35,468 nt of DNA, taken from assembly GCA_035316325.1 (NCBI GenBank), contig DATHJB010000157.1, positions 1-35,468 of the forward strand. Direction: 5' to 3'. This document shows positions 1 to 35,468 of the stretch, piece after piece. Every line of letters starts with the position of its first letter. Positions within the stretch are counted from its first letter, which is position 1. Below the pieces are notes generated by a model that ran no database searches, was not told where the DNA came from, and saw only the letters and a list, made by a program, of their open reading frames with translations. Source of the stretch: Acidimicrobiales bacterium. Lineage in GTDB: Bacteria > Actinomycetota > Acidimicrobiia > Acidimicrobiales > VFJN01. The position numbers and the translations under genes are program-made.

Positions 1-460
1 CGCCCACGTCGACCACCAGGCTGGCGGTGGGCTCGGTGATGGGCAGCCCGCAGCCGATCGCCGCCGCCATGGGCTGCTCGATCAGGAACGTCTCGTTGGC
101 GCCCGCCCGCCGGGCCGCCTCGCGCACGGCCCGCCGCTCCACCTCGGTGATGGCGGTGGGCACGCACAGCACCACCCGGGGACGACCGAAGCGCCCGTGG
201 CGCACCCGCGACAGCAGCAACCGCAGCATGCGCTGGGTCACCTCGAAGTCGGTGATCGCCCCGTGGCGCAGCGGGCGCTCGGCCACGATGTCGCTGGGGG
301 TGCGGCCCATCATCTGCCAGGCGTCGTGGCCCATCGCCAGCACCTCGTGGGTGCGGCGGTTGAGGGCGATGACGGTCGGCTCGTTGAGGACGATGCCCTT
401 GCCCCGCTCGTAGACCAGCGTGTTGGCCGTGCCGAGGTCGATCGCCAGGTCGCGGGCCAT
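1..460 (-). CDS. mreB: Rod shape-determining protein MreB (N-terminal part, cut by window edge)
   Basis: Bacterial actin homologue that forms membrane-associated filaments guiding cell-wall synthesis. About 153 N-terminal residues are visible. They begin MARDLAIDLGTANTLVYERG, the MreB phosphate-1 loop (DLGTANT), followed by LNEPTVIAL, the segment GRTPSDIVAERPLRHGAITDF, VVLCVPTAITEVERRAVREAA and IEQPMAAAIGCGLPI, all in the usual MreB order. The C-terminal half, with the rest of the nucleotide-binding site, lies outside the window. The ATG at 460 shares one base with the stop of the upstream 51-residue membrane protein (TGATG), so the two are probably translationally coupled. It is the last visible gene of a moaE / small membrane protein / mreB operon. 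Identification is firm; which mreB paralogue it is cannot be told from here. Confidence 0.93.
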   Translation of the reverse strand, partial: MARDLAIDLGTANTLVYERGKGIVLNEPTVIALNRRTHEVLAMGHDAWQMMGRTPSDIVAERPLRHGAITDFEVTQRMLRLLLSRVRHGRFGRPRVVLCVPTAITEVERRAVREAARRAGANETFLIEQPMAAAIGCGLPITEPTASLVVDVG

Positions 461-615
461 CACTCGTTCCGAGAGTCGGACAGAGCGCGCATGCCCTCGC
501 GGAAGGAGTCGATGCCCGACTCCACCGACGTGGGCCTGCGCTGCCGCAGGTACAGCACCAACGAGCCGACCGAGGCGATGACCAGCGCCAGCAGGAGGAA
601 CGCGACCGCGCTCAT
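460..615 (-). CDS. Small single-pass membrane protein (51 aa) between moaE and mreB
   Basis: Fifty-one residues starting MSAVAFLLLALVIASVGSLV. Residues about 3-22 form one hydrophobic helix, followed by a basic patch (LRQRRP) and a polar, probably amphipathic tail containing ESGIDSFREGMRAL. Expected topology is N-terminal anchor with the tail in the cytoplasm, judged by the positive-inside rule. Its ATG overlaps the moaE stop by 4 nt (ATGA, 612-615) and its stop overlaps the mreB start by 1 nt. Such tight packing argues that it is a real, co-translated gene. No function is recognised. Linkage to mreB suggests, as inference only, a role in membrane attachment or regulation of MreB. Similar SIDSFRxxMRAL-type tails seem familiar from small actinobacterial proteins, but I could not verify this. 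Confidence 0.75.
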   Translation of the reverse strand: MSAVAFLLLALVIASVGSLVLYLRQRRPTSVESGIDSFREGMRALSDSRNE

Positions 616-1028
616 GCGGTCACCTCCCGCTTCCAGATCGGCGCCGTCGCCTTGAGCGTGTCGATGCAGAAGCGGGCCGCGTCGAACGCCTCCTGGCGGT
701 GCGGAGCGGACACCGCGACCACCACCGAGCTCTCGCCCACCGGCACCTCGCCGACCCGGTGCAGCAGCACGATGCGCCGCACGACCGGCCACTTGGCCCG
801 GGCCTCCTCGGCGACCGAGGACAGCGACGACCCCACGTGCTCCTCGTAGGCCTCGTAGTCGAGCCGGGTGACCCCCTCGACGCCCTCCGAGTGGTCACGG
901 GCCGTGCCGGAGAAGGTGACCACGGCACCGCAGTCGGGGCGCACCACCCAGGCGCTGGCCTCGTCGACCGGGAGCGGGCTCCGCAGCAACCCGATCCAGG
1001 TATCGCCAGAGTCCGGGTGCTCGCTCAT
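612..1028 (-). CDS. moaE: Molybdopterin synthase catalytic (large) subunit MoaE
   Basis: With MoaD thiocarboxylate, MoaE converts precursor Z (cPMP) to molybdopterin in the cytoplasm. The 138-residue length is normal. Family landmarks are GAVVTFSGTARDHSEG (residues about 34-49), LDYEAYEEH (57-64), RIVLLHRVGEVPVGESSVVV (85-104), the APHRQEAF motif carrying His110-Arg111, and C-terminal KATAPIWKRE with Lys126 and Lys133 in the places of the two catalytic lysines. No moaD or other moa gene is visible. Instead it heads an operon with a tiny membrane protein and mreB. The ATG at 1028 sits 6 nt downstream of a TACGAT box, so the mRNA is probably leaderless. The only oddity is the pairing with a cell-shape gene. 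Confidence 0.94.
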   Translation of the reverse strand: MSEHPDSGDTWIGLLRSPLPVDEASAWVVRPDCGAVVTFSGTARDHSEGVEGVTRLDYEAYEEHVGSSLSSVAEEARAKWPVVRRIVLLHRVGEVPVGESSVVVAVSAPHRQEAFDAARFCIDTLKATAPIWKREVTA

Positions 1029-1034
1029 GCGTCA

Positions 1035-1040
1035 ATCGTA
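1035..1040 (-). promoter_or_regulatory. -10 box of leaderless moaE promoter
   Basis: TACGAT on the minus strand, followed by 6 nt and then the moaE ATG. It fits TANNNT, and the expected transcription start falls on or next to the start codon. There is no Shine-Dalgarno between them. Only about 32 bp separate it from the opposing -10 box of the gene at 1085. Confidence 0.6.
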
Positions 1041-1072
1041 CGCCCCGCGCCCCGCAGGCTGCGGACCACCAT

Positions 1073-1078
1073 TATCCT
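1073..1078 (+). promoter_or_regulatory. -10 box of leaderless promoter for the HtrA-like gene
   Basis: TATCCT followed by 6 nt and the GTG at 1085. There is no ribosome-binding site between box and start, which fits leaderless transcription. Confidence 0.55.
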
Positions 1079-1084
1079 GCGGCC

Positions 1085-2245
1085 GTGCCGTTCGATGACG
1101 ACGCGGCTGACGACGTCACCGGTTTCGGTCCGCCACCACATCCAGATGATCGGCTCTGGCGTCACCCGTCGGAGATGGTCGGCTCCGGACCTCGGAGCGC
1201 GCACGCCCCGGCGTCCGCGCACCGCTGGCCCTGGGGTCTGGTCGCTGGTGCCGGCACCGTCGGGGTGATGCTGATCGGCATAGGGCTCCTCGCCTTCGGG
1301 ATGCGCGACCGCGTGACACCGCGGCGCGCCGCGGCGCCACTCGACATCGCCGGGCTCGCCTCGGGGCCGCTCACGTCGTTCGACTCCTCCGGCCTCTTCA
1401 GCGGCCCGCCGCTGGGCAACCGCGAGGCCCGCGACGTGGCGCCCAGCGTCGTCCGCATCGAGGGCGCGGGCACCGGCTCGGGCGTGATCGTGCGGAGCGA
1501 CGGCATCGTGCTCACCAGCGCTCAGCTGGTCGGCAGCCTCCCCGACGTCAACGTGACGCTCGACGACGGCACCTCCCAGACGGCCACCATCCGTGGCACC
1601 GACCCGGTCACCGGCCTCGCCGTCGTCGACCTGCCCGGCGAGGGGTTCACGCCGGCCGACCTCGTGGCCCCCGACGGCCTGGCCCCCGGCGGCACCGTGC
1701 TCTGCGCCGGCGTGAACGACGACGGCTTCACCACGGCGCCCGGCACCCTCACCAAGCCGCTGACCCACACCACCACGCCCGAGGGCGACCCGGTCGACGG
1801 CGTCCTCCAGATCACCCCGCAGACCACCACCTACCCCACCATGCTGGGCAGCGCGGTGGTCGACGGCAGCGGCGCGATGCTGGCGCTCACAACCTGGACC
1901 GACAGCCTCTCCTACTACGCCACCCCGATGAAGGTGGCCGCCAAGGTCGCCGACGACCTGCTGGCGACCGGCTCGGCCCGGCACGCCTGGGTGGGCATCC
2001 TCGGCACCGACGCCCCTGGTGGAGGTGTGCAGCTCACCGAGGTCGACCCCGACGGGCCCGCCGCCGGGAGCCTGCAGGTCGCCGACGTGATCACCGAGCT
2101 CGACGGCAGGCGGATCGCCGACATGTCGACGCTGGTGAGCCGCCTGCAGCTCAAGAGCCCCGAAGACCGGGTCGACGTGACCTACCAGCGCGACGGCGTC
2201 ACCGCCGAGACCGAGCTGGTTCTGTCTTCGCTCAGCCCGGAATAG
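1085..2245 (+). CDS. Membrane-anchored HtrA-like pseudoprotease with PDZ domain
   Basis: 386 residues with HtrA/DegP (S1C) layout: a cytoplasmic N-terminus with a DDRLWRHPSEM motif (21-31), one transmembrane helix (about 51-71), a trypsin-like domain (about 115-275) and a C-terminal PDZ domain (about 297-385). All three catalytic positions are replaced. The TNAHV histidine is Gln147 (VLTSAQLVG), the DLAV aspartate is Gly177 (TGLAVVD) and the GNSGGP serine is Leu254 (PTMLGSAVVD). The intact HtrA at 18409-19680 shows the normal residues. The reading frame is clean, so this looks like a maintained non-enzymatic homologue rather than a decaying gene. A role as a peptide-binding scaffold or regulator outside the membrane is inference. 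The GTG at 1085 follows a TATCCT box by 6 nt. The gene ends inside a convergent terminator. Confidence 0.85.
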   Translation: MPFDDDAADDVTGFGPPPHPDDRLWRHPSEMVGSGPRSAHAPASAHRWPWGLVAGAGTVGVMLIGIGLLAFGMRDRVTPRRAAAPLDIAGLASGPLTSFDSSGLFSGPPLGNREARDVAPSVVRIEGAGTGSGVIVRSDGIVLTSAQLVGSLPDVNVTLDDGTSQTATIRGTDPVTGLAVVDLPGEGFTPADLVAPDGLAPGGTVLCAGVNDDGFTTAPGTLTKPLTHTTTPEGDPVDGVLQITPQTTTYPTMLGSAVVDGSGAMLALTTWTDSLSYYATPMKVAAKVADDLLATGSARHAWVGILGTDAPGGGVQLTEVDPDGPAAGSLQVADVITELDGRRIADMSTLVSRLQLKSPEDRVDVTYQRDGVTAETELVLSSLSPE

Positions 2246-2266
2246 CCGGCCCAGCGAAGACAGAAC
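2219..2266. terminator. Nested-hairpin bidirectional terminator between convergent genes
   Basis: Perfect 14-bp inverted repeat (arms 2219-2232 and 2253-2266, GTTCTGTCTTCGCT and its complement). A smaller CCGG-AATAG-CCGG hairpin (2237-2249) lies in the loop. The left arm encodes the last residues of the HtrA-like protein, whose TAG stop lies in the inner loop. The right arm ends 3 bp before the stop of the opposing SDR gene. There is no clear T-run on either side. Confidence 0.7.
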
Positions 2267-2269
2267 GGT

Positions 2270-3253
2270 TCAGCGGCGGGGCGCGAGCCAGCGGCGCACG
2301 GCCCAGGCCGCGCCCACCGCGGCGCCCGCGACGCTCACACCGGCCACGCCCAACGCCAGCTCCTGGCGCCGGCGGGGGCTCAGCGTGGCCCAGGGACCGG
2401 CCTCGTGGGACTCGACCCAGGCCTCCTCGCTGGAGGTCGCCGGCGTCCAACCGGCCGAGCGCAGCGCGTCGCTGGCCACCACCCACGAGTGCAGGGTGTA
2501 GGGCACCAGCTCGGGCGGTGTCGGACCCAGGCCCGAGCGGAACCGCCAGCGGGCGAACCGGTCGGCCAGCTGCTCCGGCAGGCGCACCCGCGGGCCGACG
2601 CCGGTCAGCGACCGCACCTCGTCGCCGGAGATGGCCTGCTCGGGGGCCACGTTGAAGGCGCCGTCGAGCCGCTTGGTACGGGCCAGGGTGACGGCCGACG
2701 CCAGGTCGTCGAGGTGCAGGAACTGCACCGGCGGCTCCACCGCCAGCTCGGGCACCGCCGGCGCCGGGCGCAGCGCCCGGATCAGCCAGTCGTTGCGGCC
2801 GGGGGTGCGCACCGGGCGCAGGATCGTCACCGTGCTGCCGGGGTGGGCGTCGCGCCACTCGCCGGCCAGGCGCTCCAGCTCGGCCCGCTCGGTGGCGTAG
2901 GTGAAGCCGGGGTTGGGGCGCAGGACGGCCTCGTCGGTGAGCGGGACCGGGTTGTTGGGCCAGGCGCCGTAGACGGTGGCGTCGGACAGCATGACCAGGT
3001 GCTGGACGCTGGCGTCGCCGGCGGCGTCGAGCAGGCGGCGGGTGGCGTCGACGTCGGCCGTGGCACCCGTGGGCGACTGGGGGGTGCCGGTGGCGAGGTG
3101 CAGCACGGACTCGGTGCCGTCGAGCGGGTTCTTCAGGTCACCCCCGAGCACGTCGCCCAGCTCACGGACCTCGGCGTGCTCCCCGTCGGCCAGCAGGCTC
3201 CGCACTTTCCGACCCAACGGGGTATCTGCACCCGTGACCGCGACAGCAACCAT
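2270..3253 (-). CDS. NAD(P)-binding SDR / epimerase-like protein with C-terminal membrane helix
   Basis: 327 residues of the extended short-chain dehydrogenase/epimerase type. It has an N-terminal Rossmann motif (VAVTGADTPLGRKV, a TGxxxxxG variant), HLATGTPQSP, SDATVYG near residue 90, a TYATERAE segment at Tyr119, LRPVRTPG and FLHLDDLASAV. The YxxxK lysine is replaced by Arg123 (Y-A-T-E-R). Residues about 298-318 form a hydrophobic Ala/Gly/Val helix followed by RRWLAPRR, so the protein is probably tethered to the membrane by its C-terminus. I chose the ATG at 3253 because AAAGG lies 8 nt upstream; an ATG at 3271 would add six residues. Substrate is unknown. Because of the Arg, it may bind a nucleotide without classical redox activity. 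Confidence 0.82.
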   Translation of the reverse strand: MVAVAVTGADTPLGRKVRSLLADGEHAEVRELGDVLGGDLKNPLDGTESVLHLATGTPQSPTGATADVDATRRLLDAAGDASVQHLVMLSDATVYGAWPNNPVPLTDEAVLRPNPGFTYATERAELERLAGEWRDAHPGSTVTILRPVRTPGRNDWLIRALRPAPAVPELAVEPPVQFLHLDDLASAVTLARTKRLDGAFNVAPEQAISGDEVRSLTGVGPRVRLPEQLADRFARWRFRSGLGPTPPELVPYTLHSWVVASDALRSAGWTPATSSEEAWVESHEAGPWATLSPRRRQELALGVAGVSVAGAAVGAAWAVRRWLAPRR

Positions 3254-3265
3254 CGTCTCTACCTT

Positions 3266-3271
3266 TACCAT
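3266..3271 (+). promoter_or_regulatory. -10 box for the DUF2342 zincin gene
   Basis: TACCAT followed by 8 nt and the GTG at 3280, with no ribosome-binding site between them. A second candidate, TACCTT, lies at 3260-3265. The box overlaps the start region of the divergent SDR gene. Confidence 0.45.
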
Positions 3272-3279
3272 GCTCTGTT

Positions 3280-4518
3280 GTGAGTGGTCCTACTGGCCCC
3301 GGCAACCCCTTCGAGGGAATGCCCTTCTTCGGTGACATCGCAAAGCTCCTGGGCTCGGGCGGTGGTGTGCCGTGGGATGCCGCCCGCAGCCTGGCGCTGT
3401 CCATCGCCACCGACGGGCAGAGCGAGCCGAACGTCGAGCCGACCGAGCGCATCAAGCTGGAGCAGCTCGCCCGGGTCGCGGAGCTGCAGGTCGCCCACGT
3501 CACGGGCCTGTCGCCCTCCGTCGGCGGCCGGGACCTGACGGTGATGCCGGTCAACCGGGCGCTGTGGGCCACCCGCACGCTCGAGGCCTACCGGCCGCTC
3601 CTCGAACGCCTCGCCAACGCCCTGCGCGCCCAGCCCGACCAGGACACCACCGACCCCGAGGGCCTCCCGGCCGACCCGTCGATGGTCTCCCAGGAGGACC
3701 AGTTCGCGGCGATGCTCGGGCCGATGCTGCAGGCCATGCAGCCCACGATGGTGGCGATGATGGCCGGCTCGATGGTCGGCCACCTGGCCCGCACCTCGTT
3801 CGGCCAGTACGACCTGCCCATCCCCCGGCCGGCGTCCGACGAGCTGGTGATCGTGATGCCGAACCTCGTCGAGTTCGGCGACGAGTGGAGCCTCCCGCCC
3901 GACGACCTGCGCCTGTGGATCTGCGTCCACGAGATCGCCCACCACACCGTGCTCGGCGTGCCGCACGTGCGCCAGCAGCTCGACGAGCTGATCGGCGAGT
4001 TCGCCGCCGGCTTCCGCAACGACCCCGACGCCCTCAGCGACCAGCTCGGGGCCATCGAGGAGAGCGCCGACGACCCGAGCGTCGACCTGCTCGACCGCAT
4101 CCGTCGGGCCATCGGCGAGCCCGGTGCGTTGATCGGCGCCATCCAGTCCGACGAGCAGCGGCGGCTGAAGCCCCAGCTGGAGGCGCTGCTCGCCGTGGTC
4201 GTGGGCGTCGTCGACCACATCATGGACCAGGTGGGCGAGAAGCTCATCGGCAGCTACGGCATGCTCACCGAGGCGCTGCGGCGTCGCCGGGTGGCCACGT
4301 CGGAGGCCGACCGCTTCGTGGAGCGCATGCTGGGCCTGGAGCTCACCCAGTCGACCTACGACCGGGGCACGGCGTTCGTCGACGGCGTGGTGGAGCGGGC
4401 CGGCGAGGACGGCCTGGCCCGTCTGTGGGAGTCGAAGCGCAACCTCCCCAGTCCCCCCGAGGTCGACGCCCCGGGCCTGTGGCTGGCGCGCATCGACCTG
4501 CCCGCCACCGACGACTGA
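3280..4518 (+). CDS. Zinc-dependent metalloprotease-like protein, DUF2342/Zincin_2 family
   Basis: 412 residues. The zinc-binding HExxH motif is intact at His217-Glu218-x-x-His221 (CVHEIAHHTVL) in a long, mainly helical protein, as in the actinobacterial family annotated as a zincin or F420 biosynthesis-associated hydrolase. Other visible parts are a Gly/Pro-rich N-terminus, a methionine-rich helix (GPMLQAMQPTMVAMMAGSMV, about 147-166) and DELVIVMPNLVEF leading to the motif. There is no signal peptide, so it is probably cytoplasmic or peripheral. The true substrate of this family is, to my knowledge, not established. The GTG start is favoured by a TACCAT box 8 nt upstream. The stop lies 19 bp from the stop of the convergent MFS gene. 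Confidence 0.85.
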   Translation: MSGPTGPGNPFEGMPFFGDIAKLLGSGGGVPWDAARSLALSIATDGQSEPNVEPTERIKLEQLARVAELQVAHVTGLSPSVGGRDLTVMPVNRALWATRTLEAYRPLLERLANALRAQPDQDTTDPEGLPADPSMVSQEDQFAAMLGPMLQAMQPTMVAMMAGSMVGHLARTSFGQYDLPIPRPASDELVIVMPNLVEFGDEWSLPPDDLRLWICVHEIAHHTVLGVPHVRQQLDELIGEFAAGFRNDPDALSDQLGAIEESADDPSVDLLDRIRRAIGEPGALIGAIQSDEQRRLKPQLEALLAVVVGVVDHIMDQVGEKLIGSYGMLTEALRRRRVATSEADRFVERMLGLELTQSTYDRGTAFVDGVVERAGEDGLARLWESKRNLPSPPEVDAPGLWLARIDLPATDD

Positions 4519-4537
4519 CGACCGACCGCTCCCAGGT

Positions 4538-6103
4538 CTAGAGGTTCGTCGGGTCGACCACGACCGTCGTGTCGTCGCTGCTCCGTGCCGGAGGCGGCGG
4601 TGGGGGTGGTGGGGGCGGCGGCGGAGGAGGAGGGGGCGGAGGTGGCGGCGGCGGGGGCATCGCCGTGGCCGTCTCGACCGCGACCTCGACCTCGGTGCCG
4701 GACGACGGCGACGCGGTCGGGGGGTTGGGCGGGGGGTTGGGGGACTTCTCGGTGAGGCGGGCCGGGCGGCGGCCGTCGAGGCGCTTCTCGCGGATGCGGT
4801 CGAAGCCCTGGCGGGCCTTGCGGAGGGCCCGGGCCCGGGTGTCGAGGCTCCGGGACGGGACGGGTTTGCCGGCGGCCACGGCCTTCGCCCCGGCCACGTA
4901 GGACAGGAGGGCGAAGGCGGCCGCGCCCGACACGAACAGGAAGCCGAGGCGGGACGGGATCTCCAGGCGGCTCGGGACCATGACCGGGATCAGGGCGCCG
5001 ATCACCCAGATCAGCTGGAACCGGGTCTCGAAGCGGGCGAAGGAACGACCCCGGTTGGCGTCCGGGGCGTCACGCTGGAGGATCGAGTCGAACGCCAGCT
5101 TCGACCCGCTGGCCGCCAGGCCCACCGCCAACGCCATCACCAGGGCGCCGGGGAAGCGACCGACGTACGCGGCCACCACGGCGATCGCCGCGGTGACCCC
5201 CAGGAACAGCTGGATGATCTTCTCCTCGCCCACCGCGCTCTTGCGCAGTGCCGGAGCCACCGCGGCGCCGCTCAGCGCGCCGATGCCGTTGGCGGCCAGG
5301 ATCACGCCGAACTGCCACGTCGGGGCGTCGGCGCGGCGCAGGTCGAAGGCGATCAGGAACGTGATGAAGCCGACGACGCCCCGCAGCAGACCCATGGCGG
5401 AGGCCGCCAGCAGGATGCCGGCGCCCCGCAGCTCGTCGCGCTCGATCGTGTCCTCGCGATCGGGGGCCACCCGCGTCGCCGGGATCTGGGTGCCGGCCAC
5501 GGCAGCCACCCCGAACACCGTCCCCGCCAGCACCATCACCCCGCCCCCGCCGAACAGCACGTTGGCCAACAGGCCCGGCACCGCCGCCACGAACCCCATC
5601 ACGCCCGACAGCAGCGACAGCTTCGAGTTCGACTCCACCAGCTCCTCGTCGGAGCTCACCAACGTCGGCACCAGCGCCGACTTGGCCACCGAGTAGGCCT
5701 TCGACAGCACCAGCACCGCGAACACCTCGGGGAACAGCAGCAGGCTGTCGAGGTGGCCGATCATCAGCACGCAGATCACCGAGCGGAGGGCGTTGGCCCC
5801 GACGACGACCCAGCGCCGGCCTCCCTGCACCCGGTCGAGCCACGGGCCGATCAGCGGGGCGACCAACGAGAACGGCGCCATCGTCAGGATCAGGCCCAGC
5901 GCCACCCGTTCCTTCGCCTGGGTGGGGCTGATCGAGAAGAACAACGAGCCCGCCAGCGCCAGGGCGATCAGCGTGTCGCCGGCCACGGCGGCGGCGTGCG
6001 TGCGTGCCAGCCGCGTGAACGGGGACACCACGAAGGCCGAGGCGCCCGAACGCCGCTGGGCGATCGGCTGCCAGCCCTTGGTGTCGTCGTCGCTCACCGC
6101 CAT
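4538..6103 (-). CDS. MFS transporter with 23-proline run in cytoplasmic tail
   Basis: 521 residues. About 400 residues form a major-facilitator-type membrane domain with many hydrophobic helices. A motif-A-like GPWLDRVQGGRRW lies between helices 2 and 3. The substrate cannot be inferred. After the last helix comes a basic segment (RALRKARQGFDRIREKR), then NPPPNPP, an acidic/Thr stretch and an uninterrupted run of 23 prolines (DNA 4589-4657), ending ARSSDDTTVVVDPTNL. The run uses all four proline codons irregularly, which argues against simple slippage. Translation across it should depend on EF-P. The ATG at 6103 follows a TACCCT box by 7 nt, and a 53-bp repeat sits just upstream. Start and family are secure; the role of the tail is unknown. 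Confidence 0.85.
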   Translation of the reverse strand: MAVSDDDTKGWQPIAQRRSGASAFVVSPFTRLARTHAAAVAGDTLIALALAGSLFFSISPTQAKERVALGLILTMAPFSLVAPLIGPWLDRVQGGRRWVVVGANALRSVICVLMIGHLDSLLLFPEVFAVLVLSKAYSVAKSALVPTLVSSDEELVESNSKLSLLSGVMGFVAAVPGLLANVLFGGGGVMVLAGTVFGVAAVAGTQIPATRVAPDREDTIERDELRGAGILLAASAMGLLRGVVGFITFLIAFDLRRADAPTWQFGVILAANGIGALSGAAVAPALRKSAVGEEKIIQLFLGVTAAIAVVAAYVGRFPGALVMALAVGLAASGSKLAFDSILQRDAPDANRGRSFARFETRFQLIWVIGALIPVMVPSRLEIPSRLGFLFVSGAAAFALLSYVAGAKAVAAGKPVPSRSLDTRARALRKARQGFDRIREKRLDGRRPARLTEKSPNPPPNPPTASPSSGTEVEVAVETATAMPPPPPPPPPPPPPPPPPPPPPPPARSSDDTTVVVDPTNL

Positions 6104-6110
6104 GCCTCAG

Positions 6111-6116
6111 AGGGTA
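6111..6116 (-). promoter_or_regulatory. -10 box of MFS gene, next to 53-bp repeat
   Basis: TACCCT, then 7 nt, then the ATG at 6103: a leaderless-type promoter. The 53-bp repeat (6119-6171) begins 2 bp upstream of the box, so it occupies the -35 and operator region. No TTGACA-like -35 is visible at 17-bp spacing. Confidence 0.6.
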
Positions 6117-6118
6117 AT

Positions 6119-6171
6119 TGCCTCGGCGAAGCCCGAGACCGCTTGGGGCGGCGGCGGGGTGGTTGGCGGGG
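6119..6171 (-). repeat. 53-bp intergenic promoter-adjacent repeat, copy 1
   Basis: Identical to 18342-18394 except for one base (plus-strand A at 6138, T at 18361). The promoter-proximal end contains the stem-loop CTCGGGCTTCGCCGAG (5-bp stem, 6-nt loop, 6122-6137). The distal part is C-rich on the minus strand. In both copies the element lies between two minus-strand genes and ends 2 bp before a TANCCT -10 box. Here the gene before it is regX3 and the gene after it is the MFS transporter. Function is unknown: operator, activator site or mobile REP-like element. Confidence 0.85.
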
Positions 6172-6212
6172 GTATGCGCGTGAACGCGGCCGTCGACGCA
6201 GCCCTTCGAGCC

Positions 6213-6923
6213 TTACGGGCGGGGCGTGTCGTACTTGTAGCCCAGGCCGCGGATGGTGACGATCCGGCTCGGCAGCGAGGGGTCGTCCTCGACCTTCGTG
6301 CGCAACCGCTTGACGTGCACGTCGAGCGTCTTGGTGTCGCCCACGTAGTCGGCGCCCCACACCCGGTCGATCAGCGTCTCCCGGGGCAGCACCCGGCCGG
6401 CGTTGGCCAGCAGGATCTCCAGCAGCTCGAACTCCTTGAGCGGCAGGCGCACCTGCGTGCCCCGAACCTCGACCTCGTGGCGCTCCGGGTCGAGCCGCAC
6501 GTCGCCCACCTCCAGCACCTCGCCGCTGGTCGACGTCGTGGTCAGGTCGGCCGAGCGGCGCCGCAGCACCGCCCGCATCCGGGCGACCAGCTCCCGCAGC
6601 CGGTAGGGCTTGGTGACGTAGTCGTCGGCACCCACCTCCAGGCCCACCACGGTGTCGATCTCCGACCCCTTGGCCGTCACCATGATGATCGGCACCTGGG
6701 AGCGTCGCCGCAGCTCGCGGCACACGTCGATGCCCGACACCTTGGGCAGCATCACGTCGAGCAGCACCAGGTCGGGGCGGACGGCGTCGAACATGTCGAG
6801 CGCCTCGGCACCGTCCTGGGCCACCTGCACCCTGAAGCCCTCGCGCTTCAGCCCGACCGTCAGCGCCTCGACGAAGCTGTGCTCGTCCTCCACCAGCAGG
6901 ACCGTGAAATCGTTGCTGCTCAT
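6213..6923 (-). CDS. regX3: Phosphate response regulator, RegX3/PhoB type (OmpR family)
   Basis: 236 residues. The receiver domain (about 6-120) has acidic pocket Glu12-Asp13, phospho-acceptor Asp56 (LVLLDVMLP), a VTAKG switch threonine and the conserved lysine in DDYVTKPY. It is followed by a winged-helix DNA-binding domain (about 138-232) with LPLKEFELLEILLANAGRV, RETLIDRVWG and TLDVHVKRLRTKVE. Once phosphorylated by the kinase encoded just upstream, it should bind Pho boxes such as the one before pstS. The ATG at 6923 lies 7 nt after the kinase stop. It is the last gene of the pstS-to-regX3 operon. The regX3 name follows from the neighbours and family; PhoB or PhoP would be equivalent. Confidence 0.93.
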   Translation of the reverse strand: MSSNDFTVLLVEDEHSFVEALTVGLKREGFRVQVAQDGAEALDMFDAVRPDLVLLDVMLPKVSGIDVCRELRRRSQVPIIMVTAKGSEIDTVVGLEVGADDYVTKPYRLRELVARMRAVLRRRSADLTTTSTSGEVLEVGDVRLDPERHEVEVRGTQVRLPLKEFELLEILLANAGRVLPRETLIDRVWGADYVGDTKTLDVHVKRLRTKVEDDPSLPSRIVTIRGLGYKYDTPRP

Positions 6924-6930
6924 GAGCGGG

Positions 6931-8094
6931 TCATCCTGTCTCCGTGGATTCGGCGCGGGCGGGTAGCCGCAGGGTGAAACACGATCCTTCGCCTTCGCGC
7001 GACTCCACCCTGACCTCACCCCGGTGGTTCGACGCGACATGCCGGACGATGGCCAGGCCCAGACCGGTCCCCCCGGTCTCGCGGCTGCGGGCCCGGTCGA
7101 CCCGGTAGAAGCGCTCGAAGATCCGCTCCAGGTCGCGCTGGGGGATGCCGATGCCGTGGTCGCGCACCTCGACGTCGACCCACCTGCCGTCGCTCTGCGC
7201 CCGCACCTCGACGGAGCTGCCGGGCTCGCTGTACTTGACCGCGTTGTCGAGCAGGTTGGCGGTGGCCGACACCAGCTGCCGGCGCTCGCCGTAGACCGTG
7301 AGGCCGCGCGCCGGGTCGTCCACGTCGACGCTGATGCCGCGGCGATCGGCGGCGGGACGGACCCGCTCCACCGCCTCGGCGACGAACAGCGTGACCGGCA
7401 GCGATTCGTCGACCTGGGTGGGCGAGGCCTCGATGAGCGACAGCTCCAGCAGGTCGTCGATGGTGTGGCTCACCCGGAACGCCTCGCCGGCCATGCGCTC
7501 GGCGAGGCGCCGCATGACGTCGGTGTCGTCCTCGCCGAGCAGGGTCTCGGCCAGCAGCGCGATGGCGCCGATCGGGGTCTTCAGCTCGTGGCTGATGTTG
7601 GCGACGAAGTCGCGCCGCACGTTCTCCAGGCGCCGCCGGGCCGACGTGTCCTCCACCTCGACCAGCGCCCCGTCGGGCTTCTCGCCCTTGCCGAGCGGCA
7701 CCGCCCGCAGGCTCAGCGTGCGGCGGGGCGGGCCGTACACCTCGACCTCCTCCTCGGTGTCCTTGCCTCGGAGGGCGCGGGTGGCCACCGTGGAGATGGC
7801 GTTCTCCACGAGGGCGTCGCCGTGGCGGGCCGCCAGGTAGGTGGCCGCCGGGCGGTTGCGGTAGCTGACCTCACCGTCGCTGTCGTAGACGACCACGCCG
7901 TGGGTGATGGCACCGAGCGCCGCGCGCAGCCGGCTCTCCTTGCGGGCCAGGTCGGCCCGGCGCTGCCCGTCCTGGTCGACCGCCGCCTCCAGCTGGTCGA
8001 CCCGCCGGCGGGCCGCGTCGAGCCGGACGGCGACCAGCACCAGCGCCGCGACCACCGCGACGAGCACCAACCCGAGCACCAGCGACGCGCTCAT
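6931..8094 (-). CDS. senX3: Phosphate-sensing histidine kinase, SenX3/PhoR type
   Basis: 387 residues: one N-terminal transmembrane helix (about 4-23) with almost no extracytoplasmic part, a short coiled coil, a PAS-like domain (about 55-150, ALGAITHGVVVYDSDGEV), a HisKA domain with His169 (FVANISHELKTP) and an HATPase domain (NLLDNAVKYS, RDHGIGIP, TGGTGLGLAIV). With no sensor loop outside the cell, it probably reads phosphate status through the Pst-PhoU complex encoded in the same operon, as known for SenX3/PhoR homologues. The ATG at 8094 overlaps the surE stop by 4 nt (ATGA). SenX3 is usually described with two N-terminal helices; here only one is evident. Confidence 0.92.
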   Translation of the reverse strand: MSASLVLGLVLVAVVAALVLVAVRLDAARRRVDQLEAAVDQDGQRRADLARKESRLRAALGAITHGVVVYDSDGEVSYRNRPAATYLAARHGDALVENAISTVATRALRGKDTEEEVEVYGPPRRTLSLRAVPLGKGEKPDGALVEVEDTSARRRLENVRRDFVANISHELKTPIGAIALLAETLLGEDDTDVMRRLAERMAGEAFRVSHTIDDLLELSLIEASPTQVDESLPVTLFVAEAVERVRPAADRRGISVDVDDPARGLTVYGERRQLVSATANLLDNAVKYSEPGSSVEVRAQSDGRWVDVEVRDHGIGIPQRDLERIFERFYRVDRARSRETGGTGLGLAIVRHVASNHRGEVRVESREGEGSCFTLRLPARAESTETG

Positions 8095-8924
8095 GCTCCC
8101 GGTGCTTCCAGTCTCGGGTGAGGCGGGATACCGAAGACCTCGGCGGGGTCGAGAGGCTCGGTGGCCTGGACGCCGGTGAGGCGGGTGACGGTGACGTAGC
8201 CGGACTTCACCAGGGCAGTGTCGCTCCCCGCGGGCAGATCGCCGTTCCCGCCGGGCCGCAGCTCCAGCTGGAGGCGGCCGCCCTCCGGGCCCACGGGCTG
8301 CACGACGGTGGTCCGCACGGTGCCGAACGGCGCCAGCTCCGCCCAGCGGACGCCCTGCACCTCGTCGCGGGGCAGGTTGGGGACGTTCACGTTGAGGACC
8401 GTTCCCGGCGGCGACTCGGCCATCCAGCGCACGGCCGCGGCGCCGAACGCCGCCGCGGTGGCCCAACTCGGGCCCTCCCCGGCCTTCAGCAGCTCGGCGC
8501 TGGGGACGTCGATGCTCACGGCGAGCCCGCTGACCCCGAAGTTGGCGGCGGTCAGCGCGGCGCCGACCGTGCCCGAGTGGAGCACGGCCCGCCCGGTGTT
8601 GCAGCCCGGGTTGATCCCCGACACCACCAGGTCGGGCGGGTCGCCCAGGGCGCCGAGCCGGGCCGCCAGCACGCACAGGCCCGGTGGGCCCGCCAGCGAC
8701 CACGCCGTGACGTCCTCGGCGCCGGGCAGCAGCACGGGCCGGGCCTCGAGGTCGCCCATCGTTCCCGCCATGCGTCCGAGCGACGCGCCGGCGCCGCTCA
8801 TGTCGACGTCGGGAGCGACGACCACCACGTCGTGGCCCAGCTCCGCCACCGCCGCGGCCAGGGCGTGCAGCCCCGGCGCCTCCACACCGTCGTCGTTGGT
8901 GACCAGCACCCGGAGAGGTTCCAT
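8091..8924 (-). CDS. surE: 5'/3'-nucleotidase SurE
   Basis: 277 residues. SurE is a metal-dependent phosphohydrolase that releases phosphate from nucleoside 5'- and 3'-monophosphates, and in E. coli also from short polyphosphate. Family signatures are the metal-binding VTNDDGVEAPG (Asp11-Asp12), Ser43 in VDMSGAGAS, and Asn105 in DLVVSGINPGCNTG, then HSGTVGAALTAANFG and LNVNVPNLP. It lies inside the phosphate operon, 16 nt after phoU and overlapping senX3 by 4 nt, so it should be made together with the phosphate uptake and signalling proteins. That context points to phosphate salvage, as inference. In many bacteria surE sits elsewhere, for example near pcm or rpoS. Confidence 0.93.
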   Translation of the reverse strand: MEPLRVLVTNDDGVEAPGLHALAAAVAELGHDVVVVAPDVDMSGAGASLGRMAGTMGDLEARPVLLPGAEDVTAWSLAGPPGLCVLAARLGALGDPPDLVVSGINPGCNTGRAVLHSGTVGAALTAANFGVSGLAVSIDVPSAELLKAGEGPSWATAAAFGAAAVRWMAESPPGTVLNVNVPNLPRDEVQGVRWAELAPFGTVRTTVVQPVGPEGGRLQLELRPGGNGDLPAGSDTALVKSGYVTVTRLTGVQATEPLDPAEVFGIPPHPRLEAPGA

Positions 8925-8940
8925 GGCCTCTATTCCACCT

Positions 8941-9624
8941 TCACCGGACCTCGGCGGCGAGATGGGTGGGCTCGCCGGTGAGCAGGTAGCGCAGGCGGGC
9001 GCCGATGATCGCCGCGTGGTCGGCGATGCGGTCGGCCGCCTGGCTGATCACGAACATCCCCATGGCCAGGCGTACGGCCTCGGTGCGCTCCTTGTCGTGC
9101 ACGCTGGCCAGCAGCCGCTCGTGGAAGGGGAACAGCGGCGCCGGGTGGTCGGCCAGCTCGGTGGCGAGCCCCAGGTCCTGCGCCGACCAGGCACGCAACG
9201 CGGTGCGGTACTGCTCGACCGCGGTGTCGACCAGGGTGAGCAGCACGTCCCACGCCTCGCCGGTCGTCTCCAGCGCCTCGACGAACGGCGCCAGCTTCAC
9301 GACCCGCAGCGCCAGGTCGCCCACCCGCTCCAGCTCCGACAGGATGCGCACCACCGACACCACGAACCGCAGGTCGGATGCCACCGGCGCCTCGCGGCCC
9401 AGCAGCCCGTAGCAGCGCTCCAGGAGGGAGACGTGCATGGCGTCGATCTCGTCGTCGGCGGCCAGCGCGGTGGCGGCGACCTTCGTGTCGCCCGTGCGCA
9501 GGACGTCACGCATCCGCTCCAGGTTCTGGTCGACCCGAACGCCCATCAGCTCGACCTGCAGACGGATCTGGTCGAGCTCGTCGTAGAAGGCGGTGCGCAG
9601 GGGCCCCGGAGGCGGCGGTTCCAT
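8941..9624 (-). CDS. phoU: Phosphate signalling protein PhoU
   Basis: 227 residues, all-helical, with two PhoU repeats. The first covers about residues 10-100 (FYDELDQIRLQVELMGVRV, ADDEIDAMHVSLLERCYGLL, DLRFVVSVVRILSELERVGD). The second has weaker signals in HDKERTEAVRLAMGMFVISQAADRIADHA. The ExxR/DxxxD-like metal-binding motifs ELERVGDLA and QAADRIADHA are both recognisable. PhoU links Pst transport activity to the SenX3-type kinase and keeps signalling off when phosphate is plentiful. The gene follows pstB by 14 nt and precedes surE by 16 nt. The N-terminal MEPPPPGPLR is a short proline-rich extension. Confidence 0.93.
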   Translation of the reverse strand: MEPPPPGPLRTAFYDELDQIRLQVELMGVRVDQNLERMRDVLRTGDTKVAATALAADDEIDAMHVSLLERCYGLLGREAPVASDLRFVVSVVRILSELERVGDLALRVVKLAPFVEALETTGEAWDVLLTLVDTAVEQYRTALRAWSAQDLGLATELADHPAPLFPFHERLLASVHDKERTEAVRLAMGMFVISQAADRIADHAAIIGARLRYLLTGEPTHLAAEVR

Positions 9625-9638
9625 AGGCGGCCTGCGCG

Positions 9639-10511
9639 TCAGCCGAACCGGCCGGTGATGTAGTTCTCGGTCCGCTCGTCCGACGGGTTGGAGAAGATCT
9701 TCTCGGTGCGGTCGAACTCCACCAGCACACCGCTGCGCCGGTCGCCCTCGGAGGCCACCTCGGTGGAGTAGAAGGCCGTGGCGTCCGACGCCCGCGCCGC
9801 CTGCTGCATGTTGTGGGTCACGATCACGATCGTGAACTCGGTCTTGATCTCCTGCATCAGGTCCTCGATGCGGGCGGTGGCGATCGGGTCGAGCGCGGAG
9901 CACGGCTCGTCCATGAGCAGCACGTCGGGCTTCGTCGCGATCGCCCGGGCGATGCAGAGCCGCTGCTGCTGGCCGCCGGAGAGGCCCATGGCGGAGTCCT
10001 TGAGGCGGTCCTTCACCTCGTCCCACAGCGCGGCCTTGGTGACCGACTCCTCGACCACGGCTTCCAGGTCGCCTTTGCGTTTGATGCCGAGCAGGCGTGG
10101 GCCGTAGGCGACGTTGTCGAAGATCGACTTGGGGAACGGGTTCGGCTTCTGGAACACCATGCCGATGCGGCGCCGCACCTCGACCGGGTCGACGCCGTGC
10201 CCGTAGAGGGGCACGCCGTGGTAGTTGAGCGTGCCCTCGGCCCGGGCGCCGACGATCAGGTCGTTCATCCGGTTGAAGCACCGCAGCATGGTCGACTTGC
10301 CGCACCCGGACGGCCCGATGAACGCCGTGATCTCGTTGTGGAGCACGTCGAGGCTGACGTCGCGCACCGCCCGGAAGTCGGTGTAGAAGACGCTGAGGTC
10401 GCGCACCTCGAAGACGATCTCCTCGGGGGTCGGCTCCCGATCCGTGGACCCGTCGGACTCGCGGTCGACCTTCGGCTTCACAGTGACGACGGTGGGCTTG
10501 GTGTCAGTCAT
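9639..10511 (-). CDS. pstB: Phosphate ABC transporter ATP-binding protein PstB
   Basis: 290 residues. The ATPase of the PstSCAB high-affinity phosphate importer. It has Walker [10 protein letters not shown] (66-74), the Q-loop in [18 protein letters not shown] typical of PstB, signature LSGGQQQR, Walker [14 protein letters not shown] and the H-loop [14 protein letters not shown], ending [16 protein letters not shown]. About 30 polar residues precede the ABC core. The ATG at 10511 overlaps the pstA stop by 4 nt, which supports this start despite the long leader. Confidence 0.96.
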
Positions 10512-11488
10512 CCCGACCTCTTCTTCTCGAACCGGTTGCGCAGGACGATCGCGATGGAGTTGATGAGGAGCACGAAGACCAGCATGGCGAGGATCGTCGC
10601 CGCTGCAAGGTCGACCTTGAACTCCGGCTGGGGAGCCTTCGACCAGTTCGAGATCACGGTCGGCAGCGCCGTGAAGCGCTCCTGCAGGTGGCTCGGGTCG
10701 AACACGTTGTTCAGGTTGAGCCCCGCCCCGCCGCTGGAGAAGGTGTAGGAGCCGACGACGATGAGCGGCGCCGCCTCGCCGACCGCCCGGGCGATCGACA
10801 GCAGCGACCCGGTGAAGATGCCGGGCGCCGCGTACGGCAGCACGATCTTGCGGATGACCTCCCACCGGGTGGAGCCGACCCCGTAGGCGGCGTCGCGCAG
10901 CTCCTGCGGGACGGCCCGGAGCGACTCCTGCGTGGTGATGATCATCACCGGGAGCACCAGCACGGCGAGGGTGATGCCGGCCGCGGCCAGGGTCTTCGTG
11001 TCGACGCCCGAGTTGCTGGTGAAGCCGTTGAGCGCATCGACGAAGATCGCCAGGCCCAGCAGGCCGTAGACCACCGAGGGCACGCCGGCAAGGTTCCGGA
11101 TGTTCAGCTGGATGAAGCTGGTGAGCCAGTTCCGCCGGGCGTACTCCTCGAGGTACACGGCAGCGCCGATGCCCAGCGGGAAGGCCACCACCGCCACGCT
11201 GATGGCGATCCACACCGAGCCGACGATCCCCTGCGAGATGCCCGCCCGGGCCGGGCGACGGGACAGGCCGGCGTCGAGGAAGTCGACGCCCCGGTCGCTG
11301 AAGGTGCCCAGGCCGTCGGTGAGGATCGAGCTGATGAGGGCGGCCAGCACCAGCAGAGAGACCAGCAGGCACGCCAGCAGGCCGACCTCGAAGGCCTTGC
11401 CGCGCACGTCGACGCGACTGCCCTTCAGGGCCTGGGCGACCGCGCCCTGGGCCGCGCCGCCGGAGTGTCCGATCGTGGTGAGCGCCAT
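10508..11488 (-). CDS. pstA: Phosphate ABC transporter permease PstA
   Basis: 326 residues with about six transmembrane helices. An N-terminal segment (about 20-50) includes a helix around [20 protein letters not shown]. The permease domain includes [20 protein letters not shown], the segment [24 protein letters not shown] (about 116-139) and [20 protein letters not shown] (EAA loop), which contacts PstB. It pairs with PstC to form the phosphate channel. It overlaps pstC by 1 nt (TGATG) and pstB by 4 nt, so all three subunits are probably translationally coupled. Confidence 0.95.
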
Positions 11489-12435
11489 CAGTAGGCCTGC
11501 CTGTACTTGCGGACGAACCGGTCGCCGAGGAGGTTCAGGAGCAGTGTGAAGAAGAAGAGGATGATGCCGAGGAAGTAGAGGCTCGGCACGGCCAGGCCGG
11601 CGCCGACCACGTTGTCGCTACCGGTGGCCAGCGAGGCCATCGCGGCGGTCATGGTCAGGGTGGCCTCGCGCGGGTCGGCCTGGAAGGTGGCCTGGTCGGC
11701 GGCGCCGCCGGCGATGTAGACGACCATCGTCTCACCGATGGCCCGCGACATCGCCAGGATCAGGGCGGCCACGATGCCCGACACCGCCGCCGGGACGACC
11801 ACCTTGAGGCTGGTGGTCATCTTGCGGGCGCCGAGGCCGGCCGAGGCCTGGCGTAGCGCGTCGGGCACCGACCGCATGGCGTCCTCCGACACGGAGGCGA
11901 CCAGGGGGATGGTGAGGATGCCCACGCCGATGCCGGCGGCCAGCATGCTGCCGCCCCGGCCGGCCTCCTCGCCGAACAGGCGGCCGACGACGTTGGGGGC
12001 GATCCACTGGAGGGCGAAGAAGCCGAACACCACCGAGGGGACGCCGGCCAGCACCTCGAGGATCGGCTTGAGCACCCGACGCACCCGGGGCCGGGCGTAC
12101 TCGCCCAGGTAGATGGCGGCGCCGAGGCCGAGGGGGGCGGCCACCACGATGGCGATGCCGGTCACGATGAGGCTGCCGACCAGCAGCGTGGAGATGCTGA
12201 ACTCGCCCTGGCGGGGCGCCCAGTTGTCGCTACCGAAGACGGTGCCCCAGTCGGCGTCGGTGAAGAACTCCCAGCCCTTGGAGAACAGGGCGATCAGGAT
12301 GAGGGCGCTGATCAGGAGCGAGGCGCCGGCGGCGGTGCCGAACACCGCGCCCATGACGCGCTCGCGGCGCTGACGCCGCGGGTCGCCCGACAGGTCGACC
12401 GGACCTGTGGGCGGAGGTAGGGCTGTGGTGCTCAT
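11488..12435 (-). CDS. pstC: Phosphate ABC transporter permease PstC
   Basis: 315 residues with about six transmembrane helices. It has an N-terminal helix (about 32-50), then [20 protein letters not shown], the core [38 protein letters not shown]-type segments and the EAA loop [19 protein letters not shown]. It is the partner of PstA. It is separated from pstS by 95 bp that hold a strong hairpin, so its level is probably lower than that of PstS. The start is the ATG at 12435. Confidence 0.95.
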
Positions 12436-12460
12436 GTCGTTGGGTTGCTCCCCTCAGCTT

Positions 12461-12501
12461 GTGGCACGAGGCCGGGCTCCCGTCGAGCCCGGCCTCGCCA
12501 C
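12461..12501 (-). terminator. Strong hairpin between pstS and pstC (partial terminator or mRNA processing site)
   Basis: Perfect 13-bp inverted repeat (12467-12479 and 12485-12497, CGAGGCCGGGCTC and its complement, 5-nt loop), extended by GTGG/CCAC across a 2-nt bulge. It lies 29 bp after the pstS stop. No T-run follows on the minus strand, so partial termination or 3'-end protection of pstS mRNA is likelier than full termination. Confidence 0.7.
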
Positions 12502-12530
12502 ATGTTGGACCAGGGGTCCGACCGCTGCTG

Positions 12531-13559
12531 TCAGCGACCGTCCCAGGCCGACTGGGTCTCTGCAGCCTGGTCGTCGGGCAGCGCCACGTAATCGGCGGCC
12601 TCGACGAAACCGGCCAGGTCGCTCAGGTAGAAGTCGACGTAGCCGGCGACGGCCGGGTTCTCGTCGGCGTTGGCCGTGTTGACGTAGATGTAGAGCGACC
12701 GGGACAGCGGGTAGTCGCCGCTGGCGATCGTCTCGGCATCCGGGGTGATGCATTCGCCGTCGGGCTCGGCGGCGACGTCGAGGATCTTGACCGCTTCACC
12801 GGCCTGGTCGGCGAAGGCGAAGCCGACCCAACCGAGCGAGAAGTCCGACGCCTCGACGTTTGCGAGGATCGTGTTGTCCTCGGCGGAGGCCGAGTAGTCG
12901 GACCGGGTGGTCTCCTCCTGGCCGCGTGCCTCGATCGAGTCCGCCAGGGCGATCTCGATGAACGAGTCGTAGGTGCCCGACTCGGGGCCGGGGCCCGTCA
13001 GGTCGAGCGCCTCGTCGGGGAACGTGGTGCTGGAGCCGAGCTCGGAGGCGATCGCCTGGGCGTCGGACCAGTTGGCGAAGCCCGTCGACTCGGGGCCGGT
13101 GAGGGCGTAGAGGTCGGCGAAGTTGAGGCACTCCACCGCGTCGTTGCCCGGGCCCGTCATGACCGCCATGCCGTCGAAGCCGACCTTCAGCTCGACGTAC
13201 TCGACACCGGCCGCCTCACAGGCGGCGATCTCCTCTTCGTCGATCGCCCGGGAGGCGTCGGAGATGTCGGCGCCGCCCTCGCAGAACTCGACGAAGCCGT
13301 CGCCCGTGCCCGGGTCGTCGACCGTCACCTCGGCGCCGGTCTCGGTGGCGAAGTCCTCGCCGACGAGCTCGGAGATCGGTGCGACCGTCGAGGAGCCGGT
13401 GATGCTGACCGTCTGGCCCGAGAGGTCCTCGGTCTCCTCGCCGCCACCGCCGCCGTCACTGCCGCCGGTGTCGTCGTCATCACCGCAGGCTGAGGCCAAG
13501 AGGGCCAGAGACAGCGGAAGTGCCAGCAACGCGAGCCGGCGGTTTGTCTTCACTTGCAC
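12531..13559 (-). CDS. pstS: Phosphate-binding lipoprotein PstS
   Basis: 342 residues. This is the extracytoplasmic receptor that captures phosphate for PstCAB. It has an N-terminal signal peptide (KTNRRLALLALPLSLALLA) ending in LASAC, a lipobox-like site with Ala rather than Leu at -3. A low-complexity Asp/Gly/Glu linker follows, then the binding domain with SITGSSTVAPI, the DISDASRAIDEEE segment, VGFDGMAVM and SGTYDSF, all typical phosphate-binding loops. The start is one of two GTG codons: 13559 (5 nt after GGAGG) or 13553. I prefer 13559 for its spacing. It is the first gene of the operon, controlled by a Pho box at 13622-13666. Confidence 0.94.
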   Translation of the reverse strand: MQVKTNRRLALLALPLSLALLASACGDDDDTGGSDGGGGGEETEDLSGQTVSITGSSTVAPISELVGEDFATETGAEVTVDDPGTGDGFVEFCEGGADISDASRAIDEEEIAACEAAGVEYVELKVGFDGMAVMTGPGNDAVECLNFADLYALTGPESTGFANWSDAQAIASELGSSTTFPDEALDLTGPGPESGTYDSFIEIALADSIEARGQEETTRSDYSASAEDNTILANVEASDFSLGWVGFAFADQAGEAVKILDVAAEPDGECITPDAETIASGDYPLSRSLYIYVNTANADENPAVAGYVDFYLSDLAGFVEAADYVALPDDQAAETQSAWDGR

Positions 13560-13611
13560 GGAGCCCTCCTTGGGCTGGACGTTGGCGCAGCTCGCGCCCT
13601 GTCGCCCGCCG

Positions 13612-13617
13612 ACGGTA
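13612..13617 (-). promoter_or_regulatory. -10 box of the pst operon promoter
   Basis: TACCGT on the minus strand, about 52 bp upstream of the pstS GTG, so this transcript has a leader with an AAGGAGG ribosome-binding site. The Pho-box repeats lie just upstream, across and beyond the -35 position. Confidence 0.55.
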
Positions 13618-13621
13618 GAGA

Positions 13622-13666
13622 GCCAAGTGAACGGGCTCAGGAGACCCGGATGAACCAGAGGTGAAC
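13622..13666 (-). promoter_or_regulatory. Pho box (RegX3/PhoP direct repeats) upstream of pstS
   Basis: On the minus strand two 11-nt units abut exactly: GTTCACCTCTG (13666-13656) and GTTCATCCGGG (13655-13645). A third, GTTCACTTGGC (13632-13622), follows after 12 nt and overlaps the -35 region. Each begins GTTCA, as in the 11-nt direct-repeat units described for actinobacterial PhoP/RegX3 boxes. The position relative to the TACCGT box fits activation during phosphate starvation. Confidence 0.8.
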
Positions 13667-13708
13667 GGTCAGGCAACCAGGTCTTAAGGCTGCCTGCTCT
13701 GGGCGTCG

Positions 13709-14140
13709 TCACCGCATCTCTACCACTCCCGGTAACGACCGGAGCACGGAGCGGTCCCTTTCGTAGGTCAGCGCCGCCTCCGCGTCATCTGCTGGCAACC
13801 ACCGCGACTCGTCGACCTCGTCGTCAGGGGTGCGGGGGGTGGACGACTCGACCGTCATCGCCCAGTAGCGGACCCGCTTCGGCCGCCCCCGCCCGTCGAG
13901 GTACTCGATCGACTCGAGCTCCGAGCCCAGGCGGCAGCTCAACCCGGTCTCCTCGAACACCTCCCGCCGCGCCGTCTCCTCGTCGGTCTCGTCGTCCTCG
14001 TGCTTGCCCTTGGGGAACGTCCAGTCGTCGTACGCCGGCCGATGCACCAACACCACCTCGACACCGCCGTCGTCCCCCCGGCGCCACACCACACCCCCTG
14101 CCGCCCGGACGATCTTGGCCACGAGTCGTCCCCCTGTCAC
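13709..14140 (-). CDS. NUDIX hydrolase (MutT1/diphosphohydrolase-like)
   Basis: 143 residues. The Nudix box is complete: Gly-x5-Glu-x7-Arg-Glu-Val-x-Glu-Glu-Thr-Gly, within GKHEDDETDEETARREVFEE. Before it come AAGGVVWRR and VVLVHRPAYDDWTFPKGK, as in MutT1-type proteins that act on oxidised or signalling nucleotides. It probably hydrolyses nucleoside diphosphates linked to another moiety; the substrate is not determined. The GTG at 14140 overlaps the rmuC stop (GTGA). An internal GTG at 14122 has AGGGGGA 6 nt upstream and could be used instead, removing six residues. It probably forms an operon with rmuC, consistent with a DNA-integrity theme. Confidence 0.9.
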   Translation of the reverse strand: MTGGRLVAKIVRAAGGVVWRRGDDGGVEVVLVHRPAYDDWTFPKGKHEDDETDEETARREVFEETGLSCRLGSELESIEYLDGRGRPKRVRYWAMTVESSTPRTPDDEVDESRWLPADDAEAALTYERDRSVLRSLPGVVEMR

Positions 14141-15207
14141 CCGGCCACGGCGCGGAGCTCGGGGCGGGAGCGGAGGTCATCGATGCGGTCGAGCGGGCGC
14201 TCGAGCTGGCGGCGGCGGGTGCCGGACAGGTCGTCCCAGGAGCGCTGCAGGGTGTCGAGCTGGCGGCCCACCTTGTCGAACGAGTCGGTGAAGCGACGCC
14301 ACTGGTCCTCGAAGTCGGCGAGCAGGGTGAGGATGTCGTCGGAGGTGCGCTGCAGCTGGGCCTGCTCCACCGCCTGACGGATGACCGCCAGCACCGAGAA
14401 CAGGGTGCACGGCGAGCACAGCACGACCTTCTGGCTGAGGGCGAGGTCGAGCAGGCCCCGGTCGTTGCTGTGGACGAAGGCGTAGACGGCTTCGTTGGGG
14501 ATGAACAGCAGCACCTCGTCGAGCGTGGTGTGCGGATCGATGTAGGAGCGACCCGACAGCTCCTTCACCCGCCCCCGCACGTCGCGCAGGAACTGGACGC
14601 GGTAGCGGTCTTGCTCGGCGTCGGTGTCGGCGTCGAGGTAGCGCAGGTAGTTGTCGACCGGGAACTTGACGTCCATGTGCAGCTCCCGACCACCGGGGAG
14701 CATGAAGGTGAAGTCGGGCACCGTGCCCGCCCGCGTGGCCGTCTGCTTGCGGTAGCTCATGCCCTCGACCAGCCCGGCGGCCCGCAGCACGTCGTCGGCC
14801 ATGCGCTCGCCCCACTGGCCCCGGGCCTTGGGGCTGGCCAGCGCTTCGCGCAGCGACTGGGTGGTGTCGGCCAGCTTGCCGCTCACCTGCACCACCTCGG
14901 CCAGGCGCTGCTCGACCCGGCCCTGCTGCTCGGCGCGCTCCTTCTGCAGGCCCACGACCAGGTCGGTGACCCGGGCCAGCTCACCGCGCAGCTCGCCCGT
15001 GCGCAGCTCGAAGCTCTCCTGACGGACCTGCAGGTCGTGCCGGGCGGCGGCGTCGAGCTCGGCGCGCACGCCCGCCTGCGCCTGGGTGACGGTGGACGCC
15101 ACCAGCACCGCGGCTCGCCGCGCCACGACCAGACCGACCGCGATGCCTGCGCCGATGCCCACGAGAGCACCCACGAAAACCCCGGATACCGCTACTGCGA
15201 TGACCAT
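14137..15207 (-). CDS. rmuC: DNA recombination protein RmuC homologue
   Basis: 356 residues. It has an N-terminal transmembrane helix (about 2-25, VFVGALVGIGAGIAVGLVVA), a coiled coil (about 40-125) and a PD-(D/E)XK nuclease-like RmuC domain with SPKARGQWGE, PDFTFMLPGGRELHMDVKFP and NYLRYLDADTD, then LDEVLLFIPNEAVYAF and QKVVLCSPCTLFSVLAVIRQ. In E. coli, RmuC limits inversions at short repeats; a nuclease role is inferred from the fold. The ATG at 15207 is chosen because it opens the membrane helix and sits 6 nt after a TATGGT box. The frame stays open upstream but has no other support. Confidence 0.9.
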   Translation of the reverse strand: MVIAVAVSGVFVGALVGIGAGIAVGLVVARRAAVLVASTVTQAQAGVRAELDAAARHDLQVRQESFELRTGELRGELARVTDLVVGLQKERAEQQGRVEQRLAEVVQVSGKLADTTQSLREALASPKARGQWGERMADDVLRAAGLVEGMSYRKQTATRAGTVPDFTFMLPGGRELHMDVKFPVDNYLRYLDADTDAEQDRYRVQFLRDVRGRVKELSGRSYIDPHTTLDEVLLFIPNEAVYAFVHSNDRGLLDLALSQKVVLCSPCTLFSVLAVIRQAVEQAQLQRTSDDILTLLADFEDQWRRFTDSFDKVGRQLDTLQRSWDDLSGTRRRQLERPLDRIDDLRSRPELRAVAG

Positions 15208-15213
15208 GGCACG

Positions 15214-15219
15214 ACCATA
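15214..15219 (-). promoter_or_regulatory. -10 box of leaderless rmuC promoter
   Basis: TATGGT on the minus strand, 6 nt before the rmuC ATG, with no ribosome-binding site. It sits in the 209-bp divergent region 15208-15416, which otherwise holds only the operator-like palindrome at 15365 and the promoter at 15405. Confidence 0.6.
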
Positions 15220-15364
15220 AGAGTGGCCTGTGACAGTTAGGGGGATGGACGGAGAAGAAACTTCAACTTTGTCATTTGGCCGGCTCCCGACCCCGAACCT
15301 CTGACCCGGGTAGCACGTGGGCGCCACACGACCATGTCCACGATGTCTGTCACCGGCCCTGGCA

Positions 15365-15378
15365 TCGATCAGGATCGA
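15365..15378. promoter_or_regulatory. Operator-like palindrome upstream of the Ddn-like gene
   Basis: TCGATC-AG-GATCGA, a perfect 6-bp inverted repeat with 2-bp spacer. It ends 26 bp before the TACGGT -10 box, so it lies just upstream of the -35 position. No regulator is encoded next to it. Confidence 0.4.
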
Positions 15379-15404
15379 AGAAGCGGGCGACGGGGCAGTG
15401 CTCT

Positions 15405-15410
15405 TACGGT
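15405..15410 (+). promoter_or_regulatory. -10 box of leaderless promoter for the Ddn-like gene
   Basis: TACGGT followed by exactly 6 nt and the ATG at 15417; no ribosome-binding site is present. Confidence 0.6.
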
Positions 15411-15416
15411 CGTCGC

Positions 15417-15896
15417 ATGGCAACGACACCGAACCAGCAGGCAGGCGGTCGCGCAGGGCGCAAGCCCGGTACGCCCGGGGCGTTCTCACGGTGGATGCAG
15501 CACCGGATGAACGCCCGCATGAACCGCAAGGTCCGACGTGGCCGCGGCAAGTTCATGGGCATGGACGTACTGGTCCTGCACACGGTGGGTCACCGCAGCG
15601 GGCAGCCGCGGGAAACGCCGGTGGCGTGGTTCCCCGACGGTGAGGACGCCTGGCTGATCGTCGCATCGGGCGGTGGGAGCCAGCACCCGGACTGGCACGT
15701 CAACCTGATGGCACACCCCGACCAGGCGTCGATCGAACTGCCCAGCCGCGACACCGTGCTGGTGACGCCGCAGCGGCTCGACGGCGCCGACCGTGGACCG
15801 GCGTGGCAGCGCATCGCCACCGCCCAGCCCCGCATCGCGAAGTACCAGAGCAAATCCGACCGCGAGTACCCGGTGATCCGACTCACCCCACGGTGA
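15417..15896 (+). CDS. F420H2-dependent nitroreductase/quinone reductase-like protein (Ddn family)
   Basis: 159 residues of the deazaflavin-dependent nitroreductase family. It has a basic N-terminus, FSRWMQHRMNARMNRKVRRG, then DVLVLHTVGHRSGQPRETPVAWF, DAWLIVASGGGSQHPDWHVN and the C-terminal RIAKYQSKSDREYPVIRL. The HTVGHRSGQPRETPV and NLMAHPD blocks form the F420-binding split barrel in homologues such as mycobacterial Ddn. It likely reduces quinones or other acceptors with F420H2, so the host probably makes F420. The ATG at 15417 follows a TACGGT box by 6 nt. The gene stands alone, convergent with ppk1, with 27 bp between the stops. The substrate is unknown. Confidence 0.88.
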   Translation: MATTPNQQAGGRAGRKPGTPGAFSRWMQHRMNARMNRKVRRGRGKFMGMDVLVLHTVGHRSGQPRETPVAWFPDGEDAWLIVASGGGSQHPDWHVNLMAHPDQASIELPSRDTVLVTPQRLDGADRGPAWQRIATAQPRIAKYQSKSDREYPVIRLTPR

Positions 15897-15923
15897 CCGC
15901 ACGCGCCCGACCGCCAGCGGGGG

Positions 15924-18002
15924 TCAGGGCTGGCGGGAGCGGGCGATCGCCAGTTCCTGGAGACGGCGGTGGGTGTCGTGGGGCTCCGCGTCGGGTGGCG
16001 GGGAGCAGCGGCACCAGGTGCCGTCGGTGCGGAGCTCCCAGGCGACCTCGTCGTCCTCCAGGAGGAGGTCGAGGATCTCCTGGAGGCGATCCTGCAGGTC
16101 GGGCTGGGTGACCGACACGAGCACCTCGACGCGGCGGTCGAGGTTGCGGGCCCGGAGGTCGGCCGAGCCGATGATGTAGCGGGGCTGGCCGGGGCCGTCG
16201 CCGTTGCCGAAGTAGTAGATGCGCGAGTGCTCCAGGTAGCGGCCCACCAGCGAGCGCACCCGGATGTTGGACGACTGCCCCTCCGCCCCCGGCACCAGGG
16301 CACAGATGCCCCGGATGACCAGGTCGATCTGCACGCCCGCCTCCGAGGCGACGTAGAGCTGCTCGATCAGGTCGTCGTCGGTGAGGGCGTTCATCTTCAT
16401 GACGATCCGCCCCTCGCCACCCGCCTCCGCCACCGCCGTCTCCTGGCGGATCAGCTCGGCCATGTCGTTGCGCAGCGTCCTGGGCGCCACCATCAGCGAC
16501 TCGTAGCGCACGTTGCGGCCGTAGCCGGTCAGCTCGTTGAACAGCTGGGTGAGCTGGTTGCCGATCGAGGGGTCGCACGAGAGGAAGCCCAGGTCCTCGT
16601 AGAGCGCAGCCGTCGTGGGGTTGTAGTTGCCGGTGCCGATGTGGCAGTAGCGGCGCAGGCCGTCGGGCTCGTCACGCACGATGAGCAGGGTCTTGGCGTG
16701 GACCTTCAGCCCGATCAGCCCGTAGACGACGTGGACGCCCGCCTCCTCCAGCGCCCTCGCCCACTCGATGTTGGCGCTCTCGTCGAAGCGGGCCTTCAGC
16801 TCCACCAGCGCCGCCACCTGCTTGCCGTCCTCGGCCGCCCGGATCAACGACTTCACCACCGGGCTGTCACCCGACGTGCGGTACAGGGTCATCTTGATGG
16901 CCAGCACCTGGTCGTCCTTCGCCGCCTGGCGGACCAGCTCGCCGACGGTGGTGCGGAAGCTCTCGTAGGGGTGGTGGACGAGCACGTCGCTGCGGCGCAG
17001 GGCCGCGAACAGGTCGGCCGGCTCGTCGTCGTTCACCAGCCGGGCGGGCGTCACCGGCAGGTAGAGGTCGTCCTTCAGGTCGGGCCGGTCGAGGCCGTAC
17101 ACCGACCACAGGCCGCCGAGGTCGAGCGGGGCGGGCGACGTGTAGACGTCGTCGTCGTCCAGGTCGAGCTCCCGTTGCAGCAGGTCGTGGACCTCCTGGC
17201 TGGTGGCGGCGTCGAGCTCCAGGCGCACCGCCCGACCGAAGCGGCGGCGTCGCACCTCCAGCTCCACCGCGGCCAGCAGGTCGTCGGCCTCCTCCTCCTC
17301 CAACGTCAGGTCGGCGTTGCGGGTGACCCGGAAGGGGTGGACCTGCTCGATCTCCATGCCCGGGAACAGGTCGCCCAGGTGGGCGGCGATGACCTGCTCC
17401 AGCGGCACGTAGCGCTCGCCGTCGGGCAGCACCACGAAGCGGGGCAGGATCGACGGCACCTTCACCCGGGCGAAGCGCCGCTCGCCGGCCACGGGGTCGC
17501 GCACGATCACGGCCAGGTTCAGCGACAGGTTGGAGATGTAGGGGAACGGATGGCCCGGGTCGACCGCCAGCGGCGTGAGCACCGGGAAGATCCGCTGCTC
17601 GAAGGTCTCGACGAGGAACTTCTCGTCCTCCTCGTCGAGCTCCGCCCACGACGAGAACACGATCCCCGAGTCGGCCAGGGCCGGGGCCACCTTCTCGAGG
17701 AAGGTCTCCTCCATCCACGGCAGCAGCCGCTCCAGCCGCTCGCGCACCTCCACCAGCTGCTGGGCCGGCGACCGGCCGTCGGGGCTGGGGGCGGTGATGC
17801 CGGCGGCCACCTGGTCCTTCAGGCCGGCGACGCGGACCTGGAAGAACTCGTCGAGGTTCTGGTTGAAGATGGCGAGGAACTTGGCCCGCTCGAGCATCGG
17901 CACCGACTCGTCGGCGGCCAGGGTGAGCACCCGCTCGTTGAAGTCGAGCCACGACAGCTCCCGGTTGAACTGGCGCGGTACAGCGTCATCCGGGTCCGTC
18001 AT
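15924..18002 (-). CDS. ppk1: Polyphosphate kinase 1
   Basis: 692 residues, the usual PPK1 length. It reversibly polymerises the gamma-phosphate of ATP into polyphosphate. The N-terminal domain starts QFNRELSWLDFNERVL and contains FNQNLDEFFQVRVAG. The central and C-terminal PLD-like domains carry the autophosphorylated histidine His435 in LKVHAKTLLIV, HIGTGNYNP, and the second catalytic histidine His592 in YLEHSRIYYF, followed by IIGSADLRARNLDRRVEVLV. The ATG at 18002 is 6 nt after a TAGGTT box. It is not in the pst operon but lies 2.4 kb upstream of it. Together they could link phosphate uptake to polyphosphate storage. Confidence 0.97.
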   Translation of the reverse strand: MTDPDDAVPRQFNRELSWLDFNERVLTLAADESVPMLERAKFLAIFNQNLDEFFQVRVAGLKDQVAAGITAPSPDGRSPAQQLVEVRERLERLLPWMEETFLEKVAPALADSGIVFSSWAELDEEDEKFLVETFEQRIFPVLTPLAVDPGHPFPYISNLSLNLAVIVRDPVAGERRFARVKVPSILPRFVVLPDGERYVPLEQVIAAHLGDLFPGMEIEQVHPFRVTRNADLTLEEEEADDLLAAVELEVRRRRFGRAVRLELDAATSQEVHDLLQRELDLDDDDVYTSPAPLDLGGLWSVYGLDRPDLKDDLYLPVTPARLVNDDEPADLFAALRRSDVLVHHPYESFRTTVGELVRQAAKDDQVLAIKMTLYRTSGDSPVVKSLIRAAEDGKQVAALVELKARFDESANIEWARALEEAGVHVVYGLIGLKVHAKTLLIVRDEPDGLRRYCHIGTGNYNPTTAALYEDLGFLSCDPSIGNQLTQLFNELTGYGRNVRYESLMVAPRTLRNDMAELIRQETAVAEAGGEGRIVMKMNALTDDDLIEQLYVASEAGVQIDLVIRGICALVPGAEGQSSNIRVRSLVGRYLEHSRIYYFGNGDGPGQPRYIIGSADLRARNLDRRVEVLVSVTQPDLQDRLQEILDLLLEDDEVAWELRTDGTWCRCSPPPDAEPHDTHRRLQELAIARSRQP

Positions 18003-18008
18003 CCGGTC

Positions 18009-18014
18009 AACCTA
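18009..18014 (-). promoter_or_regulatory. -10 box of leaderless ppk1 promoter
   Basis: TAGGTT on the minus strand, 6 nt before the ppk1 ATG, without a ribosome-binding site. It lies in the 46-bp gap after the 91-residue gene, so ppk1 may be transcribed both alone and by read-through. Confidence 0.55.
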
Positions 18015-18048
18015 CCGGCGGGCCCGGATGCCTCAGATGACCAGGCGC

Positions 18049-18324
18049 TTACGAGTTGTCGTCTTCTTCGTAACCGAGATCCCACTCCAGCAGGATGTTC
18101 TCGCGCTCCGCGTCGCGGACGACCCGCTCGCGGTTGCGGCGGAACTGGGGGTCGTGGGGCGGCAGCAGCACCAGGCGCGCCTGCACCCGGGAGCGGAAGT
18201 CGTCGATGATCTTCCGGTCGCCGAACGAGGACCGCACCTCCCAGTGCGGGGCCACGGGGCCCAGGTACACGACCTGCGCGTGCGCCCGCGGCGGCTCGAC
18301 TTCGGTGGTCTCGACGTCAGACAT
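18049..18324 (-). CDS. Unknown acidic/basic soluble protein (91 aa)
   Basis: 91 residues, not recognised. It starts MSDVETTEVEPPRAHAQVVY and contains LGPVAPHWEVRSSFGD, the segment KIIDDFRSRVQARLVLLPPH, a charged helix DPQFRRNRERVVRDAERENI and an acidic end EWDLGYEEDDNS. There is no membrane helix, signal or cysteine. The ATG at 18324 lies 9 nt after a TAGCCT box. The 53-bp repeat sits just upstream, as it does before the MFS gene. It is followed by ppk1 after 46 bp, so a link to polyphosphate is possible but only by position. GC and codon pattern look like the neighbours. Confidence 0.7.
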   Translation of the reverse strand: MSDVETTEVEPPRAHAQVVYLGPVAPHWEVRSSFGDRKIIDDFRSRVQARLVLLPPHDPQFRRNRERVVRDAERENILLEWDLGYEEDDNS

Positions 18325-18333
18325 AGGGCCTGC

Positions 18334-18339
18334 AGGCTA
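18334..18339 (-). promoter_or_regulatory. -10 box of the 91-aa gene, next to 53-bp repeat
   Basis: TAGCCT, 9 nt before the ATG at 18324. The 53-bp repeat (18342-18394) starts 2 bp upstream, exactly the same spacing as at the MFS promoter. Confidence 0.55.
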
Positions 18340-18341
18340 GC

Positions 18342-18394
18342 TGCCTCGGCGAAGCCCGAGTCCGCTTGGGGCGGCGGCGGGGTGGTTGGCGGGG
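18342..18394 (-). repeat. 53-bp intergenic promoter-adjacent repeat, copy 2
   Basis: Matches 6119-6171 at 52 of 53 positions, in the same orientation. The stem-loop CTCGG/CCGAG is at 18345-18360. The distal end is 14 bp from the htrA stop and the proximal end is 2 bp from a TAGCCT -10 box. I saw no third copy in the window. Confidence 0.85.
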
Positions 18395-18408
18395 TTAGCG
18401 GGCGCCTG

Positions 18409-19680
<1,272 letters not shown>

Positions 19681-19814
19681 GGTTACCGCTTCGAACGCCG
19701 GTTGCGTAAGCGCGGCACGTCTCTCCGGCGTGTGGGTGGAGAAGAGTCGAAAAAAGGGGGAACCGATCGCGGTCGCCAACCGTAGAAAGGACATCCCTCA
19801 TTAACGGAGGACAG

Positions 19815-20063
19815 ATGGGAACCGAGTGGATGGCCCGAGGCAACTGCGCCATTGAATCGCCGAAGATGTTCTTCCCCAGCGATGGCGTGGGTGTCGAGGT
19901 TGCGAGGCGGATCTGTGTCGACTGCCCGGTCAAGCAACCGTGTCTCGAATACGCCCTGGCGAATCGCATCGACCACGGCGTCTGGGGCGGATGTTCCGAG
20001 CGCGAGCGGCGTCGCATCCTGAAGCGACGTCGCCTGGCGAGGCTGGCTGCGCTCAGCAACTGA
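19815..20063 (+). CDS. WhiB-like Fe-S transcriptional regulator (82 aa)
   Basis: 82 residues. Four cysteines in the Wbl pattern, Cys11, Cys34, Cys37 and Cys43 (C-x22-C-x2-C-x5-C), bind a [4Fe-4S] cluster. The GVWGG turn lies at 55-59, and a basic C-terminal region SERERRRILKRRRLARL may contact DNA. Wbl proteins regulate redox response, development or division, often with the principal sigma factor. GGAGG at 19806-19810 lies 4 nt before the ATG. It is divergent from htrA across a 134-bp region in which I see no strong -10 box. A terminator hairpin follows. It is a paralogue of the gene at 21747-22031; the subfamily is not assigned. Confidence 0.93.
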   Translation: MGTEWMARGNCAIESPKMFFPSDGVGVEVARRICVDCPVKQPCLEYALANRIDHGVWGGCSERERRRILKRRRLARLAALSN

Positions 20064-20108
20064 GCGATCAGGGGCTGGGAGACCCGAGAGAACGACCCGA
20101 ACGCGGAA

Positions 20109-20133
20109 ACGACGGCTGCAAGTCAGCCGTCGT
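20109..20133 (+). terminator. Hairpin terminator after whiB-like gene
   Basis: Perfect 10-bp stem ACGACGGCTG / CAGCCGTCGT with a 5-nt loop, 46 bp after the stop, followed by CTTC. It has only a weak T-run. The rest of the 153-bp gap 20064-20216 shows nothing I can name. Confidence 0.65.
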
Positions 20134-20216
20134 CTTCGGCGCGTCCGGCGTGCGCTCGCCGTCGCGCCAACCGGGCGCGCCACGTGGACGCACCCGGTGT
20201 GTCGATCTCGGTTGGG

Positions 20217-20411
20217 CTACTCGGCCGCCGTCGGCTTGGGACGCTCGGCCGGAGCGTCGTCGTCGTCCTCGAACTTGGCGCCGTCCTTGAGGCCCTTCTT
20301 GAACTCGTTCTGGGCCTGACCCAGCGAACGAGCGAGCTTCGGGAGCTTGGCACCGCCGAACAACACGAGGATGACCACGAGGACGATGATGAATTCCGGT
20401 CCTGAAGGCAC
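20217..20411 (-). CDS. tatA: Sec-independent translocase protein TatA
   Basis: 64 residues. The short N-terminal membrane helix (about 6-19, EFIIVLVVILVLFGGAKLP) contains the FG hinge, followed by an amphipathic helix (KLARSLGQAQNEFKKGLKDG) and an acidic, proline-containing tail. TatA oligomers form the pore for folded Tat substrates. It may serve as TatA or TatE; tatB and tatC are not in the window. The GTG at 20411 lies 6 nt after a TACAGT box, which fixes the start. Confidence 0.93.
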   Translation of the reverse strand: MPSGPEFIIVLVVILVLFGGAKLPKLARSLGQAQNEFKKGLKDGAKFEDDDDAPAERPKPTAAE

Positions 20412-20417
20412 GGGGCA

Positions 20418-20423
20418 ACTGTA
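20418..20423 (-). promoter_or_regulatory. -10 box of leaderless tatA promoter
   Basis: TACAGT on the minus strand, 6 nt before the tatA GTG; no ribosome-binding site lies between them. Confidence 0.6.
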
Positions 20424-20499
20424 CCTTTCGCTGGGCGAATGTTCGCTGGCGTGTCTGCCTATCCCCTCCTTCGTCACCACGGCAAGATTGGATGGGTGA

Positions 20500-21282
20500 A
20501 TGCTCATTGAATGCGTCGTGAACGTCAGTGAGGGGCGGCGCACGGGGCTGGTGACGGCGATCGGCGAGGCCGCCGGCGACGCCCTGCTCGACACCCACGT
20601 CGATCCCCACCACAACCGGTCGGTGCTGACGCTCGTGGGCGAGTCGGCCCCGCAGGCAGTCGCCCGGGCCGCCGTCGCACGGCTCGACCTGCGGGACCAC
20701 CAGGGCGTGCACCCCCGGATCGGCGTGGTCGACGTGGTGCCCTTCGTGCCCCTGGGCGACGCGACGCTGGACGACGCGGTCGCCGCCCGGGACCGCTTCG
20801 CCGCCTGGATCGGCGACGAGCTGGGCGTGCCGGCGTTCCTGTACGGCCCGGAGCGCACGCTGCCGGATGTGCGGCGCGGCGCCTTCGCCGGCTTGGAGCC
20901 CGACCACGGTCCCGCAGCGCCGCACCCGTCGGCCGGTGCCGTCGCCGTGGGGGCGCGGCCGGTGCTGGTGGCGTGGAACGTCTACCTGGCGACGCCCGAC
21001 CTGGCGGTGGCCCGCAAGGTGGCGCAGGTCGTCAGAGGACCGCACCTGCGGGCCTTGGGGCTGCCGGTGGGCGACCGGGTGCAGGTGTCGATGAACCTGA
21101 TCTCGCCCGACGTGGTCGGCCCGGCCGAGGCCTGGGACCTGGTGTCGGCGCTGGTCCCGTTGGCGGGAGCGGAGCTGGTGGGGCTGGTCCCCCAGTCGCT
21201 GCTCGACCGCACGCCCCCCGACCGCTGGGTGCAGCTCGACCTGTCGGAGGACCGGACCATCGAGGCCCGGTTACCCCGTTAG
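20500..21282 (+). CDS. Glutamate formiminotransferase-like protein (FTCD N-terminal family)
   Basis: 260 residues of the formiminotransferase family, which moves a formimino group between formiminoglutamate and tetrahydrofolate. Visible blocks are ECVVNVSEGRR at the N-terminus, THVDPHHNRSVLTLVG (about 32-47), and HQGVHPRIGVVDVVPF with the likely catalytic His71. C-terminal landmarks are LVAWNVYLATPDLAVARKVA and VQVSMNLISPDVVGPAEAW. There is no cyclodeaminase domain. No hut genes lie nearby, so a histidine-degradation role is not supported by context. It starts at the ATG at 20500, 88 bp from the divergent tatA start. Its stop overlaps the end of the opposing thioesterase gene by 12 bp. Confidence 0.85.
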   Translation: MLIECVVNVSEGRRTGLVTAIGEAAGDALLDTHVDPHHNRSVLTLVGESAPQAVARAAVARLDLRDHQGVHPRIGVVDVVPFVPLGDATLDDAVAARDRFAAWIGDELGVPAFLYGPERTLPDVRRGAFAGLEPDHGPAAPHPSAGAVAVGARPVLVAWNVYLATPDLAVARKVAQVVRGPHLRALGLPVGDRVQVSMNLISPDVVGPAEAWDLVSALVPLAGAELVGLVPQSLLDRTPPDRWVQLDLSEDRTIEARLPR

Positions 21283-21663
21283 GACCGCCTGGGTCTGGAA
21301 GGTCAGGGCGACGAGGCGATCCTGGTCGTCACGGAGCTCGGTCTGGACGCCGATCGTCGTCCGGCCGACGTGGACCGGCCGGGCCCGGCCGTGGACGGTC
21401 CCCTCCCGCACCGCCCGGAAGAAGTTGGTCTTCGACTCGATCGTCGACGTCCCGGCCCCCGGCGGCAGGTTGAGGAAGGCGCACACCGCGCCGAGGGTGT
21501 CGGCCAGGCCCATCAGCACGGCGCCGTGGAGGATGCCGGCGGCCGTGCAGCGTTCCGGCGCCCAGTCGACCCGGCCCTCGACCAGGTCGGCCCCGCGTTC
21601 GAGCAGCTCGAAACCGCTCGAGACGGCGAAGGGCATGGCGGACAGCAGCGGGTCGTCGTCCAT
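21271..21663 (-). CDS. PaaI-type hotdog-fold thioesterase
   Basis: 130 residues. It is a single hotdog domain with the helix AAGILHGAVLMGLADTLGAV carrying the HG(A/G) active-site motif, ESKTNFFRAVREGTVHGRAR and the closing strands TTIGVQTELRDDQDRLVAL and FQTQAVL. Such enzymes hydrolyse acyl-CoA thioesters, often aryl-CoAs. The substrate is not known here. I chose the ATG at 21663 (MDDDPLLSAM), with a CATCCT box 6 nt upstream. A longer form from 21714 would cover a hairpin and is less likely. It overlaps the convergent formiminotransferase gene by 12 bp at the 3' ends. Confidence 0.85.
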   Translation of the reverse strand: MDDDPLLSAMPFAVSSGFELLERGADLVEGRVDWAPERCTAAGILHGAVLMGLADTLGAVCAFLNLPPGAGTSTIESKTNFFRAVREGTVHGRARPVHVGRTTIGVQTELRDDQDRLVALTFQTQAVLTG

Positions 21664-21691
21664 CGCTGCAGGATGCCCCAGGACGCGCAGC

Positions 21692-21720
21692 GCGGCCATG
21701 ACCTCCGAAGTCATGGCCGC
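21692..21720 (-). terminator. Hairpin after the second whiB-like gene
   Basis: Perfect 11-bp inverted repeat GCGGCCATGAC / GTCATGGCCGC with a 7-nt loop, 26 bp downstream of the whiB-like stop on the minus strand and just ahead of the thioesterase gene. There is no T-run, so it may terminate weakly or act as an operator. Confidence 0.55.
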
Positions 21721-21746
21721 AGCAACGCTGTCTGGTGGTGGGCTTG

Positions 21747-22031
21747 TTAGCTGGCCGACGCAGCGGTGGCTACCCGGCGGGCGAGGGCGCGTTGACGGCG
21801 AATGCGACGGCGTTCGCGCTCGCTCATGCCTCCCCAGATACCGAACTTCTCACCGTTGACCAGTGCGTATTCGAGGCAATGCTCCCTCACGACGCAGCCG
21901 CGGCAGACCTCCTTGGCCTCGCGCGTCGAAGCTCCCCTCTCGGGGAAGAACAAATCGGGATCCACGCCTAGGCAGTTCGAGTAGTCCTGCCATGTCCTGT
22001 CCTCGGGATCTGTGGCCACGGAGAGTTTCAT
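21747..22031 (-). CDS. WhiB-like Fe-S transcriptional regulator (94 aa)
   Basis: 94 residues. Wbl cysteines are Cys20 (YSNCLG), Cys43 and Cys46 (VCRGC) and Cys52 (EHCLEYAL). It has PDLFFPERGAS between the first and second cysteines, GIWGG, and a basic tail MSERERRRIRRQRALARR. The N-terminal KLSVATDPEDRTWQDYSNC and overall form recall WhiB2/WhiB-type regulators linked to septation and development, but this is a guess from general similarity. AAGGGGG lies 4 nt before the ATG at 22031. The 208-bp upstream region holds an AT-rich palindrome. Confidence 0.92.
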   Translation of the reverse strand: MKLSVATDPEDRTWQDYSNCLGVDPDLFFPERGASTREAKEVCRGCVVREHCLEYALVNGEKFGIWGGMSERERRRIRRQRALARRVATAASAS

Positions 22032-22148
22032 CTGGCCCCCTTCCCGTTTGGGCTCGTCATCATCGTTGATTCGTCTACTCGTGTGCGGAACCACACAGTG
22101 CGGTGGTGCCCCATGGCTGCCCTACCGGGCGTGGGCCAATACCACACT

Positions 22149-22167
22149 TGTAATTACACGGGTGTGA
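22149..22167. promoter_or_regulatory. AT-rich palindrome / BldD-like half-sites between whiB and the Pro/Thr-rich gene
   Basis: TGTAATTACA (22149-22158) is a perfect 10-bp palindrome. It overlaps TTACAC-GG-GTGTGA (22154-22167), whose halves match the TNACNC and GNGTNA halves of the BldD consensus but with a 2-bp instead of 1-bp spacer. CACAC and GTGTG flank the palindrome. It stands out by its low GC in the 208-bp divergent region. The cognate regulator is unknown. Confidence 0.45.
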
Positions 22168-22225
22168 TCTTCCCTCACCTGCGGCCCGAGCGCAAGAGCG
22201 AGCGACGCGAGAATCGAGAACGTCG

Positions 22226-22231
22226 TAACAT
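22226..22231 (+). promoter_or_regulatory. -10 box for the Pro/Thr-rich gene
   Basis: TAACAT, a good actinobacterial -10, 8 nt before the GTG at 22240. No ribosome-binding site lies between them. Confidence 0.5.
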
Positions 22232-22239
22232 CGGGCGCT

Positions 22240-22893
22240 GTGCGGGAGGTTGCTCGGGAATGGATGGATTCGTTCGTGGCCTTCACGCGCGGCCACGGCG
22301 GCGGGGGCCGCGCCAACTCGTCGGTCGGCGTGGCGTTCGTGATCGGTGCCCTCGTGGTCGCCGTGCTGGGTCTGCGCTGGGTGAGCGCCGAGGGCCCCGA
22401 CGAGGAAGCGTCCGGCGACGATACTCCCTGGGCGTTCGAGGAAGCGGGAGAGTCCGGGCCGACCACCACCGTCCCCGCCAGCACGCCCCCCGACGTGGTC
22501 ATCGTGCGCGATCCCGGCGACCCGCCGGCCGGCGAGCCGGTCGTGACGCTGCCCCCGGGTCAGTCCGGCGTGTTCCTCCCCGGCTTCCCCCCGGTCGCCG
22601 GCGGCACCACCGGCACGACCGACTCCCCCGGCGCCACGACGCCCCCGGGCGGCAGTTCGCAACCGACAACAGGCCCCACACCCAGGCCGACCCCGAGGCC
22701 CACCGCCCAGCCGACGCCCAGCCCAACGCCCACCGCGACGCCGACACCGGAGCCGACGCCCACAGCGACACCCACACCGGAGCCGACGCCCACAGCGACA
22801 CCCACACCGGAGCCGACACCTGGAAGCGGCGGCGCCGGCCTGGGCGACCTCGTCAGCGGGCTGATCGGCGTGCTGGGCCTGCGGATCTTCTGA
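22240..22893 (+). CDS. Membrane-anchored Pro/Thr-rich repeat protein
   Basis: 217 residues. A short N-terminal segment is followed by one transmembrane helix (about 31-49, VGVAFVIGALVVAVLGLRWV) and a long extracytoplasmic stalk rich in Pro, Thr, Gly and Ser. Residues about 145-195 consist of TPRPTPRPTAQPTPSPTPTA-type repeats, including near-identical TPEPTPTATP units encoded by a 30-bp tandem repeat. The C-terminus GLGDLVSGLIGVLGLRIF is hydrophobic or amphipathic. Such Thr/Pro stalks are often O-mannosylated wall-spanning spacers. No enzymatic domain is present and the function is unknown. The start is a GTG 8 nt after TAACAT. The last 41 bp overlap the 3' end of the opposing vWA gene. Confidence 0.75.
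   Translation: MREVAREWMDSFVAFTRGHGGGGRANSSVGVAFVIGALVVAVLGLRWVSAEGPDEEASGDDTPWAFEEAGESGPTTTVPASTPPDVVIVRDPGDPPAGEPVVTLPPGQSGVFLPGFPPVAGGTTGTTDSPGATTPPGGSSQPTTGPTPRPTPRPTAQPTPSPTPTATPTPEPTPTATPTPEPTPTATPTPEPTPGSGGAGLGDLVSGLIGVLGLRIF
22741..22820 (+). repeat. 30-bp tandem repeat encoding TPEPTPTATP
   Basis: Units 22741-22770 and 22771-22800 differ at one base, and a third partial unit (22801-22820) matches 19 of 20. The unit is a multiple of three, so copy-number change would keep the frame. It lies in the stalk of the Pro/Thr-rich protein. Confidence 0.85.
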
Positions 22894-24823
22894 GCCGGCG
22901 CTTCTGCTCGATGAAGTCGACCAGCACGTAGTCGCCCAGCGTCTCCGGGGTGGTGAAGAACGCCCGGCCCTGGTTCAGCTTGGTGAGCTGCTCCACGAAC
23001 GCCCGCAGGTGGCCGGTCGGGTCGAGCATGAAGGTGTTGATGCGGATGCCGTCGCGGGTGCAGCGGACCACCTCGCGCAGCGTGGCGTCGACCGTCTCCT
23101 TCACCGGCGGGTAGGAGAAGAACGGCTCGGCCATGCCCGACTCGAAGTGGGCGGTCGGCTCGCCGTCGGTGATCATGATGATCTGCCGGGTACCGCCCTC
23201 CCGGGCCAGCAGCCGCCGGCTGATCTGGAAGGCGTGCTGCATGTTGGTGCCGTAGACGAAGTCCCACGACACCTCGGGCAGGTCCTGCGGCCGGATCTCG
23301 CGCGCCACCTCGGAGAACCCGACGATGCCCAGGTAGTCGCGGGGGAACTGCGTGGAGATCAGCGAGTGCAGTGCCATCGCCACCTTCTTGGCGGCGAGGA
23401 AGTTGTCGCGCATCGGCATCGACAGCGACAGGTCGAGCATCAGCACCGTGGACGACCGGACCACCTGCTCGGTGCGCTCCACCTCGAAGTCCTCGGGTGA
23501 CAGCTCGACCGGGGTGCCGCCGCCCATCCGGGCCACCGCGTTGCGGACCGTCCGCTCGATGTGGAGGTTGAACGGGTCGCCGAACTCGTAGGCCTTGGTC
23601 TCGTAGGTGCGCTCGTGGCCGGCCCCGGTCAGCTCCAGGTCGTGGCGGCCGAGGCGGTCCTTGGCCAGCTTCTGGAACAGATCGTGCAGGGCGTTGCGGC
23701 CGATCTTGCGCAGGCCCTTCGGGGTCAGCTCCAGGCGCCCCTCGCGCTGGTCGACCAGGCCGGCTTCCTGGAGCATCCGGGTGAGGCGGGCCAGCTCGTC
23801 GAGGCTGCTGCCGGCCTCGTCGCCCAGCAGCTCCTTGGCCCGCTCGACGTCGACCTCGGCCAGCGCGCCCGGCTGGGCGGCGCCCCGGAGCAGCTGCTCG
23901 AGGCGGTCGAGGTCGCCGAGCTCCTCCAGCGTCGACGCGGCCTGCGCCAGACCGAGCGGGTCCTGGCCGCGGAAGTCGTACTGCTGACCCCAGCCCATCC
24001 CGGGGAACATGCCCTGGAGCTGGGAGCCCAGCTGGTCGATCTGCCAGCGCAGGTCCATGTCGTCGAGCAGCTGGGAGGCGAGCTGGTCGATCTGGGCCCG
24101 CTGCTCGGGCGTCATCGAGGCGAGCATCGCCTGCATCGCCGCCATGCGACGGGCCAGCACCTCGAGCAGCTCGTCGAGGTTCTGCGGGTTCTCGGGGAAG
24201 AAGTCGCCGTGGCGCTCCATGAACCCGTCGAAGTCGGGCTCCTGGCCCCGCGCCCGCTGCTCGATCATCTGGTTGAGCTCGGCGAGCATGTCCTTGAGGC
24301 GGGCCATGTCCTCGGGGGTCATGCCCTCGACGGCGCCGGTCATGCGGTTCACGTACGAGTCGAGCACCTGCTGGCGGAGGCGCTCCACGAGCTCCTCGAA
24401 GCGCTGGCCGGCCTCGGGGGAGGCGAAGTCGTAGCTCTGCAGCTCGCGGACCTGGCCGGCGAGGTCGGGCGGGAGCATGTCGAGCTGGAACTGGCGCTCG
24501 TCGTCGCCCGGCAGGGCCCGGCGCTCGGTCTCGACCACCTCGCCCAGCTCGCGGGCGATCTCGTCGTAGACGCCACCGAGGTCGAAGCGGTCGAGCCGCT
24601 CCTGGCGCTCGCGGCGCAGGCGTTCGAGCAGCTCGCGCACGCCCTGGACCCAGTTGCCGTCCCGGTCCTGGAAACCCGACTGGAGGAGCCGCCGCAGCGC
24701 CGCGTGGAGGTCGCCGTGGTAGAGGAGGTCGTCGGTGATCTGCTCGAAGACGGTGTCCGCGTCGAGCTCGAAGCCCACCTGCGTGCCGTCCCAGCGGCTG
24801 TATCGGAACTTCGGCCGCGCCAT
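22853..24823 (-). CDS. von Willebrand factor A-domain protein, MoxR partner type
   Basis: 656 residues. The N-terminal region (about 1-440) is helical and charged, with a Met/Gln-rich part (ARRMAAMQAMLASMTPEQRA). The C-terminal vWA domain has a MIDAS metal site: Asp464-x-Ser466-x-Ser468 in LMLDLSLSMPM, and Asp553 in MITDGEPTAHF. It probably works with the MoxR AAA ATPase encoded at 25795-27198, a pair thought to act as a chaperone or metal-insertion machine. There is no signal peptide. The ATG at 24823 begins MARPKFRYSRWDG. Its stop lies inside the convergent Pro/Thr-rich gene (41-bp overlap), so its last residues KRRLRRSAGPARRSAR are encoded opposite that protein's C-terminus. Confidence 0.88.
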   Translation of the reverse strand: MARPKFRYSRWDGTQVGFELDADTVFEQITDDLLYHGDLHAALRRLLQSGFQDRDGNWVQGVRELLERLRRERQERLDRFDLGGVYDEIARELGEVVETERRALPGDDERQFQLDMLPPDLAGQVRELQSYDFASPEAGQRFEELVERLRQQVLDSYVNRMTGAVEGMTPEDMARLKDMLAELNQMIEQRARGQEPDFDGFMERHGDFFPENPQNLDELLEVLARRMAAMQAMLASMTPEQRAQIDQLASQLLDDMDLRWQIDQLGSQLQGMFPGMGWGQQYDFRGQDPLGLAQAASTLEELGDLDRLEQLLRGAAQPGALAEVDVERAKELLGDEAGSSLDELARLTRMLQEAGLVDQREGRLELTPKGLRKIGRNALHDLFQKLAKDRLGRHDLELTGAGHERTYETKAYEFGDPFNLHIERTVRNAVARMGGGTPVELSPEDFEVERTEQVVRSSTVLMLDLSLSMPMRDNFLAAKKVAMALHSLISTQFPRDYLGIVGFSEVAREIRPQDLPEVSWDFVYGTNMQHAFQISRRLLAREGGTRQIIMITDGEPTAHFESGMAEPFFSYPPVKETVDATLREVVRCTRDGIRINTFMLDPTGHLRAFVEQLTKLNQGRAFFTTPETLGDYVLVDFIEQKRRLRRSAGPARRSAR

Positions 24824-24855
24824 CGCGAGCCACGGTACCTGGGCACACCCGCAGT

Positions 24856-24861
24856 TAGCCT
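24856..24861 (+). promoter_or_regulatory. -10 box of leaderless promoter for the SCO6745-family gene
   Basis: TAGCCT, then 7 nt, then the ATG at 24869; no ribosome-binding site. It lies in the 45-bp gap between divergent starts. Confidence 0.55.
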
Positions 24862-24868
24862 CCCGGCG

Positions 24869-25711
24869 ATGGAAGCGATCGTGGCACGCAAGATGTGGCG
24901 GACCCTCGAGCCCGTCCACGCGATGATCTACTTCACGCCGCGGGCCACCGAGGCCTACGACGCGCTGGGCATCCCCCGGCGAACCGGCTACTTCGCGTCC
25001 CGCAGCGCGCCGATGGGCGCGGTGGCGGCCGAGGTCGTGACCGCCACGTTCTTCAACTTCAACCCGACGGTGGTCGAGGCCGCGATCCCGGCGGCGTGGG
25101 ACGTCGCCTCTCCGGAGGCGATCGTCGCGGCCCGCTTCTCGGCGGCCGACGTGGCGCTGCGGGAGCTGCTGGGCGACGAGGTCGTGACCTCGCCGGAGCT
25201 GGCGTGGGCCGCCGCGACGGCCCGGAAGGCGACCGAGGCGTGCGACACCGCCGGGCGACCCCTCTACGCCGGCCACGTCGGGCTCGACTGGCCCGACGAG
25301 CCGCTGCTGGTCCTCTGGCACGCCCTCACCCTGCTGCGGGAGTACCGGGGCGACGGCCACGTCGCCGCCCTGCTGCTCGCCGACGTCAGCCCGTGCGAGG
25401 CCCTGCACACCCACATCGCCGCCGCCGAGGGCATCCTGCCGCCCGACGTCCTCAAGCGCACCCGGGGCTGGCCCGAGGACGAGTGGCAGACCGCCGCCGA
25501 CGACCTGCGCACCCGGGGCTGGCTCGACGCCGACGGCGGGTTCACCGACACCGGCCGGGCCGCCCGCGAGCAGGTCGAGGACGCCACCGACGCGGCCGCG
25601 CTGGCGCCGTGGGAGGCGCTGGGCGAGGAGACCTGCGACCGGCTCCGGGCGACGATCCGCCCGTGGAGCCGCACCATCGTCGACGGCGGCGGACTGACCG
25701 GCAACCGCTGA
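24869..25711 (+). CDS. SCO6745-family protein (SalK-like, function unknown)
   Basis: 280 residues. The N-terminus VARKMWRTLEPVHAMIYFTP followed by YDALGIPRRTGYFASRSAPM and FFNFNPTVVEAAIPAAW is characteristic of the actinobacterial SCO6745 family. Near residues 147-160 come GLDWPDEPLLVLWHALTLLR and EYRGDGHVAALLLADVSP. The C-terminal half resembles a winged-helix module (DDLRTRGWLDADGGFTDTGR). No biochemical role is established to my knowledge. The gene is transcribed opposite to the vWA and moxR genes between which it sits, from its own TAGCCT box. It ends at a nested-hairpin terminator. A GTG at 24881 is an alternative start. Confidence 0.8.
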   Translation: MEAIVARKMWRTLEPVHAMIYFTPRATEAYDALGIPRRTGYFASRSAPMGAVAAEVVTATFFNFNPTVVEAAIPAAWDVASPEAIVAARFSAADVALRELLGDEVVTSPELAWAAATARKATEACDTAGRPLYAGHVGLDWPDEPLLVLWHALTLLREYRGDGHVAALLLADVSPCEALHTHIAAAEGILPPDVLKRTRGWPEDEWQTAADDLRTRGWLDADGGFTDTGRAAREQVEDATDAAALAPWEALGEETCDRLRATIRPWSRTIVDGGGLTGNR

Positions 25712-25727
25712 CCCGTCCGAACCCGTC

Positions 25728-25778
25728 CGAAATTGCGCTGATCAGCCCGCTCCATGCGGGTTTTCGAACGCAATTTCG
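25728..25778. terminator. Nested-hairpin terminator between convergent genes
   Basis: Outer 10-bp inverted repeat CGAAATTGCG (25728-25737) with CGCAATTTCG (25769-25778). Inside it is a classical intrinsic terminator on the plus strand: CCCGC-TCCAT-GCGGG followed by TTTT (25746-25764). It lies between the stops of the SCO6745-type gene (25711) and moxR (25795). The form resembles the terminator at 2219-2266. Confidence 0.85.
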
Positions 25779-25794
25779 AGGGGTTCGAGGGCTT

Positions 25795-27198
25795 TCAGTT
25801 GCGGCTGCGGTAGGTGGCGCCCGAGGCGAGGGCGTCCTTGTTGAGGCGCTTCGACAGGTGCAGGCCCTCCAGCACCAGCTCGACCGCGCTGGCCAGCGCC
25901 GCCGGGCTCTCGTCGCCGCCCGCCAGCGCCGCCACCGGCTCCCGGAGCGACGGCACCTCCTCCACCAGGCGGGCCAGGTCGGCGGCGGCCACGTCGTCGC
26001 CCGTCTGCACCGTCGCCCCCTCCTCGAAGGCGACCACCACGTCGCGCAGCGAACCCGGCGGCACCCGGCGCTTGAACACCGTGAGGATCGCGGCGCGCAG
26101 CAGCTGCTCGGCGATCTGCTCCTCGCGGCCGTCCTCCAGCGTCTCGATCTCGACCTTGCCCATGGTCGACGCGGCGAGGGCGTCGAGGTCGCTCACCCGG
26201 GGGCTCACGTCGCGCTCGCCCTGGCGCAGCGCGCGGCGGGTGGCGTTGGCCACCAGCACCTCCTGGTTGGCCACCGACAGCCGCACCGACACGCCCGAGC
26301 GCTGGTTCACGTGCGAGCTCTCCCGGGCCAGGTGGGTGAGGGTCGCCACCAGCTCGGACATGTAGTCGGGCACCGACACCCGCACGCCCTCGACGTCGAG
26401 CGGCCGGGCCTCCTGCTCGACGATCGCCACCTCGGTCTCCACCTCGAGCGGGTAGTGGGTGCGCACCTGGCTGCCGAAGCGGTCCTTCAGCGGGGTGATG
26501 ATGCGGCCGCGGTTCGTATAGTCCTCCGGGTTGGCCGAGGCGACCAGCCACACGTCGAGCGGCAGGCGGATCTTGTAGCCGCGCACCTGGACGTCGCGCT
26601 CCTCCAGCACGTTGAGCAGGCCCACCTGGATGCGCTCGGCCAGGTCGGGCAGCTCGTTGATGGCGAAGATGCCCCGGTTCGTGCGGGGGACCAGGCCGTA
26701 GTGGATGGTCAGCTCGTCGGACAGGTAGCGGCCCTCGGCCACCTTGATGGGGTCGACCTCGCCGATGAGGTCGGCGATCGAGGTGTCGGGCGTCGCCAGC
26801 TTCTCGCCGAAGCGCTGCTCCCGGTGCACCCACGCGATCGGCGTGTCGTCGCCCTGCTCGGCGATCAGGTCGCGGGCGTAGCGCGACACCGGGTTGTCGG
26901 GGTCGTCGTTGATCTCGCTGCCGGCGACGATCGGCGACCACTCGTCGAGCAGGTCGACCAGGCTCCGGATGATGCGGGTCTTCGCCTGGCCGCGCTCGCC
27001 GAGGAAGATCATGTCGTGACCGGCCAACACCGCGTTCTCGATCTGGGGGAGAACGGTGTCGTCGTAGCCCTTCACGCCGGGGATCAGGGCCTGGCCTGCG
27101 GCGATGCGAGCCACGGCGTTGCGCCGCACCTCGTCCTTCACCGGCACCGACCGCCAACCCGACTCCCGTAGGGCACCCAAGGTGGTGGGACGAGACAT
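25795..27198 (-). CDS. MoxR-type AAA+ ATPase (magnesium chelatase-like)
   Basis: 467 residues. It has Walker A GERGQAKT (67-74), the Walker B region GIFAINELPDLAERIQVGLL, sensor-type SANPEDYTNRGRIITPLKDRF (Asn and Arg finger) and a C-terminal helical lid with SVRLSVANQEVLVANATRR. These are the features of MoxR/BchI-like ATPases that act with vWA proteins. The expected partner is the vWA protein at 22853-24823, although the two are separated by an opposite-strand gene. The ATG at 27198 lies 7 nt after a TAGGTT box; an in-frame TTG three codons earlier is less likely. It likely forms a hexameric cytoplasmic chaperone-like complex; the client is unknown. Confidence 0.92.
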   Translation of the reverse strand: MSRPTTLGALRESGWRSVPVKDEVRRNAVARIAAGQALIPGVKGYDDTVLPQIENAVLAGHDMIFLGERGQAKTRIIRSLVDLLDEWSPIVAGSEINDDPDNPVSRYARDLIAEQGDDTPIAWVHREQRFGEKLATPDTSIADLIGEVDPIKVAEGRYLSDELTIHYGLVPRTNRGIFAINELPDLAERIQVGLLNVLEERDVQVRGYKIRLPLDVWLVASANPEDYTNRGRIITPLKDRFGSQVRTHYPLEVETEVAIVEQEARPLDVEGVRVSVPDYMSELVATLTHLARESSHVNQRSGVSVRLSVANQEVLVANATRRALRQGERDVSPRVSDLDALAASTMGKVEIETLEDGREEQIAEQLLRAAILTVFKRRVPPGSLRDVVVAFEEGATVQTGDDVAAADLARLVEEVPSLREPVAALAGGDESPAALASAVELVLEGLHLSKRLNKDALASGATYRSRN

Positions 27199-27205
27199 GC
27201 GCCTC

Positions 27206-27211
27206 AACCTA
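27206..27211 (-). promoter_or_regulatory. -10 box of leaderless moxR-type promoter
   Basis: TAGGTT on the minus strand, 7 nt before the ATG at 27198, without a ribosome-binding site. Confidence 0.55.
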
Positions 27212-27255
27212 TCGCCGGCCTGCGCGCCGCAACCGGGCGAACGAAGCTTGACCGG

Positions 27256-27282
27256 TTGACCGCGGTGACCCGCGGGTAGCCT
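27256..27282 (+). promoter_or_regulatory. Promoter of the GH2 glycosidase gene
   Basis: TTGACC (27256-27261), a 15-bp spacer and TAGCCT (27277-27282), 11 nt before the ATG. A second TTGACC lies 8 bp upstream. The spacer is short and no ribosome-binding site is clear, so the leader would be only a few bases. Confidence 0.4.
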
Positions 27283-27293
27283 CCGGCTCTCCT

Positions 27294-29432
27294 ATGTTTC
27301 TGAGCGACGGTTGGCGGGCCGCCGAAGCAGACGACCACCTTCGACGCGCCTACTACGACGACAGCTTCGACGACAGCGGCTGGGCACCCATCACCGTCCC
27401 CGGGCACTGGCGATCTCGCGACCCCTTCGCCAGCAGCGACGGGCCGTTGCTGCACCGTTGCCACTTCGCCGCGCCCGCTCCCGCGGAGGGACGCCGGGGG
27501 TGGCTCACGTTCGAGGGCCTCTTCTACCAGGGCGACCACTGGCTCGACGGCGCCTACCTGGGCGACACCGAGGGCTACTTCGTCCCCCACTCGTTCGAGG
27601 TGACCTCCGCGCTGCGGGCCCGGTCGGAGCACACGCTGGCCGCCGAGGTCACCTGCTCGCCGCAGCACGACACGAAGGCCAAGCGCAACCTCACCGGCGT
27701 CTTCCAGGGCGGGGACTCCTTCGACCCCGACTGGAACCCGGGCGGCATCTGGCGTCCCGTGCACGTGACCGAGACGGGGCCCGTGCGGATCGCCCGGCTG
27801 CGGGTGCTGTGCCGGGAGGCGTCGTCGGAGCGGGCGGTCGTCGCCTTCCGGGCGACGCTCGACAGCGACGCGGCCCGTTCGGTGCGGGTCGAGTCGCTGG
27901 TCGGCGAGGTCGACCACGTGGCCGTCCACCCGCTGGCCGGTGGCGAGAACATCATCGACTGGACCGTCACCGTCGACCGGCCCTCGTTGTGGTGGCCGCA
28001 CGCGCTCGGCGACCCGGTGCTCCACGACGTGGGGGTGCGGGTGTTCGTGGAGGACTCGGACGACGAGCAGCCGAGCGACGAGCGGTCGCTGCGCGTCGGC
28101 CTGCGGTCGATCCGGCTGCGGAACTGGGTGTGCTCGGTGAACGGCGAGCGCCTCTTCCTCAAGGGCGCCAACCAGGGGCCGAACCGGATGGCGCTGGGTG
28201 CGGCCACCCCGGAGGAGCTGGCGGACGACGTGGCGCTGGCCGTCGACACCGGGCTCGACCTGCTGCGGGTGCACGCCCACGTCAGCCGGCCCGAGCTGTA
28301 CGACGCCGCCGACGAGGCCGGGCTCCTGCTGTGGCAGGACATGCCGCTGCACCAGGGCTACGCCCGCGGGATCCGCCGGCAGGCCGTGCGCCAGGCCCGG
28401 GCCGCCGTCGACCTGCTGGGGCACCACCCGTCGATCGCCGTGTGGTGCGGGCACGACGAGCCCATCGCCCTGGAGCACACCGAGTGGCCCGACGACCTGG
28501 CCGGCCGGCTCTCCAGGGGGAGCCGCATCGCCGGGGCCCAGCAGCTGCCGACCTGGAACAAGACCGTGCTCGACGGGTCGATCAAGCGGGCGTTCCAGCG
28601 GGCCGACGGCACCCGGCCGGTGGTCCCCCACTCGGGGGTGCTGCCGCACCCGCCCCGCTTCGACGGCACCGACGCCCACCTCTGGTTCGGCTGGCACTGG
28701 GGCGACGAGCGGTCCTTCCCCGCCTTCTGCCGGGCCCTGCCGCGGATGGCGCGGTTCGTCACCGAGTTCGGGGCGCAGGCGGTGCCCTCGGGCGAGGGCG
28801 CGGCGTTCATGGAGCCCGAGCGCTGGCCCGACCTCGACTGGGAGCGGCTGGAGCGGACCCACGGCCTGCAGCGGTCCGCGTTCGACCGCTACGTGCCGCC
28901 GGCCGACCACGCCACCTTCGAGTCGTGGCAGGCGGCCACCCAGCGCTACCAGGCGACCCTGCTCAAGCACCACGTCGAGACGCTGCGGCGGCTGAAGTAC
29001 CGGCCGGCCGGCGGCTTCGCCCAGTTCTGCTTCGCCGACGGGCACCCGGCGGTGTCGTGGTCGGTGCTCGACGAGGAGCGGCGTCCCAAGCTGGGCCTCG
29101 CCGCCCTGCGGGATGTCTGCCGGCCGGTGATCGTGGTGGCCGACCGGCTGCCGGCGTCGGTGATGCCCGGCGACCCGCTGGGCCTCGACATCCACGTGGT
29201 GAGCGACCGGCGCGACCCGCTCGACGGCGCCGAGGTGACCGCCAAGCTGTCGTGGGCGGGCGGCGACCACGCCTGGCGCTGGACCGGCGACATCGGCCCG
29301 GACTCCTGCGTGCGGGTGGGCACGCTGCAGGTGATCGTGCCCTTCGCCCCCGGCCCTCTCGTCCTCGACCTCGAGCTCGACCTCCCCGACGGCGAACGCG
29401 TGTCGAACCGTTACGAGTCGCGGATCGCCTGA
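27294..29432 (+). CDS. Glycoside hydrolase family 2 protein (beta-mannosidase/glucosaminidase-like)
   Basis: 712 residues. It has an N-terminal jelly-roll sugar-binding domain (about 1-160, with GWAPITVPGHW and WNPGGIWRPV), an Ig-like domain (about 165-270, RPSLWWPHALGDPVLHDV) and a TIM barrel from about 275 (NGERLFLKGANQGPNRM, LLRVHAHVSRPELYDAADEA). The nucleophile is Glu491 in VTEFGAQ. The acid/base is likely Glu389 in WCGHDEP, where the preceding residue is Asp388 instead of the usual Asn of GH2. There is no signal peptide, so it is probably cytoplasmic and acts on short imported beta-linked oligosaccharides. The exact specificity cannot be called. It stands alone, with no transporter or regulator adjacent. 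Confidence 0.85.
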   Translation: MFLSDGWRAAEADDHLRRAYYDDSFDDSGWAPITVPGHWRSRDPFASSDGPLLHRCHFAAPAPAEGRRGWLTFEGLFYQGDHWLDGAYLGDTEGYFVPHSFEVTSALRARSEHTLAAEVTCSPQHDTKAKRNLTGVFQGGDSFDPDWNPGGIWRPVHVTETGPVRIARLRVLCREASSERAVVAFRATLDSDAARSVRVESLVGEVDHVAVHPLAGGENIIDWTVTVDRPSLWWPHALGDPVLHDVGVRVFVEDSDDEQPSDERSLRVGLRSIRLRNWVCSVNGERLFLKGANQGPNRMALGAATPEELADDVALAVDTGLDLLRVHAHVSRPELYDAADEAGLLLWQDMPLHQGYARGIRRQAVRQARAAVDLLGHHPSIAVWCGHDEPIALEHTEWPDDLAGRLSRGSRIAGAQQLPTWNKTVLDGSIKRAFQRADGTRPVVPHSGVLPHPPRFDGTDAHLWFGWHWGDERSFPAFCRALPRMARFVTEFGAQAVPSGEGAAFMEPERWPDLDWERLERTHGLQRSAFDRYVPPADHATFESWQAATQRYQATLLKHHVETLRRLKYRPAGGFAQFCFADGHPAVSWSVLDEERRPKLGLAALRDVCRPVIVVADRLPASVMPGDPLGLDIHVVSDRRDPLDGAEVTAKLSWAGGDHAWRWTGDIGPDSCVRVGTLQVIVPFAPGPLVLDLELDLPDGERVSNRYESRIA

Positions 29433-29486
29433 TGACCATCGCGTGACCGCTCCGCGTCGATTTTCTGGGGGATGGGGTGCGGAGAG

Positions 29487-29492
29487 TAGGTT
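29487..29492 (+). promoter_or_regulatory. Likely -10 box of the sdhCAB promoter
   Basis: TAGGTT, 46 nt before the sdhC ATG, giving a leader of about 40 nt that contains AGGAGG (29521-29526). No good -35 is visible. Confidence 0.4.
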
Positions 29493-29538
29493 CGCCGGCG
29501 GACGCCAAGTAGGGGCGTTCAGGAGGCTGAACGAAGCG

Positions 29539-30366
29539 ATGCAGACGATGGAGCGACCCACAGTCGCCCCGGTGCACCCCAGCCGCCGCCCAGCTCCTTG
29601 GCCCGTCGAGTTCTACCGCTCGGCAGTCGGCAAGAAGTGGGTCATGGCGCTCACAGGCATCGGGCTCATGGGCTACGTCTTCTTCCACATGCTCGGCAAC
29701 CTCAAGCTGTACCTGGGGGCCGAGGACACCAACCACTACGGCGAGTGGCTGCGCCAGCTGCTCGTGCCGTTCTTCCCCCGTACCGTCACCCTGTGGCTGC
29801 TGCGGATCGGGCTGGCCGGCGCCTTCGTGTTCCACATCCACTCGGCCGCCAGCCTCACGCTGACGAACCGCCGGGCCCGGTCCCAGGGGAAGTACGTCGC
29901 CAAGCGCGACTGGCAGGCCGCCACCGCCGCCAGCCGCTCGATGCGGCTCACCGGCGTGGTGATCCTGCTGTTCGTGGTCTTCCACCTGGCCGACCTGACC
30001 TGGGGCTGGATCAACCCCGACTTCGAGCGGGGCGACGTCTTCCGCAACCTGGTGGCGTCGTTCGAGCGCCCGCCGATCGCGGCGATCTACATCGTCGCCA
30101 ACATCGCCCTGGGCATCCACCTGTTCCACGGCGCCTGGTCGATGTTCCAGAGCCTCGGCCTCAACAACCCGAAGTGGAACTCCTGGCGCAAGGGCTTCGC
30201 CGCCGGGTTCGCCGGCATCGTGATGATCGGCAACCTGAGCTTCCCGATCGCCGTGCTGACCGGGGTGATCGACGCCGACGACAACCCCGACTGCCGGGTC
30301 GACGGCGACAGGATCGAGACCTGCGAGCTCTACGAGGAAGCAGGAGGGGAAGGTGCGACACCGTGA
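29539..30366 (+). CDS. sdhC: Succinate dehydrogenase cytochrome b558 subunit SdhC
   Basis: 275 residues with about five transmembrane helices, of the single-subunit diheme b558 type found with CAB gene order. Histidines for heme ligation occur in [36 protein letters not shown] and GIHLFHGAW. It anchors SdhAB and passes electrons to quinone. The start is the ATG at 29539 (or 29548); AGGAGG lies 12 nt upstream, rather far. The extra C-terminal polar tail ends [20 protein letters not shown]. Its stop overlaps the sdhA GTG by 4 nt. Absence of sdhD fits this type. Confidence 0.94.
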
Positions 30367-32282
30367 TCGGTGAGCTGAACGGCAACGTCCCCGACTACCC
30401 GATCGACGAGGCGTGGACGAACCACAAGTTCGACATGACGCTCGTCGCCCCGCACAACCGGCGGCGCTTCAAGATCATCATCGTCGGCACCGGCCTGGCC
30501 GGGGCATCGGCGGCGGCGACGCTGGGCGAGCAGGGCTACGACGTCGAGGTCTTCACCCTCCACGACAGCCCCCGCCGGGCGCACTCGATCGCCGCCCAGG
30601 GCGGCATCAACGCCGCCAAGAACTACAAGGGCGACGGCGACTCGGTGCAGCGCCTCTTCTACGACACCATCAAGGGCGGCGACTTCCGCAGCCGTGAGGC
30701 CAACGTCTACCGGCTGGCCGAGGTGTCGGCGAACATCATCGACCAGTGCGTCGCCCAGGGCGTGCCCTTCGCCCGCGAGTACGGCGGCCTGCTCGACAAC
30801 CGCAGCTTCGGCGGCGCCCAGGTGGCCCGCACCTTCTACGCCCGCGGCCAGACCGGCCAGCAGCTGCTGCTCGGCGCCTACCAGGCCCTGGCCCGCCAGG
30901 TGCACGCCGGCACCGTGAAGCTGCACACCCGCACCGAGATGCTCGACCTGGTTGTCAAGGACGGCGTCGCCGTCGGCATCACCGTGCGCGACATGGTCAC
31001 CGGCCAGGTCCTGTCGCACTCGGCCCACGCCGTGGTGCTGGCCACCGGCGGCTACGGCAACGTCTACTACCTGTCGACCAACGCCAAGTTCTCCAACGTC
31101 ACGGCCGGCTGGCGGGCCCATCGGCGCGGCGCCCTGTTCGCCAACCCCTGCTACACGCAGATCCACCCCACCTGCATCCCGGCCTCGGACGAGTTCCAGT
31201 CGAAGCTGACGCTGATGTCGGAGTCGCTGCGCAACGACGGGCGCATCTGGGTGCCGAAGAACCCCGACGACACCCGCCGGGCCGACCAGATCCCCGAAGA
31301 GGACCGCGACTATTACCTCGAGCGCAAGTACCCGTCGTTCGGCAACCTGGTCCCCCGCGACGTGGCGTCACGGAACGCCAAGACGGTGGTCGACCAGGGT
31401 CGCGGTGTCGGCCCGCTGAAGAACGGCGTCTACCTCGACTTCTCGGGTGCCGTCGCCCGCCTCGGCGAGGACACCATCCGGGAGCGCTACGGGAACCTGT
31501 TCGACATGTACGAGCGCATCACCGACGAGGACCCCTACTCGGTCCCGATGCGCATCTACCCGGCGGTCCACTACACGATGGGCGGGCTCTGGGTGGACTA
31601 CAACCTGATGTCCAACGTGCCCGGCCTGTTCGTGCTGGGCGAGGGCAACTTCTCCGACCACGGCGCCAACCGCCTCGGCGCCTCGGCGCTGATGCAGGGC
31701 CTGGCCGACGGCTACTTCGTCGCCAGCTACACCCTGGCCAACTACCTGTCGGGCCAGCTCGGCAACGACCCGGTGCCCACGTCGGACCCCGTCTTCACCG
31801 ACGTCGAGGCCAACGTGGGCGACCGCATCGCCCGGTTCCTGTCGGTGAAGGGCACCCGCTCGGTCGACGACTTCCACCGCGACCTCGGGAAGATCATGTG
31901 GGAGTACTGCGGCATGGCCCGCAACAAGGAGGGCCTGGAGAAGGCCCTCTCCGAGATCCCGGCCCTGCGCGAGGAGTTCTGGAAGGACGTGCGGGTGCTC
32001 GGCGGCAACTCGCTCAACCAGTCGCTGGAGAAGGCCGGCCGCGTCGCCGACTTCTTCGAGCTGGGCGAGCTGCTGGTGCGCGACGCCCTCCACCGGGAGG
32101 AGTCGTGCGGAGGCCACTTCCGCGAGGAGCACCAGACCGACGACGGCGAGGCGCTCCGCGACGACGACCAGTTCGCCTACGTCGGCGCCTGGGAGTGGAC
32201 CGGCAAGGGCAACGACCCGAAGCTCCACAAGGAGCCCCTCGACTTCAAGAACGTGCACCTGACCCAGCGGTCGTACAAGTAG
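30363..32282 (+). CDS. sdhA: Succinate dehydrogenase / fumarate reductase flavoprotein SdhA
   Basis: 639 residues. It has the FAD-binding Rossmann motif [17 protein letters not shown] (about 38-54), His74 for covalent FAD in [18 protein letters not shown], and substrate-binding and catalytic blocks [29 protein letters not shown] and [20 protein letters not shown]. It oxidises succinate to fumarate. It starts at the GTG at 30363, overlapping the sdhC stop (GTGA), with GGAGGGGAAGG upstream, so it is translationally coupled. The length fits the CAB-type (Bacillus/Bacteroidetes-like) enzymes. Confidence 0.97.
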
Positions 32283-32297
32283 GAGCGGCGACGCACG

Positions 32298-33068
32298 ATG
32301 GACATAACACTGCACATCTGGCGCCAGCCCGGCCCGGGGCAGCCCGGCCAGGTGGTCACCTACGTCGAGGAAGCCAAGGACATCAGCCCCGACATGTCGT
32401 TCCTGGAGATGCTCGACATCGTCAACGAGCGGCTGATCGCCAAGAACGAGGAGCCGATCGCCTTCGAGCACGACTGCCGCGAGGGCATCTGCGGCAGCTG
32501 CGGGATGATGATCAACGGCCAGGCCCACGGCCCCCAGCGGGGCACGGCCACCTGCCAGCTGCACATGCGCAAGTTCTCCGACGGCGACGAGATCTTCGTC
32601 GAGCCGTGGCGGGCCCGGGCGTTCCCGGTGCTGCGCGACCTCATCGTCGACCGCCAGGCGTTCGACCGCATCGTCGAGTCGGGCGGCTTCATCTCCGCCC
32701 CCACGGGCGCCGCCCCCGACGCCAACATCACGCCCATCCCCAAGGTGGTGGCCGACGCGGCGATGGACGCGGCGGCCTGCATCGGTTGCGGGGCCTGCGT
32801 GGCGGCCTGCCCCAACAACGCCGCCCAGCTGTTCACGGCGGCGAAGGTGCAGCACCTGAACCTGCTGCCCCAGGGCCAGGCGGAGCGCTACTCCCGGGTC
32901 ACGGCGATGGTCGACACGATGGAGGAGTTCTTCGGCTCCTGCACGAACCACGGCGAGTGCCAGGAGGCGTGCCCGAAGGAGATCTCGGTCGACTTCATCG
33001 CCTACATGAACCGCGACTACGTCAAGGCGCAGATCAAGAACAGGAAACTGCTGGGCCAGGTCTCCTGA
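32298..33068 (+). CDS. sdhB: Succinate dehydrogenase iron-sulfur subunit SdhB
   Basis: 256 residues. The N-terminal plant-type [2Fe-2S] domain has Cys60, Cys65, Cys68 and Cys86 ([12 protein letters not shown]). The C-terminal bacterial ferredoxin domain has [12 protein letters not shown] (Cys161, 164, 167, 171), with Cys215, Cys221 and Cys225 completing the [4Fe-4S] and [3Fe-4S] clusters. All cluster ligands are present. It carries electrons from SdhA to SdhC. It follows sdhA by 15 nt and closes the sdhCAB operon. Confidence 0.97.
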
Positions 33069-33119
33069 TATCCGGATCTCCCCTGGCGCCGGGCGACCAG
33101 ATGCGCCAGACTCCCCGGC

Positions 33120-33761
33120 GTGGCGGAAGGTAATAAGGGGTCGGGCGGACTTACTGTCGATCCCTCTCGGATACTCGACTTCCTCATCGCAGCTGCGGTG
33201 CTGATCGTCGGCGCGCCCATCATCGTGGTCGCCGCGGTGCTCATCCGGCTCCAGATGGGGTCGCCGGTCCTGTTCAAGCAGGAGCGGGCAGGGCGCAACG
33301 GGAAGACGTTCGTGATGGTGAAGTTCCGCTCGATGCGGAACCCGAAGCCCGGCGAGGACGGCCCCGACTCCGACGCGGCGCGCCTCACCCGGCTCGGCAA
33401 GTTCATCCGGGCGACCAGCATCGACGAGCTGCCCACGATGGTGAACGTGCTGTGGGGCGAGATGAGCATGGTGGGGCCCCGGCCGCTGCCGGTGCGCTAC
33501 CTGCCCCGCTACTCCGACGAGCACGCCCGGCGCCACGACGTGCGCCCGGGCATCACCGGCTGGGCGCAGGTGAACGGCCGCAACGGCCTGACCTGGGACG
33601 AGCAGCTCGACCACGACGTCTGGTACGTCGAGCACCGGTCGCCCCGCCTCTACTTCGACATCCTCGGCCGCACGGTCCAGACGGTGCTGGCGCGCGACGG
33701 CATCAGCGAGGACGGCCACGCCACCCGCACGGAGTTCCCCGGGTCCGGGTATGCCGTCTGA
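33120..33761 (+). CDS. Polyprenyl-phosphate phosphoglycosyl transferase (PglC/sugar transferase family)
   Basis: 213 residues. A re-entrant membrane helix (about 18-42, ILDFLIAAAVLIVGAPIIVV) is followed by SPVLFKQERAGRNGKTF, KFRSMRNPKPGED, the catalytic Asp102-Glu103 dyad in TSIDELPTM, GEMSMVGPRPLP and RPGITGWAQVNGRN. The enzyme transfers a phospho-sugar from a UDP-sugar to undecaprenyl phosphate, starting glycan assembly at the inner membrane face. The GTG at 33120 lies 51 bp after sdhB. A 7-bp hairpin covers the start (33087-33093 with 33114-33120). It overlaps the next gene by 11 nt. It marks the beginning of an envelope polysaccharide operon. Confidence 0.93.
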   Translation: MAEGNKGSGGLTVDPSRILDFLIAAAVLIVGAPIIVVAAVLIRLQMGSPVLFKQERAGRNGKTFVMVKFRSMRNPKPGEDGPDSDAARLTRLGKFIRATSIDELPTMVNVLWGEMSMVGPRPLPVRYLPRYSDEHARRHDVRPGITGWAQVNGRNGLTWDEQLDHDVWYVEHRSPRLYFDILGRTVQTVLARDGISEDGHATRTEFPGSGYAV

Positions 33762-34746
33762 GCGGCCGACGGTCCTGATCTCCTCGGCCGGCCGGCGGGT
33801 GGAGCTCCTGCGTGCCTTCCGACGCACCCTCGAGGGCCTCGGGTCGGGCGACGGCCGGGTGCTGGCCGTCGACTGCTCCTGGTACTCGGGCGCCTTCCAC
33901 GACGCCGACGAGGCGTTCCTGGTGCCCCGCTGCGCCGACCCCGAGTTCATGCCCCGCATGCTGCAGATCTGCGAGGAGCAGCACGTCGACCTGGTGATCC
34001 CGACGCTCGACCCGGAGCTGCCGGTCTACGCCGCGGCTCGGGAGCAGTTCGCGGCGGTCGGCACCACGGTGGCGATCTCCAGCCCGGAGGTGGCGACGAT
34101 CGGGGGCGACAAGCAGCGCACCCACGACTGGCTGGTCGCCGGCGGTTTCCCCACCGTGCAGCAGGGGTCCGTCGACGACGTCCGGGCCGACCCCGACGCC
34201 TGGCCGTTCCCGCTGATCGTCAAGCCCCGCTTCGGCAGCGCCTCGATCGGCGTGGGCGTCGTGCACGACCTCGCCGAGCTGGAGCAGGCGGCCAACGGAC
34301 CCGACGCCCTGGTGCAGAGCCTGGCCACGGGTGTGGAGCACACGATCGACCTACTGGCGGACCGTGACGGCACGTGCCGGGTCGCCATCCCCCGGCGGCG
34401 GATCGAGGTCCGCTCCGGCGAGGTGTCGAAGGCGGTGACCGTGCGGTCGCCGGCGCTGATCGAACTGGCCGAGAAGCTGTGCGCGGCGCTGCCGGGTGCC
34501 TACGGGGCGCTCAACGTGCAGGTGTTCGTGGGCGACGAGCCGGGACAACTGGCGGTGATCGAGATGAATGCCCGCTTCGGTGGTGGGTACCCACTGTCGT
34601 ACGCGGCGGGAGCCGACTTCCCGTTGGCGCTGGTGCAGGATGCGCTGGGCCTACCATCGACCGCCCCCTTGCAGGGGTGGCAGGACGGGCTGGTGATGCT
34701 GCGCTACGACGCAGCCGTCTTCGTCACCGACCAGGACCAGGAGTAG
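33751..34746 (+). CDS. ATP-grasp ligase, CarB/PylC-like, in polysaccharide operon
   Basis: 331 residues. It has an N-terminal pre-ATP-grasp Rossmann-like domain (TVLISSAGRRVELLRAFRR, LAVDCSWYSGAF, VIPTLDPELPVYAA). An ATP-grasp domain follows from about residue 118, with Lys158 in FPLIVKPRFGSASIGVGV and the metal-binding Glu271 and Asn273 in VIEMNARFGGGYP. It is expected to couple a carboxylate to an amine through an acyl phosphate. Substrates are unknown. CarB-like ATP-grasp proteins of this form are seen in surface-glycan clusters. It starts within the last 11 nt of the sugar transferase gene. Confidence 0.85.
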   Translation: MPSERPTVLISSAGRRVELLRAFRRTLEGLGSGDGRVLAVDCSWYSGAFHDADEAFLVPRCADPEFMPRMLQICEEQHVDLVIPTLDPELPVYAAAREQFAAVGTTVAISSPEVATIGGDKQRTHDWLVAGGFPTVQQGSVDDVRADPDAWPFPLIVKPRFGSASIGVGVVHDLAELEQAANGPDALVQSLATGVEHTIDLLADRDGTCRVAIPRRRIEVRSGEVSKAVTVRSPALIELAEKLCAALPGAYGALNVQVFVGDEPGQLAVIEMNARFGGGYPLSYAAGADFPLALVQDALGLPSTAPLQGWQDGLVMLRYDAAVFVTDQDQE

Positions 34747-34753
34747 GAACCCA

Positions 34754-35428
34754 GTGACTCTCGCAGTCGACGCCATCGTGCTCGACATCGACGACACCCT
34801 GTACCTCGAGCGCGACTACGTCCGCAGCGGCTTCGAGGCCGTCGGCCGTTGGGCCCAGCGCGACCTGGGCATCGACGACTTCGGCGCCCGGGCCTGGGCC
34901 GCCTTCGAGTCCGGTGCCCGCAACACGATCTTCGACGACGTGCTGGCCGAGTGCGGCATGCGCAACGACGACGCCATGGTCACCGAGCTGGTGGCCCGCT
35001 ACCGCACCCACGCCCCGTCGATCGCTCTCGCCGCCGATGCCCGCGAGGGCCTCGACCGCTGGCAGGGCATGGTGGCGCTCGCCGCCATCACCGACGGGCA
35101 CCTGTCGAGCCAGCAGGCCAAGGCGCGGGCGCTCGGGCTGGAGGCGTGGACGTCGACGATGGTGTTCACCGCCAGCCTCGGCCCCGGCAAGGGCAAGCCC
35201 GACCCCGGGAGCTTCGAGCAGGTGCAGGGCGAGCTGGGCGTCGACGGCAAGAGCTGCGTGTACGTGGCCGACAACCCGGCCAAGGACTTCGCCGGGCCCC
35301 GCTCGCTGGGCTGGCGCACGGTGCGGGTGCGGCGGCGCCTGAGCCTGCACGCGGAGGTCGACAGCGGCGACGACGTCGACCACGAGATCACCACCCTCCA
35401 CCAGCTGGACGCGGTGCTGCTGACCTAG
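34754..35428 (+). CDS. HAD-superfamily hydrolase in polysaccharide operon
   Basis: 224 residues. It has motif I DIDDTLY with nucleophile Asp11 and acid/base Asp13, a helical cap (about 20-90), motif II ITDGH, motif III lysine in GPGKGKPDPGSF and motif IV YVADNPAKDF. It is probably a phosphatase acting on a small sugar phosphate or related intermediate. The GTG at 34754 follows the ATP-grasp stop by 7 nt, with AGGAG upstream. The neighbours suggest it prepares or trims a precursor for the glycan started by the phosphoglycosyl transferase. Confidence 0.87.
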   Translation: MTLAVDAIVLDIDDTLYLERDYVRSGFEAVGRWAQRDLGIDDFGARAWAAFESGARNTIFDDVLAECGMRNDDAMVTELVARYRTHAPSIALAADAREGLDRWQGMVALAAITDGHLSSQQAKARALGLEAWTSTMVFTASLGPGKGKPDPGSFEQVQGELGVDGKSCVYVADNPAKDFAGPRSLGWRTVRVRRRLSLHAEVDSGDDVDHEITTLHQLDAVLLT

Positions 35429-35451
35429 AAGAGAAGGGACGGGCGGGCGAC

Positions 35452-35468
35452 ATGAACCAACCGGCGGG
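35452..35468 (+). CDS. Start of next gene in the operon (five codons visible)
   Basis: ATG at 35452 reads MNQPA before the window ends. AGAAGGGAC upstream could be a ribosome-binding site, though it is 12 or more nt away. It lies 23 bp after the HAD gene on the same strand. The product cannot be identified. Confidence 0.35.

Follow-up and report, generated by a model that had tools for sequence, protein, structure and literature searches.

By alignment and fold, the gene at positions 1085–2245 (+ strand) of the window, the stretch of 35,468 nucleotides from an Acidimicrobiales bacterium analysed here, encodes an HtrA-type membrane protein that has no catalytic triad. We propose that its product is a non-proteolytic single-pass membrane adaptor, in which a short N-terminal motif, predicted to lie in the cytosol, docks a putative partner; we assign this reading a probability of roughly 60%. 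The comparison of orthologues suggests that the tail bearing this motif, rather than proteolysis, is the reason the gene is kept.

The gene starts with GTG, encodes 386 residues, and is open throughout its frame. Pfam assigned residues 131–268 to Trypsin_2 (53.4 bits) and the C-terminus to PDZ_2 (43.3 bits). An AlphaFold2 model calculated from a 26-sequence alignment (mean pLDDT 80) retained the two-barrel fold and the PDZ domain, and was confident over residues 111–380 (pLDDT mostly above 90). The first Foldseek matches to this model were PepD of Mycobacterium tuberculosis (the top match, 2z9i, with an E-value of 4.8e-23), plant Deg1, DegS, and DegQ. Trypsin_2 and the matches to PepD, DegS, and DegQ identify a chymotrypsin-like fold of the HtrA/Deg (S1C) type in a degenerate trypsin-like domain at residues 112–290 (1418–1954, + strand). 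As expected of this type, it is followed by a hinge and a C-terminal PDZ domain at residues 296–380 (1970–2224, + strand; pLDDT 93–98), a domain that some family members do not have.

The His-Asp-Ser triad of this type is absent. Alignment with the intact HtrA of the window (18409–19794, − strand) and with orthologues carrying H-D-S placed Gln147 (1523–1525, + strand) at the position of the catalytic His, Gly177 (1613–1615, + strand) at that of the Asp, and Leu254 (1844–1846, + strand) at that of the Ser; the sequence TMLGS is the counterpart of the oxyanion-hole GNSGG. The protein did not reach the NCBIfam cut-offs for HtrA, DegS, and DegP (best 77.3 bits against 416.2), and the intact-triad member L008 was also under the NCBIfam cut-off (262 bits). 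The protein is a pseudoprotease in the sense of a protease homologue whose essential catalytic residues are lost. These results bear out the sequence-only reading of this DNA, which had reported the replacement of all three catalytic residues in an open frame with the barrel fold and PDZ domain preserved. The assembly (6.37 Mb) encodes five further trypsin-like proteins according to Pfam, and the catalytic motifs, read in three of them, are all intact.

Catalysis through replaced or relocated residues is extremely improbable. Some members retain part of the triad (E-D-S in L086, Q-D-S in L022, and H-D-A in L247), as might be expected of a cryptic protease. However, the barrel of the window protein has no His elsewhere in a catalytic place, the alignments revealed no substitute nucleophile or other replacement residue common to the triad-less orthologues, the catalytic loops differ in length and sequence, and most of the domain is missing in some members. 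A realignment placing a catalytic Ser or His elsewhere had been named as a way to overturn the triad loss, and the loss withstands it.

A similarity search of the order gave matches in 181 of 248 genomes; a GTDB contig scan gave 218 relatives, and 80 loci were fetched. Orthologues occupy the same locus through the order, and same-locus members bearing the motif extend to further orders of the class Acidimicrobiia. The taxonomy of the family loci is that of the GTDB record titles, nearly all of which name Acidimicrobiia or Actinobacteria. Metagenome-assembled genomes titled Bifidobacterium breve (L048, L058, L066, and L110) carry the acidimicrobial locus, and these titles are evidently wrong.

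Among the 112 aligned orthologues of the order, 41 keep H-D-S and 71 have lost it, and two of the 38 further class-wide same-locus members keep it (L237 and L238). The replacements are varied (QGL, AGL, RDG, DDP, DDD, RDS, QDS, SGL, PGA, and others). The best tree, for which HtrA paralogues served as the root, needs no fewer than five losses; at least three are required by well-supported branches alone, and about nine if single residues were never regained. A second tree built without the catalytic loops again gave five losses, a count that could fall, since long triad-less branches may group falsely. By these trees, triad loss is recurrent, not recent. Intact-triad orthologues had been named as the sign of a recent loss, and the outcome is mixed: they exist, and the loss is derived, but it occurred several times, and that of the window protein is common to L089 (Ala-Gly-Leu), from a different genus of the same family. 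Judged by their residues, some 40% of the orthologues aligned in the order may have remained active proteases; catalysis would therefore matter in some lineages, which counts against the adaptor reading.

In the alignments, no other element of the family comes close in conservation to the N-terminal motif DDRLWRHPSE (residues 21–30; 1145–1174, + strand). The peptide bearing its residues W25 and H27 is PHPDDRLWRHPSEM. The family consensus is [DE]-D-R-x-W-x-H-P-[STA]-E, which extends to P-x-[DE]-D-R-x-W-x-H-P-[STA]-E-[hydrophobic]. In alignment A1, D22, R23, W25, R26, H27, P28, and E30 are all invariant. W25, H27, P28, and E30 are 100% conserved in the 112 aligned orthologues, both the intact and the triad-less, whose identity outside the motif is about 30%. 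The mean frequency of the majority residue in the triad-less group was 0.95 in the motif, 0.42 in the protease domain, 0.48 in the catalytic loops, and 0.49 in the hinge and PDZ domain.

The 80 GTDB loci and the 38 class-wide members were gathered by the motif, and its conservation there is by construction; it is informative in two sets only. The first consists of 31 members recovered through protein similarity alone, all of which carry WxHP[SA]E. The second was obtained by reaching the locus via Zincin_2 in 43 genomes of the order without the exact DNA motif; WxHP[SA]E was present in 16 of 16 readable N-termini of these orthologues, and the triad in none of the 16. The strict motif is present in 56 of 99 genomes, as a single copy in each apart from one genome with a second, chance-like match; the reversed control pattern had no match. 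In the other classes of the phylum, it was present in one of about 180 sampled genomes, in a spurious frame of 48 codons. Two other WxHPxE-like matches in the window's own genome both lie in short or implausible frames. The motif was also considered as a common docking code of other proteins, and this was rejected, as the remaining matches show no sign of real genes.

The codons of the motif vary freely (CGN and AGR for Arg, TCN and AGY for Ser, and every Pro codon). Constraint therefore acts on the protein and not on DNA or RNA, and a reason for the motif at the nucleic-acid level is ruled out. Ser29 is exchanged with Thr; despite this exchange, Ala stands at the position in 8 of 134 sequences, which makes an obligatory phospho-site unlikely. 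The earlier suggestion that this motif may serve for docking gains from its place as the most conserved family element. AlphaFold gave the motif low confidence in the window protein, and in the very degenerate member L163 a helix begins at the motif Pro. These models fit a short linear motif, a loop and then the start of a helix, that would fold on its partner.

A transmembrane helix spans residues 53–70 (1241–1294, + strand) in the AlphaFold model, and its predicted orientation is N-in/C-out. The mean net charge of the family is +2.5 before the helix and −0.1 after it, and 82% of members are more positive before it. Because positive charge precedes the helix, the prediction places the motif in the cytosol and the HtrA module outside.

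A relaxed motif search across the class revealed family f7 loci that had not been seen by the HMM. The shrunken members of family f7 have 185–305 residues, keep the motif and the transmembrane helix, and are encoded between MoaE and the SDR. In L226, L227, L229, and L230, the PDZ domain is gone and the protease domain is a remnant, with motif, transmembrane helix, and locus kept. L173, which has hardly any PDZ domain and a protease remnant, was detected by the relaxed motif only, at a locus that the HMM had scored as empty. L231 has the motif, the transmembrane helix, and the PDZ domain but no trypsin domain. Pfam found Trypsin_2 in 26 and PDZ_2 in 32 of the 37 class members. The motif and the transmembrane helix are the sole parts present in every member.

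These shrunken members bear on the possibility that the protein is an inactive HtrA partner, which enters HtrA trimers, titrates them, or uses its PDZ domain to bind the peptides that HtrA binds. We regard this as very doubtful. Most members keep the fold and the PDZ domain, and intact HtrAs are encoded in the same genome, which would favor such a role. However, the gene and its motif are kept in members with only a protease remnant and no PDZ domain, no HtrA gene is generally linked to it (the two are far apart in G008 and G093), and the best-conserved stretch has a predicted place in the cytosol, on the membrane side opposite to the HtrA module. The same evidence leaves the earlier suggestions of titration or regulation of HtrA unsupported, and the shrunken members exclude peptide binding or HtrA hetero-oligomers as a function common to the family.

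The family gene is missing from the locus in about 15 genomes checked (at least a dozen), as scored by an HMM with which greatly reduced members go undetected, and it is therefore dispensable, which likewise weighs against the adaptor reading. At L157, L158, L160, L161, L162, L164, L166, L167, L172, L177–L180, and L190, MoaE is followed directly by the SDR or Zincin_2, with the gene absent or unrecognisable. These absences, and the disappearance of the triad, the PDZ domain, and the protease domain in different lineages, are what would be seen if a dispensable membrane HtrA were drifting to loss with the motif merely the slowest part to go. We consider such decay unlikely, since the frame is closed in 80 of 80 GTDB loci, the promoter is conserved, triad-less pairs are under purifying selection, and the motif's W, H, P, and E are unchanged in 112 otherwise divergent orthologues; neutral drift would not spare ten residues.

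A TANNNT box just before the start codon is a mark of leaderless actinobacterial mRNA. In the window, the leaderless −10 element TATCCT (1073–1078, + strand) lies 6 nt before the GTG. Of 81 family genes, 76 have TANNNT 5–8 nt ahead of the start codon, compared with 3 of 1716 internal mock starts, and 46 of 47 triad-less genes have the box. Among close pairs with dS below about 1.2, several of which share branches and from which two L010 pairs were left out, dN/dS was mostly 0.09–0.37 in triad-less pairs (0.43–0.53 in two more divergent ones) and 0.07–0.30 in intact-triad pairs. In the protease domain, the closer triad-less pairs gave 0.07–0.24. All these values concern relatives only, the nearest relative of the window protein being 39% identical to it. 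A recent pseudogene is ruled out by the closed frames, dN/dS, and promoter conservation, and the same three observations on its relatives, namely closed frames, purifying selection in close triad-less pairs, and the conserved promoter, corroborate the view of the window protein as a pseudoprotease maintained by selection.

The gene order of the locus is MreB paralogue, small transmembrane protein, MoaE, the pseudoprotease gene (divergent from MoaE), the SDR, and the Zincin_2 metalloprotease. The family gene has MoaE upstream on the opposite strand and Zincin_2 downstream, with the SDR between. The MoaE gene (612–1028, − strand; Pfam MoaE, 131 bits) is a neighbour in 73 of 80 loci, the SDR/NAD-dependent epimerase gene (2270–3271, − strand; Pfam) in 66, the gene for the Zincin_2 metallopeptidase with an intact HExxH (3280–4518, + strand; 233 bits in Pfam) in 71, and that for the small single-pass protein (460–615, − strand) in 49; many of the loci scored without MoaE, the SDR, or Zincin_2 end at contig ends. 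With its motif and transmembrane helix at this MoaE/SDR/Zincin_2 locus, the window gene belongs to the DRxWxHPSE family. Orthology holds whatever the triad state, because synteny and similarity both support it. Beyond the metallopeptidase, an MFS transporter homologue (4538–6103, − strand) carries a very long poly-proline run (over 20 residues) close to the C-terminus, G-rich on the + strand. A YlbL-like membrane protein (PDZ-Lon type, recognised by eye only) is encoded 2–4 kb past MoaE in L158, L161, L162, L164, L168, L174, and others, and shares the MoaE/Zincin_2 neighbourhood in many genomes.

The MreB paralogue of the window (2–460, − strand) is represented by its N-terminal 153 residues, the gene being cut by the contig end, and was recognised from its translation and from the neighbours in L119 and L173. 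The paralogue at the locus scores about 420–440 bits (MreB_Mbl; full-length neighbours in L119 and L173, 419–428 bits) and the canonical MreB elsewhere in the genome about 490 bits; genomes of the order carry two MreBs. The motif could bind this paralogue, whose gene is about 1 kb away, and link it to the envelope in the manner of RodZ, an MreB-binding single-pass protein. By hand count, no more than about 2.5 kb separates the paralogue from the gene in at least 43 genomes, and the paralogue is also found beside the truncated L173. The resemblance to RodZ (a single transmembrane helix, a predicted inside N-terminus, and a gene near an MreB gene) may be taken as a works-like analogy only. However, this closeness may merely reflect a stable locus, the cytosolic HTH domain of RodZ is absent (Pfam has no match in the N-terminus of the window protein), and there is no co-loss: loci without the gene still hold the paralogue (L157/G100, L162/G031, L166/G091, and L172/G010). 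Such a cytoskeletal tether is quite improbable. The MreB paralogue was rejected as an obligatory partner because it persists at loci without the gene, and is a candidate only.

We favor the reading of the protein as a membrane adaptor. Its ancestor would have been a membrane-anchored HtrA protease with a cytosolic N-terminal motif, which in Acidimicrobiia would have become the maintained function, with catalysis optional. The triad was lost several times, and some lineages also shed the PDZ domain and most of the protease domain. The motif, a loop followed by a short helix that immediately precedes the transmembrane helix, would dock a cytosolic partner, and the outer module, where kept, may serve as a ligand-binding or anchoring domain. 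A bolder, class-wide version, in which an HtrA protease stripped to a transmembrane anchor with a new docking motif recruits a conserved partner, possibly the adjacent MreB paralogue, and thereby couples the envelope to the cytoskeleton, seems to us unlikely as a whole.

This analysis also provides insights into how an enzyme may turn into a scaffold, as the family would represent a natural series of this change. One locus holds intact HtrAs, triad-less proteins, and proteins left with almost none of the protease or PDZ domain, and throughout the motif, predicted on the opposite side of the membrane, is fixed. The adaptor reading predicts that the cytosolic motif is the essential part and that a binding partner must exist. 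Annotation pipelines would misname most members by calling them HtrA or S1C proteases. Should the linked MreB paralogue prove to be the partner, a new question would arise on cell shape or envelope stress in Acidimicrobiia. Our literature search found no paper containing LWRHPSE and no work on an HtrA pseudoprotease of Acidimicrobiia, on this bacterial family, or on the motif. Pseudoproteases are already known as a kind; the role of the motif may turn out to be newer.

Membrane-anchored HtrA proteases (MEROPS clan PA, family S1) include DegS of E. coli and PepD (Rv0983) and HtrA (Rv1223) of M. tuberculosis. Like these, the window protein has a single transmembrane anchor, a chymotrypsin-like fold, and one C-terminal PDZ domain; the enzyme module of membrane HtrAs is outside, as is predicted for the DRxWxHPSE family, and their H-D-S is shared by about 40% of the orthologues aligned in the order. 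In contrast, the window protein and most members are without the triad, and the family adds a motif on the cytosolic side. The window protein also differs from DegS and HtrA in scoring far under the cut-offs of the NCBIfam models.

HtrA homologues with a mutated triad are kept in plant and algal genomes, among them AtDeg16, OsDegP1/11/14, and the second domain of AtDeg7 (PMC3473262). These inactive Deg/HtrA proteins are eukaryotic, and the accessible text of that paper describes neither a comparable cytosolic motif, nor a stepwise loss of domains, nor intact and inactive orthologues that form a series in synteny. Pseudoenzymes that serve protein–protein interaction or scaffolding have been reviewed for inactive metallopeptidase homologues (PMC11266112). 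The pseudopeptidases treated in the accessible part of that review are metallopeptidases, whereas the present family has active protease and pseudoprotease orthologues at one locus. Compared with the pseudopeptidases described there, the DRxWxHPSE family appears distinct in that the enzyme domain can be lost while a short motif beyond its bounds persists.
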